The translations under genes and the position numbers were made by a program. A model generated the notes under the pieces. It was not told the origin of the DNA. It searched no databases and saw only the letters and a program-made list of their open reading frames with translations. Shown here one piece after another: positions 1 to 64,000 of a stretch of 64,000 bases of DNA; the stretch's first letter is position 1; the number at the start of each line of letters is the position of its first letter. The stretch comes from Promethearchaeota archaeon (GTDB lineage: Archaea; Asgardarchaeota; Lokiarchaeia; Sigyniarchaeales; SOKP01), in NCBI GenBank assembly GCA_011364925.1, contig RDOA01000010.1:16803-80802 (forward strand), read 5' to 3'.

Positions 1-195
1 ATGCCAGAATTTACTCCGGAAGAAGCAAGACAAGGAGTCGCTGTAGTTCTATTAGCATATTTATCTGCTAAAAATGGAAGGATCACTAAAATGGAGGAAT
101 TGATGGATCTTTATAAAAAGGAAGGGACAAGGAGTATTTTAGAAGGACTTGGAGACGTCACTCAAATGAATTATGGCAATTTAAAATGGGATTAG
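1..195 (+). CDS. Gfo/Idh/MocA-family oxidoreductase, C-terminal fragment (5' end outside window)
   Basis: Only the last ~64 residues are present because the window opens inside the gene; the methionine at base 1 is internal. The segment is clearly homologous to the C-terminus of the complete Gfo/Idh/MocA oxidoreductase at 6774-7916: both have a P-x-F-x-P-E-[DE]-A motif, then LLAYLSA, then a D-L-Y-K-x-x-G-T tail. Members of this family are NAD(P)-dependent dehydrogenases of sugars, inositols or related cyclic substrates; the substrate cannot be told from this end. It converges on the GH5-like gene on the other strand with a 27-base gap. It is a paralog, not an exact repeat, of the later gene. 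Confidence 0.8.
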   Translation: MPEFTPEEARQGVAVVLLAYLSAKNGRITKMEELMDLYKKEGTRSILEGLGDVTQMNYGNLKWD

Positions 196-222
196 AAGAT
201 CATATGGTTAGATGGGATAAAT

Positions 223-2145
223 TTAAACTTTAGTTATTTTAACCGTATGAACTCCATTTTCTTTTATAATTATTGAGACTAATTGATCTCTTTTATCTCT
301 ATCTATTTCTCCTTCTGATAGGTCAATATTATAACCATTTGGGAAATGAATTTCTGGTATAAAAAGAACTGTCGAACCTTCTATAGACGCATCACCATAG
401 AATTCAAAATAAAAAAATCCTTCCTTCATTTTAAATTCCATTTTTAATGGATTACCTGTGCAAAAAAGGAAATGAGGACGACAGAAACCGCTTATTGCTC
501 TTCCGCCGCTATCAATATTCTCTGGGTTAATTCTTTGATCTAAACTATAAATTGATAAATCTTCAAAATTCCAATGGTCTCCCCATTCATTAGTATTATC
601 TGGAGTATAATTCCATTGTAAAGCATGTAACAAATTCGCATCTAATGCGTTATAATAATTATTAAGCGCTTTTATATGTGTTTTCCAAGCTTCACTTGGT
701 TCTGTTTTTAATTTCGTATAAGCTTCTTTATTATTTAGATCAAATGGTAATCCAAATTCTTCAATTATAGTAGGTATTCCTTTAAAAAAAGCATGCGAGT
801 AATTTTTAATTTGTTCTAATTGGGAAACGAACATCTGTCGTACGTTTTGCTTACCTATTACAGGAGTTCCTGTTATTATATTATAATTGGCTTTTAACAT
901 TGCTTTTTTTGTACCAGTTGTAGCTACATCATACCAATGAGCTGCATGTACGCTATTGTGAGGAACATCTAATTCTAACGACTCTCCTTTCAACACGCTT
1001 TCCATGGGTCCTGTAAGAAATATAATTGCATTTGGATATACTGAGCGAATTGCATCAGTGTAATTTTTAAGGAAAGGACTATAGTAATTTCGGTAAAAAT
1101 CTACTTTTTCTCCATTTTTATTAATGAAATAATCATTCTTCAAGATTTCTGGATTCCCAAGTTCATTTAAGTCCCATATACCCTCTTTTCTCCAAATATC
1201 TTCAAATCCTTCTAACCAACACGAAATCCTCCCTTGATTCAACTCGTCTTTTCTAGTTTCTTTAATACCAAACCTTTTAACCTCTTGATATCCAATAACT
1301 CTTGAATATCCTGCTCCTGTTAGCATTGCATCAATTGGAGTGAAAACATACCCCAAAACTTCGGATTTTCCTTTCCATTCGCTACCATCTACAAATTTGC
1401 CAATCCATCCTTCAGAAGGTTCATTCAAGATATCAAATCCTAAAACATGTGAATTATCCTTCAATCTTAATGCTACTTTTTTTACAGCATCAAAAAAATG
1501 ATTTTGTAAATAGTCTTGAATGTTTATTCCATTTATTCTGCAAGAGGGGGCATAATCTCTTCCTCCAAAAAATAAAGTCCACATCGTTCCATTAGCAAAT
1601 CTATATGTGTTTCCCATCCAATGCATTGGTAGATAATTGGATTGGTCCTTAGGATCGTATCTTTTTTGCATTGTTAGGGATGCTTCAGAGGATTCAAATT
1701 TAGTATAATCTAATCCTACTAATTCGAAAGTCCACCCTGGGGCACCATCTCCACCCGTCATTCTACTCCAAACATCTTGATGGACATCTATAAATATATA
1801 AAATCCAAATTCTCCAGCGATCTTTAATATTTCTTCAAGGTAATCTAAGTATCCATTATCGTATTCTTTTGGGCCACTATGTTCAATCGCTTCCCAAGTA
1901 ACTAGAAACCTAAGACAATTAAACCCCCAAGACTTTAATCGTGAGAAATGCTCATCTGCTTCTTTAAGGGAAAATGGTCGACCAATAAAAGAAACATCTC
2001 TATGATCTGAAAAATCACTTTTTAAATGGGTTGCACCATTAGGCAATATGGGGACTTTTGAGCTCCCTCCTAAATTTACGCCTCTTAAAAGCACAGTTCT
2101 ACCTTTCTCATCTGTGAACTGATTATTTTTTATTCTTAATGCCAT
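223..2145 (-). CDS. GH5-family glycosidase, endoglycoceramidase/steryl-glucosidase-like
   Basis: Retaining glycosidase of 640 residues. The N-terminal VLLRGVNLGG (19-28), the DVHQDVWSR/GGDGAPGW stretch (120-138), the NEP acid/base motif (E242) and the nucleophile in IIEEFG (E463, following E462) match the GH5 branch that contains endoglycoceramidases and fungal glucosylceramide or steryl-glucoside hydrolases. A C-terminal beta-sandwich (~555-640) fits the family architecture. There is no signal peptide, so it probably acts in the cytosol on glycolipids or small glucosides. It is divergent from the SDR gene at 2265, and the neighbouring SDR, sulfatase and oxidoreductase genes suggest a glycoside-catabolism cluster. 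Family assignment is firm; the exact substrate is inference. Confidence 0.85.
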   Translation of the reverse strand: MALRIKNNQFTDEKGRTVLLRGVNLGGSSKVPILPNGATHLKSDFSDHRDVSFIGRPFSLKEADEHFSRLKSWGFNCLRFLVTWEAIEHSGPKEYDNGYLDYLEEILKIAGEFGFYIFIDVHQDVWSRMTGGDGAPGWTFELVGLDYTKFESSEASLTMQKRYDPKDQSNYLPMHWMGNTYRFANGTMWTLFFGGRDYAPSCRINGINIQDYLQNHFFDAVKKVALRLKDNSHVLGFDILNEPSEGWIGKFVDGSEWKGKSEVLGYVFTPIDAMLTGAGYSRVIGYQEVKRFGIKETRKDELNQGRISCWLEGFEDIWRKEGIWDLNELGNPEILKNDYFINKNGEKVDFYRNYYSPFLKNYTDAIRSVYPNAIIFLTGPMESVLKGESLELDVPHNSVHAAHWYDVATTGTKKAMLKANYNIITGTPVIGKQNVRQMFVSQLEQIKNYSHAFFKGIPTIIEEFGLPFDLNNKEAYTKLKTEPSEAWKTHIKALNNYYNALDANLLHALQWNYTPDNTNEWGDHWNFEDLSIYSLDQRINPENIDSGGRAISGFCRPHFLFCTGNPLKMEFKMKEGFFYFEFYGDASIEGSTVLFIPEIHFPNGYNIDLSEGEIDRDKRDQLVSIIIKENGVHTVKITKV

Positions 2146-2264
2146 TTTTAAGGTGAAGTTTAATTTATTTGGAATCTTTACTTTTTATTTTACTCTCTTT
2201 CCATTAAAGTTTTATGAAATAAAATTCAATTCTAGAGTAAACACACATCATTAATCTTAGAAAA

Positions 2265-3014
2265 ATGAAATTAAAAGGTAAAACTGCTATTATAACAGGA
2301 TCTGGAGCGGGTATTGGCAGAGCAACCGCTCTTCTTTTCGCTAAGGAAGGGGCAAAAGTTTGCTGTAATTCATTAACTATGTCAGCTAAAAATACAGTAG
2401 CGAAAATTAATTCATCTGGAGGAGATGCAATATTTGTACAAGCAGATGTCTCAATAGAAGAGGAAGCGTATCAAATAATTGAACAAACAATTAACACTTA
2501 CGGTAATATAGATGTTTTATTTAATAATGCTGGTATTGTTCTCCCTGGGAGTGTTGATTCGATTTCTACAGAAGATTGGGATAGGACAATGGCTGTGAAT
2601 GTCAGAGGAATTTATCTCGTATCAAAATATGCAATTCCTTACTTAAAAAAATCTAAAGGAACAATAATAAATAATTCCTCTTCAGTAGCCTTTAAAGGTG
2701 TCACAAATAGAGCAGCGTATACTGCTTCAAAAGGAGCTGTATTATCCTTAACACGTGCTATGGCGGCAGATTATCTTGAGGATAATATACGCGTAAACGC
2801 TATTTGTCCTGGTACTACTGACACTCCTTCTCTAACTGAGAGAATTAAAAGTCGTGGAGGCGATTATAATAAAACTAGGCAAAACTATATTGATAGACAA
2901 CCACTAAAACGTCTTGGAAAGCCTGAAGAGATCGCAGAAGGTGTTTTGTTTCTTGCTACAAATAAATTTTGTACAGGTGTGAGCCTCCTAGTTGATGGAG
3001 GCATGACAATGTAA
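2265..3014 (+). CDS. Short-chain dehydrogenase/reductase (SDR)
   Basis: Classical SDR of 249 residues. The Rossmann motif TGSGAGIG lies at 11-18, NNAG at 87-90, the catalytic serine near 138-140, and the Y152-x3-K156 pair in YTASK. The C-terminal VDGGM ending is typical of FabG/glucose-dehydrogenase-like members that oxidise or reduce alcohols with NAD(P). It starts a forward pair with the sulfatase at 3053 (38-base gap), so the two are probably co-transcribed and the SDR may act on a sugar released in this cluster. It is about as distant from the second SDR at 4728-5507 as unrelated family members are, so a recent duplication is unlikely. The substrate is not predictable from sequence. Confidence 0.88.
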   Translation: MKLKGKTAIITGSGAGIGRATALLFAKEGAKVCCNSLTMSAKNTVAKINSSGGDAIFVQADVSIEEEAYQIIEQTINTYGNIDVLFNNAGIVLPGSVDSISTEDWDRTMAVNVRGIYLVSKYAIPYLKKSKGTIINNSSSVAFKGVTNRAAYTASKGAVLSLTRAMAADYLEDNIRVNAICPGTTDTPSLTERIKSRGGDYNKTRQNYIDRQPLKRLGKPEEIAEGVLFLATNKFCTGVSLLVDGGMTM

Positions 3015-3052
3015 ATAAAGTAGGAAATATACCATAAGTTTTTTGATTTATC

Positions 3053-4579
3053 ATGAATGAGAAAATGAATGTTCTATTTATAATATGTGACCAGCTCAGA
3101 GCTGATCACCTAGCTTGCTATGGAAATCCAGATATAAAAACACCCAATATTGATGCTTTTGCTGAGGGGGGGATAAGATTTGCAAATGCCTATTGTACTA
3201 ATCCCATATGTATGCCGAATCGATCAACTATTTTTACTGGAAAATATCCAAGTATTCATGGAGTTAGATGCGATGGCATAAATCTGGATACAAAAATCCC
3301 AACTTTTACGCAAACATTAAGAAAATGTGGATATCATACAAGCTCCATCGGAAAGATTCATCTAAATTGTTTAACTCCTCTTTTTAACCGAAAATTTAAC
3401 TCTGTGGAATCTTTGATCGGCTGGACTTTTCAGCCTAAGGAAAAACGTCCAGTCCTTCCCTCACCTTATTATGGATTGGACGAGGTAGATTTAGTTCTTG
3501 GACATGGGGATGCTGTTACAGGTCACTATCTTGATTGGTTAGAAGAAAGAAGTCCCGAATTAGTTGATTCGATAAAAAATAGAATACACAAGCTTTTTCA
3601 AAAATCATATTATGACACACAATTCCCCGTAGAATTATATCAAAGTTCATATATCACCGAAAAAACAATTGCTTTTTTCAAGAGATTTTCAGAAGGATAT
3701 TATGAAAATAAACATTTCTTTTTACATTGCTCATTTCCCGATCCCCACCATCCAGTTTGTCCTCCGGGAAAGTATAAAGATATGTATAATCCCGAGGAAT
3801 TGAATCTTTCTCCAAGCTTTAATAATACGTTAGATAACCATACAATCCTGGGAGAATATTTAGAAAACGCATATGACAATTCAGCCTACATTCGTAAAAC
3901 AAATGAAGAGGAAATAAGGAAGTTTTTAGCGTATACGTATGGAACAATTTCCTTGATTGACTTTAGTATAGGTCAGATATTAGCTGCTCTCTCTTCTTTT
4001 GGTCTAGATAAAAACACTATGGTGATTTTTACAAGCGATCACGGAGAGATTTGCGGCGATCATGGAATTATTTTTAAAGGAATGGTTCATTATCGTGGAA
4101 TTATTAATGTTCCCTTGATTTGGAATGTGCCTAATATTACTGAACAGAATTCTATTACAAATTCCTTAGCAAGTTCTATTGATATTCCCACTACACTTTT
4201 AAATTTGCTTGAGATCGATTGTAAATTTCATCCTCTTGGTATGCAAGGTCATGATTTAACTCCGATACTAAAAGATCCCAATTCTAAAGTAAGAGATCAA
4301 TGTATTATCGAAGAAGACGAGGATTTTAAGATGAAGAAAGGAATGTATCAGACACCAATGCGAGTTAGAACAATGGTATCTAAAGATTATAGAATTACAA
4401 TTTATCAAGGTCGAGAGGATACAGGAGAATTATATGATTTAAAAAATGATCCACATGAATGTAATAACTTATGGCATGATAAAGGTTCACAAGAATTAAG
4501 ATTTAAACTATTAAATAAATTACTTCATGAGATTATAAAAATTCAAAATCGTTATCCGGAGCCTATTGCTCATGCATAG
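3053..4579 (+). CDS. Sulfatase (formylglycine-dependent, alkaline phosphatase superfamily)
   Basis: 508-residue type I sulfatase. N-terminal metal ligands sit in the ICDQLRADH stretch (D13). The core C53-x-P-x-R57 motif (CMPNR) provides the cysteine that is oxidised to formylglycine. A second metal-binding motif SDHGE is at 328-332, K342 follows, and ELYDLKNDPHE near the C-terminus is the usual sulfatase ending. There is no signal peptide, so the enzyme is predicted cytosolic, unlike most sulfatases. An anaerobic maturase would be required; none is visible here (the radical SAM protein at 30832 is of another type). Paired with the upstream SDR. The substrate is probably a sulfated sugar, by context only. 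Confidence 0.88.
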   Translation: MNEKMNVLFIICDQLRADHLACYGNPDIKTPNIDAFAEGGIRFANAYCTNPICMPNRSTIFTGKYPSIHGVRCDGINLDTKIPTFTQTLRKCGYHTSSIGKIHLNCLTPLFNRKFNSVESLIGWTFQPKEKRPVLPSPYYGLDEVDLVLGHGDAVTGHYLDWLEERSPELVDSIKNRIHKLFQKSYYDTQFPVELYQSSYITEKTIAFFKRFSEGYYENKHFFLHCSFPDPHHPVCPPGKYKDMYNPEELNLSPSFNNTLDNHTILGEYLENAYDNSAYIRKTNEEEIRKFLAYTYGTISLIDFSIGQILAALSSFGLDKNTMVIFTSDHGEICGDHGIIFKGMVHYRGIINVPLIWNVPNITEQNSITNSLASSIDIPTTLLNLLEIDCKFHPLGMQGHDLTPILKDPNSKVRDQCIIEEDEDFKMKKGMYQTPMRVRTMVSKDYRITIYQGREDTGELYDLKNDPHECNNLWHDKGSQELRFKLLNKLLHEIIKIQNRYPEPIAHA

Positions 4580-4727
4580 AATAAAATTCGCTAAACAAAG
4601 GGTCTTTTAAATCTTAATAGCCGTGTATTCTTTTTTTTAACCGCGTCGATTACATCATATATTGCGCTTATTGGTTTTTCGAATTTCGTTCCAAAAGTAT
4701 TTATTTGTCTTATTGAAAATTTACAAC

Positions 4728-5507
4728 TTATTGTGTAGTCCATCCACCATCTAAACGTAAATCGGCACCTGTCATATATGAAGATTCATTACTTGCTAAG
4801 AAAAGAATTCCATAAGCAATCTCTTCAGGTGTAGCCCAACGTCCCAGAACTCCTTCTTCTTCAAATTCTTTCTTTACTTCTTCATATGATATGCCTCTAT
4901 CACGAGCTTGTTTTGCAACATCACTCTGTAACATCGGCGTATCTGTTGCTCCAGGCGAAACACTATTAACTCTAACATTATATGGGGCTAAATCCAATGC
5001 TAACGCCCTCGTATACCCAAGAACTCCTGCTTTCGTTGAACAATAATTAGCATGAGCTGTTTGGCCGATATGAGCCGCAACAGAAGCTAGAGTTATTATT
5101 GATCCAAACTTCTGTTTTTTAAAGTAGGGTACTGCGTATTTACAGGTATAATGAGTTCCCTTTAAATTCACATTGATTAATAAGTCATAATCAGCATCTG
5201 GAAAAGTCTCAACTGGACCAACTCTTACAACTCCGGCATTTACAACTAACACGTCAATTTTTTTAAATATTTTAATGATATGGTCCATCATTTCTTTTAC
5301 TTCTTCAGGTTTAGTCACATCAATTTTCATGATTGTAGTCCTATTTTGTTCATCATCCTTTAATATATCAAATGTCTCTCTTAATCCTTCCTCATCAATA
5401 TCGGAGAGAATCTGAATTGCTCCTTCTTGAGCAAATAACTTAGCAGTAGCCCGACCTATGCCTGATGCGGCTCCTGTTATGACAACCACTTTATCTTCCA
5501 TTCGCAT
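4728..5507 (-). CDS. Short-chain dehydrogenase/reductase (SDR)
   Basis: Classical SDR of 259 residues: TGAASGIG at 11-18, NAG at 90-92, S142, Y155-x3-K159 (YCSTK), and LDGGWT at the C-terminus. The NAD(P)-binding acidic residue after beta-2 (SDIDE, ~35-39) favours NAD(H). It lies 12 bases downstream of the M24 peptidase-family gene, so the two form an operon. Either Met1 or Met3 may be the start (MRMEDK). FabG/glucose-1-dehydrogenase-like proteins are the nearest general group; I cannot name a substrate. Confidence 0.87.
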   Translation of the reverse strand: MRMEDKVVVITGAASGIGRATAKLFAQEGAIQILSDIDEEGLRETFDILKDDEQNRTTIMKIDVTKPEEVKEMMDHIIKIFKKIDVLVVNAGVVRVGPVETFPDADYDLLINVNLKGTHYTCKYAVPYFKKQKFGSIITLASVAAHIGQTAHANYCSTKAGVLGYTRALALDLAPYNVRVNSVSPGATDTPMLQSDVAKQARDRGISYEEVKKEFEEEGVLGRWATPEEIAYGILFLASNESSYMTGADLRLDGGWTTQ

Positions 5508-5519
5508 ATAAAATCATCT

Positions 5520-6653
5520 CTATTTTACTATTATTTGTTTATCGAGTTTAGATAACCGCTCACATCCAGTACCACTAACTCGATAGCAATCCTCTATTCC
5601 TACCAAACCCTGGCCCCGAACATTAAGCCATACTTCAAGATCAAGAACCATATTTTCTTCAAAAGGAACATCCATTGCACCACCAGGTCCAAATAAATGC
5701 GTTTCCTCACATTCTAATCCTATACTGTGGGCAGTAATAAGGTAAAATCCCCTCTTAGTCAGTGACTTTAAAAAATTTGTTGCCTCTTCTCTAAATTCTT
5801 TTGCATTTACCCCAGGCTTAATATTATCAGCACAATATTCTTGAACTTGAATCATATAATCCATTGCTTCTTGAGCTTTTTTAGGAACTTCACCAATTAC
5901 CACTCCTCGACTAACATCAGAAATATATCCCTCCCATACAGCACCAAAATCAAATCTCACTATGTCATTTGGAGTAACTGGAGTCCCTAACCCAGGTGCT
6001 TCCGGATCTGAAGGGCCAATATTCATAGTCAAATGATCCCATCCCCACGCACCTTCATCTACTATAGTCCTTCTTGCAATTTGCAATAACTCAGTATCCT
6101 TCACACCTAACTCAACCGCTTCAATGCATTTTTCTATAGCTTTTTCTGCAACTTCAGTAGATTTCTTTATTCTTCGTATTTCTTCTTCAGTTTTAATCAA
6201 TCGCATTTCAATAAATGTTTGATCTCCATTAACGAATTTTGCATTAGGAAATTTAGGTCTTAAAGCCTCAGATTGATATCGTGGCATATACGATTCAAAA
6301 CCTATAGTTTTGTTCCCTAAATTCCATTCTTCAATTTTTTCTAATAACTTTTTTACAGCACCTTCTAAGGACCCTACACGAAAAACATCGCTAGGAGGGA
6401 CCCAGGAAAACTCTTTTACACTATCATACAACGACCACACAATAGCACTTTCCTCACCATCTCTACGGACCATAGAAAGATTAGGATATTGATTTGATAA
6501 TACATAGAGAATCGGATTGGGTGCAACATGAGTAACTGGGAGCCCTGTTGTATAAAATACATTTACAGGCGTCGAAGCTATCAGTAGATCAATGTTATTT
6601 TTAGTGAGTATCTCTTTCGCTCTATTTTTATCATAACCAATTGGTTCTGCCAT
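5520..6653 (-). CDS. M24-family metallopeptidase (Xaa-Pro aminopeptidase/creatinase-like)
   Basis: 377 residues with the two-domain layout of prolidases: a creatinase-type N-domain (~8-150) and a pita-bread catalytic domain (~160-377). All five metal ligands can be placed: D235, D246 (spaced 11), H309 in AHSIG, E340 in LEVW and E354 in GIEDC. The usual GHGIG and EPG contexts are altered, so it may be a diverged member, perhaps a C-N hydrolase of the creatinase type rather than a true Xaa-Pro dipeptidase. It is the first gene of an operon with the SDR downstream and diverges from the Gfo/Idh gene at 6774 across a short AT-rich promoter region. Confidence 0.85.
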   Translation of the reverse strand: MAEPIGYDKNRAKEILTKNNIDLLIASTPVNVFYTTGLPVTHVAPNPILYVLSNQYPNLSMVRRDGEESAIVWSLYDSVKEFSWVPPSDVFRVGSLEGAVKKLLEKIEEWNLGNKTIGFESYMPRYQSEALRPKFPNAKFVNGDQTFIEMRLIKTEEEIRRIKKSTEVAEKAIEKCIEAVELGVKDTELLQIARRTIVDEGAWGWDHLTMNIGPSDPEAPGLGTPVTPNDIVRFDFGAVWEGYISDVSRGVVIGEVPKKAQEAMDYMIQVQEYCADNIKPGVNAKEFREEATNFLKSLTKRGFYLITAHSIGLECEETHLFGPGGAMDVPFEENMVLDLEVWLNVRGQGLVGIEDCYRVSGTGCERLSKLDKQIIVK

Positions 6654-6773
6654 TTTAACATACCTATTTACTCTTAATTACTGATAAAAAATACATATTC
6701 CATTAAAAATGTTTAATTTTAAATTTTTTTTACTATAATAAGCCTAATTAAAATTGAATGATTTTTGATCTCT

Positions 6774-7916
6774 ATGGATAGTGTCAATTATGGATTAGTT
6801 GGTATTGGAAATACGGTCAATTCTGCGTGGCCATATCACTTTGCGGGTACAAAGGATAATCCGAAAATAAATTTTACGTCAGTATTTGACATTGATACCA
6901 AAAAAGGGAAAAAGTTAGCTAATTTCTTTAATCTTAAATTTTATGACTCCTATGAAGCAATGTTGGAAAGTGACATTGATGCAGTACTTATTTTGGTTCC
7001 GCATCACGCTCATGAGGAAGTTGTCGTTAAGGCAGCAGAAGCTGGGAAGCATATATTATGCGAAAAACCTATGGCGACTACTCTTGAGGGATGTGATCGT
7101 ATGATTGAAGTAACAAAGAAAGTAGGAGTGAAATTTATGATAGCTGAAAATCACCGATTTCTGCCAGTACATCAATCTATCTATGATTTTGTTAAGGAAG
7201 GATTTATTGGGAATCCTTTTATGGTTCGGACCTTTGAAGGAGTTCATGAGACTCATAATGTCAAAAATCCTAAATCATGGAAAGCCAGTATTAAAAAAGC
7301 GGGAGGAGGAGCATTAATGGATATGGGGGTACATAAATTTGCTACACTCAACTGGATTTTAAATGATAAAGTAGAGTCAGCTTATTGTTGGCTCACAAAA
7401 CAATTGACTGATTTACCAGAAAAAGCCGAGGATAACGCATTTATCTTCTTAAAATATCAAACGGGTATTATAGTTGAGTGTACCTTAAGTTTTACAATCA
7501 ATTCTACACCCTCAAATCATCTAGAAATTTATGGAACAAAAGGGAGTTTGATAGAAAATCATTCTTGGAAGGATCCTATAAGATTATATTCGTCCAAAAA
7601 GTTAGATGCTAACAAATACGAAGGGTGGTACTTACCAAAAATTAATCATGGACCCTTTCCAAAATACTATTTTATATCAATGGGTATTGAGGATACTTAC
7701 TTTACAGAATGCATTCTTGAGGACAAGGACCCAGATTTTAAGCCAGAGGATGCCAAAGAAGCGGTTGCTACGGCACTTTTAGCTTATTTATCTGCTATTA
7801 AAGGAAAAACTACTAATATGGATGAAATAATTGATCTTTATAAGACAAAAGGGACAAAAACTATTTTTGAACAGTTACCAAAAGCTATACAAACAAATAC
7901 AATTTTGGACAAATAA
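6774..7916 (+). CDS. Gfo/Idh/MocA-family NAD(P)-dependent oxidoreductase
   Basis: About 380 residues. The N-terminal Rossmann motif is GLVGIGN, CEKPM carries the conserved lysine of the EKP motif, and GGALMDMGVHK provides the D/H catalytic pair of the C-terminal domain. Family members oxidise sugars, inositols or sugar acids, or hydrolyse glycosides by an NAD mechanism. I prefer ATG at 6774 over an in-frame TTG at 6765 because the Rossmann strand begins right after MDSVNYG. The C-terminal ~55 residues strongly resemble the fragment at 1-195, so two paralogs bracket the glycosidase/sulfatase cluster. A T-run follows the stop. Confidence 0.88.
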   Translation: MDSVNYGLVGIGNTVNSAWPYHFAGTKDNPKINFTSVFDIDTKKGKKLANFFNLKFYDSYEAMLESDIDAVLILVPHHAHEEVVVKAAEAGKHILCEKPMATTLEGCDRMIEVTKKVGVKFMIAENHRFLPVHQSIYDFVKEGFIGNPFMVRTFEGVHETHNVKNPKSWKASIKKAGGGALMDMGVHKFATLNWILNDKVESAYCWLTKQLTDLPEKAEDNAFIFLKYQTGIIVECTLSFTINSTPSNHLEIYGTKGSLIENHSWKDPIRLYSSKKLDANKYEGWYLPKINHGPFPKYYFISMGIEDTYFTECILEDKDPDFKPEDAKEAVATALLAYLSAIKGKTTNMDEIIDLYKTKGTKTIFEQLPKAIQTNTILDK

Positions 7917-7951
7917 TTCATACTCTTATATCACGATAAATTGGCTGAGGC

Positions 7952-7960
7952 TTTTTTTTT
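7952..7960 (+). terminator. T-tract terminator after the Gfo/Idh gene
   Basis: Nine consecutive T residues on the coding strand about 35 bases after the stop codon, preceded by a GC-richer GGCTGAGGC. Archaeal intrinsic termination needs little more than a U-rich run, so this fits. Confidence 0.45.
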
Positions 7961-8031
7961 ATATAGTAATTCTTGTGTATTTTCTTTAATTCGAAAATTC
8001 TTCAAGATGAGTCCTCATTTCAAAAGGTTTT

Positions 8032-8328
8032 ATTGACAATCCTAAGATAGATAATCTAATTGAGGGACCATTAACTCAAGCCACTTCTATCCCTAATATT
8101 AAAGAATTTTCGATCCGACCTCTTTCTGAAGATGAGCTTTTCATCCTAAAATGTGAATCTGTAAAAGATGAATATATGACCATGATAAACGATGTACATA
8201 CTGTTTTAAATAACTGTGAAGGATTATCTAATGATCAAAAATTAGAATATTGTAATAGTGAACGCCACTATATGAAACAGTACATGAAATTTTCTCTAAT
8301 TAAGATTAATAGATGTTTGTCTGATTAA
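8032..8328 (+). CDS. Small unknown protein, possibly ATT-initiated, or a 5'-damaged gene
   Basis: An open frame of 106 codons runs from 8011 to a TAA at 8326-8328, but its first ATG is far inside (8174 region). The coding-like part begins at the in-frame ATT at 8032, which lies 3-4 bases after AAAAGGT, a plausible Shine-Dalgarno. The predicted ~98-residue product is hydrophilic and acidic with several Cys, no membrane helix and no motif I recognise. Alternatively an ATG at 8007 (MSPHFKR) would join this frame after a one-base shift near 8026-8031, making it a frameshifted gene. It fills most of the 470-base gap between the Gfo/Idh and nitroreductase genes. Confidence 0.4.
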   Translation: MDNPKIDNLIEGPLTQATSIPNIKEFSIRPLSEDELFILKCESVKDEYMTMINDVHTVLNNCEGLSNDQKLEYCNSERHYMKQYMKFSLIKINRCLSD

Positions 8329-8404
8329 TATTAAATTATAATGGTTAAAGTTAATAACGTAAAAACTCTTAGATTTCTAAGAATATTTGGTAAATTACAT
8401 TATT

Positions 8405-9268
8405 ATGCAATTCTCGAAATCTATAATAGATATAATAAAGGAACGGACTTCTTGGAGAACATATTCGAAAGGATCGCTTGAAGATACTGCCAAAGATCAA
8501 ATTAGGCAGATCTTGAAGCTAAAAGATTTCAACAGTCCTTTTAGTGAAAGAGCCGGAAAATGTCGATTTGAACTAATTAGCGTCCCTGAATTTGATCCAG
8601 AAGAAAAGAAAAAGATAGGAACTTACGGAATAATAAAAGGAGCTCAAGAATTCATTGTTGGAGCAACAGAAAAAACTAATTATTACCGAGAGGATTATGG
8701 ATATCTTATGGAAGCCATAATACTATCTGCTACTGATATAGGCTTAGCTACATGTTGGTTGGGAGGTTTCTTCAATAAAAGTTTATTCTCCAGTAAAATT
8801 CACTGCCAAACTAACGAAATCGTCCCAGCAATATCACCAATCGGGTATCAAGCAGAAAAAAGGCGGAGAAGCGAAAAAGTTATACGCTCATTCATCAAAG
8901 CTGATGCGAGATATTCGTGGGATAAACTATTTTTTGAAGTAGATTTTTCGAATTCTCTTTCTCAAAAGAAAGCTGGAGAATACGGAATACCATTGGAGAT
9001 GGTTCGTTTAGGGCCCTCAGCGGGTAATAGGCAACCATGGAGAATCGTGAAAGAAAAAGATAAAGATAACATTCATTTTTATGTAAAATTTAACAAGAAC
9101 AAACAAGATAAGGTATATAATCAGTTTGTACGCCTCGACATAGGGATCTCAATCTGCCATTTCGACCTTACAGCAAAAGAAATTGGATTGAAAGGAAGGT
9201 GGGAATTTGAGGAGCCAAATATAGAAAAATCGGATGAATTGGCCTATGTTGCGTCTTGGATAAGCTAA
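8405..9268 (+). CDS. Nitroreductase-family protein, TM1586-like double-domain type
   Basis: About 287 residues from the ATG at 8405 (an upstream in-frame TTG at 8387 adds six residues and is less likely). The N-terminal RTSWRTYSKGSL and the later RLGPSAGNRQPWRIV are the two FMN-phosphate and ring-binding signatures of nitroreductase folds; here both repeats are in one chain, as in the TM1586-type subfamily where one polypeptide makes the dimer-like unit. Expected to bind FMN and reduce small electrophiles with NAD(P)H in the cytosol. It stands alone, with gaps on both sides. Family call is good; substrate unknown. Confidence 0.75.
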   Translation: MQFSKSIIDIIKERTSWRTYSKGSLEDTAKDQIRQILKLKDFNSPFSERAGKCRFELISVPEFDPEEKKKIGTYGIIKGAQEFIVGATEKTNYYREDYGYLMEAIILSATDIGLATCWLGGFFNKSLFSSKIHCQTNEIVPAISPIGYQAEKRRRSEKVIRSFIKADARYSWDKLFFEVDFSNSLSQKKAGEYGIPLEMVRLGPSAGNRQPWRIVKEKDKDNIHFYVKFNKNKQDKVYNQFVRLDIGISICHFDLTAKEIGLKGRWEFEEPNIEKSDELAYVASWIS

Positions 9269-9417
9269 AATTGATAATTTCTAAAGAAACTACATATTTG
9301 TCAAACCTCCAAAACTTCTCTTATTTTAATATTATTAATCGTTTTAAAAGTTTTAAAAACAAGATTTAATGATTTTCTTTTATTTAAGACTGAATAAACT
9401 CTTACGTATTTTTAATA

Positions 9418-10416
9418 ATGGCGAGTATACTCGTAACTGGTGGGACGGGATTTATTGGAACCCCTTTGGTTAAAAGACTCCACGAATTAGGGCATAAGGT
9501 AAAGTTACTGGTAAGAGAAAGTAGTAATATAACTCCCTTTAAGGAATTTGAAGAAATTGAATACATCAATGGTGATATTCAAGATATTGGCAGTCTAGAA
9601 GAAGCTGCGAATGGTATCGACGCTATTTATCACCTAGCTGCTTACACGGGTATATGGGCTAAAGATAAATCCATCTATTACGATGTTAATGTAAAGGGGA
9701 CGGAGAATGTTGTCAATGTTGCTCTTCAAAATAATTTGAAATTATTTTATGTTAGCTCATTTACTGCATTAGGTCCCACTCCTCCAGAACCAGTCGATGA
9801 AACTCATGAAAATGAAAAATTCTTTATGGAATACGAGAAATCTAAATTTCAAGCGAAAAAGCTTGTAAAAAGCTATATCCCCAAGGGACTGAAAGTGATG
9901 ATTTTTTACCCTGGCATAGTATATGGACCTGGAGATTTTAATATATTTGGTCGAATGCTTTATGATGTAATGAGGGGAAAACTTTTTCCATTAGGTGCTT
10001 GTCCTGGAAAGGGAGATTCTGTGGCTTGCTTATCTTATGTATACGACACATCCAATGCTCTAGCAGATTTATTGAATAGAGAGGAGCTTTTAGGGGAAGA
10101 ATTTATTCTCGGTGGAGAGAATGTTACGTTTAGAGAATATCTTAATTTAATTGCTAAAATTGGGAGAAATAAAAAGGCAAGAAAGCTCCCATTCTCAATT
10201 GCTATGGCATACGCGTGGTTTCTAGAATTTAAAGCGAGGTTTAATAATAAAATCCCTTTTTTAACGCGCCCTACACTAAAAGCAATTACATACCATAGAG
10301 CCTATTCTTCAAAGAAAGCAAAAGATAAATTTGGCTATAGCATTACTCCATTAAAAGAAGGTTTAGAGGAAACAATCAATTGGTATAAAGACTACACGGA
10401 ATTAGAAAAGAAATAA
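9418..10416 (+). CDS. NAD(P)-dependent epimerase/dehydratase-like extended SDR
   Basis: 332 residues; GGTGFIG Rossmann motif at 8-14, LAAYTG and VSSFTALG with catalytic S113/S114, and Y139-x3-K143 (YEKSK). The layout is that of the dihydroflavonol-reductase/3-beta-hydroxysteroid-dehydrogenase branch rather than a UDP-sugar epimerase. It begins a forward run of four genes (epimerase, 159-residue unknown, aldehyde dehydrogenase, 135-residue unknown) with gaps of 17, 58 and 12 bases, so this is likely one operon that reduces or oxidises a common carbonyl compound. ATG at 9418 chosen because the Rossmann strand starts at residue 3. Confidence 0.85.
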   Translation: MASILVTGGTGFIGTPLVKRLHELGHKVKLLVRESSNITPFKEFEEIEYINGDIQDIGSLEEAANGIDAIYHLAAYTGIWAKDKSIYYDVNVKGTENVVNVALQNNLKLFYVSSFTALGPTPPEPVDETHENEKFFMEYEKSKFQAKKLVKSYIPKGLKVMIFYPGIVYGPGDFNIFGRMLYDVMRGKLFPLGACPGKGDSVACLSYVYDTSNALADLLNREELLGEEFILGGENVTFREYLNLIAKIGRNKKARKLPFSIAMAYAWFLEFKARFNNKIPFLTRPTLKAITYHRAYSSKKAKDKFGYSITPLKEGLEETINWYKDYTELEKK

Positions 10417-10433
10417 CAATATAATAAAAAATC

Positions 10434-10913
10434 ATGTTAGAGAATGAATTAACCAGTCAAATTATCGATAAGGATGCTTACAAAACGGAAATAGCAAAAA
10501 AGTATACATTATTTCTAGCTCAATATCCTGAAATCTTTTCTGATTTAATTTTTGGATCAAATTTCGATTTCGCTTTATATGATTCGCTTGAGGCTTATGA
10601 CAAAGAATCTCCAATAGACATTTTTAATGTACTCAGAAATAGAAACGGAATCGAAATAAAACCCGGTAAAGCAGTAGATTCGGACTTAGAACTAGCACTT
10701 TCTGTAAACGCGGTAAAAAAATTGATCCAAACTACTGCGAAACAGGAATATGCTCAACTATTAGGTACATTTTACGATGATCCAGATGAGGTCCAAGGAT
10801 GGATTGATTTTATATTACACAAAAGAACACAAACATTAATCGATATGGGTTATGGAAAATTTGCTCAAACTGCGGGTATCCTTAAGGATGATGACGATAT
10901 ATATAGTATGTAG
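10434..10913 (+). CDS. Unknown 159-residue protein in aldehyde dehydrogenase operon
   Basis: I do not recognise this family. The protein is acidic, mostly helical in composition, without signal peptide, membrane helix or Cys/His cluster. It sits 17 bases after the epimerase-like gene and 58 bases before the aldehyde dehydrogenase. Conserved-looking segments are AKQEYAQLLGTFYDDPDE and the acidic tail DDDDIYSM. A role as an accessory or small subunit of the aldehyde dehydrogenase is possible from position only. Confidence 0.7.
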   Translation: MLENELTSQIIDKDAYKTEIAKKYTLFLAQYPEIFSDLIFGSNFDFALYDSLEAYDKESPIDIFNVLRNRNGIEIKPGKAVDSDLELALSVNAVKKLIQTTAKQEYAQLLGTFYDDPDEVQGWIDFILHKRTQTLIDMGYGKFAQTAGILKDDDDIYSM

Positions 10914-10971
10914 CTTTTTTATTAAATGACATTTTTTACATAGTTCATTAAATTTTGTAAGGTAACTAAGT

Positions 10972-12465
10972 ATGGCAAAAGTTCAAGAATTAGAAATTAG
11001 AAATAAGTATACAGGTGAGCTTATAGACACAGTTCCTGCTGACACGCCGGAAACTGTTAAGGAAAAAATAAAAAAGGTCGATCAGAATCAACATCTGCTA
11101 AAAGAAATGGATTTTTTTGAGAGAGCTCAACTTCTCGCTAAGTTTGCCACTAAACTGCGCTTCAACAAATCTCAGTTGAAAGATTTAGTCGTTGCAGAAG
11201 GAGGCTTGCCAATCAAATATTCTGAATGGGAACTAAACATCGTAATGAATGGTTTTAAGTTCTGTGATTGGTATTATCAGTTTTTAGAAGAAAAATCCCT
11301 AACGAGCATTGAAGGAGAACAACTCGTCAAAATAAAGTACATCCCTCATGGTCTGGCAGTTTGCATATCACCTCGCAATACTCCTATAAGTCTCCCCCTA
11401 TATCAGCTAGGCGCAAATTATTTAGTAGGTAATGGAGCTATTGTTAAACCTTCGACTGCTTGTCCATTGACAATGTTAAAAGCTTATTCTATGATGGAAG
11501 AAATTGAGCTACCTGCTCTTGAGGCTTTAGATTTAGTTATAGCTCCAGGAGAATGGGCTGTTGACGAATTTCTTCAATCTCCTTTAGTTAAAACATTGAT
11601 GACGATTACCGCCTCTCACACTGCAAAAGACATTTTAGTACGTTATGGAAGATATCTAAAGAAAACTGTAGATAAATCAATGGGAGTTGCTATGTATACA
11701 CAACCATTTAAGAATTTTTTCTTTGAATGCGCTGGAAACGATGCTGGAATAGTTATGGACGATGTAAATTTAGAAAAAGTAGCTAATTGGAATGTTATGG
11801 CTAGTTTTACAAATTCTGGGCAACAATGCTTCTCAATGAAACGAATTATTGTCCATCAGGATATATACGATGAATACACAGAATTATTAATAAAAGAAAT
11901 GGAGAAATTGAAGTATGGAGATCCTACCGATCCTAATGTAGATATTGGACCTTTAGGAAGTAGAAGAATTCTGATGATGATGGAAGTAATGGTAGAAGAT
12001 GCGAAGAAATACAATGCTAAAATATTTACCGGAGCTGAAAAAATTGATCCAGGAGGAGATTATGGACTATTCTATAAGCCTACTTTAGTCGAGATTAAAC
12101 CAGAATTATGTGAGGATTTGTCTAAAGCACCGTTTTTATGGAGAGAAGAGGCCTTTGGACCTGTTAGGTCGATTACAAAGGCTAAAGATATGAAAGATGC
12201 CATAAAGTTAGCAAATTTGAGCAACTATGGTATGCGAGCTGTTGTTTACACATCAAACTTGAATAATATCGAGGTATTTAAGAATCAATTAGAAGCTGCG
12301 AACATTTATATCAACGCCAGACCTATGCTCGTGGATATTACGGTTTCTTTAGGAGGTATTAAAGATTCTGCCTACCCCGCAGGCTGCAAATATTATCCTC
12401 AAGAATTAGTCTATGGTAAATACATATACGATGGTACTTCTGTAAATCTAGAAAAATTGAAATGA
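10972..12465 (+). CDS. Aldehyde dehydrogenase superfamily protein
   Basis: 497 residues, standard length for NAD(P)-dependent aldehyde dehydrogenases. Catalytic C286 lies in NSGQQCFS, the general-base glutamate E252 in FFECAGND, N136 of the oxyanion hole in SPRNTP, and K159 in VKPS for cofactor binding. Both the ECAGND context and SPRNTP differ from the usual LELGGK and PWNFP, so it is a divergent branch, perhaps of acyl-CoA-forming or unusual aldehyde specificity. It follows the 159-residue unknown and precedes the 135-residue unknown by 12 bases, consistent with a co-translated set. Confidence 0.88.
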   Translation: MAKVQELEIRNKYTGELIDTVPADTPETVKEKIKKVDQNQHLLKEMDFFERAQLLAKFATKLRFNKSQLKDLVVAEGGLPIKYSEWELNIVMNGFKFCDWYYQFLEEKSLTSIEGEQLVKIKYIPHGLAVCISPRNTPISLPLYQLGANYLVGNGAIVKPSTACPLTMLKAYSMMEEIELPALEALDLVIAPGEWAVDEFLQSPLVKTLMTITASHTAKDILVRYGRYLKKTVDKSMGVAMYTQPFKNFFFECAGNDAGIVMDDVNLEKVANWNVMASFTNSGQQCFSMKRIIVHQDIYDEYTELLIKEMEKLKYGDPTDPNVDIGPLGSRRILMMMEVMVEDAKKYNAKIFTGAEKIDPGGDYGLFYKPTLVEIKPELCEDLSKAPFLWREEAFGPVRSITKAKDMKDAIKLANLSNYGMRAVVYTSNLNNIEVFKNQLEAANIYINARPMLVDITVSLGGIKDSAYPAGCKYYPQELVYGKYIYDGTSVNLEKLK

Positions 12466-12477
12466 AATCGTCCGGTT

Positions 12478-12885
12478 ATGAATTCTGAAGAATTATACTC
12501 TAAATTTCAACTATTTTTCCCAAATCAAATAGACTTGATGAGACACCTGCATGTAAATGCGTGTTGGGAATATATTATTACCCAATATTCTACTAAAGAT
12601 ATGGATATCAAACTTAAATTCTTTTTGTTTAAAATATCTAATGAGACTTTAGGGATTTCTAAAACCAAACCTGATATTAATCCTGATTTAATCCTTTACT
12701 TTACAGAAAGAGCAATTTTAAGCATGATTGAAGGAAATCCAAGCGCAGAAGAATATTATACGCGATATCGTAGTGTAATGGAACATCCTCAACCAGGAAT
12801 TGAAGTGGATAATAAAATTAATAAACCTAGATTGAAGCTTTGGCAAATCGGATATAAACAATGGCAAAAAGATTTTAAATTCTAA
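12478..12885 (+). CDS. Unknown 135-residue protein downstream of aldehyde dehydrogenase
   Basis: No family recognised. Helical, soluble protein with no metal-binding cluster; NPSAEEYYTRYRSVMEHPQP is the most distinctive segment. It begins 12 bases after the aldehyde dehydrogenase stop, so it is probably translated with it. Together with the 159-residue protein it brackets the enzyme, which hints at accessory subunits; this is inference from position. The gene converges on the exported-protein gene at 12908. Confidence 0.7.
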   Translation: MNSEELYSKFQLFFPNQIDLMRHLHVNACWEYIITQYSTKDMDIKLKFFLFKISNETLGISKTKPDINPDLILYFTERAILSMIEGNPSAEEYYTRYRSVMEHPQPGIEVDNKINKPRLKLWQIGYKQWQKDFKF

Positions 12886-12907
12886 TCGTTAAAACTATCT
12901 CCAATGA

Positions 12908-13606
12908 TTAGTAATTTGATTCACTAATCGTTATTTTAACGCGTTTCCTTCTGATAGAAACAACAATTATGGCTACAACAGCTAACGCTGTAAACCCAAT
13001 AAAATAAATCCCGAAAGGAACAATTCGAAAAGTCCCTTCTAACCTTACGATGATATTGTCAGAATCGTCGTATACTGTTTCAGCTATTAAAATACCTCTC
13101 GTATCATATTCCTTTTCCCATAGATAATTTAATCCAGTGGTACTTCTACCTTGCTTGAATAATGAGAGCCCATCGCGATAGTACTCCGGTGGCAATGCTG
13201 CTATTGCTGCATCTAAATAACTATCAACTGGATGAAGGCTAAATAGATAATCATCGTATTCAGCAGCATTTTTACTCATAACAAGACTAATCGTTTCTCC
13301 ACTTAGCCCCCAATCTGCTTTATAATCCCAAAACTCTATTTCAATTATCCAAGCCTCTGCTGTACTAGAAATATCTCTGATAATCATTCTATTTTGATCT
13401 CCTTGTTCGAAGTTTGGTTCAAATCCAAAAGTCTCCTTAAATTTCATTAAATTTAAATCAGTAACTTCCCAAATCAATTCTGTTCCTTCTGTGAAACCAA
13501 CAGTAAACTCTTCATCTTGTGCTTTAGTGTTTATATTAAAACTAGAAATAAATATGCAAAAATAGAATAAACTGATTATACAGAAGACTTTAAGTTTGTT
13601 ATTCAC
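12908..13606 (-). CDS. Exported protein anchored by a C-terminal membrane helix
   Basis: 232 residues starting with GTG at 13606; no ATG is available upstream in frame. Residues 1-29 form a signal peptide (KLK, then a hydrophobic core, ending near TKAQD). A central extracellular domain (~30-203) is followed by a membrane helix (~206-225) and a basic tail RRKRVK, giving a type I topology. The domain has no motif I can name. Similar small surface proteins of unknown role are common in Lokiarchaeia-type genomes. It stands alone between convergent and divergent neighbours. Confidence 0.75.
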   Translation of the reverse strand: MNNKLKVFCIISLFYFCIFISSFNINTKAQDEEFTVGFTEGTELIWEVTDLNLMKFKETFGFEPNFEQGDQNRMIIRDISSTAEAWIIEIEFWDYKADWGLSGETISLVMSKNAAEYDDYLFSLHPVDSYLDAAIAALPPEYYRDGLSLFKQGRSTTGLNYLWEKEYDTRGILIAETVYDDSDNIIVRLEGTFRIVPFGIYFIGFTALAVVAIIVVSIRRKRVKITISESNY

Positions 13607-13818
13607 TTTATCATCAAGTTTCTATTAATATTCTATTGAAAGTAGTGCTATTGAACATGTTTTATAATAAATTGTAAGTTAATAATTTTTTTAACCTTAA
13701 AAATTTGATTTTGAATTTTTACATTTGTTTAGCTTAATTAATGATACGAATTTATATTAAATACTACAAATAATCAATAATATATCTAAATTAATTTTAC
13801 TGAGGTAAGATATCTACC

Positions 13819-15249
13819 ATGAATAAAGAAGACATTTGTTTTATGTCTGCATTTGAGATGAGAGAGAAAATCAAAAATCAAGAGCTAACATCTGTTGAAA
13901 TTACTGAAACTATAATTGAACGAATAGAGAAGATTAACCCTAAAATAAATGCATATTGTACTATTGCTTTTGATATGGCAAGAGAAACGGCTAAAAAGAT
14001 TGATGATTCTATTAAAAATGGAGAGGACCCAAAGGAATTAATGGGTATTCCGACATCAATTAAAGATTTGATGCTTTTAAAAGGAGTAAGAACCACATAC
14101 GGTTCATTACTGTACGAAAACTTTATTCCCGAAGAAGATGAGATTGTTGTAAAGCGATTGAAAAATGCTGGATGTGTGATAATAGGTAAAACAAATACAC
14201 CTGAATTTGGTCATGTAGCTCTCACCAATAATAAAATATTTGGAGAAACTCTGAATCCATGGGATACGGAAACGAACTCCGGAGGATCAAGTGGAGGTGC
14301 AGCTGCTTCGATTGCAGCGGGAATAGGAACTTTGGCCTTAGGTTCAGATGGAGGGGGATCAATAAGAATTCCAAGTAGTTGTTGTGGTGTGTATGGATTA
14401 AAACCCACTTTTGGTCGTATTCCACGATACCCTCATGATTTTTTATCGTTTTGGTCTATGGACCATTATGGACCTATAGTTCGCTATGTAATAGATGCTG
14501 CTCTAATGTTAAATGTAATGAAGGGTTATTCTCCCGCAGATATAAACTCATTACCCGATGATAATATCGATTATGTCAAGGAACTAGCAGAAACACCGAA
14601 GAAATTAAAGATTGGATATTCAATGACATTGGGTTTTGGAAAAGCTTTAGAGGACGAAATAAAAGAGAATATCCTTGATAGTATTCATAAGTTTGAACAA
14701 TTTGGTTGGAATGTTGAAGACTCAAATTTAAAAATAAAGAATCCGGGAAAAGCTTTTAAAACATTAGTTAGCATAGGTTATGCTTATGATTTGCAAAAAA
14801 CCTTTACAGAGAATCCTGATATTCTTACAGTAGATTTAAACTCTATTATAAGACTAGGATTAGATACCAATTCCATGAATATAGAGAAAGCTAGAGATCA
14901 AAGAAAACGATTGTACGAAGAAACGTACCAGTATTTTAAGAATTATGATATTTTAATTACACCTACAACCCCGTGTCCTGCTTTTAAACCAGGTTGGTTA
15001 GAATCTGGGACAACTTTTCCAACAATTGGTAAAAAGGCATTAAGTACCTTAGATTGGATTACGTATACATTTCCTTTTAACATGACGGGATTACCAGCAG
15101 CTACAATCCCCTCCGGTTGGACCAAATCTGGTTTACCGATTGGAATGCAGATCGTTGGAAAGCGATTCGATGAAAAAACAGTTTTACAAGTCTCAAAAGC
15201 ATTTGAAGATGTGTCACCTTGGCAGCAAAAACGCCCAACATTTAATTAA
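13819..15249 (+). CDS. Amidase signature family enzyme (GatA-like)
   Basis: 476 residues with the amidase Ser-cisSer-Lys triad: K82 in PTSIKD, S157 in GGSSGG and S181 in SDGGGSIRIP. These enzymes hydrolyse amides, and GatA is the paralog in the tRNA amidotransferase. Without GatB or GatC nearby, a stand-alone amidase for small amides or carbamoyl compounds is more likely than GatA. The ATG at 13819 follows a GAGGT Shine-Dalgarno at about 13802. The gene converges on the nucleotidyltransferase at 15266 with a 16-base gap. Confidence 0.87.
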   Translation: MNKEDICFMSAFEMREKIKNQELTSVEITETIIERIEKINPKINAYCTIAFDMARETAKKIDDSIKNGEDPKELMGIPTSIKDLMLLKGVRTTYGSLLYENFIPEEDEIVVKRLKNAGCVIIGKTNTPEFGHVALTNNKIFGETLNPWDTETNSGGSSGGAAASIAAGIGTLALGSDGGGSIRIPSSCCGVYGLKPTFGRIPRYPHDFLSFWSMDHYGPIVRYVIDAALMLNVMKGYSPADINSLPDDNIDYVKELAETPKKLKIGYSMTLGFGKALEDEIKENILDSIHKFEQFGWNVEDSNLKIKNPGKAFKTLVSIGYAYDLQKTFTENPDILTVDLNSIIRLGLDTNSMNIEKARDQRKRLYEETYQYFKNYDILITPTTPCPAFKPGWLESGTTFPTIGKKALSTLDWITYTFPFNMTGLPAATIPSGWTKSGLPIGMQIVGKRFDEKTVLQVSKAFEDVSPWQQKRPTFN

Positions 15250-15265
15250 TGTCAAATTTTTTATT

Positions 15266-16354
15266 TTAAAAAGATTTCACTTTTGAAGTCGTAATGTAAG
15301 AAGAATCACCAATAGTGATGTTTTTCTTGATAAGATCCTCTAAAATTGAATAGTCTCCTATTATACTATTAGAAGAAATAATTTTTTTCAAAAACACTCC
15401 ATCTCCTATCACAGACTCCGAAAGAATGCATTTTTCCAAGACTGAATCATCGCCAATTGAAACATTTGGACCTATTATAGAATTTTTGATGTTAATATTA
15501 TCTCCAATAAAAACGGGAGGAACTAATTTCGAATCGACAATATTTCCCGTCTGAAACAATTTTTCGAACAAGGGATCTTTTAGTTTAACTTCCGATAGCA
15601 AATAACGATTTCCATCGAGTAATGTTTTAGGTCTGCCAAAATCTAATACTTCACTATGCATCACATTCCCTTTGAATTTAACGCCTTCTCGTATTAAGAG
15701 CTCGATTATTGGTGTTAATTGGTGTTCATTTCCATTGGTTATTTTTTCTCTACTTTGTTCCTCTAAAAGCTCAAACAATCGGGATGTTGAACTTTTTCCA
15801 AAAAGATATGCTCCTGATACGGCGTAATCAGAAACGAACTCTTTTGGTTTCTCCACAATACTAGTTATGTTCATGTCTTTATCAACAACAGTAACACCAT
15901 AGAATTGTGGGTTTACAACTTTTTTCACATTAATAACCGAGTCACAATTACCTTGGTGATAAGTTAGTAATATTGAAGAATAATCGTCCATAGGAAGTCT
16001 ATCGCTTAAAAAAATAAAGCAGTCATCGTCTTCTACGAAATCTTTAGCTAATAAAATTGCGTCACCAAGTCCGCTGAAAAAAGGAGTGTCAGCTAAAAAC
16101 CCTAGTGGTTTTTGCTCAATAAATTTTAGGTTGAAGTAATCAGAATAGTGGTTCTTTATATATTCTGAAATCTGTCTCTTTTTATACCCAACTATAAAGG
16201 CAATATCCGTTCCATTAGGAAAAGTCCTTTTAAGTTTTATAAGAATATGATCGATTAATCTTTTTCCAGCTAACTTCAGAAACGCTTTAGGTTTGGAATA
16301 GGTAAATGGCTGAAGGCGTTGTCCTACACCTGCGATTGGACAGACTAATTTCAA
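15266..16354 (-). CDS. Sugar-phosphate nucleotidyltransferase with left-handed beta-helix tail
   Basis: 362 residues. The N-terminal GVGQRLQPFT is the nucleotide-binding G-x-G-x-R-L-x-P-x-T motif, and KPKAFLKLAGKRLIDH completes it; D96-region FLSDRLPMDD binds metal. The C-terminal ~100 residues carry hexapeptide repeats (isoleucine-rich, IGDGVFL, IGDYSIL), a left-handed beta-helix. It should make NDP-sugars for glycan or archaeosine-independent cell-surface synthesis, in the style of GlmU or archaeal RmlA-like enzymes. The start is TTG at 16354; no ATG exists between the upstream stop and the GxGxR motif. It follows the 176-residue unknown gene by 7 bases. Confidence 0.83.
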   Translation of the reverse strand: MKLVCPIAGVGQRLQPFTYSKPKAFLKLAGKRLIDHILIKLKRTFPNGTDIAFIVGYKKRQISEYIKNHYSDYFNLKFIEQKPLGFLADTPFFSGLGDAILLAKDFVEDDDCFIFLSDRLPMDDYSSILLTYHQGNCDSVINVKKVVNPQFYGVTVVDKDMNITSIVEKPKEFVSDYAVSGAYLFGKSSTSRLFELLEEQSREKITNGNEHQLTPIIELLIREGVKFKGNVMHSEVLDFGRPKTLLDGNRYLLSEVKLKDPLFEKLFQTGNIVDSKLVPPVFIGDNINIKNSIIGPNVSIGDDSVLEKCILSESVIGDGVFLKKIISSNSIIGDYSILEDLIKKNITIGDSSYITTSKVKSF

Positions 16355-16361
16355 ACTCAGT

Positions 16362-16892
16362 TCAACTCTCGAGTATATCTCTTAAAATTTCATAATATTC
16401 GGCTTCTTTTATTTTTTCTCTTACTGTAGACTTTAATTTTCTAAGATAATAGTTATCCGAATTAGTTCTGTTTATACCTTTGAGCTTTTTGTTTAAAGCA
16501 ATTCGAGTCTTTTCGTCCAAAAAGTTTATTGGTATCGAATTAAAATTTTGAATTTGAACTTTCTTCTTTTCTTCGTTATGCTGGCTATTTTGGCTTTCTA
16601 TATTTTCACGAAGTATGTAATATAAATTTTTAACCCAAGTTTCTATTCTTTCGATGTCTCCTTTTATGTATGTACGATTGTCAAGCCATTCTTTAAATGC
16701 TATGACATTATTTAAGAGATCTTTTCTTTTTTCGCTTAAAATCTCTGTCTGCTTAGCCTTTTGCACTAAATCGCGAATTTTCTTTCGCTTAAGATCTTTT
16801 TTTTCTTCTGTCGATAATGAATTATATAACTCTTCTCTCTTCTTCTTTTTTTCTATTGTATCATCGTCATCTAGCCATTTATCAATTGACAT
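16362..16892 (-). CDS. Unknown highly charged 176-residue protein
   Basis: No known family. The product is lysine/glutamate-rich and mostly helical, with probable coiled coil at ~12-60 and ~135-175; there is no membrane segment and no metal cluster. It is upstream of and nearly touching the nucleotidyltransferase (7-base gap), so the two are co-transcribed, but the sequence gives no functional link. Confidence 0.65.
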   Translation of the reverse strand: MSIDKWLDDDDTIEKKKKREELYNSLSTEEKKDLKRKKIRDLVQKAKQTEILSEKRKDLLNNVIAFKEWLDNRTYIKGDIERIETWVKNLYYILRENIESQNSQHNEEKKKVQIQNFNSIPINFLDEKTRIALNKKLKGINRTNSDNYYLRKLKSTVREKIKEAEYYEILRDILES

Positions 16893-17023
16893 CTTCTCAT
16901 AAAAATATTAAATTAGCTCTCAATTTTATTTGTCTATTAAATTATTAATATTAAGATCTCTATTTTCTATTAAAAGTGTTAAGAGATAGCTTAAAATTTA
17001 CTCTCTCAATTAATATATTTAGA

Positions 17024-17803
17024 ATGAAATTAAAGGGAATAATATTCGATTTTGGTTTTACATTATTTTCATTTGAAGATCCATCAGTTGAAAAATATTT
17101 CGACTGCTTTAATAGGGGGTTATTAAAATCCATTGAACTTCTAAAAGATAAAAGTGTGTTAAAAGAGGAAGATGAAATTGATCAAGATTTTATAAATGCA
17201 TTCAATAGAAAAAGAGCTAATTCGTTTAAGTTAGCTATGAAAACTAAAGAAGAGTTCCCTACTACTCTTATATTTAAAACAGTGTTAACTTTTTTGAAGG
17301 AAAAAGGTTATAATGTTAAATGTGATAATCTAAAGGATGAATTATTAGAAGAAATGGCAGAGATTTACCATTCTTGCGAGGAAAGCGAGTGGAAGCCTTT
17401 CAGTGAAACAAAAATGACTTTAGAAGCACTCTCCAGATTTTCAGATCTAAAAATAGGGCTTATTTCAAATCATCCAAATCATAAAACTATCAATAATATG
17501 CTCAAGAGTAATAATTTGAGGAAATATTTTGATGTAATTGTAACCTCTGCTGAATTTGGCAAGAGAAAACCTAATCCTGATATTTTCTTATATACTTTAA
17601 GTAAGATGGGTTTAGAAGTAAATGATGCTAAAGATTGTATAATGGTTGGGGATGAAGCTGCAGACGCGGTTGGCGCCAATAGAGTTGGTATGCAAATCAT
17701 CTTGAAAAAAAGAGAATACGAATTTCCATACGAAAGAGAAATTACTATACCTAATTTAATAGTGATAAAATCGATTAATGAAGTTTTAAACTACATTAGT
17801 TAA
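17024..17803 (+). CDS. HAD-superfamily hydrolase
   Basis: About 259 residues from the ATG at 17024 (a GTG at 16976 would add 16 residues with no conserved content). Motif I is DFGFT, motif III lysine is in GKRKPNPDIF, and motif IV is MVGDEAADAVGA. The second motif I aspartate is replaced by glycine, as in haloacid-dehalogenase-type members, so phosphatase activity is not assured. The cap domain is helical (~20-110), C1 type. The tRNA-Arg gene follows 7 bases after the stop on the opposite strand. Confidence 0.82.
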   Translation: MKLKGIIFDFGFTLFSFEDPSVEKYFDCFNRGLLKSIELLKDKSVLKEEDEIDQDFINAFNRKRANSFKLAMKTKEEFPTTLIFKTVLTFLKEKGYNVKCDNLKDELLEEMAEIYHSCEESEWKPFSETKMTLEALSRFSDLKIGLISNHPNHKTINNMLKSNNLRKYFDVIVTSAEFGKRKPNPDIFLYTLSKMGLEVNDAKDCIMVGDEAADAVGANRVGMQIILKKREYEFPYEREITIPNLIVIKSINEVLNYIS

Positions 17804-17825
17804 TAAAAGTAGCCCAGAGGGGATT

Positions 17826-17855
17826 TATTCCTTTCCAATTAATTATTGGGAAGAT
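17826..17855 (-). other. tRNA-Arg intron 2, in the T-loop
   Basis: The T-stem strands are separated by 37 nt on the minus strand; a TTCAAAT or TTCGAAT loop remains if about 30 nt are removed. The insert can form a CCAAT/ATTGG hairpin. A strict bulge-helix-bulge is not obvious, so the exact cut sites are uncertain by a few bases. Confidence 0.6.
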
Positions 17856-17875
17856 CGAACCCCTGAGCACTGGCT

Positions 17876-17893
17876 TTTTGCCAAAAATATTGT
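17876..17893 (-). other. tRNA-Arg intron 1, canonical 37/38 position
   Basis: 18 nt between the anticodon loop halves. A four-pair central helix (TTGC with GCAA) is flanked by three-base bulges on each side, the standard substrate of archaeal tRNA endonuclease. Boundaries follow from the bulge positions. Confidence 0.85.
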
Positions 17894-18018
17894 CCGCAAG
17901 CCAGCGTCCTATCCACTAGACCACTGGGCTATTAATTATAATAAATCGTGAATTATAGTTAAAATATTTTATTTCTCTCTTTTAAATTAAAGAAGGTCAA
18001 ACTTTTAAGCATGTAATT

Positions 18019-18282
18019 TTATCTTGGATAATCGGGCTTACTAGACACTAAAGTAGTAGTTTCTTCAATCCAGCTAGATAAATCTTTGTCTACGCGAATG
18101 AAGGTTACGATTTTATCTAACTCTTGAAGTTTGGTAAATGTGCATTCAGTAACTAAATCCCATCCTCCATACACAGGAGTGACAAACGTAACTTCCCAAT
18201 TTTCATCGGGACTATTTGACTTTAAATCAGTCAACCGTTTAACTACTTCCCACTCAGTTCCAATAACTTTTAGCCGGATCAA
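18019..18282 (-). CDS. Stand-alone Lrp/AsnC ligand-binding (RAM) domain protein
   Basis: 87 residues beginning with TTG at 18282, with GAGG about 7 bases upstream. The pattern of PVYGGWDLVTEC, then a helix with ELDKIV, then FIRVDKD and a final T-T-T-L strand matches the regulatory domain of Lrp/AsnC proteins, here without a DNA-binding helix-turn-helix. Such stand-alone RAM proteins bind amino acids or modulate full-length Lrp relatives by oligomerising. It lies between tRNA-Arg and GluRS; a link to amino acid sensing is conceivable but not shown. Confidence 0.6.
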   Translation of the reverse strand: MIRLKVIGTEWEVVKRLTDLKSNSPDENWEVTFVTPVYGGWDLVTECTFTKLQELDKIVTFIRVDKDLSSWIEETTTLVSSKPDYPR

Positions 18283-18470
18283 TATATATCCTCGATAGAA
18301 AATGCCTTAACACCAAACATTCTTTTTTTTTCAAAAATACGCTAATACATTTATAAGCCTTTAATCATCTTAATAATGATTTATTTTTTTTGAAAAGGTT
18401 TATTATTAATACTCAAATAGCAGTCAAATTTAGAACAAAATGTAATAAACTTATAAGTGTGAGATTCGTT

Positions 18471-20231
18471 ATGGATGAAGATGAGATTAAAGAACTAATC
18501 TGGTTGTTTGGTTTAACAAACGCGGTAAAATTTGAAGGGAAACCGAATTTGAAGGCTATTATGGGAAAGTTGATTAGTCAAAATCCAGAACTCAAAACTC
18601 GAATAAGCGAGATCAAGCCATTGCTGGATGTGATAATGGGTGAAATCTCTAAACTGACAATTCAAGAACAAAAAGATAAGTTGTTAGAACTCGATCCAAC
18701 AGCATTAGAGAAAAAAGACACTACCAAAGTTCAAAAAGAGTTACCTGAATTACCAAATATCAATAATTACGAGAAAATTATAATGCGTTTAGCACCATAT
18801 CCTAGTGGGGCTTTACACATTGGAAACGCAAGAATGGTGATATTGAATAGCGAATATGTAAAGCGATATGGAGGACACTTAATTCTTTTCTTTGATGATA
18901 CCATAGGGAGTCCAAAATCCATGAGAAACAGCCCTAAAGCAAAATATGTACTTCCCGACGCGTATAAGCTAATTGAAGATGGTTTAAAATGGTTGAATGT
19001 TGAATATTCCAAGGTCTATTACAAAAGTGAAAGGTTAGAAATATATTACGAATATTGTCAGAAACTTATTGAAGATAATATGGCATATGTTTGTTTTTGT
19101 AGCGCAGGTGATTTTAGAGATAAATATAAGAAACAAAAGAAGGACTGTCCTCATAGAAATCAGACCGTTTCAACAAACCTTAAGGAATGGCAAAAGATGA
19201 AAACTGGAAAATATCACGAAACTGAAGCTGTAGTTAGACTAAAAACAGGAATGGAACAAAAAGATCCCGCATTACGTGATCAAATTATTATGAGAATTTC
19301 AGAAGCAGAACATCCTAGAGTAGGATATACATATTTCGCTTGGCCAATGTTAGAATTTTCATGGGCTATAGACGATCACTTAATTGGCGCAACTCATATC
19401 CTAAGAGGGATTGATTTAGTAAAAGAGGATATAATTGAAGAATTCATCTGGGATCATTTCAATTGGAAAAAGAGTGAATTTTTGCATTACGGTAGAATTA
19501 AGTTTCCTACCATGAAGTTGAGCAAAACGCAATCCAGAAACAACATAATTCAAGGGATCTTCGAAAGTTGGGACGACCCTAGGACTTGGAGTCTGCAATC
19601 GTTAAAGAAGAGAGGTATTAGAGCTGAAGCACTAAGAAAAACCCTTTTAGAACTAGGAATGTCACAAACAGGAATAATATTTGACGAATCGTGGCTATAT
19701 TCAAAAAATAAAGACATAATTGATGGTATTTCAGATAGGTATTTCTTTGTAGAAGAACCAAGCAAAATTGAGATTGGAAATGTGCCCTTTTTAGAATATT
19801 CTGCAGAACCGTTACTTTTGCCATCAAATCCAAAAAAGGGAAAACGAAGAATTGAAGTTAAGGCAATAAACGGTAAATTGGAAATATTAATTACCCTTTC
19901 AGACGCTTACAAATTAAAAATTGGACAAAAAATTCGATTAAAAGATTTGATCAATATTCTAATCACAGATGTAGATTTGAATAATAAACTAATTAAGGCG
20001 GACTTTCATAGCTATGAATTGAATAGGGAATTCTCTATCATACACTGGGTTCCTCAAGAAGAAAATGTGGATGTTTCAATTTTAAAACCCGATGGAACGT
20101 TATCTGAAGGAAAAGGAGAATTAAACTTAGCTAACATTCCGTTAAACAAGACGATTCAATTCGAACGATTTGGATTTGTCAATCCAATAAAGTGGGAACA
20201 TGACACATTGAAATGCTACTTTACTCATTAA
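18471..20231 (+). CDS. gltX: Glutamyl-tRNA synthetase, archaeal type
   Basis: 586 residues from the ATG at 18471; the upstream in-frame TTG at 18390 adds 27 residues that do not belong to the family. An N-terminal helical archaeal extension (~1-95) is followed by the class I catalytic core with HIGN in PSGALHIGNARM (~112-122), and the KMSKS equivalent KLSKT. A CFC...CPH segment in the catalytic insertion is a likely zinc site. The C-terminal half is the beta-barrel anticodon-binding domain shared with GlnRS, which marks the archaeal/eukaryotic form. It charges tRNA-Glu, and tRNA-Gln too if the GatDE route is used. Confidence 0.93.
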   Translation: MDEDEIKELIWLFGLTNAVKFEGKPNLKAIMGKLISQNPELKTRISEIKPLLDVIMGEISKLTIQEQKDKLLELDPTALEKKDTTKVQKELPELPNINNYEKIIMRLAPYPSGALHIGNARMVILNSEYVKRYGGHLILFFDDTIGSPKSMRNSPKAKYVLPDAYKLIEDGLKWLNVEYSKVYYKSERLEIYYEYCQKLIEDNMAYVCFCSAGDFRDKYKKQKKDCPHRNQTVSTNLKEWQKMKTGKYHETEAVVRLKTGMEQKDPALRDQIIMRISEAEHPRVGYTYFAWPMLEFSWAIDDHLIGATHILRGIDLVKEDIIEEFIWDHFNWKKSEFLHYGRIKFPTMKLSKTQSRNNIIQGIFESWDDPRTWSLQSLKKRGIRAEALRKTLLELGMSQTGIIFDESWLYSKNKDIIDGISDRYFFVEEPSKIEIGNVPFLEYSAEPLLLPSNPKKGKRRIEVKAINGKLEILITLSDAYKLKIGQKIRLKDLINILITDVDLNNKLIKADFHSYELNREFSIIHWVPQEENVDVSILKPDGTLSEGKGELNLANIPLNKTIQFERFGFVNPIKWEHDTLKCYFTH

Positions 20232-20325
20232 GCAGACATTAAAATTTTATCCGCGTTATCCTTTTAAATTAAAAACCATAATAAAACTAAAGCTTATAAT
20301 ACAATCAATATATTTTAAAATAAGA

Positions 20326-21408
20326 ATGAATGAGAAAGAAAATTTTAATGAGCTCAGTCGTAGCAACTTGAAATGGGCATTTTGTCCAATATGTGGGACA
20401 AAAATACCTGAAATCGAAAATATTCAATTTTGTATTAAATGTGGCGTCGACCTTCAATATATTAACACCCATATGAGAATGCCTCCTCGCAAAGATGTAA
20501 TTAGTGTCTATAAACCATACACTTCCAAGCTGACAAAACCAAAAAGAAAAAGAATTTCAGAAGATGATCTTCTCAATTTAAAAGATAAGAAGTTGTGGGG
20601 CCCTGGAGCATCAATCGGTATGACGATGGCTGCATTTGCTCTGATGAATATGGTTGCGTTTATAGGAGTATTTATTTTCGTATTTTTTTTGCCTAGTTTA
20701 GAAGAAATATATAACCTTATTGAAAGTCCGTATTTTGTTATATTTAGTTCCTTTGTAGAATTAATTTTTTTTATTGTTCCACTTTTATATGTAGGCAAAT
20801 ATCTAGAGCGACCGAACTTAAATAATAGATTAGTTATTTTAGGATTTTCTAAAAAAGGTTTTAAAAAATTCCAACTCATCAAAGAAATAATGATTGGTAT
20901 AGCGTTTGGTATTATAGGAATTTTATTGGTATTCTCTGTTTCAGTAGGGATAGAAACACTAACATCCTTAATTTTTGGATCTGAAGTTGTATCGAACATA
21001 GTTGGAACTCCAGGTGAAGTTGATATGGTTATAGTATCTTCGGATATTCTTAGTATTACATTATTGGTTATTATCATGATCGTGATTATCGGACCTTCTG
21101 AAGAAGTTTTATTTCGAGGGTTTTTGCAAAAAGGATTAGTCCGTAGTCTAGGTAAACCGTGGGGTATATTAATTACAGCGTTGATATTTGCTTCAATTCA
21201 CTTAATTGGAATATTTTTATTACCAGGATCGATGCTTACTTTTGTGGTTTCTTTACTTCTCAACTTTTTCCCCTATTTCGCCGTTTCCCTTTTACTTGGT
21301 CTGCTATATTATTGGAGGAAAGAGAATTTAGTAGCAGTTATGATTACACATGGCATTTATAACGCGGTATTAATCATTATCGCATTTTTAACCTATAGCG
21401 TTTTTTAA
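20326..21408 (+). CDS. CPBP-family intramembrane protease with N-terminal zinc ribbon
   Basis: 360 residues. A zinc ribbon with C-x2-C pairs (CPIC at 20-23, CIKC at 36-39) faces the cytosol, followed by a basic linker and about eight membrane helices. The CPBP (type II CAAX protease) motifs are complete: EEVLFRG (E259, E260, R264), H292 in FASIHL and H342 in THGIYN. Family members cleave within membranes, and some mature prenylated proteins or bacteriocins. It is 18 bases upstream of the methanogenesis-marker-4-like gene and may share its transcript. The substrate is unknown. Confidence 0.87.
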   Translation: MNEKENFNELSRSNLKWAFCPICGTKIPEIENIQFCIKCGVDLQYINTHMRMPPRKDVISVYKPYTSKLTKPKRKRISEDDLLNLKDKKLWGPGASIGMTMAAFALMNMVAFIGVFIFVFFLPSLEEIYNLIESPYFVIFSSFVELIFFIVPLLYVGKYLERPNLNNRLVILGFSKKGFKKFQLIKEIMIGIAFGIIGILLVFSVSVGIETLTSLIFGSEVVSNIVGTPGEVDMVIVSSDILSITLLVIIMIVIIGPSEEVLFRGFLQKGLVRSLGKPWGILITALIFASIHLIGIFLLPGSMLTFVVSLLLNFFPYFAVSLLLGLLYYWRKENLVAVMITHGIYNAVLIIIAFLTYSVF

Positions 21409-21426
21409 CAGCAATGAAGAATTTCT

Positions 21427-22284
21427 ATGACATTTTTAGACGAGTTAAGAAAAAAAGCTGAAGGCATAATTTTAAAAGTTGGTTTAGGGTTAGGCGATAC
21501 AGCTATAGATAACATTAAAATATTGAAAGCTACTTCTGAAATATTAAAATTCAATCAATCCTCCTTTTTATTCTTTGGAAAAAGGGAAGATTTAAAATAT
21601 CTCGCTAGAAATCCTCTCTATGACAAAAATTCAATGGTCTTAGTTGATTCAGATGATCCAGCTTCTGAAGTATTACATTACTTAGATAATAATAAAATTT
21701 CAAGTGCGATTAGGGGGAGTATAAGTTCAAACCCCTTCTTGAAAAATCTTAACAGTATTTTGCATATTTCCGAAATCAATCGTTTAGCTTTATTAGAAAC
21801 AAATTTAGGATATCAATTTTTTTTTGGTCCAGTTGGAATTGATGAATGCTACGATTTAGAGAGCAAGAAGCTGTTTATTGAAAGAGCATTAATAGAGTTA
21901 AGGAATTTAAACATTAAACCAAGGATAAGCGTTTTAAGTGGTGGTAGGCTGGGAGACATTGGAAGAAATCCTAACATAGATAAAAGCATAGATGAAGCGA
22001 AAGAATTGGTAGACTATTTTAATTTAAAAGAACCTGATTTAGAGATTGAACATACTGAAATTTTGATAGAAAAGGCAATTAGAAAGGAGTCTAATCTAAT
22101 TTTAGCCCCTAATGGGATTACTGGAAATTTAATATATCGCACACTAGTTCATTTAGGCGGAGGGAAAGCATATGGAGCAATCTACATGGGAACTGGCTAT
22201 AATATAATAGATACATCTCGTGTGGGAGATTTTTCAGAGATCTTTGGTGGAATTATTCTCGCTCTTGTGTTATCAAAACGATGA
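21427..22284 (+). CDS. Methanogenesis marker protein 4 / MtxX-like protein
   Basis: 285 residues with phosphate-acyltransferase-like features. The blocks AIRGSISSNPFL, LLETNLGYQFFFGPVGIDE, SVLSGGRLGDIGRN and the glycine-rich GGGKAYGAIYMGTGYN match the family called Mmp4 or MtxX, which occurs in methanogens and some relatives. The biochemical function is unsettled; a methyltransferase label exists in the literature. No methyl-CoM reductase or other methanogenesis gene is in this window. It follows the CPBP protease by 18 bases and converges on the aldo/keto reductase. Confidence 0.75.
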   Translation: MTFLDELRKKAEGIILKVGLGLGDTAIDNIKILKATSEILKFNQSSFLFFGKREDLKYLARNPLYDKNSMVLVDSDDPASEVLHYLDNNKISSAIRGSISSNPFLKNLNSILHISEINRLALLETNLGYQFFFGPVGIDECYDLESKKLFIERALIELRNLNIKPRISVLSGGRLGDIGRNPNIDKSIDEAKELVDYFNLKEPDLEIEHTEILIEKAIRKESNLILAPNGITGNLIYRTLVHLGGGKAYGAIYMGTGYNIIDTSRVGDFSEIFGGIILALVLSKR

Positions 22285-22289
22285 ATACC

Positions 22290-23114
22290 TTATTCTATTA
22301 AATTTGGATCTTCAACTAAGCGATAATCTTCGTTTAAGTTGTCAAGTTGTTTCATATCGGATTCATCTAAACTGAAATCGAACACATCAGAATTTTCGGT
22401 TAAATGTCTTTTATCTCCAGACTTCGGAATAGTGATAACATCATGCTGTAACCCCCATCTAATTAGAACTTGAGCAGGGGTTTTATTGTATTTTTGCCCT
22501 ATTGCTACTAATGTTGCATCCTTGAACTTTCTTGTTCTTGTTAAAGGACAATATGATTCTATGAAGATACCATTCGATTTACAATACTCCATAAGTTCTT
22601 TCTGATATAAAAATGGAGAGAATTCCACTTGGTTCACAGCGGGTATTACTTCTAAAGTTTCTTTTAATTCTTCTAAATGTCTTATAATGAAATTGCTAAC
22701 ACCAATCGCCCTAACATGTCCAAGATCGTATAATTTCTCAAGAGCTTTCCACGTATTGCTCCTTAAACCTGTCACTGGCCAATGAATAAGATATAAATCT
22801 ATGTAGTCTAAATTCAATAATTCAAGACTTTTATCAAAAGCAACTAATGTATTCTCATATCCCTGATCGCTCGTCCAGACTTTAGTTGTTATAAAAACCT
22901 CATTACGAGGAACTTTTGATTCTTTCAAAGCTTCTCCAATCGTCTTTTCATTTCCATACATCGAAGCAGTGTCTATATGTCTATATCCAATTTCTAAAGC
23001 CCATAACACTGCCCGAGACGCTTCTTTTCCTCGAAGATCCCATGTGCCTAAACCTAAAATAGGCATACTCACTCCATTATTTAACTTTATTTTTGAATTA
23101 AGATTTAGATCCAC
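22290..23114 (-). CDS. Aldo/keto reductase
   Basis: 274 residues with the complete AKR tetrad: D48, Y53 (DTASMYGNE), K78 (TTKVW) and H111 (LIHWP). IPKSGDK supplies the NADPH-phosphate contact. The sequence has the layout of the 2,5-diketo-gluconate reductase-like branch; the likely substrates are small aldehydes or ketoses. The start is GTG at 23114, well supported by a GGGGTGAT Shine-Dalgarno spaced 5 nt upstream. It converges on the Mmp4-like gene with a 5-base gap. Confidence 0.9.
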   Translation of the reverse strand: MDLNLNSKIKLNNGVSMPILGLGTWDLRGKEASRAVLWALEIGYRHIDTASMYGNEKTIGEALKESKVPRNEVFITTKVWTSDQGYENTLVAFDKSLELLNLDYIDLYLIHWPVTGLRSNTWKALEKLYDLGHVRAIGVSNFIIRHLEELKETLEVIPAVNQVEFSPFLYQKELMEYCKSNGIFIESYCPLTRTRKFKDATLVAIGQKYNKTPAQVLIRWGLQHDVITIPKSGDKRHLTENSDVFDFSLDESDMKQLDNLNEDYRLVEDPNLIE

Positions 23115-23119
23115 AATAT

Positions 23120-23127
23120 ATCACCCC
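23120..23127 (-). promoter_or_regulatory. Shine-Dalgarno GGGGTGAT before aldo/keto reductase
   Basis: Strong complement to the archaeal 16S tail (UCACCUCC), 5 nt from the GTG at 23114. It decides that start and gives a reference spacing for weaker cases in the window. Confidence 0.7.
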
Positions 23128-23267
23128 TAATAATCCCGATCATAACCCCGTCTCAAAGAATCTTGATTTATACTCTTTATTCATAATTTTCTTGTATGAT
23201 ATTGGGTAAAAATGCAATTTAACACTTAAAATTCTTTGAATTATAAATTATAAAAAATAAAAAAAAA

Positions 23268-23567
23268 TTAAGTAAATGCTCCAATAAATGTAGCTATAAT
23301 AATTATTATCCCTCCAATTAAAACTCCAAAAATTATGACTAAAACTCCTAAAATTCCTAGAAATACCGGTGCGTATTGAATTGGTCTTATCCCAAGTAAT
23401 ATTACTAAAATAGCTAAACCAAAAGAAACTAAACCACCAATCCAATCCCATCCCCATACAGCGAGTGATACGCCCATGATTTTTAAGACTGCTTCAATTA
23501 AAGCTACGATTCCACTACCAATTGCCACAATTCGCATTACTAAGTCGGATTCTTGTAGTTTACTCAT
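23268..23567 (-). CDS. Small membrane protein with four predicted helices
   Basis: About 99 residues from the ATG at 23567 (a TTG four codons upstream is possible). After a short soluble N-terminus there are four hydrophobic, glycine-rich segments with few charges, the last very long in isoleucine. Unknown family; the layout resembles small multi-helix proteins often seen singly in archaeal genomes. It is isolated between the aldo/keto reductase and tRNA-Pro, so context gives no clue. Confidence 0.6.
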   Translation of the reverse strand: MSKLQESDLVMRIVAIGSGIVALIEAVLKIMGVSLAVWGWDWIGGLVSFGLAILVILLGIRPIQYAPVFLGILGVLVIIFGVLIGGIIIIIATFIGAFT

Positions 23568-23819
23568 TTTACTTACCAATGTTCTAATGATCTTTAAATT
23601 AAAAATAGAATATTCATCCTTAAAAAGTTATAGACTAACTTCCATTAACTATTAATATTTCTGACCATAAGATTTCCCTTCTAAATTAATTGATATTTGC
23701 TATAAGAATAGAAAATACTTGAAAAATTTAAAAAATGAATTTATTGATTTAATTAAAGTCTATTATATTTCAAATGGCATAGTTTTTCTTAGAAAAAGGA
23801 TATGGGTTATAATTATAAT

Positions 23820-23922
23820 GGGAGAGGAGGGATTCGAACCCTCGACCACTTGGCCCCCAGCCAAATCAACATGATTGGTTAGACACCAATTATAGTATCA
23901 TACCAAGCTAGACCACCCTCCC
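23820..23922 (-). tRNA. tRNA-Pro (GGG) with a non-canonical intron near the D-arm/anticodon-stem junction
   Basis: Minus-strand reading: acceptor GGGAGGG/CTCTCCC (one G-T pair), T-arm GAGGG-TTCGAAT-CCCTC, variable loop TGGTC, anticodon stem TTTGG/CCAAG, loop CTGGGGG. The anticodon GGG is at 23856-23858 and the anticodon loop is exactly 7 nt, so there is no canonical intron. Instead about 30 extra nt lie between the D-arm and position 26-27, containing an ATTGGT/ACCAAT hairpin. Removing them gives a 73-nt tRNA. CCA is not encoded. Confidence 0.87.
23867..23896 (-). other. tRNA-Pro intron near positions 22-26
   Basis: About 30 nt of excess between D-stem and anticodon stem. The hairpin ATTGGT-GTCTA-ACCAAT forms its centre. 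A clean four-base-pair bulge-helix-bulge is not visible; TATG/CATG or ATGAT/ATCAT pairings flank it, so the exact cut sites may shift by several bases. Confidence 0.55.
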
Positions 23923-24110
23923 TTTTTATGGATGGAAGCTTTCCATAAAGCGTAAAGAAAATGGTTGGTCTTGATTCCAATTTTATGTTTAAAAATCTTG
24001 ACATATATTTATTTTTAATTATCTTATATTTAAAACCACAAATTTTTAAATTCTTTAGAAGTTTTTAATTCTTATTATTTTCTTAAATTGACTTAACCCT
24101 AGATGGAAAG

Positions 24111-24407
24111 ATGCGCTCCAGAAAACCATTTATTATTTTTTGGCCTCAATATTTTGATATAAAAAGGAGTAGGTCAAATGGAAGGCGCGTTCCAAGGAAA
24201 TTTGCCATAGAAAAAGTAACTACGAGCGATATTATAGGTGCTGCTAATAAATTAGGTTATAATGCTCATCATGAGAAAGGTTACAGATACCCTAAAACAT
24301 GGTGGGACGATCCTGGCAGAGTTTCAATTGACACTATGGGAAAGAAAAAAAATAAAGTTTTAATAGAAGTTGCTAAAGAAATTAAACGATCACAAATAAA
24401 AAAGTAA
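24111..24407 (+). CDS. srp19: Signal recognition particle 19 kDa protein
   Basis: 98 residues. The N-terminal FIIFWPQYFDIKRSRSNGRR and the following VPRKFAIEKV are the RNA-binding hallmark of SRP19, which clamps helices 6 and 8 of 7S RNA to prepare SRP54 binding. Length is normal for archaea. It precedes hypA by 9 bases, so the two are probably one transcript. Confidence 0.92.
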   Translation: MRSRKPFIIFWPQYFDIKRSRSNGRRVPRKFAIEKVTTSDIIGAANKLGYNAHHEKGYRYPKTWWDDPGRVSIDTMGKKKNKVLIEVAKEIKRSQIKK

Positions 24408-24416
24408 TCGAGTAGC

Positions 24417-24788
24417 ATGCACGAGTTTTCATTTGCATACGATATTTTTAAAGTTGCTGAAGCCACCGCTCTTAAGTATAACGCTAAAAAGATTACAGAA
24501 GTTTATTTAGAAATTGGTGAATTGACATTAATCGTTCCCGAACTCCTAAAGAAATCGTTCGAAATGGCTACATCTGGTTCAATAGCAGAGGGTGCTGAAT
24601 TAATAATAGAACTCACTCCCGGAAAAATTAAATGTAGGAATTGTAACAAAATTTCGAATGTAACCCTAAGTGAAGAGTCGTATTTAACAGGGTTACAGTT
24701 GTTCCAATGTCAACACTGCAAGAGTAAAGACACAGAAATTGTTGAAGGGAAAAAAGCTAACGTGAAAAACATCAAAATACAAGAATAA
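24417..24788 (+). CDS. hypA: Hydrogenase nickel-incorporation protein HypA
   Basis: 123 residues. H2 in MHEFSF is the nickel ligand and the C-terminal half has the zinc site with two C-x2-C pairs, CRNC (~72-75) and CQHC (~97-100). HypA delivers nickel to [NiFe] hydrogenases with HypB. No hydrogenase structural genes are in this window, so it implies they are elsewhere in the genome. It follows srp19 by 9 bases, a pairing I read as an operon of convenience. Confidence 0.9.
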   Translation: MHEFSFAYDIFKVAEATALKYNAKKITEVYLEIGELTLIVPELLKKSFEMATSGSIAEGAELIIELTPGKIKCRNCNKISNVTLSEESYLTGLQLFQCQHCKSKDTEIVEGKKANVKNIKIQE

Positions 24789-24841
24789 GATGCGTAGATA
24801 ATTTAGCTTAGATTCTAATTTAATTTTATAGAAAAAAGAAT

Positions 24842-25234
24842 TTATTCACTAATTAAAATTCCATTTAGAAGTCCGTGTTGCCCTGGACGACTTGAGATTC
24901 TAGCTTTTCCTAATTCGGTTTCAACAATAGCCCCCTTAGTAAGTATATGCCGGCGGTTTAGGTCTTTAGACGCTTCGTTACTTTCGAACCTTAATATCTT
25001 AACCTTCGAAGTTTTATTAGTGGAAAGATCTGTTACATTTATGAAGGTTGAAGAGAATAGTTTAAGTTTATAATTACCTCCTAATGTACGTTGTATCTTC
25101 TTCTTTTCAGTTCCTATTTGCGTTTCAATTGAAGGGCGTTCTAACTCTCTTTTCCTTTTCTTACGGAAGTACTTGTATTTTTTACCTGTGTATCGACGTC
25201 TGCTTCTTCTCGAACTCCGAGCGATTTTTATCAC
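24842..25234 (-). CDS. rps8e: Ribosomal protein eS8
   Basis: 130 residues, archaeal/eukaryotic small-subunit protein. The N-terminal RSRRRYTGKKYKYFRKKRKR, the ETQIGTEKKKIQRT segment, and RRHILTKGAIVETELGKARI followed by SRPGQHG are family signatures. In frame there is a GTG at 25234, but the family usually begins MAR, and an ATC at 25223-25225 gives exactly [M]ARSSRRS with a perfect AAGGTGAT Shine-Dalgarno 4 nt upstream. The true start may therefore be ATC (127 residues). Stand-alone gene, converging on hypA. Confidence 0.92.
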   Translation of the reverse strand: MIKIARSSRRSRRRYTGKKYKYFRKKRKRELERPSIETQIGTEKKKIQRTLGGNYKLKLFSSTFINVTDLSTNKTSKVKILRFESNEASKDLNRRHILTKGAIVETELGKARISSRPGQHGLLNGILISE

Positions 25235-25237
25235 CTT
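25230..25237 (-). promoter_or_regulatory. Shine-Dalgarno AAGGTGAT before eS8
   Basis: Full match to the anti-SD. It overlaps the GTG at 25234, which argues against GTG as start, and lies 4 nt before an in-frame ATC. Confidence 0.65.
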
Positions 25238-25426
25238 GGAATAAAAACATGATTTAGTTCATTAAGAATAATTATTAAAGAAAAGGATTTCTTTAAAATT
25301 TTTGTGTTTAGCCTCTATTTTTATAATTTTTAAAAGAAAAATAAAAATAGGTAAGATTATTTTATTATTTATAATTATTAAATCATCGAGAAATTAGGAC
25401 TTTTTACTTACTAATTGTTGAGAAGA

Positions 25427-26068
25427 ATGATGGAAAACAAACCCAATAAGCTTAACTTAGACGAAGATATGATAAATAGAATAATCAAATCAAGTACAAC
25501 TACCGTAGGAATAATTGTTAAAGATGGTATTGTAGTTGGAACTGAATCCCAGGCTACAGCGGGCTATACTGTAGTAAATAAAACAGCTCAGAAGCTTTTC
25601 CAGATAAACAATTATACTTGTGCTACGATATCAGGTGGAGTAGCAGATTGTCAATACGTTGTGAATCAGTTAATGGCGCTCTCGAGATTAAAACAAGTTG
25701 AAGACGAGAAAGTCCCAGATCCGCAATATATCGCAAGTATGACACGGAATATTTTATTTAGCGGTAGATCGTATTTTTTATGCATGATGATTATTGGGGG
25801 ATATTCTCTAAAAAAGGATACTGGCGTCCTTTACGGTGTTGATTTATTAGGAACGCTATATGAAGAAGAGAATTTCCTTTCATTCGGCTCGGGTTCTCCA
25901 TTCTCAATTGGAGTTTTGGAATCAGATTGGAAGCAATCAATGACAAAAACTGCCGGAATCAACCTAATAAAAACCGCTATAACAAGTTCACGAGAAAGAG
26001 ACGCTGGTTCTGGATTTGAGCTCCAAATTTGTACTATTGACAAAAATGGTTTTAAACAAGTTCAATAG
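25427..26068 (+). CDS. psmB: Proteasome subunit beta with altered active-site context
   Basis: 213 residues from ATG 25427 (ATG 25430 also possible; TTG at 25415 not needed). A 23-residue propeptide ends before T24, the catalytic Thr1 in SSTTTVGI. The mature chain keeps Lys33 and the GSGSPFS and RDAGSG (D166, S169) motifs, so it should be catalytic. Two departures are notable: the usual Gly at -1 is Ser, and Asp17 is Glu. It would form the inner rings of a 20S proteasome with an alpha subunit coded elsewhere. It converges on the JAMM protease gene with 12 bases between them. Confidence 0.87.
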   Translation: MMENKPNKLNLDEDMINRIIKSSTTTVGIIVKDGIVVGTESQATAGYTVVNKTAQKLFQINNYTCATISGGVADCQYVVNQLMALSRLKQVEDEKVPDPQYIASMTRNILFSGRSYFLCMMIIGGYSLKKDTGVLYGVDLLGTLYEEENFLSFGSGSPFSIGVLESDWKQSMTKTAGINLIKTAITSSRERDAGSGFELQICTIDKNGFKQVQ

Positions 26069-26080
26069 ATTATAAAAATC

Positions 26081-26563
26081 TTAATCTTCACTGAGTTCTA
26101 TTCTTATCTGAGTAAGTTTATTATCCAGATAGATAAATCCATTAACATTTTTATTTCTGGAATCTACTATTATCCAAACTAAATGAGTAAACTTTTTTAT
26201 CCCACAATTATGGTAATATTTCATAAATTTCTTATCGACATTACTAGGATAAGCTCCAGCGGGATGAGAGTGAAAAACAGCTATCAATTTTAACTCCTTA
26301 TTTTGTATCGTTATATTGGAGATTTTTAATATTTGGTCGTCATTGCCCATTAAAAAGGAGACGGGGCTTGTAGTACTAGATTCAATACATTGAATTAGTT
26401 TAGAGCGGTATATGTAATTAAAATCACCTTGGTTATCAATTTCATCGATCTCACCAAATAAAAATCCGCACGCTTCGTTTGGGACGGATTCTTCAATACA
26501 TTTATTAATTTTACCGAAAATATCTTTGGATAATACAAAAACTATATCTTTTTCAAATCTCAT
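26081..26563 (-). CDS. JAMM/MPN+ domain metalloprotease (Rpn11/JAB1-like)
   Basis: 160 residues with a complete JAMM zinc site: E30 (NEACGFLFG), H98-S-H100-P, S107 and D110. Such enzymes remove ubiquitin or ubiquitin-like proteins (Rpn11 at the proteasome, archaeal HvJAMM on SAMP conjugates). There are no extra domains. The convergent neighbour is the proteasome beta gene, which supports, but does not prove, a part in proteasome-linked deconjugation. It is followed upstream on the same strand by the winged-helix gene with a 20-base gap, probably one operon. Confidence 0.88.
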   Translation of the reverse strand: MRFEKDIVFVLSKDIFGKINKCIEESVPNEACGFLFGEIDEIDNQGDFNYIYRSKLIQCIESSTTSPVSFLMGNDDQILKISNITIQNKELKLIAVFHSHPAGAYPSNVDKKFMKYYHNCGIKKFTHLVWIIVDSRNKNVNGFIYLDNKLTQIRIELSED

Positions 26564-26583
26564 CTTATTTCATAAAACTCGAT

Positions 26584-27276
26584 TTAAAATAAAGTTAATG
26601 CTGCGTTTAACGTAGCTAATCGTGAAGTTTGTGGATTATCCCCAGAACCGATTATTATCACATCGTTAGCCTCGAATTTCACATTTGCTTCTGCAATTTT
26701 TTTTTTGAAGTAATTTAATGTGCTTTGTTGAATTTTAACTTCCTTGTTGAGATTATTAATCTTTGTCGGAAAATATAAATCCTTTCCATTGTAGATCAGA
26801 CATGTGGCTCCAGAACCGTTAATTTTTATAGCAGCATCTCTTTGTTCTACTCCATCTTTAACGTTTTTAACAGCATCTTTGACTAAGCAAAAATATGGAT
26901 GGATTTTATCAGCCTCAATAATAATCTCTTTCAAAAACCTCAAATCTGCTTTCTCGAGTAATGGAATTCTTTTTTTTATTTTCTTTAAAAATTTACGACC
27001 CTTTTCCGTTAATATATGTCCTCTTCTCTGATTCTCGGTGCTAATTCCCTCTTCTTCACTTGGAACTGTTATAAAATCAACATTTTCTTTTAATTTCCTG
27101 AATAACGATTTTGCTGTCCCGGCACCGATCTGTAACTCTTTTTCAAGCCGGTACCTCCCAATACCATCTAAATTTTCTCCAAATATAAATAATGACAATA
27201 TAACATGAACATATTCAAAAGTAGGCTTAATTGTACGGCTTTCAAACAATGGTTCTAATTCACTCAGTTCCTTCAT
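26584..27276 (-). CDS. Winged-helix DNA-binding protein with C-terminal DUF4443-like domain
   Basis: 230 residues. Residues ~20-105 form a winged helix (GIGRYRLEKELQIGAGTAKSL as recognition region), like archaeal regulators. The C-terminal half ends in VIIIGSGDN...R.ATLNAAL, reminiscent of the archaeal DUF4443 domain, where a GxGD-type loop is conserved. Function unknown; a transcription regulator role is the simplest view. It is upstream of and probably co-transcribed with the JAMM gene. Family name is from memory of the pattern and only moderately certain. Confidence 0.6.
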   Translation of the reverse strand: MKELSELEPLFESRTIKPTFEYVHVILSLFIFGENLDGIGRYRLEKELQIGAGTAKSLFRKLKENVDFITVPSEEEGISTENQRRGHILTEKGRKFLKKIKKRIPLLEKADLRFLKEIIIEADKIHPYFCLVKDAVKNVKDGVEQRDAAIKINGSGATCLIYNGKDLYFPTKINNLNKEVKIQQSTLNYFKKKIAEANVKFEANDVIIIGSGDNPQTSRLATLNAALTLF

Positions 27277-27377
27277 AGTACCTATAGATCTTAGGAAACT
27301 AAAATTAAAATAGTTACATTTCTTTTATATAATCGAGATTACATACTCTAAATCAGTTTAATTCGGCGAATTTCTTT

Positions 27378-28382
27378 ATGAATGAAAAAAAACCAGATGA
27401 AACACATGGTTTGATGTTATTCAATGAATTAGGAGCTTCTAAAAAGTCTAAAGAAGTCGAACTCGAACCATTTCAGTATGTTGATCAAGAAGATAAAATA
27501 AATATGGTTTATAAACTAGTTCCATTTGGAGGAAGTTATCTTTATTCCTTATTATTAAGAAATGAAAGCACCGCTCCTATAACAGAAGTTAAAATTAGAA
27601 TTATTATCCCAGATTTTTTTATTTTAAATAGAAGCACTCCACCGACATTAACCATTGAATCACTTGATCCTAATGATGAAAATGATGAAGATGAGATCAA
27701 AGAGAAACAAATTAAAATGGAATTTGAAGTTTTAAATGGTAATTCCCAGAAACAAATAAACCTGTATCTTTGTCCATTGCTTTTAGAAAAAAAAGGTAGA
27801 ATTAGATCGTTTATAACTTTTGTTAATAATAGAGATTTTATAAGAGCAATTGATACTGATACAATTAATTTTGAGCTAGATCCCTTTAGTATTGAAAGAA
27901 AAATAATCCCTCAATCGGAAATTAAAAGATTTTTAGAAAAACCATGGACAAAAAAAGCAAGTAAAAGTATAGGAATTGGTAGTGACGGAGTATTAGACGA
28001 GAATTACTTCTTTGAACAGATAGTTAAAACGATCCAAGATAGTAATTTCCAATTAATTGTTAAAAATCAAATTAATAGAATTGGTTGGTTCTACGGCACT
28101 GATCTTGTGTCAGGAAACGATGTCTTGGTAATTGGACAAGTGTTAGAAAAAAAAATAGAATGGCTAGCAGCTTCCTCTAATCCTCACCTCCTCATCTCAA
28201 TTTTAACTAACTTTGTTAATAGCTTCAAACGCGAAATGATATTAAATGGTCATATTATATCATCAGCTCAAGTATATTCATTAGAATGTAAGTATTGCGG
28301 GAACATTTTACCCTATTTTCCAGAAAAAGGCAAATCTATTGAGTGTAATAAATGTAATTATGAACAAGTTGTTTGGAGTTAA
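27378..28382 (+). CDS. Unknown protein with beta-sandwich-like N-terminus and C-terminal zinc ribbon
   Basis: 334 residues. The N-terminal ~40-170 look beta-rich (LLRNESTAPITEVKIRI and PSTPPTLTIESL-type strands), a middle alpha/beta part (~190-300) and a C-terminal zinc ribbon with CKYC (~311-314) and CNKC (~327-330). No membrane segment. I do not recognise the family; it diverges from the winged-helix gene. Soluble zinc-ribbon proteins of this kind are frequent in Asgard genomes, usually without known role. Confidence 0.65.
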   Translation: MNEKKPDETHGLMLFNELGASKKSKEVELEPFQYVDQEDKINMVYKLVPFGGSYLYSLLLRNESTAPITEVKIRIIIPDFFILNRSTPPTLTIESLDPNDENDEDEIKEKQIKMEFEVLNGNSQKQINLYLCPLLLEKKGRIRSFITFVNNRDFIRAIDTDTINFELDPFSIERKIIPQSEIKRFLEKPWTKKASKSIGIGSDGVLDENYFFEQIVKTIQDSNFQLIVKNQINRIGWFYGTDLVSGNDVLVIGQVLEKKIEWLAASSNPHLLISILTNFVNSFKREMILNGHIISSAQVYSLECKYCGNILPYFPEKGKSIECNKCNYEQVVWS

Positions 28383-28813
28383 CAAAACAATTTAAAATTA
28401 CATGCAATTCTTAATTTCAATAGTTCTTATTTCATTAAAATTTTCTAATTTTATGTTTCAAATGACCAAAAACTTCGTTAGATAGCGTCTCACTATTTGA
28501 TAATTTTTGTAATTTCTTCTCAATTTTTTACCAATTTCATAATATCTTTAGATTCAAATAGAGTTATTAAGTATTTATATCCAAATTTTAATGAAATTCG
28601 AAATTTGGTAAAAGAACTCTATGTTGCACGAAATGAATCAATAATAAGATCGGATTTTTGTCGTGAAATTTTTTTCTAATTTTTCCTTCGAACATTAAGC
28701 TCTAATCAAAATCTTTAAATATGTAGAAGATGATATCATATTTAACTAACTCTTAAATTATAATAAATTCATACAAAAATAAAAGTTAATTACCTATTAG
28801 TGGAGGAATAAAA
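28383..28813 (+). other. 431-base AT-rich intergenic region upstream of histone
   Basis: No convincing coding sequence: the only open frame (60 codons) is low-complexity and lacks an SD. The 3' end holds the histone promoter and Shine-Dalgarno described separately. Confidence 0.6.
28714..28721 (+). promoter_or_regulatory. Candidate TATA box of the histone gene
   Basis: TTTAAATA within AATCTTTAAATATG, about 92-100 bases before the ATG; a purine-containing AATC stretch precedes it as a weak BRE. This implies a leader of roughly 65-70 nt. Pattern only. Confidence 0.4.
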
Positions 28814-29023
28814 ATGGCTGAATATATTTCTTGGTCCCCAATTAGACGACTCATGAAACACAACGGTGCTATTATCGTTGCTCGAGATGCAGTGGACGAA
28901 TTAGTAGATTGGATGAGTGCTTCCGCAGTGAAAATTACCAAATCTGCTTTAACCTTAACCAAGCACGGTAAAAGGAAGAAAGTCACAAGGGACGACATTT
29001 TACTCGCTATTAAGTACTTCTAA
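28814..29023 (+). CDS. Archaeal histone
   Basis: 69 residues, one histone fold. Helix 2 carries ARDAVDELVDWMSASAVKI; RKKVTRDDILLAIKYF gives the second DNA-contact loop (KKVT-RDD) and final helix. Dimers wrap DNA as in HMf-type histones; no tails are present. A strong GGAGG Shine-Dalgarno (28802-28806) sits 7 nt before the ATG, as expected for a highly expressed gene. It is monocistronic with a T-rich terminator after it. Confidence 0.93.
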   Translation: MAEYISWSPIRRLMKHNGAIIVARDAVDELVDWMSASAVKITKSALTLTKHGKRKKVTRDDILLAIKYF

Positions 29024-29062
29024 GTAATAGCAAATTTTATTACCGACAATCATTTAAATTAA

Positions 29063-29079
29063 TTTTTTCTTTTTTTTTG
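29063..29079 (+). terminator. T-rich terminator of the histone gene
   Basis: TTTTTT-C-TTTTTTTTT (approximately) about 40 bases after the stop, typical of archaeal U-tract termination. Confidence 0.5.
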
Positions 29080-29316
29080 TCTCTTTATTTTAAAAGCACA
29101 GATATAGAATAGTGTTGCAAAATTTAAAAAACTAAGATAAATCGCAGTTCGATTTACCTTAGAAAAAAAGATATATGGTGTTAAAACAACCCATAATTCA
29201 AATAGATATGTCGATTTATAAAAATATGTTTTACTGTTTCAAATACAATTTTCAATTTGGATTATAAAATATCAGTTGAATATAATAATTTCTTCAGTAT
29301 TGCATTTAAGTAATAA

Positions 29317-30702
29317 TTACGACCCGTTAAACTGAGGGAGCCATTGTTTCTCCGCTTCGAACATTTCGTCAACCATGTCTCTAATTTCTTTAGGAGAGCA
29401 AACGCTTGCAGTGTTAGGGTCTAGTAGAATTGCGTGATAAATCCTTTCTTTATCCAATGTTAATTGTCCCTCAACAGCAGCTTTCTGTACCATTATATTA
29501 GAGATACATAACCCTTGGCAAACGGTGGGAAGATTTATTCCTCCTTGTGGATGTAAACCATGGTAATCTGCGAATATAGGTATTTCTACGCAGCAATCTT
29601 TTGGTAAATTTGTAATTAAAGATCCATCTTTATTCATAACGTTACCGTTAAATTTGAATGGGGAGTCTGTTTCGATAGCGTTGATTATATGAGAACCGTA
29701 TTCGTAGGATGGTACTTTTTTTAAACTTAATCTTTTACTTTTCAATCTACGTTCAAACTGTCGCTCCATTCTTAAAGCGTTTTTTACCTGCATTCGATAA
29801 TCTTCTGCTTGTAATAGGCTATCGTGTCCTGATTCTATACCCTTATATTTTTCTAATAAATCGCTTCTTTTACGATAATAAGGTAGATACTCACTAAGGT
29901 GTCCTGATGATTCCGTCATAAAATAACCCGTTGCTTCCATCATGTCCCACCGAATAAGATCCCCTCCTATAATATTTGGATTAGCTTCATGTTTTTTGTA
30001 TAAAAGAGGGTAAGCGTTCTTCCATGGAGCGTTGGAGGAGTTAGACTGTCGATACCACAATTCAAGGAACCAGGCCATATGGTTAATCCCCGCACATAGA
30101 AAGCTATAATTTTCTGGTCTAACTCCAATCCAATTCCTTAACGACATACTCGTTCCTTGAACTCCGTGACAGAGACCAACAGTTGAATCGGGATTAATTG
30201 AATTACAATACCAAACATTCATTACCATTGGATTTGTATAGTTAAGAAAAAGAGGTTTTCCTTCCCGGCTTTCAGAGTTGAAACCTACTTCATTAATTAA
30301 TTCAACTATTTGCTTAAGCACGGGAGCATTACGTAAAAATCTGAATACACCTCCCGGACCTAACGAATCGCCTATGCATTGAGATACACCGTATTTCCAA
30401 GGGATTTCAATATCTTTCTGAAACGCATCTAAACCTCCAACATGTATCGCACTAATAATGAATTTAGCATCAGTGATTGCCTTTTTTAAATTTGTGGTTT
30501 TTTCAAACGTAACTCCTTCCAATACCTTAGGATTCAATTCTTTATATTTATTCATTAGATTATACATCAAATCTAATCGATGCTCATTAATATCTTCAAG
30601 ATAAATTACCGTATCTTTTTGTATTGAGGGGAATGTTAGCATGTCAGTAAGAATATTCTCACCAAATACTATTGAACCTGCTCCGATAAATGCAACTTTC
30701 AA
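29317..30702 (-). CDS. GH4-family glycosidase (alpha-galactosidase-like, NAD/metal-dependent)
   Basis: About 461 residues. The N-terminal VAFIGAGSIVFGEN is the NAD-binding Rossmann motif; LNYTNPM and GLCHGVQ give the metal-binding Cys and His, and GINHMAWF is the GH4 signature. GH4 enzymes hydrolyse glycosides by a redox mechanism requiring NAD and Mn. The MelA-type sequence suggests alpha-galactosides or glucuronides. I prefer TTG at 30702 (MKVAFIG, 4 nt after GTGAT) over GTG at 30711, which overlaps that Shine-Dalgarno. Stands alone between histone and radical SAM genes. Confidence 0.87.
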   Translation of the reverse strand: MKVAFIGAGSIVFGENILTDMLTFPSIQKDTVIYLEDINEHRLDLMYNLMNKYKELNPKVLEGVTFEKTTNLKKAITDAKFIISAIHVGGLDAFQKDIEIPWKYGVSQCIGDSLGPGGVFRFLRNAPVLKQIVELINEVGFNSESREGKPLFLNYTNPMVMNVWYCNSINPDSTVGLCHGVQGTSMSLRNWIGVRPENYSFLCAGINHMAWFLELWYRQSNSSNAPWKNAYPLLYKKHEANPNIIGGDLIRWDMMEATGYFMTESSGHLSEYLPYYRKRSDLLEKYKGIESGHDSLLQAEDYRMQVKNALRMERQFERRLKSKRLSLKKVPSYEYGSHIINAIETDSPFKFNGNVMNKDGSLITNLPKDCCVEIPIFADYHGLHPQGGINLPTVCQGLCISNIMVQKAAVEGQLTLDKERIYHAILLDPNTASVCSPKEIRDMVDEMFEAEKQWLPQFNGS

Positions 30703-30831
30703 AATTATCACTTTAATTTATGTTATGAGATTGAAAATAGGTCAATGGATAAAATTTTAACCATTAAAATTATCTAAAAATAAGTATTTTAATAAAAGGA
30801 TACGACAGTATTTAAATAAAAATGTTAACTT

Positions 30832-32415
30832 CTAGGCTTGTTCGCTTACTTCTTTAACGATTTCTGGTTTGATTGTCTTATCTTCTAGACTTTTAAAAGA
30901 TTTCTCAATAACGGGCTTTTGAACAGAAAAATTTATATCTTTCATTAATTCCTTTTTATTTTTTAACTCTTTAGATATTACTTTAGTCGTGATACCTTGA
31001 CTATACAGCATTGAAAGCCCACCTAAGATGCCTTGTTTTATCAACCTTCCCATACAATTAAACATCCAATTAAATTTACCGACAGGATTTAAATATTCTT
31101 TTGCTCTTTTTAGTATCCATCCTTTTAAGTAAAATGCGGCGTAACCCTCTGCTACAAGACGATACATTTCTTTTGAGGTTAAATCTGGAGTTCCCATCAT
31201 TGGATGGAATAGATCGTAAAACTTGTAATTATTTGCCGTTATTCTTCCTTGGGATTTCATTTCTTCGTAAAAGTCCGTCCCGGGAAACGCTGTAATTGGT
31301 GTAAACTGAACGCAATCTAAGTCCAAATCGATTGTATTCTGAATATTTTGCCGAACCATGCGTTTTGTTTCACCAGGAAATCCAATTATAACTCCCCCAA
31401 AGATCGATATCCCTCTATCGCGCAAACTTTTCACTACTTGTTTAACCATAGCAGGTGTTGTATTTTTCTTATTCATTGCGTTTAAACTCTGTTGATGAAC
31501 CGATTCTATTCCCAGAAAAATTTGTCTAAAATTAGCTTTATAGAGTTTATCAATCAATTCTGGGTTTCTGTAAAGGGTATCGACGCGAGATTGGCAGGAA
31601 AAGTGCATTTTATTATGAACACCCGCTTTCATAATGGTATCCAATATTTTATGAGTTCTTTTCACATTGATAGTAAAATTATCTTCGCAGAAAAAAATGA
31701 AGTCGTTTTTCCAGTCTACGTCGTAAACCTCTCTCATGACTCTTGAGATTGACTTTGTTCTGTAAGTTGTAGCTTTATTCGTATTTCTCCACATTTTTAT
31801 AATACAGCAAAACTTACAATTATGAGGGCATCCACGAGAGGTCTCTACTTGGCGCGTTGAAGCTCCTAAATAAGTGTACAACTTTCCTTTTAATAGATCC
31901 CTTCTAGGCATTGGAAAATTATCTAAATTCGGTTCCAAATGCCTTTCATTATTATGTACAATTCTACCCTCTTTATCTTTGTAAGAGATTCCGTCAATCT
32001 CTTTGATTGAAACATTGTTTTTGTTGTTATCAATGTAATCAATAATTTCTTTAAATGTATGCTCTCCTTCGCCACGAACGGTAAAGTCTACAAAATCGTG
32101 TTTTGCTACGAACTCTGGCACCAGAGTAGGATGATAACCTCCCAAAATAGTGGTACAACCTTGCTCTTTTGCCATTTTTGCTATATCCAAAGCAGAATAT
32201 ATCTGAGGCGTCATACTTGTTATAGCTACTGCGTCATATCGATTCAAATCGCTGCGAAATTTATTTTCTCGAAATTTATCTATTTTGAAATCAAATAATT
32301 TTGCGTCGTGTTCGGGAACCGTAGCAGCTATCGAAATTAAGCTTAAGGGTGCGCCTGTTATGATAGCGTCTAATCCAGATTGTAATCTCGCGGGATTGAT
32401 ATATAAAATTTTCAT
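30832..32415 (-). CDS. B12-binding radical SAM protein
   Basis: 527 residues. The N-terminal ~130 residues form a cobalamin-binding-type domain (LGGYHPTLVPEF, RGEGEHTF), without the DxHxxG base-off motif. The radical SAM CX3CX2C cluster is C196-x3-C200-x2-C203 in RGCPHNCKFCC. Downstream blocks (FGGVIIGFPGET, CVQFTPITAFPGTDFY) match the BchE/HpnJ-like class B methyltransferase and oxidative-cyclase group. Possible jobs are lipid or tetrapyrrole modification; nothing in the window fixes the substrate. It diverges from the Hef-like helicase. Confidence 0.85.
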   Translation of the reverse strand: MKILYINPARLQSGLDAIITGAPLSLISIAATVPEHDAKLFDFKIDKFRENKFRSDLNRYDAVAITSMTPQIYSALDIAKMAKEQGCTTILGGYHPTLVPEFVAKHDFVDFTVRGEGEHTFKEIIDYIDNNKNNVSIKEIDGISYKDKEGRIVHNNERHLEPNLDNFPMPRRDLLKGKLYTYLGASTRQVETSRGCPHNCKFCCIIKMWRNTNKATTYRTKSISRVMREVYDVDWKNDFIFFCEDNFTINVKRTHKILDTIMKAGVHNKMHFSCQSRVDTLYRNPELIDKLYKANFRQIFLGIESVHQQSLNAMNKKNTTPAMVKQVVKSLRDRGISIFGGVIIGFPGETKRMVRQNIQNTIDLDLDCVQFTPITAFPGTDFYEEMKSQGRITANNYKFYDLFHPMMGTPDLTSKEMYRLVAEGYAAFYLKGWILKRAKEYLNPVGKFNWMFNCMGRLIKQGILGGLSMLYSQGITTKVISKELKNKKELMKDINFSVQKPVIEKSFKSLEDKTIKPEIVKEVSEQA

Positions 32416-32753
32416 CGTGTTTCACATTTTTTTTTCCAGTTATTGAGCTAAACCGTATTGATATTGAACAATATTACTTCAAACTAACTTGAAAGAAGAG
32501 GTTAAGCTAAAATTCGTTAGTTAATGATTAAAAAGTAATAATCATATTTAAACTTGTTGAATCTACATAGTTATTGTTGAATCTACAATAGCATTAACTT
32601 CTCTACAATTTACATATTAAAAGGGAAATAACAATAAAAATCAATTTATTTTAAAACAAAACTTTCAATTTTTATCTTCTATTCCAGCGTGAGATTAAAA
32701 AAAATCTCAACCCCCTCTAAATTATAAACTAACTATTCCAAATATTTTTTAAC
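32416..32753 (+). other. 338-base divergent intergenic region with a direct repeat
   Basis: Lies between the divergent radical SAM and helicase genes; no ORF of note. It contains two copies of TTGTTGAATCTACA (32554-32567 and 32574-32587), spaced 20 bases start to start, which could be an operator. Otherwise AT-rich promoter-like DNA. Confidence 0.5.
32554..32587 (+). repeat. Two 14-bp direct repeats spaced 20 bp
   Basis: TTGTTGAATCTACA occurs twice, start-to-start 20 bases, about two helical turns, placing both copies on one DNA face. Located between divergent genes. Confidence 0.55.
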
Positions 32754-34907
32754 ATGGTTAGTGATTATTTTAACCAACCTTTCTTGAAATGGAACAGAGT
32801 ATTTTATCGACAATACCAAAATAACATCGTTAATAAATGTAAGGGAAGAAATTCTTTAATAGTTTTACCAACTGGTTTAGGAAAGACAATCATCGGGGTT
32901 TTACTCATAGCTAAAACCTTTGAAAAATATCCAGAATCAAAAGTAATCATACTTGCTCCCACTCGTCCCTTAGTTTCTCAACATAGAGCGTCTTGTGAAG
33001 AATTTTTGGAGATTAATTCAGATTCTATTGCTTCATTTACGGGTAAATTATCTCCTGACAAAAGAATTTTACATTTTAATAATTCTAAAATTATTGTTTC
33101 TACACCTCAAGTAATAAAAAACGATGTCGAAAGAGGAAGATACAATCTAAAGCATGTAGCTTTAATAATTTTTGATGAAGCGCACAGAACTAGAGGGAAT
33201 TATGCCTATTGTTTTATTTCTGCCGAATACGTTAAAACTTGTCAAGATCCACTCATATTAGGATTGACAGCTTCTCCAGGAAAGAGTCATTCTCATATCC
33301 AGCAATTGTGTAACAATCTATACATTGAGAATGTTATATTCAAAACTTACGAAGATAAAGATGTAAATGAATACATATACGATATTGATACATATTTAGA
33401 ATTCGTTGATTTACCGATTAAGGTACTCGAATTAAGCGCTATATGGTATAATTTGTTTGAAAAATTTCTTCGTTTTTTTATAGAAAAAAAAGTAATTCCT
33501 CCTAATAAACGATATTTCTCGAAATCAGATTTCTTGGGAATTGCGCGAGATTTAACTCTCTCTCTTAAGTTCGAAAATGGTAATCTACCAGAGTTGTCTG
33601 AAGAAGATTATTATAACATCTTAAATTTTCAATCACCACGTATTATTGACTTAGTAAAAGAGGGATCTTTAAACGTCCAATCAATCTATTCTTTTTGCTC
33701 AAGTTTTATCTCTTTACTCCACGGGAAGGATTTATTAGAGTCTCAAAACATCACTTTATTTTTAACTTTTTTAGAAAAGCTAGAATATAAAGCTAAACAG
33801 GACATTCTTTCTGCTAAAAGAATTACTAGCTCAGAACATTATAAATATATCAAAAATAATTTCCTGCGGGGATCTCTTGACGATTATACTCATCCAAAGA
33901 TTCAAAAAGTATTCTCTATCATAAGAGAAGAGTTGGATAATCTTCAAAATACTAAAATAATCATTTTTACTCAATATCGAGAAATGGCAGAATTTTTGAA
34001 AGAAAAGGTTAAACTCCATTTTGGAACTCAAGTTCATGTAGAAAAATTCATAGGTCAAGCTAGTAAAATTGATGATATAGGATTTTCCCAAGATCGGCAA
34101 ATGGAAATATTAAAACAGTTTAAAGAAGGCGAAGTAGATATCCTTATAGCTACCAGTGTAGCAGAAGAAGGTCTGGACATACCTAATGTTGACGCAATAA
34201 TCTTCTATGAACCAGTGCCATCTGAAATAAGGTTAATTCAAAGAAGAGGACGGACTGGAAGACACGCTCCTGGTAGGTGTTATATATTAGTAGCTAAAGA
34301 AACTATTGATATTCCCTTCTATAAAGCTGCCGATAGAAAAGAATCTGCAATGCACTGGGTATTGTCACATCCTAAGGATTTAGATTTATGTAAAATCGCA
34401 AATCGAGAAACAATTTGTTTTAAGAATGAATCCACAGTAATATCAGAAATAGATTTAATTCAAAACTATCAAGAAAGGCGTGAAAAAGAAAAAGAACTTC
34501 TGGTAAATCGTTCAATTGAAGAAATTATCTCAGAGCTGGATAACTTTGTCCAGAGTAAAGAGTTCCAACAATTTAAAAATTCCGGAGTAACATTTTTTTC
34601 AGATGTTATTAGTATGAATGAAATGAATTTAAAACGAGGTGTATTAAGAATAAAAGGTGCGAATAAAGAAAAAAATAAGAAAACAAACGAACGTAAAAGA
34701 TACTTAAATAAAAATGTGAAAACTCTAATTAGAATTGCAAAAACTTACTCTATAAATGGAAAAATACCACTTTCTGAATTTAAAGAGCTTGCTCAAGAAG
34801 AAGAAATAATAGAAAAGAAATTTTACACTCATTTTAATCAAGCGTGTCATTTGGGTTATCTTAAAAGAACTGCAGATGAAGTAGAATTCATTATGGACTA
34901 TGATTAA
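32754..34907 (+). CDS. Hef/FANCM-like SF2 helicase without nuclease domain
   Basis: 717 residues. Walker A PTGLGKT (39-45), DEAH box D141-H144, LTASPG (motif III), and motif VI QRRGRTGRH. The helicase halves are separated by a long helical insertion (~220-390), as in archaeal Hef and FANCM. Hef normally ends with an ERCC4 nuclease plus HhH; here the C-terminus (~640-717) instead resembles a winged helix. So it is a Hef-type branch-migration helicase acting on stalled forks, with the nuclease supplied by another protein or lost. Single gene, forward. Confidence 0.87.
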   Translation: MVSDYFNQPFLKWNRVFYRQYQNNIVNKCKGRNSLIVLPTGLGKTIIGVLLIAKTFEKYPESKVIILAPTRPLVSQHRASCEEFLEINSDSIASFTGKLSPDKRILHFNNSKIIVSTPQVIKNDVERGRYNLKHVALIIFDEAHRTRGNYAYCFISAEYVKTCQDPLILGLTASPGKSHSHIQQLCNNLYIENVIFKTYEDKDVNEYIYDIDTYLEFVDLPIKVLELSAIWYNLFEKFLRFFIEKKVIPPNKRYFSKSDFLGIARDLTLSLKFENGNLPELSEEDYYNILNFQSPRIIDLVKEGSLNVQSIYSFCSSFISLLHGKDLLESQNITLFLTFLEKLEYKAKQDILSAKRITSSEHYKYIKNNFLRGSLDDYTHPKIQKVFSIIREELDNLQNTKIIIFTQYREMAEFLKEKVKLHFGTQVHVEKFIGQASKIDDIGFSQDRQMEILKQFKEGEVDILIATSVAEEGLDIPNVDAIIFYEPVPSEIRLIQRRGRTGRHAPGRCYILVAKETIDIPFYKAADRKESAMHWVLSHPKDLDLCKIANRETICFKNESTVISEIDLIQNYQERREKEKELLVNRSIEEIISELDNFVQSKEFQQFKNSGVTFFSDVISMNEMNLKRGVLRIKGANKEKNKKTNERKRYLNKNVKTLIRIAKTYSINGKIPLSEFKELAQEEEIIEKKFYTHFNQACHLGYLKRTADEVEFIMDYD

Positions 34908-35010
34908 ATCGAAATCTGTTAAATTTTCTTTTCAATTTTTAGTATAAAGTAACCTAAATGCTTATTAGCGCAAAATTCAAAGCTTAACTTAATAAAAATA
35001 TATAAAAAAT

Positions 35011-36561
35011 TTGATTAAATTGGGTGTTAAATCTTTACAAAGAAGAAAAGGGAAGAAATGGATTATACTTTATATCATTTACACTATAAATTTTCTGATT
35101 TTTTTGTTTTACATTGTTTTACTTGAGCCATATTGGGGAGATATTAATTTCACAGTATCTGGTTGGATTAATTCTGATATTAATATCGTTCTGATTATTG
35201 CTCTTATTATTATTATACCATTGGGTTATGGGGTGATATTATTAAGTTTTAAATTAAAAAAAATCATAAAACATAATGAAATAAAGCCCTGTCTCATAAA
35301 CAAAATTGCACCAATCGTCTTGTTGATTCTCTATAATTTCCTTATCATCTTATTACTTGAACTATTAGAAGATTATGCTAACGTTATATTTCAAAAGATT
35401 GAATACTATAGTTTCTTCATTTTTTTTGGCTTAGATATAACTTTAATTGCACTTTTATACCCTGTATTAAAAATATTTCGGCAACTAAAAAATCGTATTT
35501 TAAAAAGACATCTTAGTTCTGATAGAAAAGGGCTTACTATCTTAATCTGTACAATTGGAGTGTATATACTTGTATTTTCATTACCCTTAGTATTAATCCC
35601 ATCAAATGTACTGTACTATAACTTACCTCCCGAGCCAAAATTAATTGCCCATAGGGGGGCTTCTCACCTTGCCCCAGAAAACACTATTAAAGCTGGAGAG
35701 GCGGCGCTTGAGTATGATTTAGTTGAAGGATGGGAAGTAGATATTCAAATTAGCTACGATGGCGTTCCATTTCTAATGCACGACGACACCTTAACTAGAA
35801 CTACAAATGTATCTGAACATTTTCCCTCTCGGAAGGATGATTATGCTTATAATTTTAACATTTCTGAGCTTAGAGAATTAGATGCAGGTTCTTGGTTTGT
35901 AAATAAAGATCCTTTTGGAGTAATTGCTAATGGTATTGTTCCAAAAGCAAAAGCTGAGACATTTAGAGGGATTAAAATACCTACATTCGAAGAAGTTCTA
36001 AATTTTACAAAAGACAACAATTACATATTAGATTTTGATGCATATAGACCTCCTGTTAGTCATCCGTATCATGAGGATTTTTACGAAATTCTTATAAACA
36101 TGACAATAAATTCGGGTATAAATCTAAGGAAAGTTATGATTCCTACTCAAAATAGTGAATGGATAAATCTAATAAATAATCTCGCTCCAGAAATTTTACT
36201 AGGATGGGGAGGGTCACCTAAGTTAGAAGAATATCAATCATCCTTGATAAATTATTCTTATATCAATACTGGTGACGGGTATTCTAACGAAGAATATCGA
36301 ATTCTTAATGAAGCCAATATTAATGTTATGGTATGGACTATCGAAGCAGTAGAAAGGTTTTATCAACTTTGGTGTTTAGGAGTAGATTGGGTAAAGACAA
36401 ACTCTCCATATAAATTTAATAATTTAGATAGTACTTTCTTACATTTTCCAATAGGTTCATATACCACGATTTGGGTAGCATTAGGCATTACGGCTTTATG
36501 CTCAATTCGAATTATTAAGACTGAGTTGATTGAAAAAAAGAAAATATTAAAGAACAAGTGA
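35011..36561 (+). CDS. Extracellular glycerophosphodiester phosphodiesterase with N-terminal membrane domain
   Basis: 516 residues beginning with TTG (no ATG precedes the first helix). Five membrane helices (~17-39, 58-80, 100-121, 130-152, 175-197) with basic loops on the inside put the catalytic domain outside. The GDPD signature is HRGAS (H214, R215) with PENT (E223), EVDI (E242, D244) and H257-D258. One more helix (~480-498) anchors the C-terminus. It would hydrolyse glycerophosphodiesters from lipids at the cell surface. A membrane-domain fusion like this is seen in bacterial and archaeal GDPDs. Confidence 0.85.
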   Translation: MIKLGVKSLQRRKGKKWIILYIIYTINFLIFLFYIVLLEPYWGDINFTVSGWINSDINIVLIIALIIIIPLGYGVILLSFKLKKIIKHNEIKPCLINKIAPIVLLILYNFLIILLLELLEDYANVIFQKIEYYSFFIFFGLDITLIALLYPVLKIFRQLKNRILKRHLSSDRKGLTILICTIGVYILVFSLPLVLIPSNVLYYNLPPEPKLIAHRGASHLAPENTIKAGEAALEYDLVEGWEVDIQISYDGVPFLMHDDTLTRTTNVSEHFPSRKDDYAYNFNISELRELDAGSWFVNKDPFGVIANGIVPKAKAETFRGIKIPTFEEVLNFTKDNNYILDFDAYRPPVSHPYHEDFYEILINMTINSGINLRKVMIPTQNSEWINLINNLAPEILLGWGGSPKLEEYQSSLINYSYINTGDGYSNEEYRILNEANINVMVWTIEAVERFYQLWCLGVDWVKTNSPYKFNNLDSTFLHFPIGSYTTIWVALGITALCSIRIIKTELIEKKKILKNK

Positions 36562-36575
36562 ATATTTGAAACTCA

Positions 36576-39500
36576 TCAAATCTTTTCGTCTTTTTTCTTC
36601 TTAAAAAGGAGGTATCCTAGCACTATTAATGTCAGAACAATTGGAATAAAGATTGTCATTGGATTCTCTCCACTAATTCTAAATATATAGTAAGAAATTG
36701 TAATAATTGAAGCAAAGAAGGCGATGATTGAGCCATACTGGTTAGCAAGGTTTTTTAAACGCCTCATAAACATATAAACGCGAAAATTCATTTTCTTTAT
36801 GACTTCTAACTCATTTTCATTAAGGGATTTTAATATTTCAGGATTTTCGTAGTATAATCCGATCTGGGGATCGAATTTGCCACTTAATTTACCCGCGCTA
36901 ATAAGTGAGATAAGATGCTTTTGAATCAACGGTTTTTTTATCTTTAATTCGTTTTGTAAAAAACTAAGGGTAAGATATTCGTTTGCTACAGCTTTCACTG
37001 CCATATCTACATACGATTTTACGATTGATTCTTCCAAAGTTTTAACCTTTTCTCTTAGGATCTCATTGAATTCCTTGATAAACCGATCAAAGTCATTGAT
37101 TATGTGTTGATTTTTGGTATCGAAATTATTAGAGTTTTTGATAAATTCCTTGTATAATTCCTTAATCCTCTTGTTAGTATTTCTAATTTCTTGCTCTATA
37201 TACTTATTCTTTTTAGATACTCTAACATAAGCATGTCTGTATTGCTCCGTTTCAATGTAATCCTCTACTCGAGTTTGAAGGGTACCCAATAATTGACTTA
37301 GATGAATACTACTCTTATTTATCGTAGATAGCAATTTACTGCGATTAGTTTCAAGTTTTAACGAATTTATCGTTTCTTCAATTTGTTCCACTTTTTCACT
37401 AACAAGTTTTTTAATTTCATTCTTCTTCTCTAAATAGAATTCTCTTGCTTCTGGTTCAAATTTTTTGGATTCAAAAGTTTTAGCAATTACTTCTTTAAGC
37501 TTTTCTTCTATTTTATCATCCGTTTGCTTTATTTTTATCTCAACTTTCATAATCCTATTATCGAGAATTTCCTTCATTTTTCCATAAAACTCGACTTTTT
37601 CAATATCCTCAGCTGTCTTTACAAAAGTATTTTCTATATCGATTTTTAAAGCGTTAAACTCGTTAACCATGAAAGATTCTAAATTCTTAAATAAGAGTAA
37701 ATTTTCATTAATTTTTTCAATTGCTAATTCGTTGTTTTTCACAATTGCGATTACATTATTGCTCAATTCCTTGTTTTCTAATCGCTTTTCGTCTACATTT
37801 AATTCTTTAACCTTTAAATTATATTGCTCGCTTATTAATTTTTTAAAATTACTCATATCATTAATTCTATTTTGAATTTCTAAAAAATTAACTCCCAATG
37901 TTTTGTTTTTTATGCATGAGTCGTAAAGCGCCAATAGTTGTCCCACTTTTTCCTGTGTTTGCTTTAATATTCTATTTTCCGTGTAATTTTTTAATTCTCT
38001 GTTCTTATGATATGCATCCGTGTGAACTATAAGTTCTTTTTTATCTTCAAGTAAATCTCCTTGCAATTTAGAGACATCAATTAATTCTTTTATTCTAGGT
38101 ATTACAACTTTACATTTTAATTTTAATTTATCAGCAAGCTTCTTTATATCAATCTTATCAGTGTTCTCTTCTTCGCTCATAAGATAAATTTCCTTAGAGA
38201 TTATTCTATTTACATATTCGTCCTTTAACTTTGATACTTCATTGTTCAAGAAATTATCAAAATTGTTCCACTGAATTATCTTTATATAATTCTCTTCAGA
38301 TTCATTATTAACGTCGTTTAAACTTGCTATTTTTTTAGAGAAATTCTTGTTATACTCACTAAATTCTATAATAATTGCATCGAACCCGCTTATCACATCT
38401 GGTATTTTATTAACACGATTTTGGTCAATGTTAAATTTGTATTTTTCTAATTTATCTTTGAATAGTTGGATTGAATTCGATACATAATCATCAAAATCCT
38501 CTATTTTGGCTCGCTTTCTCTCTTCAATCACTTTTTCTTTTAGAATTTGGACCTGATCTGCGATAAGCTCAATAATGTTTTCCTCTAAGCTGTCCAATTT
38601 TTCGTTAAGATATTTATAAAGTGGAAAGAGTTTTTGCTTAAAGCTTGTATTTTTCTTTACTAATTGTTTTAATTTGTGAATTTCCTCAGTTTTTTCTTTA
38701 AGCAAAATGTCTGATTCAGTTTTGATGATCTTGAATGCATCCTGATATTGGTGATTAATGACTTGGTGCTTAGCTTTTTCTTTTATCGTTAATATTCCAT
38801 ATTGGATGTTGTCTTTAACATTTCCTATGTTTTTATTTAACTCGTTAAAAAATTGAAAGCCATTAGTGTATTCCGCAAAAATAGAATCGAAGTTTTCTTT
38901 AAATTCAACCCATTTATGAATTATTTTCTTGTGGTTTTTAGCTATTTTATTCTCCTTAGAAGTTATTTGATGAGATACTTTGTAAATGACTCCATCATAT
39001 TTACTAACAGTTTGAGAGATTCTATTAAACGCTTGAATAATAAGATCAAATTTTTCCTCATTATATCCTTTATCCAAGACTTCTACAATGTAATTCTTAA
39101 AAGAATCTACTTCATGATTTATTTTATCTTGGATGTCATATATTTTTGTGTCCAATTCATCTAGTATGATGTTAAATTTCTTTAAACTCTCTTTTTCTTG
39201 AATCTCTTCTTGGAGATAGCTGTTTAATCCATTCAAGTGAGTTTGTAATAAAGAATAGGATTTATTCCATTGCGCTATTTCAGCACCAAGGGTTGCTTGG
39301 ATATTAATATAAATTAATTCTTGGTTGAAAGAGGATTCTATGTTTTCATTTAAGAAATCCGCTTCCATCAATGAATTTCGCAAGACATACTTTAATCTTT
39401 CTTTCGCGAAATCAACTTCATCTATTAGAAGATAAGATTCAATCTCTTCTTTAATTTGTGGAATAGTGTTTCTTAATTTTAATGTCATATTGTAAATGTC

Positions 39501-40988
39501 GTTTCTTATTTCCCTTAATTTAGCCTTTTCTTCGTATAACCTCTCAGTATTAATTTCATTATCAACGATAAGAATCTTTTTGAAAAGGTAATCCAAACAG
39601 AAATAATATTTGGTTTTAAATAAATAAGCTTTTTTTGCTTTAATTTGCCCCTCAAAAAAATGATTGCTTATCATATCATGAATTATTGGGAAAATATCTT
39701 CTTTTAATCTTAAAGATTCTTGTCCATCGGAAGCTCTATACTTTTTAAAAATATCAGAGAGCGGGACTACACTGTTACTATTAAGTTGTCTATAAATTTC
39801 TTCAATAATTACTCTCTTGCCTTGGCTTAAATTTTGAATATATTGGGTGAATTCTTGTGTATTATCAACTTCTTTTAAAGTGAAAGTGTAATTCAAATTG
39901 ATATATAGCACGATTTCCTCTAAACCATGCGTTAATCCAAAGGTACTTTTAACTTGGTTTAAATCGATGAATTTATTCGTTTCTAACTGTTTAAAAACGA
40001 CTCTTTCAATCTCTTCAATGAAACGGGTCCAAATTATAGATAATAATATTACAAGTTGAGTTACTTCTCTTAGAATAATCAGATTCCAGCCAGTTGTGGC
40101 TCTAAAAATACGATCTATTTTTTCCGTAATAAAAGAATACACTCTTGCAGGATTATAATCAATCAACCACGAATAAATGTGGAGAATGTTCACAATCCAG
40201 AAAGTTGTGTCAACATCTTCTTCTTGGAAAATAAAACTAAACCCACCGCTTTCTTTTTGAAATTGATATAGAAATTGAATTTCTTTATCCTTAACTTCTG
40301 AATCTAAATCAAAGAATTTTAAGCTTAAAAGTTTGAACATTATCGAGGAATCTCTTTTCCTCTCTTTTAAGTACGTGCGAAATTGTTCCTTGAATACTCT
40401 AACATCTATTCCGATAAGCAGAAGGCTTTCTATAACATAATAAAAAGTTTTTGCTACAGGACCGTCATTGCATTCTTCGCAACCCTTATCAAAACAGTGT
40501 AAGAATCCATTATTTTTTTTATGCGCATAAATAAAATTCTTCAATTGTCGAACGATAACATCTTCACCCTTGGAGGAAAGATACTCGTTTAACGAACCTA
40601 ATAATTCAAGACTGGCTAGAGCGTAATAAAGCGACCAAATATCTGGTTTACCTAACGAAGTTGGAGATGATTTAAAACCTAGTTGATCTTTTTCAATAAT
40701 CTCAACTTCGCAAGATTTTATAAGTTTTAAGAAATCCTCACGAAAAACATCAATTTTTTGCTTGAGATATTTTCTAAGCAAAAGAAACCAATAAATGTTG
40801 TCCAAGTTTAAATTAGACTCTGTAAGTAAGTTCTCATTATAATATCGATACAATTCTAAAACTTTCTCGTAATTACTCAAATAAATGTTCCCAATATCCT
40901 TTCTATTTTTTAATAAATAGGATTTAAACGGTTCTTTCTTGAATTCCGTAATGTAGGGATATGCGGTCTTATTTTCTACTTGTGTCAA
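36576..40988 (-). CDS. Giant membrane-anchored coiled-coil protein with toroid-like N-terminus and winged-helix elements
   Basis: 1470 residues. N-terminal ~60-330 is helical with repeat-like SLYYALASLELLG and ESGGFSFI/DVDTTFW patterns as in prenyltransferase/terpene-cyclase toroids. Three winged-helix-like segments follow (~395-450, ~955-1000, ~1365-1410). The long middle (~490-1350) is charged coiled coil. The extreme C-terminus has two membrane helices (~1418-1438, 1445-1463) and KKKKDEKI, so nearly everything is cytosolic. The last winged helix recalls PCI/UFL1-like domains, but that is weak. No known family fits the whole; a tether or scaffold is the natural guess. Converges on GDPD with a 14-base gap. 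Confidence 0.75.
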   Translation of the reverse strand: MTQVENKTAYPYITEFKKEPFKSYLLKNRKDIGNIYLSNYEKVLELYRYYNENLLTESNLNLDNIYWFLLLRKYLKQKIDVFREDFLKLIKSCEVEIIEKDQLGFKSSPTSLGKPDIWSLYYALASLELLGSLNEYLSSKGEDVIVRQLKNFIYAHKKNNGFLHCFDKGCEECNDGPVAKTFYYVIESLLLIGIDVRVFKEQFRTYLKERKRDSSIMFKLLSLKFFDLDSEVKDKEIQFLYQFQKESGGFSFIFQEEDVDTTFWIVNILHIYSWLIDYNPARVYSFITEKIDRIFRATTGWNLIILREVTQLVILLSIIWTRFIEEIERVVFKQLETNKFIDLNQVKSTFGLTHGLEEIVLYINLNYTFTLKEVDNTQEFTQYIQNLSQGKRVIIEEIYRQLNSNSVVPLSDIFKKYRASDGQESLRLKEDIFPIIHDMISNHFFEGQIKAKKAYLFKTKYYFCLDYLFKKILIVDNEINTERLYEEKAKLREIRNDIYNMTLKLRNTIPQIKEEIESYLLIDEVDFAKERLKYVLRNSLMEADFLNENIESSFNQELIYINIQATLGAEIAQWNKSYSLLQTHLNGLNSYLQEEIQEKESLKKFNIILDELDTKIYDIQDKINHEVDSFKNYIVEVLDKGYNEEKFDLIIQAFNRISQTVSKYDGVIYKVSHQITSKENKIAKNHKKIIHKWVEFKENFDSIFAEYTNGFQFFNELNKNIGNVKDNIQYGILTIKEKAKHQVINHQYQDAFKIIKTESDILLKEKTEEIHKLKQLVKKNTSFKQKLFPLYKYLNEKLDSLEENIIELIADQVQILKEKVIEERKRAKIEDFDDYVSNSIQLFKDKLEKYKFNIDQNRVNKIPDVISGFDAIIIEFSEYNKNFSKKIASLNDVNNESEENYIKIIQWNNFDNFLNNEVSKLKDEYVNRIISKEIYLMSEEENTDKIDIKKLADKLKLKCKVVIPRIKELIDVSKLQGDLLEDKKELIVHTDAYHKNRELKNYTENRILKQTQEKVGQLLALYDSCIKNKTLGVNFLEIQNRINDMSNFKKLISEQYNLKVKELNVDEKRLENKELSNNVIAIVKNNELAIEKINENLLLFKNLESFMVNEFNALKIDIENTFVKTAEDIEKVEFYGKMKEILDNRIMKVEIKIKQTDDKIEEKLKEVIAKTFESKKFEPEAREFYLEKKNEIKKLVSEKVEQIEETINSLKLETNRSKLLSTINKSSIHLSQLLGTLQTRVEDYIETEQYRHAYVRVSKKNKYIEQEIRNTNKRIKELYKEFIKNSNNFDTKNQHIINDFDRFIKEFNEILREKVKTLEESIVKSYVDMAVKAVANEYLTLSFLQNELKIKKPLIQKHLISLISAGKLSGKFDPQIGLYYENPEILKSLNENELEVIKKMNFRVYMFMRRLKNLANQYGSIIAFFASIITISYYIFRISGENPMTIFIPIVLTLIVLGYLLFKKKKDEKI

Positions 40989-41113
40989 CGAAATATAACC
41001 CTAAACTTCTTTTCTATAATAATAAAAATTTTAGAATTTATTTTTTTAGTATTGTTTTTTCTCAGTTGCTCCTAAAAAAGAAAAGAAAGTTGAAATAAAA
41101 AGAAAAGATTTAA

Positions 41114-42607
41114 TTATAAAGAGGGATCGCTATTAAAACTCCAAGTTGCACTAATCCCTAAATTATCGTGCATTAAGGGACTTTGAGTAGCTATTAATGG
41201 AGCGAATTGTCTCCAGGGTATAAAATTACTAGCATTATTAAACGCTATAGCCACACTTTTATTTTGATCTAATTGCTCCCAAAATTGATGAAAGAACCAC
41301 GATCCAGCAAATCCATCTCCATTGAGATTGTTTATCCAGTACCATGAAAATACATTCGAAGACGAACTCACGAACAATGTGTTTGGTAAGTTATACCAGC
41401 TCGAACCGATGTTTTTATTTTGATTAAGAAAATTACCGCTAAAACAAGAATCCATATTTATCATCATACGCTCACAGGTGATATCATTTACTAAATCGTA
41501 AAACTCAAACTCCGTAATAAAGCTATTATCAGCTTCAAAATGAAATGTAGCGTTTCCATCACCTAAAACTTTGTTTGAACCATGATCAGTCATAAATATG
41601 ATTAATTGATCTTTGGAATTGATCCCCGAAGCAAACGAGCCTGAAACTGTTACATTTAACTCTTTTTTAAACCGACTTGCATTGACATCGTTGTTTTCTA
41701 CATCAATTACTGCTCCAATTAGATCGTTTAAAATCCCATCTCCTGCTTTTATGTCAATAACAGGATCATTAGTGTGATAAAGCATAAAAAAGATATTATC
41801 GTCTGTATATCCATGTGATCTTAAAATCCAATATACGTGAAGAGCTTGAGCGGGAAATCCATCTGAATCAATTCTATTTGGAGGAGGATTTGGATCCGTT
41901 GGATTAGTAACGTTGACAGCTATCCATTTGTCTATTTTAACATCATCAAAGTAAAGTTCATCATTGTGAGTCATGTTGCCTTTTACTGATAAAACAAGCT
42001 GCATCTCCGTAATAATATTACCAGATGCATTATTACATACGCCTGAAACATGTAAAATTTCCCACTGTCCAGCTGTTGTTAATAACCCACTTGACCAATC
42101 TGTTCTTATAACTCCACTTGTACCAAACCACCTTAAACCAACTCGAGCACCGGGATATTGAGCAGCAGTTGGTATAATAAATGTAGGTATATTTACCCAA
42201 GCTGACAGATTATAATATGCGTATTCTATTAAGCTATGATAATTTGTCCAGTTATATGTGTATTCAAAATTTTGATATCCAATGGAGAAAGGAAAAGCGT
42301 TCGCAATCAAGTGTAAAGCTCCAGGATTTCCGTCCTTACCGGGAACACTATCAGGTCCACCATACATATTAGTTGCATTTGCTACCCATCTACCTGAATC
42401 ACCACTAAAATTAGACTGAAAACCAGTATTGAAATCATCCTCTGATTCAGAAGCATAAAAATCATTAGCACTTCCAAGGATTATTGCTTTTCTTACGCCT
42501 TGTTGTGATGGAGGTGTTGTTGGTGGGATGCTTATAAAAATAAAAGCGATTATTATTATCCCTAAGAGCAATATTGCGATAACAGGAAGTATTATTTTCC
42601 ATTTCAT
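41114..42607 (-). CDS. Membrane-anchored C13 (legumain/GPI8-like) peptidase with inserted beta-sandwich domain
   Basis: 497 residues. Residues 1-27 form a signal anchor (KWK then a hydrophobic run); the rest is outside. The caspase-like fold starts with RKAIILGSAND (39-49), is interrupted by a jelly-roll-like carbohydrate-binding domain (~60-230), then resumes with ALHVYWILRSHGY. Catalytic H342 is in FMTDHGSN and C388 in NMDSCFSG, both in legumain-like contexts. Many N-x-S/T sequons suit an extracellular glycoprotein. Legumain and GPI8 are eukaryotic; prokaryotic C13 relatives exist. Likely substrate or transpeptidation activity unknown. A stand-alone gene. Confidence 0.72.
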   Translation of the reverse strand: MKWKIILPVIAILLLGIIIIAFIFISIPPTTPPSQQGVRKAIILGSANDFYASESEDDFNTGFQSNFSGDSGRWVANATNMYGGPDSVPGKDGNPGALHLIANAFPFSIGYQNFEYTYNWTNYHSLIEYAYYNLSAWVNIPTFIIPTAAQYPGARVGLRWFGTSGVIRTDWSSGLLTTAGQWEILHVSGVCNNASGNIITEMQLVLSVKGNMTHNDELYFDDVKIDKWIAVNVTNPTDPNPPPNRIDSDGFPAQALHVYWILRSHGYTDDNIFFMLYHTNDPVIDIKAGDGILNDLIGAVIDVENNDVNASRFKKELNVTVSGSFASGINSKDQLIIFMTDHGSNKVLGDGNATFHFEADNSFITEFEFYDLVNDITCERMMINMDSCFSGNFLNQNKNIGSSWYNLPNTLFVSSSSNVFSWYWINNLNGDGFAGSWFFHQFWEQLDQNKSVAIAFNNASNFIPWRQFAPLIATQSPLMHDNLGISATWSFNSDPSL

Positions 42608-42780
42608 TATTTTCGCACTTTTTTAAACAATTATCTTTTAGTTTAACCAAACTTAATTAGATTTTCTTAAAAGAGAAATAGATGAAATACTAATTTAAAT
42701 CTTCACATGAAAGAGATGAACATTTAAAATTTCTCTTTCATTTATGACAATGATTTTGTGCTTAGCTTTAGATATTTATT

Positions 42781-42785
42781 AGGGG
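42781..42785 (+). promoter_or_regulatory. Candidate Shine-Dalgarno AGGGG upstream of HgdB-like gene
   Basis: AGGGG 5 nt before the in-frame ATC at 42791. The ATG at 42827 has GGGTGG directly against it, too close to act as SD. Confidence 0.4.
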
Positions 42786-42826
42786 TTTGAATCATTATAG
42801 GAACTGATAAAAAGCAAATAGGGTGG

Positions 42827-43852
42827 ATGTGTAGCTATACTCCACTTGAACTGATCTATGCAGGAGGATTCCTTCCTTATCGCATCATTGGGCATTCTGA
42901 ACCTCCACAAAATGCTGATTCTTACATCCATTCAAATTTCTGTCAGTTTGTAAAGTCTACAATTGACGTAGCGATCAATGGGGGCTATAATTTTCTTGAA
43001 GGAGTAGTCTTTGTAAATTCTTGTGATGCTATGCGGCGCCTTCACGATGTATGGAAACGGTACGTCCCAACAAAGTTCATGCACATATTAGACATTCCAA
43101 TGGGGACCTTATCCTTAGGAAAGCATTATCTCAAAGAAGAATTTAACAAACTCAGAATTGCGCTTGAAAATTACGCGTCAATTACAATTAATGATCAAGA
43201 TATAGTAAATGCCATTGAGCTACTTAACGAATCTCGTTTATTATACAACCAATTAAATTCCTTAAGAACAGAAAATCCTCCTAAAATAACAGCAACTGAA
43301 TTAATGAACCTTACTTCGAATTTCTTTAAAACGGACCCAAAAAATTGGAATGAGAAAACTAAAGGTCTTTTAGATAAAATTAACACATATCCTAATGTTC
43401 AAACTAGAAGTAATAATCCTAGGGTTCTCCTATCGGGGAGTCCTTTACATGAAATAAACTTCATCTCTTTTATTGAAGATATTGGATTAAATGTGGTTTA
43501 CGAGGATCTCTGTACCGGCAGTAAATTTTTTGATCTAATCATAAACGATTCTAAAGATATATTAGGCTCATTGAGCGAAGCGTATTTAAATAGAACTCCA
43601 TGCGCTCGAATGATGAAACTTAAGGAGAGAGCCGATCAAATCTATAAAAACGCAAAAAAGTTCAAGGTAGATGGAATAATACATCATTCCTTAAAATTTT
43701 GCGATACTTACCTATACGATGTCCCCGCGTTGAAAGCTTTATTGACTGAAAAAGGTTTAAATGTGTTATTCATAGAAAGTGATGGTGGACTAGGGAATAT
43801 TAATCAAATTCGAACCCGTATCGAGGCGTTTTCTGAGATTATAAAAAATTAA
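42827..43852 (+). CDS. 2-hydroxyacyl-CoA dehydratase / benzoyl-CoA reductase-type subunit (HgdB/BcrC-like)
   Basis: 341 residues from ATG. The N-terminal GW-[MC]CSYTPLELIYAGG, NSCDAMRRLHD, the cysteine in LCTGSKFF and HSLKFCDTY are the [4Fe-4S]-binding features of the family. The ATG cuts into the first strand; the frame stays open to 42791, where ATC follows AGGGG by 5 nt and would restore the usual K-x-IGW start. It pairs with the next gene to make the two-subunit enzyme, which needs an ATP-driven activator not present in the window. Substrate may be a 2-hydroxyacyl-CoA from amino acid fermentation. Confidence 0.87.
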   Translation: MCSYTPLELIYAGGFLPYRIIGHSEPPQNADSYIHSNFCQFVKSTIDVAINGGYNFLEGVVFVNSCDAMRRLHDVWKRYVPTKFMHILDIPMGTLSLGKHYLKEEFNKLRIALENYASITINDQDIVNAIELLNESRLLYNQLNSLRTENPPKITATELMNLTSNFFKTDPKNWNEKTKGLLDKINTYPNVQTRSNNPRVLLSGSPLHEINFISFIEDIGLNVVYEDLCTGSKFFDLIINDSKDILGSLSEAYLNRTPCARMMKLKERADQIYKNAKKFKVDGIIHHSLKFCDTYLYDVPALKALLTEKGLNVLFIESDGGLGNINQIRTRIEAFSEIIKN

Positions 43853-43856
43853 ATAG

Positions 43857-43864
43857 AAAGGTGG
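43857..43864 (+). promoter_or_regulatory. Shine-Dalgarno AAAGGTGG upstream of the second dehydratase gene
   Basis: Lies 21 nt before the ATG at 43886 but only 6-9 nt before in-frame ATA (43871) and ATC (43874), so it fits a non-ATG start better. Confidence 0.45.
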
Positions 43865-43885
43865 AATAAAATAATCACAAGTAGC

Positions 43886-45091
43886 ATGTTAGAGAAATAT
43901 TTTACCCAATTGGAAGCTAGTTTAAAAGCAAAACTTGAAGCAAAAGCCACTGCCCGTAGAAAATTTGTTTACGAAATAGCACGAATTGGAACGAGGATAT
44001 TTGACGACAATTGGTCAATTGGTTGGACAACGGTATTTGTTCCATACGAAATCCTTACTTCGATGGGCGTTTCCGGTATGTTTGTCGAATTCTTTGGTGC
44101 AATGCTCGCGGGAACTGGCATGTCAAGTAAGTATCTTGAACTCTCGGAGAGTAAAGGTTTTTCTACCGATAGCTGTTCTTATCATAGAACTATTATTGGG
44201 GCTGCTCTGGATGGACTCTTACCTGAACCAGATGTGCTTATTGGGGCAAGTATTCCATGTAATGGTGGAGTTAAAGCCTTAAAGCGCATTGGGGAAATCT
44301 TTAATAAGGAGGTATTCATTTTGAACATTCCAATTGATATAACTCCAAAATCGGTCGATTACTTAACCGAGCAATTTGAGCAGATGATTGAATACATTGA
44401 AAACGAAACTGGTCGAAAATTAGACTACAATAAGCTTAAAAATTCAATTAGGTACAACAACGAAGCAAGAGAATACCTTGTAGAATTAAACAAATTATGT
44501 ATGAATGTCCCAAGTCCTGCAAATTCAAATGATCTAAAAAATTTCATCATGATTGTATTACTCTTAGGAACAAAAGAAAGCGTAGAAGTCGCAAAATTAT
44601 ATCGGGACGAGTTTAAATCTCGAATTGAGCATGATTTAAAGGGAGCGACTGAAGAGAAATACCGTTTAATGTGGATTCAAAATAGAATTCAGTTTAAAAC
44701 AGATATTTTAAGTATTTTAGAAGAAAAATATGGCGCAAAAATAGTAATTGATGAACTCAATCATATATGGTGGGATTCTATGGATGAAAGCGACCCTTTA
44801 AGAAGCCTTGCGAAACGTATAATAACTCATCCCTTAGTCGGTCCAGCTGAAAGGCGACTCGAAGTTATTACCCAATTAGCACGGGACTATAAAATAGATG
44901 GCGCAATTAACCCTGCCCATTGGGGATGCCGCCAGTCCGCTGGTGCTAGAGTATTATTTAAAGACGCCCTTCAAAAAATAGGAATTCCGCTTATTCATTT
45001 AGATGTAGATTGTGTAGACGAAAGGAACTACGCACAGGGACAAATTATGACTCGCTTGGAAGCGTTTTTAGAAATGCTCTCGACCTACTAA
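43886..45091 (+). CDS. 2-hydroxyacyl-CoA dehydratase-type subunit (HgdA/FldB-like)
   Basis: 401 residues from ATG; in-frame ATC at 43874 would add four. Conserved Cys positions are STDSCSYHR, SIPCNGG and HWGCRQSAGA, matching the larger subunit that binds one [4Fe-4S] cluster. With the upstream gene (33-base gap) it forms the heterodimer that removes water from a 2-hydroxyacyl-CoA, or reduces an aromatic-CoA in BCR-type relatives, via radical chemistry. Strictly anaerobic chemistry agrees with the flavodiiron protein coded next to it. Confidence 0.87.
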   Translation: MLEKYFTQLEASLKAKLEAKATARRKFVYEIARIGTRIFDDNWSIGWTTVFVPYEILTSMGVSGMFVEFFGAMLAGTGMSSKYLELSESKGFSTDSCSYHRTIIGAALDGLLPEPDVLIGASIPCNGGVKALKRIGEIFNKEVFILNIPIDITPKSVDYLTEQFEQMIEYIENETGRKLDYNKLKNSIRYNNEAREYLVELNKLCMNVPSPANSNDLKNFIMIVLLLGTKESVEVAKLYRDEFKSRIEHDLKGATEEKYRLMWIQNRIQFKTDILSILEEKYGAKIVIDELNHIWWDSMDESDPLRSLAKRIITHPLVGPAERRLEVITQLARDYKIDGAINPAHWGCRQSAGARVLFKDALQKIGIPLIHLDVDCVDERNYAQGQIMTRLEAFLEMLSTY

Positions 45092-45158
45092 CTTTATCAA
45101 TTATAGAAGTGCCAAAAATAGGTTAAAAAAAAGAGTGTTAAATTACTATTGATTTTTA

Positions 45159-46400
45159 TTAATATTCTTCATCCTTTATTTTTGAGGGAATTTCTTTTAC
45201 TTGGCGGGCAATGTCTTTCGCTACTGATTCCCCTTTTTCCAATTCTTCCTTAGTAGGATGACCCTTAAATGTAATTGGTTCAATAATATCCCATTTCATA
45301 TTTTCCGATAACTTTTCGAAGTCTCTTTGCGCTCCACCACTCCATCCAAATGAGCCAAAGTATAACACCTTTTTGTAGTATACATGCTTCTTTTGAAGTA
45401 ATTCCATGAAATTCTTCATCGGTGGAAACATACTATATTCGTATGTTGGACATCCAATTATCAAACCTGCTGACTTGTATGCGCTTGCTAAAATGTACGA
45501 AGGATCTTCGTGAGGAACACGATGAACATTCATAGACACACCCTCACTTGCGATTCCTCTCAAAACTGAAGTTAACATCTTTTCGGTATTTCCATACATA
45601 CTACCCCAAACAACGCATATTTCAGGTTCCGCAAAATCTTGATTGTAATTAGCATACCGGAGATACTTCCTTACGACCACATCTGGGCTACTCCTCCATA
45701 CTAAACCGTGAGAGGGGGCAATCGTTTTTATGTCTAAATCAGATAATGAATTTATTGCCTTTATTACATTAGGAGAAAACATAGCTATTATATTCGCATA
45801 ATAACGTAGCATTTCACTTTCCCAATAAGGTTTTACAACTTCTGAAGTCTCATCGTCAAAAATACTACCTCTATGAACCCCAAATGCTCCAAACGCATCT
45901 CCCGCGAACAAAATCTTGGATTCTTTTTCGTAGGTAACCATCGTTTCTGGCCAATGTACGTGAGGAATCTCAAAAAATTGTAGTGTTTTTCCCTTCCCTA
46001 AATCTAATTCATCACCAGTTTTTACACTCATTACCTTATCCTTAATACCGTAAAAACCATCAACTAAATCTGAGCCTTTTTGTGTTGTCACAATTTCTGC
46101 ATTAGGTGCTATAGACCGCAATATATAAGTAAATCCAGTATGATCCGGTTCAAGATGGTTTAAGATGATATAATCAATTTTGTTAGGTTCTATCGAAAGA
46201 GACTTGAGATTTTCCAAAAATGTAAGTGCAGCTCCTCCCCATTCCCTTACAAGTTCGACAATAGCAACTTTTTCTCCTTTAATGGCATATGCATTAAGCG
46301 CTACACCATTAGGAATGGGCCATATACCTTCAAATAAGTCTTCTGTATGAACATTTGCCCCAATCCAATGTATATCTTTTGCTAATTTAATAGGGACCAT
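45159..46400 (-). CDS. Flavodiiron protein (oxygen/NO reductase, FprA-type)
   Basis: 413 residues. The metallo-beta-lactamase half keeps the diiron ligands H82-x-E84-x-D86 (HLEPDHTG), H149 (VHWPE), D168 (AGDAF) and H231 (PSHGL). The C-terminal half is a flavodoxin (GSMYGNTEKM at 266-275) with FMN site GCPTYEYSMFPPM. The enzyme reduces O2 to water or NO to N2O and protects anaerobes. Coded 74 bases after the reductase gene, which probably supplies electrons, directly or via rubredoxin; no rubredoxin gene is here. Confidence 0.93.
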   Translation of the reverse strand: MVPIKLAKDIHWIGANVHTEDLFEGIWPIPNGVALNAYAIKGEKVAIVELVREWGGAALTFLENLKSLSIEPNKIDYIILNHLEPDHTGFTYILRSIAPNAEIVTTQKGSDLVDGFYGIKDKVMSVKTGDELDLGKGKTLQFFEIPHVHWPETMVTYEKESKILFAGDAFGAFGVHRGSIFDDETSEVVKPYWESEMLRYYANIIAMFSPNVIKAINSLSDLDIKTIAPSHGLVWRSSPDVVVRKYLRYANYNQDFAEPEICVVWGSMYGNTEKMLTSVLRGIASEGVSMNVHRVPHEDPSYILASAYKSAGLIIGCPTYEYSMFPPMKNFMELLQKKHVYYKKVLYFGSFGWSGGAQRDFEKLSENMKWDIIEPITFKGHPTKEELEKGESVAKDIARQVKEIPSKIKDEEY

Positions 46401-46474
46401 TTATAATCAATCATTTTTATTTTTTATTATATTCAATTTTATATTTTTTTTATTCTAAAATAAATTATAGTTTT

Positions 46475-47671
46475 TTAAGGTTGAATTCGATCCTTTAAAT
46501 TTTTTAACGAGAATGGTCCTTTTTCCGCTATTATCTCTCGAGCATCTTCAGCTTTTTCCCAGACGTTCCATAATAGAACTCCTTTAACCCGTTCTTTTTC
46601 TAAATAATAAATTACGCCTTCGTTATTAGGATCAAACCAATCTTCTACAATCTCTAAATTAGAGCTTAATTCACCAACTGCTTCATAACCAAGATCGAAT
46701 AAATCAGAGTAAAACAAGGATAAATGTTCGTAAGGCGTTTGTTCGCCCGCCATATTAGCTCCCGCGATTTCACCCATCATTAGGGCATTATCCTCATGCT
46801 CCACACGTATAAATTTATCTAAAGCTGGACTGTAATAAGATGCAGCATCTCCCGCAGCGTAAATATCTGTATTGCTTGTCTGTAGATACTTGTTAACAGT
46901 AATTCCATTATCAACTTTTAATCCTGCATTTTTGGCAAGATCTATATTTGGGTGTATGCCTAAACCTGCTACTATAACATCAAATGTGAGTTTCCTTTTA
47001 TTTTTCGTTTCCATAATGTATTCATTGTTATTCCTTTTAATGTTCTCAACTAAATCACCATTCAATACTTCTATCCCGTTCTCTCGATAGTACTCGTTTA
47101 AGTAATTACTCAGTTCTTTTGGAAAAATTAAGGCACAAATTCCAGTTTCTGGAAATATCATTGTAACCTCTGTATCTGGCTTATAAATTTTTATCGCGGC
47201 GGCTATCTCTGATCCAATAAAACCACCACCAATAACCCCAAATCTTGTGTTTTCATCAACTAGCTTTTTTAATTTAAGAAAATCTTCTTTTGTTCTGTAA
47301 TACATTATACCCTCCCCTTCAACTTTGGGGATTTTTTTAGGAGTTCCTCCCGTCGCTAATAATAATTTTGTATAGCCATACTCATCTCCATTATCATCCA
47401 CCACTTTTTTACTACTAGAATCTATTCTGACTATCGAACAAGCTAAATGCATTTCAATATTCGCAGATTCGGTTTCTAGATCAATATCCTCAAGTTCTTC
47501 CTCTCCTTTCCATAGCGCTTTAGTAAGTGGTGGACGAGCATATGGAGGGTAAATTTCCTTACTGAGTAAGCAAATACTCCCTTCCGCATCAAGTTCACGA
47601 ATCTTATGAACAGCAGCATCAGCAGTCATACCGCCTCCTATAATTACATATTTAAAATCATATTTTGCCAT
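46475..47671 (-). CDS. FAD-dependent pyridine nucleotide-disulfide oxidoreductase (rubredoxin-reductase/AIF-like)
   Basis: 398 residues: FAD-binding VIIGGGMTADAA (~8-20), PPLTKALW, NAD-binding FGVIGGGFIGSEIA and the FAD ribose-binding IYAAGDAASY. There is no redox-active CxxxxC, so it is of the NADH:rubredoxin/ferredoxin-reductase (NirB/AIF) branch. Its position upstream of the flavodiiron protein suggests it is the electron donor branch of an O2-detoxifying pair. ATG at 47671 has GGTGAT 3 nt upstream (47675-47680). Family call strong; partner inferred. Confidence 0.87.
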   Translation of the reverse strand: MAKYDFKYVIIGGGMTADAAVHKIRELDAEGSICLLSKEIYPPYARPPLTKALWKGEEELEDIDLETESANIEMHLACSIVRIDSSSKKVVDDNGDEYGYTKLLLATGGTPKKIPKVEGEGIMYYRTKEDFLKLKKLVDENTRFGVIGGGFIGSEIAAAIKIYKPDTEVTMIFPETGICALIFPKELSNYLNEYYRENGIEVLNGDLVENIKRNNNEYIMETKNKRKLTFDVIVAGLGIHPNIDLAKNAGLKVDNGITVNKYLQTSNTDIYAAGDAASYYSPALDKFIRVEHEDNALMMGEIAGANMAGEQTPYEHLSLFYSDLFDLGYEAVGELSSNLEIVEDWFDPNNEGVIYYLEKERVKGVLLWNVWEKAEDAREIIAEKGPFSLKNLKDRIQP

Positions 47672-47951
47672 TCTATCACCACAGATTTCTGTTTATTTAA
47701 TTTTTAAGCTTTCCTTCCTTAACAAAAATTCAATTTCTAAATATATTGTTCTAATTTTGATAGATTTACCCAATCTTATTAACCTACGATTTATATCTTA
47801 TAAACGATTATAGCTCTTTATGTATTAGATCCAGCTCCAACTGCTTAAATGCTTTTTGAAAGTAATAATAATGAAAACTTCATTCTTTTAAAAATATCAG
47901 AAAAAAATTTTAAGAATAAAAAAAGAGAAGAAAATAGATAAAAAAAGATTA

Positions 47952-49457
47952 TTATTTTAACTTCAAGATTCCGTCTAGAGTAGGTTTTTCCTTTACTTCC
48001 AAGAGATTAAAGGAATCGATCATTTCAAGTAATCCATAAACCTTTAATCCATGATCGTACAAATCATTTGCATCGAATAAGTTTCTCCAACAAAATGGGC
48101 ACTCTGTCGTCACAATATCCGCACCTACTGCGTTTGCTTCGTCTAAACGTAAACTTGATGTCCGTAATGAAAACTCAGGATATCCAGCTCGCACTCCACC
48201 TCCAGCTCCGCAACAGAAACTGTTAAGTTTTATTCGATACATCTCTCGAAATTTAATTCCAACATCCTTCTCTAACTGTCTTAAGACGATACGAGGGACT
48301 TCATACCATTCGTCAATCATTCTTTCAATTTTTCTCGCATCAAGTAAAAGGTTTTTAGAATTCTTGATTGTTTCCTGTTGCATCTCTAAAGCCATGTGTC
48401 TTCCAAGATGACAAGGATCGTGATATGTAACAATCTTACCTTTTAGGTCTTTGTTGGGTTTGAATTTAATTGCTCCTTGAATATCCTTAATTAACTCATT
48501 CCTTTTTTCTAATCGTTCCAACTCAGTTTTAGAACGAGCATCAGACTTAGATTTTAACTCCTTAATGCTAGATTCTAACGCAAGTTTTTCATTCGGAAGC
48601 GAAATTAATTTAGATACTAATTCGAATGCGTGCATTGTTTTAAAAGGCATATTAGGATCTGTCATCCATTTGGGATAATCATTCGTAATTGTCTTATAGC
48701 ATCCTGCACAAGAGAAAAAGACCATATCTAAGTCTTTAAAAGCATCAAGGTTTGCGTTCATTAATTCTTTAGCTGTTTCTATCGCCCCAACTCTGAAGAA
48801 AGGACTTCCACAACATCTTTCGTCTCCAACGAGTGTGAAATCAATCCCTAATTGTTCAAATATTTTACAAGTGGCAATAGCAATATTGGTTTGTCGATAA
48901 CTAGCAGTACATCCAACAAAATATCCAACTTTAGCATCTTTATTGTCGATATATTTCTCTAATCCTGCGTCTTTTGCCCATTTGAATCTTTCATCAGCTT
49001 TTCCACCGTAGGGATTATTAAGTTCCTTAACTAACCGATCTACTAGTTCGTGTTTATCAATCATAGGAACCCCAGCTTCCACGCAAGCTGCTCTTAACGC
49101 TTCTATTATGTCTACTGTTGGTATCTTATTCTCGCATTGAGCTGAACACTGACCACATGTAATACAAGGCATAATGACGTCTCTAACCTGTTCGGTTAGT
49201 TCTAAGTCCCCCTCTAATACTGAACGAGCAATCCATATCTTTCCTGCGTTCCAGAAAGCTTCCCAGCCGTATTCAATTCCCGCGGGGCATGCGTCGACCA
49301 TACCTTCGTAAAGAACAGTCCCCTGCTTTCCAGTGTACTCACCAATTCCCTCTTTATCAGGTTCTCCTGAATAAGCAAATCTACAAGCTTTACAGTGAAT
49401 ACATCTATAAATATCGCGCTTTAATTCTTGTAACCTTTCCATTCCTGTTTTTGACAT
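47952..49457 (-). CDS. Fe-S oxidoreductase with two [4Fe-4S] sites and CCG domains (GlpC/HdrD/GlcF-like)
   Basis: 501 residues. N-terminal ferredoxin-type clusters use CIHCKAC...CPAG and CITCGQCSAQCENKIP. Two cysteine-rich CCG domains follow: CTASYRQ, RCCGSPFF, SCAGCYK, then CHLGRH, FCCGAGGG and CPFCWRN. This is the electron-transfer subunit of D-lactate/glycolate-type or HdrD-like dehydrogenases. It starts 29 bases after the FAD subunit gene (now interrupted) and would pass electrons from it. The SD GAGGT lies 9 nt before ATG 49457. Confidence 0.88.
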   Translation of the reverse strand: MSKTGMERLQELKRDIYRCIHCKACRFAYSGEPDKEGIGEYTGKQGTVLYEGMVDACPAGIEYGWEAFWNAGKIWIARSVLEGDLELTEQVRDVIMPCITCGQCSAQCENKIPTVDIIEALRAACVEAGVPMIDKHELVDRLVKELNNPYGGKADERFKWAKDAGLEKYIDNKDAKVGYFVGCTASYRQTNIAIATCKIFEQLGIDFTLVGDERCCGSPFFRVGAIETAKELMNANLDAFKDLDMVFFSCAGCYKTITNDYPKWMTDPNMPFKTMHAFELVSKLISLPNEKLALESSIKELKSKSDARSKTELERLEKRNELIKDIQGAIKFKPNKDLKGKIVTYHDPCHLGRHMALEMQQETIKNSKNLLLDARKIERMIDEWYEVPRIVLRQLEKDVGIKFREMYRIKLNSFCCGAGGGVRAGYPEFSLRTSSLRLDEANAVGADIVTTECPFCWRNLFDANDLYDHGLKVYGLLEMIDSFNLLEVKEKPTLDGILKLK

Positions 49458-49486
49458 TTTCTTATTACCTCATTTATTTTTTTGGC

Positions 49487-51001
49487 TCAGGGCAATGCCA
49501 AACGGCCCGGGTGCATTACCATATTTGGGTCTAAGAGCTTTTTAATTGCCCTCAGGTATTTCCAGTACATGCCAGATTGATAAAAAGCTTGAATATGAAT
49601 AAATGGATCTGGTCGATAATTTAACCATCCATGTTTCAAATTATATTCAGTTGTTTCTTGATTCAATGCCTGAACCTTCTCAAATCCCTCTTCTTGGGTG
49701 CTATCGAAACAAACGATGGGCATACAAATTGCTTGTCTGCAACGTTCGATACTAGCTATCCATATTACTGGCGGGAATCCATATTTTTCCATAGCAGCAC
49801 AATAATTCTCAGCGAAGTGAGCACATTCGTTCCACGGGGTATACCAAGTTTAATTCATGAAAAGAGAATTTCTTTCCATTATGAACAGAAACCCCGCCTC
49901 CCAGAACGAATATGGGATTGCAATTTTATTGGGTTTTTTCATCCTACTCGCAATCTGTTTAGGATGAAGTTCCCATGGTTTCATTGCTTCACCATCCTGT
50001 GCTCTATTTTTCTTAAAATCTTCAGCCATGTTATTTATCCTATTGACTACATAATCTAATTCTTCTTGTGTTTGAGCCCAGCATTCCCAATTCATCCACC
50101 AAGGGCTAACGCCAATCTCTTTATAAAATTCGTAATCATGTGGAACTTTATCTTTTGGCCATCTCGCCATAACAAGAGGATAATTACCACCTTGAACCAT
50201 TACGGTGTTATGGGCAACTCCAAACTCCTGTTTACCCACTTCGAGAGTTAGATTCTGCATGTCATAAGGGTTAGACATTCCCCAAGCTACGACAGTCTTG
50301 AATTTTGGATGTGGAAAGATTTTAACAGCAACTTTAGTAAACACTCCTAATGCACCTTGACTTCCCATCAGGAAACTCCAAATATCTGGGCCTAAACCGT
50401 ATTTATAGAAAGGTTTTGCTGTTGGGAGCGCCCATGAACCAGTTCTGATAACATCACCGTTAGGAAACACTACTTCTGCACACATGAAGTTATCTCCTTG
50501 AGGACCAACGCTAGAAGTATAAAGAGAAAACCCACGATCAATCGCATCTCCTACTACTGTCGCTGCTGGAGGTGCACCATCTGCAATTGGAGGTGCCCAA
50601 TCTGGATAGTTTTTATGCATATAAGCCCAAAGAGCTCCATTGGTAACTCCAGGTTCTACAATTGCATATCTATTTTCAGTGTCAATTTCAATAATCCTAT
50701 CCATCCTACTTAAATCAAGCAATACTCCCCCCGGCCTGATAGTAGGGCAAGCAAAACCACCTGATAACCCAGCTGAAACTGGACTTACTGGAATTTTTTC
50801 AGCAGTACAATAGATTAAAATTTTCCTGATTTCTTCGGTATATTTTGGGCGTACAACAATATCTGGTATTTGGCTTTCAAGACCCATAACTGATTTAGCA
50901 AGGTAAGATGCTGTTATTGCTTTATTATTCGTTGCATAGCTTTTGCCGACAATTCCAATCATAGCTTCGAGATCTTTTTCATCTGGTAATTTATAGCTCA
51001 T
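49487..51001 (-). pseudogene. FAD-linked oxidase (GlcD/VAO-type) split by one in-frame TAA
   Basis: The 383-residue ORF (49850-51001) ends at a TAA (49850-49852), but the same frame continues without further stops to 49487, adding ~120 residues: TWYTPWNECAHFAENY, then EKYGFPPVIWIASIE, and KKLLDPNMVMHPGRL, the standard C-terminus of the vanillyl-alcohol-oxidase superfamily that closes the FAD site. The N-terminal half has PCMH-type FAD-binding PVSAGLSGGFACPT. So an intact gene would be ~504 residues with one nonsense codon (CAA or GAA to TAA would do). It precedes the Fe-S subunit in an operon. Sequencing error, recent loss or readthrough are all possible. Confidence 0.83.
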
Positions 51002-51224
51002 ATTTTAATACCTTTATATCTTTTTTTTGTAATTATTGAATATAGATTAATAATTCTTTATACTTTCCTAAATTAATTGGTTAATTTTAAATTTGTTATT
51101 AAGAGATTTCACGGTTGAGATGTTTTCTACTTATAATTTTTTAACCGATTCTTAAAGAATCTAAATTATATCCCGTGGGGAAATTTATTTTTAAACATAA
51201 CAATAGATTCAAAAGGGAAGGTGT

Positions 51225-52034
51225 TTACTTCACTTTTAAAAACTTTTTTGACGAAAATCGAATTCCTATAGATAAGAAGAATAATGCAAAAATCACAGTC
51301 AATGGTAAGAATCCCAATACAATATAAGCAAAAGCTGGTTCTGTCGAATAGAAAAACAATGCGATAGTAGCCCCTAAATGTATGATGGAGAATGCGATCG
51401 ATAAATTTCTGTTAGTGGATAAAAATCCGAAAAGAAGATTGGGAAAAAGGAATAAGATTACGATATTAACCGTGGATAATAGAATTAATGCTGGGAAAAA
51501 GCGTGAAAATAATTGATTAAGGTTGAAATACTGAGTTAAATTGAAAGCGGCGTAAATAAATAGGGTTACGTTGATACTTAAGAAAACTAAAAGAATGGTC
51601 AAAGGGACATTAATTAGCCAAGATAGGATATTTCTAAAGATTGGAGAATGGATTGTTTTCGTTCTTAAAACATCTTGAATAATTTTTTCCATTTCTTCCT
51701 GAAGAATTTTTTCATGATCGTAATCGGGTGAATATGAATCGATAAATTCCTGTAAAATTTCCTTTAAAATTTTTGTAACGAGTTCGTCGTTATCTCTCGT
51801 ACTTACGATCGCAACTCCAAGCACTCTTTCGTCCTCGTTAGGCACCAAAATAAGCTTATTATTTTCACCAAGATTAACATATTTTACTGCCGTACCTAAC
51901 GCTTCTCTGCTGAAATTTGCGATTGAAGTGAAAAATCCGATTAATAAATTATCATCGTAATGTTCTTCCCTTGAAAAATCTTTAGAATATAATAAAATCC
52001 CGCTTTCATCCAAAATATAAAGATTTTTTAACAT
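51225..52034 (-). CDS. Longin/roadblock-like domain protein with four membrane helices
   Basis: 269 residues. The N-terminal ~105 residues read as a longin-type fold: strands NLYILDESGILLYSK and KLILVPN...VLGVAIVS with helices between. A coiled segment (~105-130) leads to four membrane helices (~136-163, 178-203, 210-230, 235-258). Longin and roadblock domains are expanded in Asgard archaea and serve small GTPases and trafficking in eukaryotes. It is the last gene of the ABC-2 operon (35-base gap after the pseudo-ABC gene). The longin call rests on pattern, not alignment. Confidence 0.6.
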   Translation of the reverse strand: MLKNLYILDESGILLYSKDFSREEHYDDNLLIGFFTSIANFSREALGTAVKYVNLGENNKLILVPNEDERVLGVAIVSTRDNDELVTKILKEILQEFIDSYSPDYDHEKILQEEMEKIIQDVLRTKTIHSPIFRNILSWLINVPLTILLVFLSINVTLFIYAAFNLTQYFNLNQLFSRFFPALILLSTVNIVILFLFPNLLFGFLSTNRNLSIAFSIIHLGATIALFFYSTEPAFAYIVLGFLPLTVIFALFFLSIGIRFSSKKFLKVK

Positions 52035-52068
52035 TTTTTTATTCCATCCTTCTTTCGAACATTAAATA

Positions 52069-53790
52069 CTATTTATTCTCAATAAATTCCATATATTCTC
52101 CTATAGTGGCAGTCGATCTTTTAAAGCTATACAAACTTGAACCAAGGAGTTCGGTAATTTGAATAACTATTCCGGGAATATTTTCTTTGATAAAAATCTT
52201 GAACTTTTCATTTTTTCTTTCTTCGATAATTTTCACGATTTCCTTCATTTGTTTTAAGTTCTGAATCGACAACTCATCTGGATTGTTTAATTCGACATTC
52301 AGAATTTCACCATATTGAGGCAGACTTTCAATGTAATCTTTAAAAGAACCTATTTTTGAAGTAGATTTTGTAATTGTTAGAATCTGATCACAATTTGATA
52401 CAATTTCCTGAGGACCATGGAAAAGTAAGACTAAGTGAAAATTCTCTTTTATTTTATCCATATAGGAGTTAAATTTCTCATATTCTAATTTTCCCAAAAT
52501 CCCGAAAGGAATAGAAAACATAATAATTGTAGGTGACTGAATTAAGGCTTGTGTAATTGAAAACATGAGAAATTCTAAGGGCGTTAACTTCGAGAATCTT
52601 TTGTTTTTCTTATATAATAATCCCGTCGATTCTAAAACTTTTTTTCTAAATTGTTTTTTCCAGCGAAAACCATGGGATTTTTCTTTTAGAAATTCTCCCA
52701 TAATGTCATCTAAACTCTGATTTAATCCTGCATCCCTTAAAATTGAATTAAAATCACTTTTTTCTTTCTTATATGTCTCTTTTAAATACTTTTTGTACTT
52801 GAGTGCTTTTTTGATTCTCATTTTTGCTATTGATGAATCGTAAGCTTGAGGTAAGATGAAAATCCTCGCTTTTTCTCGTTTAGATAGTAATATCATTGGA
52901 TTCCCAAAAATGTCGATTAATCCTGCTGATGTTGTTTGATTTCCAGCTATCGTGTCAAATAAATTCATAAGATCTAACCTAGGATCGACTTTTTCAAAGC
53001 CTTTTTCATCAAAAATTATTCCTATCGACTTCCCTCTATGAATCTTAAGAGACAAATTGTCAATAATATCACCCACAGAAACGCGTTCGAGAACCAAATA
53101 TTGAGAATTCTTTTTTAATTCTTTTATTTTAAGGCGTATGGGCACTAAGTCGCATATTTTTTCGATAATTTCATACGCATGGGGGTGGTGGTTGACATCC
53201 CAATCCTTGATGATTTCTTGTTCGCTAAATTCTCTTTCAGAAATAATTTTGGAAAGAGATTTCGAAAATGAGAATGTTGGAAGCATTGGATATTTTTCTA
53301 AGTTAACATTTAGCTTAATAACGAAATCCGGAAAATAAATTCTAATCTCTCGAAAATAAGGATTTGTTTGAATTTGATAATTCTCAAATCTATCATCAAT
53401 CAGCTTAACCTCGGAATCTAAAAGTTGTAAGTGCTTCTGAAATTCTACTCGAATAAATCTCCTCATTCTTTGGAGTATTTTTACCAAATTTACCGTGCCG
53501 TCCTCTTCAATATCTGGAGTATATATTATCTCACTAAAATCAATTTCATTTTCGATTGGAGTGTAAATTTTTAGTAATGGGACTCCCTTATTAATAACGT
53601 CGCTATTTGTAAAAAATAGGACTTCTATGAAAGATTTTTTGTAAATCAAATTAATAATTGAGGCAATTCCAAAAGTATTTTCTCGAAACGTCATCCAAAA
53701 ACGCTTAGAAAAGCGAATCGCCTTGAGAATTTTTTCTCGCAAACGTTCCAATTCTTCTTCTCTAGAGTTCTCCAACCTTTGGCACCTCAA
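52069..53790 (-). CDS. RWD/UBC-like region fused to a degenerate ABC ATPase domain
   Basis: 573 residues. Residues ~125-215 have the E2/RWD pattern: strand IRIYFPDFVIKL, then a YP-x-x-P-x-F loop (KYPMLPTFSF) and a W-D...HHPHAYEIIEKI helix. Residues ~230-480 follow ABC ATPase order but the motifs are ruined: Walker A GFEKVDPR, signature LTPLEFLMF, Walker B IIMFSIP; the H-loop FHGP remains. It cannot hydrolyse ATP in a normal way. It overlaps the upstream toroid-ABC gene by 29 bases (start TTG 53790; later TTG codons possible), so the two are translationally coupled and likely partners. Confidence 0.6.
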   Translation of the reverse strand: MRCQRLENSREEELERLREKILKAIRFSKRFWMTFRENTFGIASIINLIYKKSFIEVLFFTNSDVINKGVPLLKIYTPIENEIDFSEIIYTPDIEEDGTVNLVKILQRMRRFIRVEFQKHLQLLDSEVKLIDDRFENYQIQTNPYFREIRIYFPDFVIKLNVNLEKYPMLPTFSFSKSLSKIISEREFSEQEIIKDWDVNHHPHAYEIIEKICDLVPIRLKIKELKKNSQYLVLERVSVGDIIDNLSLKIHRGKSIGIIFDEKGFEKVDPRLDLMNLFDTIAGNQTTSAGLIDIFGNPMILLSKREKARIFILPQAYDSSIAKMRIKKALKYKKYLKETYKKEKSDFNSILRDAGLNQSLDDIMGEFLKEKSHGFRWKKQFRKKVLESTGLLYKKNKRFSKLTPLEFLMFSITQALIQSPTIIMFSIPFGILGKLEYEKFNSYMDKIKENFHLVLLFHGPQEIVSNCDQILTITKSTSKIGSFKDYIESLPQYGEILNVELNNPDELSIQNLKQMKEIVKIIEERKNEKFKIFIKENIPGIVIQITELLGSSLYSFKRSTATIGEYMEFIENK

Positions 53791-56700
53791 TTAGTTTATA
53801 TCTAAAAAATTGTTCCATTTTTGAATCTATTTGCTTAATATCTAAGATTGAATCTTTCCCAACCTCAAGTTCGATTTTAGCAATTAAATCTTTTACACTC
53901 AAATTAGTAAGCAAAGAATACTCTGTACCTGCTTTGTTTTCTAACACACTTTCAATACCTTCTATTGTTTCCAATTTTTGAATTACATTCTCCTTGATCT
54001 CCTTGAAATATACTTCGATTGATCGCCCCTTCCCAGGCAATTGTGCTAGTAGATTCTTAGGCTTACCAAAATCGATGACACCTCTATTCCTCCCAAAAAT
54101 TGCCACGCGATTACAAAATCGGGATTCCTCCGGATAATGGGTTATTACAATTAGCGTTGTACCGAATTGTTCGTTAATTTTAGTGAGAGCTAACCATAAA
54201 TTCTCTCGGATAATTGGATCTAAACCCGAGGTCGGTTCATCTAAAATAAGAAATATAGGCGAATGAATTAAACCAATCGCGATGCTTACTCTTCTTTTTT
54301 GACCTCCTGAAAGGTTTCTCACGAGTTCGTTCGTCTTGTCTTCTATTTCAAGATTACGTAGGAGTCTTCTCGATCTACTTATGATCTCTCTTTCCGATAA
54401 CCCATACTGGCTTCCGAAAGATAACAAATTATCTAAAACAGTGAAATTATGATAAATTTTTCCAAGATCTTGAGGTACGTAACCGTAGATCGGTCGTATT
54501 TTTTTGGATGTTCGTTTATTGATGTTTAATCCAAAAATTTGACAGAATCCCGTAACTTTTCGCATCCCCAATAAGCCTTTAACAAACGTAGATTTTCCTG
54601 CCCCACTTTCCCCTAAGATTCCTAGTATTTGACCGTGATCCACTTTCATAGTTACTGAATCAACAATCAATTTTCCTCCAGCAAACACATTAAAGTTTTC
54701 ACAATTAATTGCTGGAAACCTCCGCAGATAGGCTGGTGAGATTTTTTCTCCATATCCTAATTTTTCTGCTATTCTTTTTATTAAGGAGAGTTTCTGTCTA
54801 ATTTTTAACGCTATAAGTATCGTAATCAAGCCTGCCTCAGTAAGTAGAATATATACTAATAAGGTGTTCCATGGTTTAGAATTGAAGCTTTGATCGTATT
54901 TTAATTCATCAATAATTATAATTCCATACGGTATGTTTCTTAAGTCAGCTCCAAAGGAAGGATTATCACCCACCCCCCCTGTACTACTGCTAATACAATC
55001 GGCAAACCATAATAGCGCTCCTTGAATATCTTCGGGTTGAAAATTGTAATCATAGAGCGATTTAGAAGCCATAAATGTCGTAATAAAAGATGATGGTAAT
55101 GCTAAAAATTGTCCCATCATAGGTATAAGGGAAAAGCTTCCATCTGAATTTTGAGATTGTTTTAAAAATTCAATTACTGATATTTTCGACATCGGTCCGT
55201 TAACATAATCCTCTGTAAACAATTGAAGTCCGTAATATGTTGAAATAATATCGCTGTGAAAACCAACAAAGATGGAAAATCCTCCATCAGCGTTTTGACA
55301 CGATCTTACCCAATGACTAAAATTAGTATAGGAGATCCTATCCAATCCATTTATTAAATCCAAAGATTTCACCGCCCAATACGTACTTTCCATCGTTGAT
55401 ACATTTGTGTTTATAAGATCAGTAAAAATGATTGAGTAAGCTCCAAATAGGGAGAGTATATAGTTAACATTTTGTCCCGCTTTAAAGCCACCATCGGCAT
55501 TTTGTAGGCTTGCTAAGTAATATTGTGTTAAATTTAGGTAGTATGATGGAAACCAAGGACGAGATATAGGAATTATCATTTGTAACAAATTTAATCCACA
55601 GTATGTAGAAAAAAGTGTTGCATTCTGGCCAGGTTTCGAACCGAAGCCTCCTTCGCTTGGATTATAGCACATTACGGTGAAATTTAAGACGCTGTTTTTC
55701 ATAAAATGAAACTCTGGAGTGTCAATAGAGTCCAGATAGCCCATATTATAATATGTCAAAATCCCAAAATAATTAGATTCGATCGTAATTTGTCCAAAAA
55801 GGCCATTTCTTGCTTGGTAAAAGTGTAACCATCGATAATAACCCATTGAAATCTGGTTTATTGTATTGACTTTTTGATTACTAAGCATTGTTAAATTCTT
55901 TAAAATATCGATTGATTTCATTGCTGCCCAACCTGACTTGAAATCAGAAATAGAAGCATTAGGTCGAACTCCAAATCCTCCGTTATTATTAGAACAATTT
56001 AACACGAAATTAAGTGTTTCGTCTTCATTTATTAATAGATCTAGCCCTAATAAGCTTAAAGTTGAAATGGAGTAATAAGTAGTTTGGACATCGGACATAC
56101 CTGTTTCAGGATTTATATAACCTCCATCGATTAGACTATAATGAGAACTGAAATAAGCGCCAATATCTAAAAGTTCAGCTAAACTGTAAGACATGTTCAT
56201 CCCAAGAAAAGCTCTTACACCGTAATATGTTGTTTCTGGAGTAGCCATTAGTGAATCATTAGTCAATCTATAACTACCCGTGAGAGGGGTCCAAGTAGAG
56301 TTAATAAATTCTCCAATCTTTTGGTTTATAAGTAGGTTACCTTTTGCTATATTATACGACGAAACGATAGCGCAATATGTTGAAATAATGTCAGAATTGT
56401 TTAATAACGGAGTAAGCCTAAAACCCCAACCTCCACCATTTAGAGAGTCTAATAAATAATTTGCGATGTTTTCAGTTTCTCCAAGAAGTATTTTGCTTTC
56501 GAGATACAATATGTTCATTATTTTCAGAGTCTCTAACGCCTCGTAAGTTGAAAGCATATTTCCAAAGCCAGCGATATCTGAATATGAACCGTCGATATTT
56601 TGTTTCTCAAAAAGATAATCAAAAAAGAAATTGCGAAAGTTAAAAACCAAATGTGGGTTGTCATTAGGATTAATTAACTCGGGAGTATACAAGTTTGAAA

Positions 56701-56920
56701 AAGAATAGTTAATCGAACTTACTGCTCTAAAGTTAGCATCTATCTCAGGTTCTACGAACAATCCAAGATCATTATGATGAGTGCTTGTGAAATAAGTTGC
56801 TAAGTTTTTTGCTTGAGCAACGTTTTTCTCACTGATATAATAAGTCCAGTGAATGTTTATTAAGACTAGGGATAAAATCGGGGTTCCAATTAGTAAGATA
56901 AGGATGACGAGTCTCTTAAT
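53762..56920 (-). CDS. Toroid (prenyltransferase/terpene-cyclase repeat) ectodomain fused to ABC ATPase
   Basis: About 1052 residues when started at the in-frame ATT 56920; the first TTG (56761) would drop the N-terminal membrane helix. From the TTG numbering: ~40-620 is a large external domain with QNADGGF (~420, 489), QNSDGSF (~537), GGFG (~261, 371) repeats as in squalene-cyclase/PFTB barrels; a membrane helix at ~634-653; then an ABC domain with GESGAGKS (717-724), LSGGQ (817-821) and LILDEP (838-843). The catalytic DDxTxx motifs of terpene cyclases are absent. I infer an exporter ATPase coupled to an external ligand- or substrate-binding barrel. Family fusion is, to my knowledge, unusual. 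Confidence 0.78.
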   Translation of the reverse strand: MKRLVILILLIGTPILSLVLINIHWTYYISEKNVAQAKNLATYFTSTHHNDLGLFVEPEIDANFRAVSSINYSFSNLYTPELINPNDNPHLVFNFRNFFFDYLFEKQNIDGSYSDIAGFGNMLSTYEALETLKIMNILYLESKILLGETENIANYLLDSLNGGGWGFRLTPLLNNSDIISTYCAIVSSYNIAKGNLLINQKIGEFINSTWTPLTGSYRLTNDSLMATPETTYYGVRAFLGMNMSYSLAELLDIGAYFSSHYSLIDGGYINPETGMSDVQTTYYSISTLSLLGLDLLINEDETLNFVLNCSNNNGGFGVRPNASISDFKSGWAAMKSIDILKNLTMLSNQKVNTINQISMGYYRWLHFYQARNGLFGQITIESNYFGILTYYNMGYLDSIDTPEFHFMKNSVLNFTVMCYNPSEGGFGSKPGQNATLFSTYCGLNLLQMIIPISRPWFPSYYLNLTQYYLASLQNADGGFKAGQNVNYILSLFGAYSIIFTDLINTNVSTMESTYWAVKSLDLINGLDRISYTNFSHWVRSCQNADGGFSIFVGFHSDIISTYYGLQLFTEDYVNGPMSKISVIEFLKQSQNSDGSFSLIPMMGQFLALPSSFITTFMASKSLYDYNFQPEDIQGALLWFADCISSSTGGVGDNPSFGADLRNIPYGIIIIDELKYDQSFNSKPWNTLLVYILLTEAGLITILIALKIRQKLSLIKRIAEKLGYGEKISPAYLRRFPAINCENFNVFAGGKLIVDSVTMKVDHGQILGILGESGAGKSTFVKGLLGMRKVTGFCQIFGLNINKRTSKKIRPIYGYVPQDLGKIYHNFTVLDNLLSFGSQYGLSEREIISRSRRLLRNLEIEDKTNELVRNLSGGQKRRVSIAIGLIHSPIFLILDEPTSGLDPIIRENLWLALTKINEQFGTTLIVITHYPEESRFCNRVAIFGRNRGVIDFGKPKNLLAQLPGKGRSIEVYFKEIKENVIQKLETIEGIESVLENKAGTEYSLLTNLSVKDLIAKIELEVGKDSILDIKQIDSKMEQFFRYKLIEVPKVGEL

Positions 56921-56940
56921 CCATTTTTTACCTTTTCGGC

Positions 56941-57954
56941 TTAATTTTGATATTGAGGACCACCATTGTTAATTAATTCAATTTGGGTTTGCACTTTTTC
57001 CTTAGTTTCTTCTTCTTGAATTCTGATCTGAAAGTACCTTCTAAAGTTAGCAATGTCCCTGCTCATAGAAATAACTTTATACTCTTTTTCAAAAAGGAAC
57101 TTCATAAACTTTGGTAAATTTTCATCAAATTGATCCATAAGTACTTCTATAGTTTCGTTTCCAACTCTTAGCACTTTTTTAATAGATGGATACCCCTGAA
57201 TTACATTTATAATTTTTTGATTAAGATTTTCGATTGAGATTCTTGCCACCAGACCATTACTCGGCAGTGAGCTTATCAAATTTTGAGGGGTATCAAATTC
57301 AAGCAATCTCCCTTCCCTTAGGATTGCTGTTTTGTCACATATCAGTGCTGCTTCTAAATCGTGCGTTATAATAAACATCGTGGTATTCAACTGCTGGTTT
57401 AGCTTCTTTAAGTAACTCAATACATCGTAGCGTCGTGATGCATCAACTCCAGTTGTTGGTTCATCAAGAAATAGAACGTCAGGACTATGGATTAACCCAA
57501 TTGCCATTGAAAGGCGCTTTTTTTCGCCACCGCTCATTTTTTTTACTCGTTTTTTCCAAGTATCTTTAGGGATATCCAGAATTTTAAATAATTTTTCTGC
57601 CGTTTTTTTAGCTTCTTTTTTATCCATACCGTAAGTAGATGTAAAAACTTCAACGTTTACCATAGGAGTTAGCTCAAAGTATAAATTCAATAGTTCTAAT
57701 TGAGGTACATATCCGATATTGCTTAGTATCTTTGAATGATTAGCTTTCTTACTCGGATCTAAGCCCGTCACAGATACTGTACCATTCCAATTCTTTTTTT
57801 CAATTTGACATGTTAAAACTCTGATTACAGTCGTCTTTCCAGCCCCAGAAATGCCGAACATGCCGATAATTTCCCCCTTTTTGACACTAAAAGACACATC
57901 ATGAACAATATGTTTTTTACCAAATATTACGTTTAAATCTTCGACTGAAACCAT
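56941..57954 (-). CDS. ABC transporter ATP-binding protein (ABC-2 type)
   Basis: 337 residues with intact motifs: Walker A GISGAGKTT (34-42), signature MSGGEKKR (140-147), Walker B LFLDEPTTG (161-169) and H-loop TITHD-like IITHDLEAA. The C-terminal extension (~230-337) is the regulatory tail of drug- and polysaccharide-exporter ATPases. It follows permease 2 by 30 bases and precedes the toroid-ABC fusion, so the complex likely contains one normal ATPase and one fused ATPase, as a heterodimer. Confidence 0.92.
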   Translation of the reverse strand: MVSVEDLNVIFGKKHIVHDVSFSVKKGEIIGMFGISGAGKTTVIRVLTCQIEKKNWNGTVSVTGLDPSKKANHSKILSNIGYVPQLELLNLYFELTPMVNVEVFTSTYGMDKKEAKKTAEKLFKILDIPKDTWKKRVKKMSGGEKKRLSMAIGLIHSPDVLFLDEPTTGVDASRRYDVLSYLKKLNQQLNTTMFIITHDLEAALICDKTAILREGRLLEFDTPQNLISSLPSNGLVARISIENLNQKIINVIQGYPSIKKVLRVGNETIEVLMDQFDENLPKFMKFLFEKEYKVISMSRDIANFRRYFQIRIQEEETKEKVQTQIELINNGGPQYQN

Positions 57955-57984
57955 TGTTTTACCAGATAATTCAGTAATCTCCTT

Positions 57985-59235
57985 TTACACCTCGTATTTT
58001 CTTCTTTGGAATATAATATACGACAAACCTACTAAGATTAAACTTACTCCTAATAATGCGAAAAAGTCAAAACCGAATACTGATCTTCCTTTAGTGATTA
58101 TACTGTTTATTAGAGGGCTTCCGTGAGATAACGGAAGTATATACGCGATGACTTGCAAATAAATAGGCATTGCTTCGATCGGTATAAAGATCCCACTCAA
58201 AAGAATCAATACTAGAAATGTAGCTAAAAACAATTGGTTTGCTTGCGTCTTAGTTTTACTTACTGAGCTAATAAATATCCCTAATGTGAGTCCTGTAAAT
58301 CCCAAGATAAACAACGCGAGGAATAAATCAAGAAATGACCCTACTAAATATAATCCAAATGCCAATGCAGTAGAAATAAGTGAGAGATTTTGGATTATTA
58401 GAATACTGATGTAAGTTAAATATTTCGCTGTAAGAATTTCGAGCCTCTTAACCGGAGTTAGAAGCAATCTAGCAACTGGTTTCTCTTGCACAACTATTAA
58501 AATCGTTGAAACCATGCCCACTCCTATTATCATGAACGAAAGAACGAGGACTATCATATAATTATAACTAAAGCTATAACCTTCAGGTATAGAAAATTCT
58601 TCATAACCTTTTATTTTAAATTGAGGAGATAAATTATTTTGAAAAACAAATATTTTAATGGAGTCGTAAACCGCGTTCAAACTTACTTGGATTTTTTGGA
58701 TGTCAGACGAGTCTGTTACACAGTCTATTAAACCAGGATATCCCCATTCAATTAACTCCGAGAAATCAACGGGAATTGATATTATAACTTTTATCTGTTT
58801 AGCAGTTAAAAGATTTCTCGCCGTTTCCATTGCGTAGATCTCTTCAGTAGCATTAAAAAATTGGACAAGATTTAATAAATTTGAGGCATTTACAGCTTCT
58901 ACATACTTAAGGTTATAATCGTCTAATGTGGATTCGGTAAAATTATTTTCGTCAATAAAGACATTTGAGTCATAGGATACCACTACGCAATTAATTGGTT
59001 GGACGGTAGCTCTAGGATTGCCAGAAGTTAAACCTAACGCAAGGATTACAAGAGGAGGTACAATTAATGCTATAAACATGTTGAATTTATCTGTCCAAAG
59101 GAGCCGGAACTCTTTTTTAATTTGCTTAAGTAATCTGACTAAGCCATTTTTCAATTTAAAGCTCCGCTTTTTATCTTGACTCTCTCTCCGATTGATTTTG
59201 TCACACCTCCAATTTTTTAAATTTATACGAGACAT
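57985..59235 (-). CDS. ABC-2 transporter permease (second)
   Basis: 416 residues from ATG 59235. Layout: TM1 (~50-70), a large external domain (~75-225) with several N-x-S/T sites, then five helices near the C-terminus, as in YhgE/DrrB-type permeases. The ATG overlaps the upstream permease by 35 bases and has no SD. An in-frame ATC at 59194-59196 sits 4 nt after GGAGGTGTGA, and a TTG at 59154 after GGAG. One of these is the likelier start (390-403 residues). Pairs with permease 1. Confidence 0.87.
   Translation of the reverse strand: MSRINLKNWRCDKINRRESQDKKRSFKLKNGLVRLLKQIKKEFRLLWTDKFNMFIALIVPPLVILALGLTSGNPRATVQPINCVVVSYDSNVFIDENNFTESTLDDYNLKYVEAVNASNLLNLVQFFNATEEIYAMETARNLLTAKQIKVIISIPVDFSELIEWGYPGLIDCVTDSSDIQKIQVSLNAVYDSIKIFVFQNNLSPQFKIKGYEEFSIPEGYSFSYNYMIVLVLSFMIIGVGMVSTILIVVQEKPVARLLLTPVKRLEILTAKYLTYISILIIQNLSLISTALAFGLYLVGSFLDLFLALFILGFTGLTLGIFISSVSKTKTQANQLFLATFLVLILLSGIFIPIEAMPIYLQVIAYILPLSHGSPLINSIITKGRSVFGFDFFALLGVSLILVGLSYIIFQRRKYEV
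59201..59210 (-). promoter_or_regulatory. Strong Shine-Dalgarno GGAGGTGTGA at permease 1/permease 2 junction
   Basis: It contains the TGA stop of permease 1, so translation is coupled. The first in-frame codon at the proper distance (4 nt) is ATC 59194-59196, not ATG/GTG/TTG. Confidence 0.7.
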
Positions 59236-60352
59236 ACGCTGCGAATAAGAAAATCATAGAAATTAAGAGAAGAGAAAGTACGTGCTCCAAATTTAAACTT
59301 AAGCCTCTCAACGTAACATCAGTAATTAAAATAGATGCATGACTTAAAGGAAAGAGGTCTGCAAGGAATCGCGCTCCACCTAACGATTCTGCTGGTAGAA
59401 GCGTCCCTGAAAATATAATCATGACAATAAACATCATCAAATACATTTGATTAGCTCCTTGTTCCGTTGGACTAATTGCCGAGATAAATAGACCAATTGC
59501 AACCCCGCTAAGTCCTATCATGAGTAAAATTAGGTAAAACGAAAAAAGAGATCCTAAACTGTATAATCCAAAAAATGCCGTCATTACAAATATTTCTGTA
59601 GATTGCAATATCATAATTACCGTATTTGCAATTAATTTACTAAAGAGAATATCTCTCTTTGATGTAGGTGTAATAAGCATTCTTGGAAGTGGTCCTTCAG
59701 CTACTATTGATAAAGATGTTAGGTTCATTGTTGTGCCCACAATAATAATTGGTAAAATTAAAGAAAGAGAATAATTAAGCAGTTGGGATTCCCAGGAAGG
59801 GACTCCAAATTCGAGATGTGGAACCATAATAGTAAAATTTTCTAACATACCTGTTGCTACTCTAAAAAGAGAAATTGGTTCTTGAAGAGACACCTCAATC
59901 GCACTCACAGCAGTTCGATCAGAACCGTCAATATAATAAATCAAAACAGGATTGGAGTTATTTGCAATTGACTCTGAGAAATTCTGAGGAAGCACAATAA
60001 ATACATCTATGAGGTCGTTTTTCAAAAGTGTAAGACAACGATTAATTGCGTGATTATACTCTTCACTGTTCGTAGCATTAAAGGAGCGATAAAGGTCCCA
60101 AGTTGTCGTGTTATATTTAATTATTGAAATAAATACTTCATCATACTCAGATGAGTTTGATGGGAAATTCTCGTAGGTAGGCATCTCATCTTGACTAATA
60201 ATAGCAGCGGTAAAAAATTTAGTTGGACCCACACCTGTAGTAAGTCCAAAGATAACAATTAATATCATAGGAATTACAAACAATAGAATTAGAGTTCTTC
60301 GATCAGATCTAATCCTATTAAATTCTTTTTGGATTAATCCAGATAAAGTCAT
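59201..60352 (-). CDS. ABC-2 transporter permease (first)
   Basis: 383 residues; ATG at 60352. TM1 (~19-39), then an external domain (~45-200) with many N-x-S/T sequons and YIDGSD-like strands, then helices at ~205-235, 245-270, 280-305, 310-335 and 355-378. Architecture as in two-permease ABC-2 exporters of lipids, drugs or glycans. First gene of the six-gene operon and sequence-related to permease 2. Confidence 0.87.
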   Translation of the reverse strand: MTLSGLIQKEFNRIRSDRRTLILLFVIPMILIVIFGLTTGVGPTKFFTAAIISQDEMPTYENFPSNSSEYDEVFISIIKYNTTTWDLYRSFNATNSEEYNHAINRCLTLLKNDLIDVFIVLPQNFSESIANNSNPVLIYYIDGSDRTAVSAIEVSLQEPISLFRVATGMLENFTIMVPHLEFGVPSWESQLLNYSLSLILPIIIVGTTMNLTSLSIVAEGPLPRMLITPTSKRDILFSKLIANTVIMILQSTEIFVMTAFFGLYSLGSLFSFYLILLMIGLSGVAIGLFISAISPTEQGANQMYLMMFIVMIIFSGTLLPAESLGGARFLADLFPLSHASILITDVTLRGLSLNLEHVLSLLLISMIFLFAAYVSYKFKKLEV

Positions 60353-60501
60353 TTAGCCTAATTCTCACTAATTCTAATGTTGAATATTCAAGATTTTACT
60401 ATTAACTAACAAAATATATGGGCTTGTGTAATAAAAAAGTTATTGCCAATCTTGTTAAGGATTTAATTTTTCGGAATAGACTTGATGGAATTGTTTTCCG
60501 C

Positions 60502-61026
60502 TTATGAAGGGAAATCTTTCAATTTCAATATAGTTCTCCTTTCTTTGTCATCCTCAATAAATCTTCGAAAAATTTCATTATTATCGTCAATAAATTCCCA
60601 AAATTCTTCGTAAATTTCCTGTAATGTCATTTTATGTTTCTTATTGAAGTACTCCTCGAAACTATTAACTCTATTCTTGTAGTCTGGTTTCTTTTTAATT
60701 TCTTTTGAAGAATCTTTATCTGATGCACTAGATTTATACAGCTCTAAGCTATCTACAAAATGATCTTTATAGGTTGGCTTTAGTTTGCTATCCTTTTTAG
60801 TTTCTTCTGAATTCAATTGGTAATCCACCTTTTGATACCCTCGAATCGAGAAATTTTTATCTATAAATAATTGAAAATGATGTTTGCATACTCTATTTTG
60901 AGGAACTGAAATAGTCGTTAAACGAGAGGTCTGGTCTACTATCGATTTGGGAACCTGAATTACTCTTCTGGCTTTACAAACGGGACATATAACTTCAATA
61001 TACCTATTAACTGTTATAGCTTCCAT
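60502..61026 (-). CDS. Unknown protein with N-terminal zinc-ribbon-like CPVC motif
   Basis: 174 residues. The N-terminal ~60 hold CPVCKARR, VPKSIVDQTSRLTTISVP and CKHHFQLFIDKNFSIRGYQ; the C/C/C/H set suggests one zinc site. The rest (~70-174) is charged, low in hydrophobics, with a helical acidic C-terminus. Family unknown, though the CKHHFQ-x-F-x-DKNF-x-x-RGY pattern looks like a conserved archaeal small-protein motif. It lies 149 bases upstream of the ABC-2 operon on the same strand and may be linked to it, but a separate promoter is plausible. Confidence 0.65.
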   Translation of the reverse strand: MEAITVNRYIEVICPVCKARRVIQVPKSIVDQTSRLTTISVPQNRVCKHHFQLFIDKNFSIRGYQKVDYQLNSEETKKDSKLKPTYKDHFVDSLELYKSSASDKDSSKEIKKKPDYKNRVNSFEEYFNKKHKMTLQEIYEEFWEFIDDNNEIFRRFIEDDKERRTILKLKDFPS

Positions 61027-61192
61027 TAGAAGATCAATAACTAAGATGTTTTTTCGTCTATCAATTTGTCTGCATCTTAGAATTTAAATTCCCCTAATTT
61101 CGAAAAGCTGAAGTCTCCAGCTTTAAAACTAAATTTTAATTTCAATAAATAATATTCTTTAATATATTCCTTTATTGTTGAGCTATTAAATC

Positions 61193-62593
61193 ATGAGCAA
61201 TCAAAAAACCAGTATGGATGTTTTCTTTAATCCCAAATCAATTGCTATTGTAGGCGCTTCAGAATCTTTCAAATTTGGATATACGATGACAAATTATTTG
61301 TTGAGCTCTGAATTCAAATCGTATCCAGTAAATAATACTAAAGATTTTATCTTTGGTCATAAAGTGTTCAAAAACATTAAGGATATTCCAGACGATATTG
61401 AATTGGTAATTATAATTGTAAAGAATGAAAGCGTGCTTGAAGTTGTAAAGGATTCCGTCCAAAAAGGAGCTAAAGGAATTATTATAGAAACAGCAGGCTT
61501 TTCAGAAACTGGAATTGAAGAATTTTCGAAAATCCAAAAGGAAATAGAGATAATTGCAAATGAATCGAATGTGAGAATAATTGGTCCAAATTGTGTGGGG
61601 GTAACAAATTTTATTAACAAATTTTCAACAGCAGATATAGATTTCGATGAATCTATGGAAGAAGGAACTATTTCTGTTATAGCGCAATCAGGTGTGTTAG
61701 GAAATATATTTATTGAATGGTCAGCGAGTCAAAAGATCGGTTTTTCAAAAACTGTTACGCTTGGAAATAAAATTGATGTTGATGAAGTTGATATGTTGGA
61801 ATATCTTGAGAAAGATGTGAATACGAATGTAATTACAGTTTATCTTGAAGGCGTAAAGAGAGGACCAAAACTTATAGAAGTATTAAAAAAAATGACTAAA
61901 CCAGTGTTGATCTTAAAAAATGGTCGCAGTGAAATAGGATCTAATGCGATAAGGAGTCACACTGGCTCAATTGCTGGAGACGACAAAATCTATGACACGA
62001 TTTTCAAACAATATCCCGGTATCTACAGAGTAAATAATTTTTACGAGATGTTTGATATTGCTCAAGTATTTGCTACTCAGCCTTTACCTAAAGGAAAGAA
62101 TATAGCCATAATTACATCCTCTGGAAGTTTAGGAATTCTGGCATGCGATGAAATCGAGAGACTTGGTCTAAATCTTGCAGTTTTAGATGATTCAACCATC
62201 AAAAAAATGAAAATTTTGGCCCCTAATTGGACTTCATTGAAGAATCCTGTTGATTTGGGACCTTCTTTATTTATGAATTTTAACCAAATATTAGATGCTG
62301 TATTAAACGATAAAAATGTGGATGCGTTATTACACATTTTCGCAGTCCCTCAAAAACCAATAAAAACGTTTTCTTTACCAGTGAAACCACACTTGAGAGA
62401 ATTAAACAAATTATCAACTAAATTGGAAAAGCCTGTTATTACATGTGTATTTGGTTCCCGCTGGATTGTAGATTACTTTTTAAAAGATTCCTACAAATAC
62501 AAAATACCAATAATGGCTCAAATAAGCCACGCGATAAAAGCATTTAAACATATGTACGATTTTGGCATATCTAATAAAAGTAATAAGTCATAA
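61193..62593 (+). CDS. NDP-forming acyl-CoA synthetase, alpha subunit (ACD alpha)
   Basis: 466 residues. CoA-binding NPKSIAIVGASE at ~12-24, GPNCVGV, QSGVLG, and the phospho-histidine H256 in RSHTGSIAGDD. It makes ATP or GTP from acyl-CoA and ADP/GDP in peptide and sugar fermenters. The beta subunit (ATP-grasp) is not in this window; in some archaea the two are separate genes elsewhere. Fits with CoA-ester fermentations such as the dehydratase pair here. Confidence 0.9.
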   Translation: MSNQKTSMDVFFNPKSIAIVGASESFKFGYTMTNYLLSSEFKSYPVNNTKDFIFGHKVFKNIKDIPDDIELVIIIVKNESVLEVVKDSVQKGAKGIIIETAGFSETGIEEFSKIQKEIEIIANESNVRIIGPNCVGVTNFINKFSTADIDFDESMEEGTISVIAQSGVLGNIFIEWSASQKIGFSKTVTLGNKIDVDEVDMLEYLEKDVNTNVITVYLEGVKRGPKLIEVLKKMTKPVLILKNGRSEIGSNAIRSHTGSIAGDDKIYDTIFKQYPGIYRVNNFYEMFDIAQVFATQPLPKGKNIAIITSSGSLGILACDEIERLGLNLAVLDDSTIKKMKILAPNWTSLKNPVDLGPSLFMNFNQILDAVLNDKNVDALLHIFAVPQKPIKTFSLPVKPHLRELNKLSTKLEKPVITCVFGSRWIVDYFLKDSYKYKIPIMAQISHAIKAFKHMYDFGISNKSNKS

Positions 62594-62719
62594 ATCAAGG
62601 TTATAGAGTTATCTTAATTTAATTCCAAAAACTGGACCCCATTTTTTTTATAATCAAGATTAAACTCCTTTTAATTAACATTATAACATAAAAAACTACA
62701 TTACGAAAAGTGACTAATA

Positions 62720-63253
62720 ATGGTTGATTGGGAACAAGTTGCAGAAACTGCATTAATCTATTGGAATCAATTTGTTGATTGGTTTTTAGGAATGCCTATT
62801 TACGCTCAAGCTTTATTAATTATTGGGGCTGTAGCCGCTCTAGTTCTCGCAGTTATTATTGTGTATTATCTACTTAAAGGTGCAGCATATTTAGTATATT
62901 ACATCTTAAAGGGAACTTACCTATTAATTAAAGGAATCTTTCTTGGTATATTCAAACTCTTTGAAGCACTCTACTATTTAATTTCAGGAAAACCTAGACC
63001 TGTTAAAGAACCTTCAGATAAGAATTGTTGCGAACAACCAGAAATACCCCAAGATTCTCCCCTTGAACAAGAAATAATCTTACCATCTCAAAATGAAATT
63101 CAATTGGTTCAGCCAGATGCTATTTTTTGCAGTGAATGTGGAACTCAATACACTGAAAGAATGATTGAACAATTAAAAGTAAACGGAATTGCTTACTGCG
63201 TTTATTGTGGAAAAGGCTACAAAGCTATTGAAGCTGAAGTCGCGTCTCAATAA
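62720..63253 (+). CDS. Membrane protein with C-terminal zinc ribbon
   Basis: 177 residues. Two or three membrane helices (~28-50, 52-72, ~75-95), a linker with CC (~107-108), and a C-terminal zinc ribbon CSECGTQY...CVYCGKGY. Cytosolic zinc-ribbon plus short membrane domain is a recurring Asgard theme; function unknown. Converges on the acetyltransferase gene with T/A-rich DNA between. Confidence 0.75.
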   Translation: MVDWEQVAETALIYWNQFVDWFLGMPIYAQALLIIGAVAALVLAVIIVYYLLKGAAYLVYYILKGTYLLIKGIFLGIFKLFEALYYLISGKPRPVKEPSDKNCCEQPEIPQDSPLEQEIILPSQNEIQLVQPDAIFCSECGTQYTERMIEQLKVNGIAYCVYCGKGYKAIEAEVASQ

Positions 63254-63254
63254 T

Positions 63255-63273
63255 TTTTTTTCCTTTTTTTTAT
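63255..63273 (+). terminator. T-rich terminator between convergent genes
   Basis: Two runs of T separated by CC just after the stop of the zinc-ribbon gene, an archaeal-type U-tract; it also abuts the acetyltransferase stop on the other strand. Confidence 0.45.
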
Positions 63274-64000
63274 TTACTTTAGTTTTTTTTCTAAAAGAAC
63301 AACAGCAATAGGTTTGTCTTCATCTTCCCAAGATGGATTTTTAAGTCCCAATTGTTTTATATTCATTAAAGCTTTACTTTGGCAATAGACCACGACCAAG
63401 TTGATCTCTTCCTTGTTTAGTTCGTGGTCAACAGTATAAGAGATTAATTGAGAAGCGGCTTTTGGATCGCCGTAAATTATAATCCATACCTCATTCTCTC
63501 TGGGTTTTTCAGGCAAAGACGTACTCTGAATATCTATTTTATGCAAGATCGCAGCTGAGTTTGTCAACCATAAGGAGTCTTTATCTTCTAAATCGGTTAA
63601 AGGGATGAAAGACCAACCTATATTTAGTTCATTTCCAACTCCTATTCCAATTCTTTTATAAATTTCTTTAGCCTCTACAATTGAAATCCTACGGATATTA
63701 GAGACATCATAGTCAGTGAGGTTAAGTTCTTTAATATCATTTTGTAATACCTCCATCCTCTTCTTTTCCTTGAAGTCGTAAAATTTCGCTAGGGCTAAAG
63801 AACCAAAATTTCTGGAAGATGTATCGTATTGAGCAACTCTGGCACCAACTTTGGTTGCATAATCAATAGCATATTTCAATTGTTCGCGTCCAATTCCTTT
63901 TTTTTGATAAGAAACTTTCACTCGACCACCTTCTAGCCAAACAATTCCATTGGAATACATTTTTACCCGTCCAAATCCAACTAATTCTTTCATTTCCTCA
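63274..64000 (-). CDS. GNAT-family N-acetyltransferase, 5' end outside window
   Basis: At least 239 residues. Strand VKVSYQKKGIGREQLKYAID is the acetyl-CoA motif A (Q-x-x-G-x-G) expected about 80-100 residues into the fold, yet here it occurs at ~28-45, and the frame stays open to the window edge. So the ATG at 63993 is probably internal and the first part of the fold is missing. A second GNAT-like half follows (~125-235), suggesting a tandem or duplicated domain. Substrate unknown. Confidence 0.75.
   Translation of the reverse strand, partial: EEMKELVGFGRVKMYSNGIVWLEGGRVKVSYQKKGIGREQLKYAIDYATKVGARVAQYDTSSRNFGSLALAKFYDFKEKKRMEVLQNDIKELNLTDYDVSNIRRISIVEAKEIYKRIGIGVGNELNIGWSFIPLTDLEDKDSLWLTNSAAILHKIDIQSTSLPEKPRENEVWIIIYGDPKAASQLISYTVDHELNKEEINLVVVYCQSKALMNIKQLGLKNPSWEDEDKPIAVVLLEKKLK

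Follow-up and report, generated by a model that had tools for sequence, protein, structure and literature searches.

What might a gene cluster do that joins the parts of an ABC-2 exporter to an extracellular barrel of prenyltransferase type, an apparently dead third ABC protein and a longin-like membrane protein, and is such a grouping more than chance? The question is raised by six genes in a contig of a Promethearchaeota archaeon (assembly GCA_011364925.1, contig RDOA01000010.1, positions 16,803-80,802 of the forward strand), of which we analysed this whole stretch of 64,000 nt, hereafter the window. Longin and RWD domains are mainly familiar from the membrane-traffic and ubiquitin machinery of eukaryotes, and the interest of the cluster lies in the joining of such eukaryote-like modules to a transporter, as well as in an intron that we describe in the ATPase gene of relatives.

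Gene content and spacing of the operon

An initial description of this locus from its letters alone, the sequence-only reading, gave the order as permease 1, permease 2, ATPase, toroid-ABC fusion, RWD-pseudo-ABC fusion and longin-TM protein on the minus strand. We confirmed this order: within 51225-60352 each of the six reading frames is uninterrupted, all on the minus strand, with the expected Pfam families. Permease 1 (59201-60352) and permease 2 (57985-59235) both match ABC2_membrane_3 above the cut-off (2.7e-22 and 9.6e-26). Hydropathy gives permease 1 six TM helices with an outer loop of ~150 residues after TM1, and permease 2 has the same architecture, as expected of ABC-2 type permeases. 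Permease 1 orthologues also stand first in the operons of relatives.

The free ABC ATPase (56941-57954) belongs to ABC_tran (Pfam 2.6e-25), as does the ABC domain of the toroid-ABC fusion, which is followed by a C-terminal regulatory domain (together 53765-54673; Pfam 4.1e-25). In the free ATPase, Walker A (GISGAGKTT), the signature motif (MSGGEKK), Walker B (FLDEPTT) and the H-loop (ITHD) are intact. Judged by these four motifs, the free ATPase and the toroid-ABC are both catalytically complete, and Walker A and the signature motif are found in 29/29 toroid-ABC relatives.

The genes were described as separated by gaps or overlaps of at most 35 bases. This is so at four junctions, where permease 1 and permease 2 overlap by 35 nt and the toroid-ABC and pseudo-ABC genes by 29 nt, with gaps of 30 nt between permease 2 and the ATPase and of 34 nt between the pseudo-ABC and longin genes. 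The toroid-ABC frame (53762-56968) is open from stop to stop and has full-length matches in Lokiarchaeial genomes; its first ATG, GTG or TTG lies at 56761, 179 nt past the ATPase stop and downstream of TM1. Upstream of 56761, the TM helix and the basic segment that precedes it are conserved, and in most relatives the frame extends back into the last part of the ATPase gene. At the upstream start position, three deeper relatives have ATG and one further locus has TTG; in most family members the codon is ATA, ATT or ATC. The simplest reading would be a non-standard start of the toroid-ABC coupled to the end of the ATPase gene. Since the upstream frame and its helix are conserved, the tight packing extends to this gene only with an ATA, ATT or ATC start.

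Beside the operon, at 60502-61026 on the minus strand, lies a candidate accessory gene for a 174-aa CxxC protein (CpXC-like), of which the genome has six related copies in all. A gene of this kind adjoins the operon in many relatives, either upstream or downstream.

Conservation and distribution

A scan of genome contigs with the pseudo-ABC, which reaches close relatives only, found four relatives, all Lokiarchaeia. We then turned to 228 whole genomes of the phylum, in which a match covering the toroid was found in 47; these belong to the family of the window and to five further families of its order and class. Among Asgard archaea, the system is thus found mainly in Lokiarchaeia. The order from permease 1 to the longin gene is kept in 29 related loci, uninterrupted in 24 and with an insert or a split gene in five, the remaining neighbourhoods being cut by contig ends. 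The possibility that relatives would show no synteny is thereby removed. No mobile element was found by Pfam in the ORFs inserted at the operon breaks. The arrangement varies in a few places: at one locus (L049) the genes stay together with the pseudo-ABC divergent and the permeases downstream, two genomes have no permease gene at the locus and another has only one.

By profile search, the pseudo-ABC, full or split, is present in 45 of the 47 genomes with a toroid-ABC and in one of the 181 without. In the other two toroid-ABC genomes (G099 and G082) the contig ends at this place, and G082 shows the start of an RWD frame. As for the sole toroid-negative genome with a pseudo-ABC (G045), the RWD part is absent there, and the first bases of its contig encode the end of a fusion-like ABC domain. 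Within a single genus, 17 genomes have the module and seven do not, some of the latter being 99-100% complete. As these seven lack both the toroid-ABC and the pseudo-ABC, the module is gained or lost whole. Altogether, synteny and co-occurrence indicate that the grouping is not due to chance and support the six genes as one conserved module.

The toroid-ABC fusion

The toroid-ABC has two TM helices, at residues 20-38 (about 56852-56908) and 702-720 (about 54806-54862), with four basic residues before TM1 and three after TM2. According to the positive-inside rule, these charges place the barrel outside and the ABC domain inside, so that the toroid is predicted to be extracellular and the ABC domain cytoplasmic. 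Between the helices, residues about 46-690 (54896-56830) hold about 11 repeats, forming a barrel of ~650 residues. The repeats match Pfam Prenyltrans (4.7e-29) and their nearest solved relatives are GGTase-II beta subunits (E 4.8e-18), which answers the doubt whether the external repeats are a prenyltransferase-type toroid at all.

We then asked whether the barrel carries an active site. In GGTase-II beta, we take the zinc ligands to be Asp, Cys and His; in the best aligned repeat, the Cys is replaced by Gln and the His by Lys, and no D-x-C motif is conserved in the toroid family alignment. Compared with prenyltransferase beta subunits, the protein thus has the alpha-alpha toroid repeats and lacks the zinc ligands. 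The signatures of class II terpene (squalene) cyclases are missing as well, as DxDD occurs in only one of 29 toroid sequences and the QW motif in none. With these active-site signatures missing, we rejected the toroid as an active prenyltransferase or cyclase; the ectodomain is a toroid of the prenyltransferase superfamily and very probably neither of these two enzymes. Of the earlier proposal of an extracellular PFTB/squalene-cyclase-type barrel on one ATPase, the fold and the predicted topology therefore stand and a cyclase role is not supported.

The same genome encodes at least three further toroid proteins. Two of them combine a signal-like N-terminus with a TM helix at the C-terminus, and another is encoded in the window at 36576-40988.

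The RWD-pseudo-ABC and longin-TM proteins

The protein encoded at 52069-53790 has no Pfam match. A profile of its family matches ABC ATPases among PDB sequences (best 4.6e-14), and the concern that it might not be ABC-like is thus set aside. Neither Walker A nor the signature motif is found in any of its 29 members, and for this reason we named it pseudo-ABC. The 29 include three deep branches, so the loss is old and the protein has been retained regardless. These observations support the earlier suggestion of a third ATPase-like subunit that is catalytically dead, as far as motifs can tell. Its degenerate ABC core (about 52351-53073) is flanked by an N-terminal region (about 53086-53790) and a C-terminal domain (about 52072-52338). 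Mean conservation is highest in the first RWD region (0.71), ahead of the C-terminal domain (0.57) and the ABC core (0.52), and few parts of the protein are as well conserved as its C-terminal IEERKNEK segment.

The AlphaFold model of residues 1-240 (pLDDT 88.6) shows two successive alpha-beta4-alpha units. In Foldseek, the best matches are FANCL, Knl1, CENP-O, BRE and UFC1, and most top matches are RWD/UBC-like with moderate scores (best E 3.5e-3, probability about 0.9). The model thus supports a tandem RWD at the N-terminus, where an RWD/UBC-like domain had been proposed: the class was rightly named, and there is a pair rather than a single domain. No Cys is invariant or near-invariant in the pseudo-ABC alignment, and a ubiquitin E2 enzyme, which needs a catalytic Cys, was discarded as an identity for this region.

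For the last protein of the operon (51225-52034), Pfam gave sub-threshold matches only, and a profile search against PDB sequences found no longin match. Its AlphaFold model (pLDDT 83) has the longin order beta-beta-alpha-beta-beta-beta-alpha at the N-terminus, in a domain predicted to be cytoplasmic (about 51675-52034). Foldseek matches it to AP sigma/mu chains, COPI zeta and TRAPP longins (E about 1e-4 to 1e-3), with a TM-score to the target of up to 0.70 for the longin domain. Four TM helices follow by hydropathy. The structure prediction therefore supports a longin domain with four TM helices, in line with the longin-like membrane protein first suggested.

A predicted intron in the ATPase gene of relatives

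In seven genomes, the free-ATPase gene carries an insert of 31-34 nt at the codon boundary between LDEPTT and GVDA. The equivalent site in the window is 57451/57450, where its own ATPase gene has no insert. Together with its flanks, the insert forms a bulge-helix-bulge (BHB) structure with an outer helix of 3 bp, a central helix of 4 bp, 3-nt bulges and an inner hairpin. The central helix pairs as AACT/AGTT, GACT/AGTT or TACC/GGTA, with one mismatch at a single locus. Over the structure, 89% of cells pair, and sliding destroys the pairing. Covariation is 0.41 vs 0.17 in shuffles (0/500), a value that comes from only seven related sequences. A cut between the second and third bulge residues restores ACA and the reading frame. 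Splicing-endonuclease genes are present in all seven genomes, with two family members in six of them. With strict filters, an intron model search of the 228 genomes returned these seven sites only and the same intron in no other ABC gene.

Pseudogenes or sequencing errors were rejected as an explanation of these split genes, as a single insertion site is used in seven genomes, the exons are 58-84% identical to the ATPase of the window and the insert covaries. By structure and frame, the insert is thus an archaeal BHB intron, with splicing predicted. The cbf5 pre-mRNA intron of Crenarchaeota is also cut between the second and third bulge residue (PMC2738675); it is likewise a BHB intron in a protein gene with patchy gain and loss, whereas the Lokiarchaeial intron lies in an ABC ATPase gene and is 31-34 nt long. 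The insert is a candidate new example of a BHB intron interrupting a protein-coding gene of archaea, one that seems to have been gained or lost repeatedly among closely related genomes.

Relationship to a subtilase-GIFT exporter

In other Asgard families, the ABC-domain matches belong to a different exporter, seen at thirteen loci. It consists of an ABC protein with a cytoplasmic N-terminal domain, one or more ABC-2 permeases, a free ATPase and a secreted subtilase of 1250-1760 residues with an IFT52-GIFT/DUF4350 domain. In the ABC tree, the free ATPases of the two systems are joined (100/97), and the toroid-ABC joins the fused ABC of the subtilase-GIFT system (84/82), the version from one genome (G083) being nearest (99/99). 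The pseudo-ABC clade (100/100) is sister to the fused-ABC group (95/90), a position to be taken with caution given its long branches.

The two systems thus share sister ATPases of both kinds and the permease type. They differ in that the fused ABC of the subtilase-GIFT system has a cytoplasmic N-terminal domain and no toroid, the outer subtilase is a separate protein, and no pseudo-ABC or longin gene was seen alongside. The shared ATPases and permeases suggest a common plan that combines a free ATPase, a fused ATPase, permeases of ABC-2 type and a bulky module outside the cell, to which the toroid system, as judged from its proteins, adds a dead third ABC and a longin protein. As both of its working ATPases have sisters in another Asgard exporter with permeases of the same type, the toroid system is not isolated.

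Possible modes of action

Our preferred reading, to which we give slightly less than an even chance, is a heteromeric ABC-2 (type V-like) exporter whose tethered barrel captures or hands over cargo outside the cell and which is regulated by a module on the cytoplasmic side. The channel would be a heterodimer of the two permeases, and the free ATPase and the toroid-ABC would pair as the ATP-hydrolysing motor. With its own two TM helices, the toroid-ABC would anchor the non-catalytic barrel of ~650 residues outside, beside the exit, where it may capture, shield or hand over the exported molecule. The cargo could be an isoprenoid or another lipid-linked molecule, our best guess from the ligands of the nearest fold relatives. 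Since ligands of toroid folds also include cobalamin, glycans and protein partners, the guess is a weak one. The dead ABC, whose conserved C-terminal domain would be its probable docking site on the ATPases, may act with its tandem RWD as a regulator or adaptor. The longin-TM protein could be a membrane platform that lets a partner from the cytoplasm, possibly a small GTPase, switch or position the exporter; no GTPase gene lies within the conserved block. Operon and co-occurrence are consistent with a single complex of these proteins and do not prove it, and the loci with one permease gene or none speak against this reading.

In a stronger form of this proposal, which we regard as unlikely, the longin platform and the tandem-RWD pseudo-ATPase would couple small-GTPase signalling to the ABC-2 exporter. 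In strain MK-D1, small-GTPase genes are generally outside operons with longin genes (PMC10933270). If this form were true, regulatory folds of eukaryotic type would have been joined to a membrane transporter before eukaryotes arose.

The large tethered ectodomain, the cytoplasmic adaptor folds and the retention of a pseudo-ABC without catalysis would suit a receptor, in which ligand binding by the barrel outside the cell is relayed by the ATPases to the longin and RWD modules inside, in the manner of mechanotransmitting ABC proteins. We hold this to be rather improbable, as two complete export-type ABC-2 permeases, each with six TM helices, are conserved and the conserved block has no typical output domain (kinase or transcription factor). 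A protein or peptide exporter is a comparably doubtful alternative. The toroid would then hold the polypeptide as it emerges, so that it can be folded, anchored or processed, as the subtilase-GIFT protein may do in the sister system; both ATPases are sister to those of that system, and the window contains a C13 peptidase gene at a distance of about 9 kb. However, this gene is outside the conserved block, and the conserved toroid operon includes neither a protease nor a conserved precursor gene. Finally, a secreted prenyltransferase or terpene cyclase modifying an exported lipid, as the Prenyltrans domain and the GGTase-II beta similarity might suggest, is very improbable given the altered zinc ligands and the missing cyclase signatures, and extracellular soluble isoprenyl diphosphates are not expected.

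Comparison with known systems

In the literature that we searched, no paper describing the six-gene system or the ATPase intron was found, and a survey of Asgard transporters contains no mention of a toroid or a prenyltransferase. The six-gene composition is thus real and conserved, and it is undescribed in that literature. Asgard archaea have many longin and related "eukaryotic signature" domains without an assigned function; in the present case, conserved synteny links one protein of the longin type and one of the RWD type to a defined membrane machine, and their function thereby becomes testable.

The retained reading, an exporter with a tethered barrel, can be set beside several known proteins. 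The longins of eukaryotic coats and TRAPP and those reported from Asgard archaea (PMC10933270, where neither transmembrane nor ABC is mentioned) have the same fold, and the present protein differs from them by its four TM helices and its fixed place in a transporter operon. FANCL, Knl1 and BRE/BRCC45 also have two successive RWD-type folds, whereas the RWD pair of the pseudo-ABC is fused to a dead ABC ATPase. The beta subunits of GGTase-II and FTase share the alpha-alpha toroid repeats. In contrast to them, the toroid would be extracellular, is fused to an ABC domain, has about twice the repeats and no zinc ligands, and is not accompanied by an alpha subunit in the operon.

ABC-2 (type V) exporters, such as those of the YbhFSR type, have two permeases and one or more ATPases. 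Their ABC2_membrane_3 permeases with a large outer loop and their ATPases with an extra C-terminal domain resemble those described here. The toroid system differs from them in that one ATPase has two TM helices and a toroid of ~650 residues, and by its dead third ABC and its longin and RWD modules. It is thus a variant of ABC-2 exporters rather than a separate type of machine, and an extracellular toroid tethered to an ABC ATPase, together with a conserved dead third ABC, makes it an unusual transporter design.

Distribution of the operon components

G045, a genome from another Asgard family, encodes a pseudo-ABC (an ABC protein without Walker A and signature motifs) that has no RWD domain (locus L150:1-1343). 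Because it directly follows the end of an ABC domain resembling that of toroid-ABC, the ATPase fused to an extracellular prenyltransferase-like barrel, we suggest that the pair of toroid-type ABC and pseudo-ABC predates Lokiarchaeia, the RWD domain having been gained or lost.

Other toroid proteins were also identified. The window encodes a 1470-aa toroid and coiled-coil protein with TM helices at its C-terminus (36576-40988), adjoined by the gene of a legumain/GPI8-type C13 peptidase with an N-terminal TM (41114-42607). Two further ones, encoded in the same genome (L148:5466-8411 and L149:4022-5131), have a signal-like N-terminus and a C-terminal TM; one of their genes adjoins peptide-type ABC permeases, the other actin-like, longin/roadblock-like and GTPase genes. 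Next to the operon lies a gene for a CxxC (CpXC-like) protein (window 60502-61026), which in many relatives likewise adjoins it, on one side or the other, and is one of six related copies in the genome.

Gene features

In seven relatives, the free-ATPase gene carries a predicted bulge-helix-bulge intron of 31-34 nt at LDEPTT|GVDA (L057:10540-10611; L063:6582-6653; L076:4885-4956; L077:9880-9951; L082:4032-4105; same site in L083 and L087). Its presence is scattered among closely related genomes, and compensatory base changes occur between exon and intron.

The conserved N-terminal part of toroid-ABC genes (window 56762-56968; L059-L090), and of permease 2 in several genomes (L060-L066), is not preceded by ATG, GTG or TTG; the toroid gene likely starts at ATA, ATT or ATC.

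Comparison with a related exporter

A sister Asgard ABC-2 system (L039-L046, L058, L094-L097) has a giant secreted subtilase with an IFT52-GIFT/DUF4350 domain. The N-terminal domains of its fused ABC vary; that of L045 bears winged-helix repeats matching E3_UFM1_ligase (2.4e-7).
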